Shown one piece after another: positions 1-5,284 of a stretch of 5,284 nt of DNA. Position numbers and translations under genes: made by a program. The stretch covers positions 1 through 5,284 of the forward strand of contig JAUUZS010000347.1 of assembly GCA_030589835.1 (NCBI GenBank), given 5' to 3'. The notes under the pieces are model-generated. The model saw nothing but the letters and a program-made list of their open reading frames with translations, made no database searches and had not been told where the DNA came from. Source of the DNA: Cyclobacteriaceae bacterium. GTDB taxonomy: Bacteria; Bacteroidota; Bacteroidia; Cytophagales; Cyclobacteriaceae. Each line of letters begins with the position of its first letter. Position 1 is the first letter of the stretch.

Positions 1-1
1 A

Positions 2-20
2 ACCGGACATGAGTGTCGGT
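2..20. repeat. Small imperfect hairpin ahead of the coiled-coil gene
   Basis: Bases 2-5 and 7-9 pair with 14-20 (ACCG-g-ACA, loop TGAG, TGTCGGT), giving a 7-bp stem with one bulged G at position 6. It is followed by an A-rich stretch and has no T-tract on either strand, so it is not a typical intrinsic terminator. It could be the tail of an upstream transcription unit or a leader structure for the gene starting at 63. Too little flanking sequence is available to decide. The remaining bases to 62 show no Shine-Dalgarno sequence, which is usual in Bacteroidetes. Confidence 0.3.
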
Positions 21-62
21 AAAATAAATAACAATCATAAGGTAATTTTCAATTAAACAGAT

Positions 63-1124
63 ATGGCAAAGCAAATCACACCAAAAAGCACAAAAAACGA
101 AATTCTGGATGCATATGATCAACTTCTTCAAGAAGTGCAGGAGAAAAAAACAGAAGAACCTAAAATAATACAGAAGGAAAAAAAAGAGCAGGAGACCATT
201 GAAAAGGCCTCCTCAAATAATTACGAGCAAATTGTAAATGGCATTGCCGGTCTTAAGTTGAATGTTTCCAAAGAACTAGACAAACTTAATGAGCAACTTG
301 TTAGCGAATACGAAAAACTGGCGGACATTCAAAAGGCCATAAATCTGGAAAAAAAGAACCTTGACGAGCTATACCAAATTACTGCAAATGCTGATTCCCT
401 GGCAGCTATGCTGATGGCACAAAAAATAAAAAAAGAAGAATTCGAATTAGAAATGTCATCTACTCAAGCTGACTTTGAAACCAAAATAGCAAAAGACAAA
501 GATACTTTTGATGATGAAATGGCTGATAAAAAAGTACAATGGAAAAAAGAGAATGATTTGCGTGAAGCCTCAGCTAAAGAAAATGCCATAAAATTGAAAA
601 CTTTGCGAGAGCGTGAAGAAGAGGAGTATCGCTATACCCTTGACCTGAACCGGAAGAAAGACAGCGATGCCTATACGGAAAAAAAGGAAAAACAAGAGCG
701 TGAGCTGAATGAGAAAAAAATATCTTTTGAGAAAGAAATTGTGGAGAGGAAACAAAAAGTAGCCGAAGCTGAAGCCGAACTTAAGGAACTCAGAACAAGA
801 ACGAACAACTTCCCAAAAGACATGGAAAATGCTGTAAAGAAAGCCGAAGAATTATTGGAGTCGAAGCTGGCCATGCAATACAATTTTGAAAAAGAACTTA
901 CCGATAAGCAAACTTCGGGTGAACTCGCGCTCAAAGAACAGAGTATTGTGTTGCTTAAAGAGAAAATCAAGGAACAGGAACAATTTGTAAAAGAGCTTTC
1001 TAAAAAGGCTAGTGATGCAGAAGGAAATGTTAAGGATATTGCTGTTAGGGCCATCGAAAGCTCATCAAATGTTCAATTGATTGAAAAACAAATTGAGAAA
1101 AAGACAAGTACTGACCGGGAATAA
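63..1124 (+). CDS. Uncharacterised cytoplasmic coiled-coil protein, 353 aa
   Basis: The protein is dominated by Glu, Lys, Gln and Asp and is almost entirely predicted helix. It has no signal peptide and no membrane segment, so a cytoplasmic location is likely. Residues 1-25 (KSTKNEILDAYDQLLQEV) form a short amphipathic helix, followed by a charged linker to about residue 48. A first helical block covers 54-120 and ends in a less charged patch (ITANADSLAAMLMAQ, 106-120). A long charged coiled coil runs from 121 to 248, is broken by NNFPKDME (248-255), and resumes to about 345. The patches YRYTLDLNRKKDSDAY (189-204), FPKDMENAVKKAEE (250-263) and the end AEGNVKDIAVRAIESSS (319-335) resemble, from memory, a widespread bacterial coiled-coil family of unknown function; this is not verified. 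It is not an SMC/Rad50 protein because it lacks Walker motifs. The start is the first ATG of the frame. No function is proposed; a structural or scaffold role is possible. Confidence 0.9.
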   Translation: MAKQITPKSTKNEILDAYDQLLQEVQEKKTEEPKIIQKEKKEQETIEKASSNNYEQIVNGIAGLKLNVSKELDKLNEQLVSEYEKLADIQKAINLEKKNLDELYQITANADSLAAMLMAQKIKKEEFELEMSSTQADFETKIAKDKDTFDDEMADKKVQWKKENDLREASAKENAIKLKTLREREEEEYRYTLDLNRKKDSDAYTEKKEKQERELNEKKISFEKEIVERKQKVAEAEAELKELRTRTNNFPKDMENAVKKAEELLESKLAMQYNFEKELTDKQTSGELALKEQSIVLLKEKIKEQEQFVKELSKKASDAEGNVKDIAVRAIESSSNVQLIEKQIEKKTSTDRE

Positions 1125-1170
1125 GAAGTGTACTTTTAGGGCTCCGGTTATTTATTAACAAGTTGATCAT

Positions 1171-1199
1171 TATTCCTGTCTTTAGCTCCTACAGGAATA
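1171..1199 (+). repeat. 9-bp inverted repeat in the intergenic gap (possible RNA hairpin)
   Basis: TATTCCTGT (1171-1179) is perfectly complementary in reverse to ACAGGAATA (1191-1199), with an 11-base loop. It lies 46 bases after the coiled-coil stop codon. It may mark the 3' end of that transcript, but no T-tract follows, so it is not a classical intrinsic terminator. A second dyad, AAGAATTCTT (1203-1212), follows directly. The dyads could instead be operator sites for the gene at 1371, although they are about 160-200 bases upstream of it. Confidence 0.4.
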
Positions 1200-1303
1200 G
1201 CAAGAATTCTTAAAGCTTCATTTAGGGAGAAATCTATTTTTTCTAATCAATCATTATTTGAAGACTTGCAGCGTTATTCTAAAATGATCTAATATTATGT
1301 ATG

Positions 1304-1330
1304 TTGTTATACTGGGGTGATGTAATTTGG
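1304..1330 (+). promoter_or_regulatory. Weak Bacteroidetes-type promoter candidate for the propeller-PHP gene
   Basis: TAATTTGG (1323-1330) matches five of the six fixed positions of the Bacteroidetes -7 element TAnnTTTG. A partial -33 element (TTG, 1304-1306) lies 16 bases upstream of it. The ATG follows 40 bases after the -7-like element, a reasonable leader length. The -33 match is poor and the region is AT-rich, so a chance match is quite possible. Nothing else in 1200-1370 looks more like a promoter. Confidence 0.2.
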
Positions 1331-1370
1331 CATATAAAAATGATCAGACCTGAACTATTAAATTAAGCAA

Positions 1371-3707
1371 ATGAAAAGACGGAATTTCGTGAAAAATATA
1401 GGTATGCTTACCGCTTCTTTAAGTATTCCAATGGGGTTTAAATTTAATCCTAACAAGCTAAAGCAATCCAATTTTAATCTAAAAAATAGTTATTCCCTCA
1501 AGGAGTTTGTTGACGAGCATGAAGAATACCCTTCTTTAGTGACGGATCATCAAGGCCATTCATGGCTGTTTTCATTACGAAGATTACCTTATCCGGAAAA
1601 TAAAGAACATATATCTGCATTCAGCTTCGAAGGAAATACCTGGGTTGAAAAAAGTCCGGTTACTAAGCTGGCAGGTCAATATGAATATCCTACAGCAGCA
1701 TGCGCCCCAGACGGATTTCCGGTGATTGCCTGGACGAGTATTGATGATGCAAATTGGAACATAGAAGTATCTACAGCTACTAAAAATGGATTTAATGATC
1801 CGGTATCTTTCAAGCCGAGTTCAGGAAAATATATAAAACCTGTATTGCATACTTCCACAAAGAAGCGTATTTGGCTTGCCTGGGAAAAATATAATAAGGG
1901 GCATTTTTCAATTTGCATAACAAAAAGTGAAGGAGGTCGATGGAGTAAGATTATTGAAATCAGTGGGGATAAAAACAGCCTGTTTAACCCGGCCATGACT
2001 GAGGATAAAGATGGCGACTTATTTATTGCCTATGGAATTACCGATGGCGTTCATCAGAATATTGAAATGAAAAAAATCCATGGAAAATCCATGAAAATCA
2101 TAGATCACATTCCGGTAGCCATTGGCGGTGGATTAACTGACCGGGTCAATATGAATACCAATCCAGCCCTGGCCATGGATAAATCCGGGAAATTATGGAT
2201 TAGTTGGGAAAACAACAGAAAATCACATAGGCTGGAAGATGGCGACAATTTTACAGGCGATAGAATCTGCGCTATGGTATGTTATGAAGATGGTGTATTG
2301 AAAGAACATAAAAATATAGGCAAATGGTTATTCAATGGAAAAAACGATCATTTACCTACCTTTATTAAAGACAGCGAAAATAATTTATCTGTTGTTACGC
2401 ACTGTGGTGGCGACTTCACGGGTAATCCATTTTGGAAATATCGAATTTCCAGACTGGATTTGAAAAAAGGCTGGTCTCCACCGGAAACTATCCTGGAAAC
2501 AAAACAAAAGGGGCAAACCAATCATCCTGCTTTGATTTTTAACGATGCTGGAATGTGGCTGGCCAACAGGCCGGAAAAATGGTTTAAGGATGAAAAAGAG
2601 TCTGCAAATCGTCCAAATGAGCATTTTAGAGCCCGATTAAGCAAACTGGAATTGCATCAATTCGAATATAAAGAAACTGAGCTTTCAAAAGAAAGACCTA
2701 ATCTATCTTTAGTTCCTACTATCGTTGAAGAATCCCATCCCAATAAAAATTATACGCCCATACTAAGTGGCCGTCCACGGATAAAACGAAAAACCATGGA
2801 GCACGATGGTGAAACCTTTACACTACTCGTAGGAAATCTTCATGAACATACAGAAATATCAAGCTGCTGGCCAGCAGGATGTGATGGAACAATTCATGAT
2901 GATTATAGGTTTGGAATGTATTCCGAAGGTTATGATTTCATGGGTATTACAGATCATGGCTACTCACTAAATGAAGTCTATTGGCGTAAAAGCCTCCGCA
3001 TGATTGATTTCTATACCGACAATGAAAATTTTGTAGCCATTCCATCTCTTGAGTGGACCCTCTCTAATGGTAGAGGAAACGTAAATATCAAACCAGGAGT
3101 AGGTCATAAAAATATTTTTTTCTCTTCAAATGATGAGGCTTTAAAATTTATCAGAAACAAAAACGAAATTTATTCTGTGAATAATAAAGAAACCAAGGAT
3201 GCAATGGCCTTATGGGATTTTCTTCACAAAAATGAAATTGATTGTGTCACCATTCCTCACCATCCTGCAGATGAAGTACATCCAACAGATTGGGAAGTCC
3301 ATGATTCAACATATCAGTCGATTGTGGAAATATTTCAATGCAGGGGAAATGCCGAATTTCCAGGTTGTCCACGCGAAATAAATGTATCCAGACACGCGCC
3401 TATTGATAACCCAAAGTCTTATATCGATTATGCATTGGCAGAAAAAAAGCACAAAATGGGTTTTATTGCAAGTGGAGATCATAATGGGATTGGTGTTGGG
3501 TTAGCAGCCCTCTGGGTGAAAGAAATCAGCCAGGAGGGAATTGTGGATGCTTTAAAACATCGACGTTGCTTTGCTACAACCGGCGATAAGATATTTGTGC
3601 ACATGACAATTAATGGAGCCTGGGCTGATAAAGAGGCAAACATTAATGAGAAAGCTCCGACAATTAATTATGAAATTGAATCCGTGGATAGCATAAAATC
3701 TATTTAA
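1371..3707 (+). CDS. Tat-exported beta-propeller/PHP-domain (DUF3604-type) protein, C-terminus cut by an in-frame stop, 778 aa
   Basis: The N-terminus MKRRNFVKNIGMLTASLSIP is a Tat-type leader (RRNFVK, then a hydrophobic stretch), indicating export. Residues 50-440 carry seven repeats of a D/K-x-x-G-x-x-W-hydrophobic-A-W strand, at about 59-68, 113-122, 164-172, 212-221, 270-279, 333-343 and 391-398. This is the pattern of a sialidase/BNR-like beta-propeller. Residues 484 to the end are a PHP-type metal-hydrolase domain of the DUF3604 family. The visible metal-site motifs are NLHEHTE (H491, H493), ITDHG (D528, H529), SLEW (E561), GHKN (H579), PHHPAD (H630, H631) and SGDHNG (D703, H704). RRCFATTGDKI precedes the last strands. 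PHP proteins are phosphoesterases or related hydrolases; the substrate here is unknown. The start is fixed by an in-frame TAA at 1359-1361. The TAA at 3705-3707 looks premature, because homologous-looking sequence continues in the same frame to 3890. All metal ligands lie before it, so a shortened product could keep the active site but may not fold well. Confidence 0.88.
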   Translation: MKRRNFVKNIGMLTASLSIPMGFKFNPNKLKQSNFNLKNSYSLKEFVDEHEEYPSLVTDHQGHSWLFSLRRLPYPENKEHISAFSFEGNTWVEKSPVTKLAGQYEYPTAACAPDGFPVIAWTSIDDANWNIEVSTATKNGFNDPVSFKPSSGKYIKPVLHTSTKKRIWLAWEKYNKGHFSICITKSEGGRWSKIIEISGDKNSLFNPAMTEDKDGDLFIAYGITDGVHQNIEMKKIHGKSMKIIDHIPVAIGGGLTDRVNMNTNPALAMDKSGKLWISWENNRKSHRLEDGDNFTGDRICAMVCYEDGVLKEHKNIGKWLFNGKNDHLPTFIKDSENNLSVVTHCGGDFTGNPFWKYRISRLDLKKGWSPPETILETKQKGQTNHPALIFNDAGMWLANRPEKWFKDEKESANRPNEHFRARLSKLELHQFEYKETELSKERPNLSLVPTIVEESHPNKNYTPILSGRPRIKRKTMEHDGETFTLLVGNLHEHTEISSCWPAGCDGTIHDDYRFGMYSEGYDFMGITDHGYSLNEVYWRKSLRMIDFYTDNENFVAIPSLEWTLSNGRGNVNIKPGVGHKNIFFSSNDEALKFIRNKNEIYSVNNKETKDAMALWDFLHKNEIDCVTIPHHPADEVHPTDWEVHDSTYQSIVEIFQCRGNAEFPGCPREINVSRHAPIDNPKSYIDYALAEKKHKMGFIASGDHNGIGVGLAALWVKEISQEGIVDALKHRRCFATTGDKIFVHMTINGAWADKEANINEKAPTINYEIESVDSIKSI

Positions 3708-3890
3708 ATACTGCTAAATAGTAAGGCCATCAAGAGAATCTATCCGGGAACTACCTTGATTCAACAAGGTAGTTTTATTGATAATGACTACAATTCCGAG
3801 GAGGAGGTATTATATTATTATGTTCGGGTAATTCAGGAAAATGGACATATAGCTTGGTCGAGCCCAGTCTGGGTAAATACACGTACCTGA
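3708..3890 (+). pseudogene. Detached C-terminal 60 codons of the propeller-PHP gene
   Basis: The stretch is in the same frame as the gene ending at 3705-3707, with no further stop until TGA at 3888-3890 and no ATG of its own. It starts ILLNSKAIKRIYPGTTLIQQ and ends YYYVRVIQENGHIAWSSP followed by VWVNTRT. DUF3604 proteins normally end with a strand pattern of the type YYVRV-Q-x-DG-x-AWSSPIWV, so this is the missing tail of the domain, not chance sequence. Replacing the TAA by a Glu codon gives SIKSI-E-ILLNSK, a natural strand, so one G-to-T change (GAA to TAA) is enough to explain the break. The restored gene would have 839 codons. The tail ends 13 bases before the stop of the convergent gene, leaving no normal intergenic space. 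The alternatives are a sequencing error or stop-codon readthrough. Confidence 0.82.
3749..3780 (+). terminator. Terminator-like hairpin within the detached tail
   Basis: AACTACCTTG (3749-3758) and CAAGGTAGTT (3765-3774) form a perfect 10-bp stem with a 6-base loop (ATTCAA). On the + strand it is followed by TTTATTG, giving a T-rich run with the last stem base. It lies 42 bases after the TAA at 3705-3707, a typical distance for an intrinsic terminator. No T-tract follows on the - strand, so it would act on the + strand only. The same bases encode GTTLIQQGSF of the detached protein tail, so the hairpin may be a coincidence of coding sequence. The stem is of moderate GC content, so termination strength is uncertain. 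Confidence 0.45.
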
Positions 3891-3903
3891 TCATTGATTT
3901 GGT

Positions 3904-5007
3904 TTATTGTTTCTCTGGTTTTAAAAATTCACAATTCTGACGTAAAAAATCAATGCTCTTTTGCAGCTCCTTTTTCTGATGTTCCTGTGCAAACAATTTT
4001 GCATCAACGCCCTCAGGAGGTGATTGAATTTCTATGGGGTTTCCGGATCGGATCATATTGTAGAAATCAAGAAGTCCGGACGCTTTAAGATCCGGATAAC
4101 CTAACCAGAAATCCTGCTGAAGAAAGGGTATTTCATTCTGTCTATTAGAAACAGTTTCAATGTGTAATGGAACACCGGGACATAGCTCCGACATCCGTTT
4201 GGTGTAATGTTGGAAATCCATCGAGCCCTCACCCAGGGCTGTCCATTGGAAAGTCGCACCGTTTTCTGATTCCCAGATTCTATAATCCCGCACACTGGTA
4301 CATAGCACATGCTTGCCCAGCTTTTCTATCTGATGCATCGGATTTTCCATAGCCCAGACAGAATTTCCCGGATCCAGCATTACACCGCACACATCGGTTC
4401 CGACAGTTTCCACAATACTCAATACCTCTTCAGATCGCATATCCCCGGCATGATTCTCGACAGCAAATTTGATCCCGGCATCTTGGATTTGAGATCGCAT
4501 AGTACGAAGTTCATCGATTAGTTCTTCCATCCGGGCTACGATCCCACCATCTGTATATCGATCAGCAATATTTCCTATTTTACAATTTATTGAAGTTGCA
4601 TTAAATATTTTAGCAACACGAAGTCCGGACAGGATTAATTCTTTTGGAGTACCAAATTTTGCGGTATAGGAATGGGAATTAACACTCAGGCTTCCAACGC
4701 CAAAATACAGGCTCATATTATTGGCTTCCAAAAGTTTGCGAAGTGCCTTCAGGTATGCCTCTTCAAGATTATCAAAATAACTCAAGGCATTGAATAAGAT
4801 AGAATCCACGTTCAGATCAATAGCATATTCCATTAATTGTTGCGCCTTCCACCTCATCATACTGATAGCATGTGCATCCATACCAAGAGGCACTTTTGTA
4901 GCTAAAGGTTGTAAATTAATAAGTTGGCCTTTAGCCAGAACACCTGACATTAGCGGAGCTCCAAGCATCCCCAAAGCTGCCTTAGTTGCAAATTTCCTTC
5001 TATTCAT
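3904..5007 (-). CDS. Tat-exported sugar phosphate isomerase/epimerase-like TIM-barrel protein, 367 aa
   Basis: The start MNRRKFATKAALGMLGAPLM is a Tat-type leader (RRKF, then a hydrophobic segment), with a plausible signal peptidase site after VLA (residue 25), so the mature enzyme should be periplasmic. The rest is a xylose-isomerase-like TIM barrel (AP endonuclease 2 superfamily, COG1082 type) of usual length. Late-strand motifs are FAVENHAGDM (E184, H186), MLDPGNSVW (D212), TSVRDYRI (237-244), ALGEGSMDF (257-265) and LHIETVS (E284). E184, D212 and E284 match three of the four usual divalent-metal ligands. The fourth, normally His in the strand before the last, appears to be Ser238 here. 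Members of the family isomerise or epimerise sugars or dehydrate inositols; the substrate cannot be read from sequence. A charged C-terminal helix covers 335-360. The gene follows another - strand gene by 12 bases, consistent with one operon, and has no visible Shine-Dalgarno. It converges on the propeller-PHP gene. Confidence 0.88.
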   Translation of the reverse strand: MNRRKFATKAALGMLGAPLMSGVLAKGQLINLQPLATKVPLGMDAHAISMMRWKAQQLMEYAIDLNVDSILFNALSYFDNLEEAYLKALRKLLEANNMSLYFGVGSLSVNSHSYTAKFGTPKELILSGLRVAKIFNATSINCKIGNIADRYTDGGIVARMEELIDELRTMRSQIQDAGIKFAVENHAGDMRSEEVLSIVETVGTDVCGVMLDPGNSVWAMENPMHQIEKLGKHVLCTSVRDYRIWESENGATFQWTALGEGSMDFQHYTKRMSELCPGVPLHIETVSNRQNEIPFLQQDFWLGYPDLKASGLLDFYNMIRSGNPIEIQSPPEGVDAKLFAQEHQKKELQKSIDFLRQNCEFLKPEKQ

Positions 5008-5019
5008 AATGATCTGATT

Positions 5020-5284
5020 TTATTCGCCAATCGTAACATTAAAAGGTTCCTCATTCCCATCAAGGCAAGCTACGGCTTGTATCACAGCTTTATCATTCAA
5101 AATCGTGAAGGGATGTTTTGAGACATAATTTCTCATTCTACTCCCAAAAATGCTTATTGTCAGTTTTTCATTTCCTTTTACTGTCATGAAATCCCAGGAT
5201 TTTCCCAGGTTGGAAAGAGCACCATTACCTCCCGAAAATGCTTCCACATTCGTGAGTGATGTATGCCCCTGGCCTTCGATAACA
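5020..5284 (-). CDS. C-terminal 87 residues of an unidentified protein (partial, runs off the window)
   Basis: The frame is open from the window edge to TAA at 5022-5020, giving 87 visible codons. A GTG at 5247-5245 could be read as a start, but the frame continues upstream of it with protein-like sequence (VIEGQGHTSLTNVEAFSGG), so this is most likely the end of a longer gene. The segment alternates short hydrophobic strands with Gly/Asn turns (WDFMTVKG, KLTISIFGSR, HPFTILND, AVIQAVACLDGNEEPF), typical of a C-terminal beta-sandwich or similar all-beta domain of an exported protein. I do not recognise the family. The stop lies 12 bases before the ATG of the isomerase-like gene, so the two are probably co-transcribed, with this gene first. 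Confidence 0.7.
   Translation of the reverse strand, partial: VIEGQGHTSLTNVEAFSGGNGALSNLGKSWDFMTVKGNEKLTISIFGSRMRNYVSKHPFTILNDKAVIQAVACLDGNEEPFNVTIGE

Follow-up and report, generated by a model that had tools for sequence, protein, structure and literature searches.

Does the TAA that closes a propeller-PHP gene in a contig of a Cyclobacteriaceae bacterium reflect a nonsense mutation, an error in the sequence or a stop codon that ribosomes sometimes read through? The sequence-only reading of the window (by which we mean the whole stretch of 5284 nucleotides analysed here) had placed these three possibilities side by side. We found support for its nonsense change and for the tail behind the stop as a real part of the family; readthrough, with none of the listed homologues ending there, came out as the weakest of the three. 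The explanation that we prefer, giving it a probability of about two in three, is that the TAA is a recent, private nonsense mutation in an otherwise intact gene of 839 codons. Features of the locus are collected in Table 1.

Table 1. Features of the window relevant to the interrupted gene
Feature	Coordinates	Strand	Remarks
Truncated propeller-PHP gene (DUF3604, CehA/McbA-like)	1371..3707	+	778 aa, ends at premature TAA
PHP metallohydrolase core and start of Ig-like domain, both retained in the truncated product	2778..3704	+	
Premature in-frame TAA	3705..3707	+	Codon 779; Glu or Asp in homologues
Cut-off tail, larger part of the C-terminal Ig-like beta-sandwich	3708..3890	+	Homology; fold model
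Convergent TIM-barrel gene (AP_endonuc_2)	3904..5007	-	367 aa, intact

The open frame beyond the stop codon

Analysis of open reading frames gave exactly the coordinates claimed earlier for the 778-codon gene, its stop and the open stretch beyond: behind the TAA come 60 sense codons in the same frame (3708-3887), closed by a TGA at 3888-3890, which makes a full-length frame of 839 codons. The product thus loses its last 61 residues. No frameshift has to be assumed, as had been stated, since the tail continues in the gene's own frame. An open run of 60 codons would occur by chance with a probability of ∼0.01, as estimated from shuffled bases of the window. The TGA is separated by 13 bases from the stop codon of the convergent TIM-barrel gene, a spacing to be expected if position 3890 was the original gene end.

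Glutamate codons in the truncated gene are mostly GAA (45 cases, with 12 cases of GAG), so that a single base step from GAA to TAA is enough to produce the stop. The other three open reading frames taken as genes with a stop codon in the window all end in TAA; thus TAA serves as a stop here, which speaks against its reassignment to an amino acid.

It had also been predicted that automatic annotation would report an ordinary gene, and indeed the protein collection holds an entry of 778 aa (P0001). If the base is real, annotation has presented a fresh loss-of-function allele as an ordinary gene that is a little short, a minor instance of a familiar weakness of annotation; should the base be an error, the matter is one of quality control only. 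Under either reading, knowledge of DUF3604 proteins and of stop codons stays unchanged. The case is ordinary as biology, with nothing pointing to a new decoding mechanism.

The tail as the C-terminus of the family

A protein search with the 778-residue query gave 129 matches, 120 of them listed; after removal of the window's own entry we used 119 homologues. At the stop column 85 of these listed homologues have Glu, 30 have Asp and four have no residue, in agreement with the earlier claim that a sense codon was lost at this position. Of the 115 listed homologues that bear the tail, 108 have their last residue at query positions 835-839; the other seven extend 1-17 residues further. The remaining four end early, P0116 at 710, P0112 at 719, P0083 at 762 and P0119 at 773; P0112 and P0119 are labelled partial by the source, while the early ends of P0116 and P0083 could be cuts at contig ends (the contig of P0083 has 91 738 bases).

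The tail itself is conserved. Of its 60 residues, 41 are identical in P0002, the nearest homologue; shuffling the tail 1000 times left a mean identity of 6.6% and never more than 18%. Its YYY and WSSP motifs are identical in 112 and 111, respectively, of the 115 tail-bearing listed homologues. As 115 of the 119 listed homologues pass the stop column and the tail residues are conserved, the 60 codons after the TAA are, by comparison of sequences, the family's true C-terminus, and the expectation that they encode the family ending is borne out by the homologous proteins.

Pfam does not contribute to this conclusion. The 60-residue tail alone had no Pfam or NCBIfam match at E-values up to 1, and the alignment to PF12228 proposed earlier lends it no support. 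The PF12228 score is 43.0 bits for the truncated protein and 41.5 bits for the read-through protein, with the best stretch at residues 708-758; since reading through does not raise the score and the tail has no match of its own, the profile, which does not cover the tail, speaks neither for nor against it. Two findings had been named as ones that would speak against the sequence-only reading. One, close homologues ending at the same position, is absent: no protein among the 119 listed homologues stops within query positions 775-781. The other, a tail unlike the family ending, holds true of the Pfam profile only and is false for the homologous proteins.

Age of the stop codon

The window and P0002 are identical at 605 of 778 positions of the body (the part before the stop) and, as given above, at 41 positions of the tail; for P0002 and P0003, both without the stop, the respective counts are 612/777 and 34/60. 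We also counted changes along single lineages, at conserved sites where the other two of the three sequences (window, P0002 and P0003) agree with one another and with at least 6 of the homologues P0004-P0013. Such changes in the window lineage number 3 at 29 tail sites and 21 at 498 body sites (Fisher P = 0.14), and the tails of P0002 and P0003 have changed at 5/31 and 0/26 sites. With drift of the tail no greater than that of the nearest relatives, the tail has probably not been free of selection for long, and we infer from these alignments that the stop is probably young on the scale of ∼22% protein divergence from the nearest relatives.

No more than 22 bases from the stop, two nearly invariant residues have been replaced. 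Residue 782 is Leu in the window and Arg in 109 of the 115 tail-bearing listed homologues; residue 786 is Ala in the window and Val in 111 of them. At columns conserved at ≥90% we counted 2 departures in 15 tail columns and 3 in 193 body columns (Fisher P = 0.043, a post hoc comparison); at a threshold of 95% the difference between tail and body gave P = 0.16, with 1 of 139 body columns departing, at residue 663. The departures near the stop hint at either a slightly older relaxation of constraint or a local cluster of errors. The idea that two G-to-T changes, at position 3705 and in codon 782, form a damage signature was dropped, because Arg 782 is encoded by AGA or AGG in three relatives and a change to CTA needs at least two substitutions.

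Domain structure and the effect of truncation

The truncated protein matches PF12228 (DUF3604) above the gathering score (43 bits versus 20.4), and its match to NF038032 (CehA/McbA) is partial and below the cut-off (32.6 bits versus 80). It resembles these families in the PF12228 score and in a PHP fold like that of PDB 3e38; it differs from them in the NF038032 score, in the N-terminal beta-propeller that precedes the PHP domain (seen in a homologue model) and in the cut after 778 of 839 residues. A sequence search among solved structures gave no match at E-values up to 1. The PHP fold of 3e38, a two-domain PHP-like predicted phosphoesterase (BVU_3505), is alike, although only 18% of the aligned positions are identical; 3e38 is a chain of 342 residues as compared with 839 here, propeller included. 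Literature searches on CehA with a PHP domain and hydrolase gave no match, and DUF3604 was met in work on Chlamydia mutagenesis. The N-terminal signal of the 778-aa protein is presumably Tat-like; the gene product is probably a secreted, sugar-related enzyme.

The PHP metallohydrolase core occupies approximately residues 470-737, upstream of the stop, and the Ig-like domain begins at about residue 738. The stop is placed by a partial fold model inside the strand formed by model residues 306-313, i.e. within a strand of the C-terminal Ig-like domain, and five further strands are predicted to be removed, so that the cut would leave a partial sandwich.

On the preferred reading, one recent base substitution, most simply GAA to TAA, would have hit the conserved Glu codon 779. 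The cell would then make a protein of 778 residues in which the propeller and PHP metallohydrolase core are still present but most of the Ig-like domain is gone; such a protein would probably be misfolded or impaired. The stop, the conserved tail, the Glu or Asp of the homologues and the limited change of the tail are observations; that the base is real in the organism, recent and harmful to the protein is our inference.

Further copies and relatives in genomes

With the last 131 residues as query, X being placed at the stop, we found 28 short C-terminal fragments, the best of them 69% identical; the stop column has Glu in 27 and Asp in one. By its design this search is biased to intact copies, as a fragment bearing the stop would be cut and might score too low, so that the finding of Glu or Asp in all 28 fragments leans toward intact copies. 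No second contig with the same TAA allele was seen among the 119 listed homologues and the 28 fragments. The protein cluster of the window gene has two member sequences from one contig, and the analysis covered one of them.

A scan of genome contigs revealed two relative loci, one 62% and the other 54% identical, and one more near-full-length locus (L005, 51% identity) came from searches of 293 and of 99 genomes around them. None of these three genome relatives has an internal stop; a scan of viral contigs revealed no relative. The set used for comparison of strains contained no relatives above 78% identity, and at 51-62% identity synonymous sites are likely to be saturated; in place of substitution rates in 3708-3887, the lineages were compared by their protein changes.

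A separate observation concerns an isolated C-terminal relic in another genome (L011; genome G300, contig C518:82-432), with 39% identity to residues 721-836 of P0002. It carries two in-frame TGA codons, one of them replacing the Trp of WSSP, and looks like a decayed fragment of the same family.

Alternative explanations of the stop codon

The available sequence gives no means of telling a nonsense mutation from a base error, so the possibility that the TAA arose in sequencing or in the consensus of a short contig, while the organism carries the intact gene, has to be weighed with some care; we regard it as unlikely, though by no means negligible. The protein collection gives the window as the whole 5284-base contig, as would be the case for a short contig from a metagenome; the tail shows the conservation of an intact gene, and the departures cluster near the stop. 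The same departures, Leu 782 and Ala 786, count against a simple recent mutation, as does the want of a second copy of the allele among the listed homologues and the fragments, the best C-terminal fragment from elsewhere being 69% identical only. Against an error, the TIM-barrel neighbour is intact and the rest of the truncated gene's frame is open, which indicates that the contig is not generally poor, and substitution errors are rare in assembled consensus sequences. Belinky et al. (PMC7918605) expect a substantial fraction of artefacts among in-frame stops found by searching databases. Literature searches on nonsense mutations in metagenome-assembled genomes gave no match.

Another explanation takes the stop as real and regularly read through, with a low level of the full-length form acting as a regulatory device. 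We consider it very improbable. The frame is open and conserved past the stop, as this explanation would have it; however, conservation inherited from before a young mutation cannot be told from conservation maintained by readthrough, and the conserved tail therefore does not decide. No protein with its end at this point was found among the 119 listed homologues, the three genome relatives at 51-62% identity lack an internal stop, the other three genes with a stop in the window end in TAA, and UAA is generally the tightest stop codon. Readthrough rates of 0.01% for UAG and 0.08% for UGA are published for P. putida (PMC9481147); for E. coli the same passages give ∼12% for UGA, with UAA not among the constructs there. 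According to Belinky et al. (2021; PMC7918605), in-frame stops are common in the genomes of bacteria but do not last long; they report stops with dN/dS below 1 and suggest that these lower expression. The present case resembles theirs in having one stop in a gene conserved on both sides of it; it differs in that their focus was on stops shared by two or more species, a requirement that a stop known from one contig would fail. Less credible still is a stop-codon switch on a secreted PHP enzyme, in which a TAA that is either maintained in the population and read through or lost and regained time after time would allow a small, adjustable share of full-length product. Equally hard to credit is the view that the protein of 778 residues is functional in its shortened form, the loss of most of the Ig-like domain having been tolerated or selected. 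The propeller and the PHP core are uninterrupted, and residue 663 is the sole departure among the 139 most conserved body columns; but the conservation of the body shows function before the mutation only, nearly all listed relatives (115/119) keep the tail, and the modelled cut would fall inside a strand and leave an incomplete sandwich. Neither readthrough nor a working short form has positive support beyond what a mutation or an error explains equally.

Gene neighbourhood

The protein encoded by the TIM-barrel gene is of the same length as its nearest relatives. Several longest-contig sizes (38 738, 13 261, 12 169, 4185 and 151 237) recur among the homologues of both this gene and the DUF3604 gene, which suggests that the two genes are adjacent in relatives as well. 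We found no Rfam match at gathering scores and no tRNA in the window, no terminator-like site within positions 3600-4000 and no PADLOC match for three window proteins; promoter-like sites numbered three, with 1.5 expected by chance. An open reading frame at 63-1124 on the forward strand encodes an apparently coiled-coil protein of 353 aa with no Pfam match; it matches phrog_29668, of unknown function, with an E-value of 1.1e-25.

Sulfatase-like genes, as read from translations, adjoin relatives of the DUF3604 gene at two loci (L001, 4534-5865 on the reverse strand; L002, 830-2293 on the forward strand). These neighbours point, as a lead only, to a part played in degrading sulfated sugars, with sulfated polysaccharides as a possible setting.
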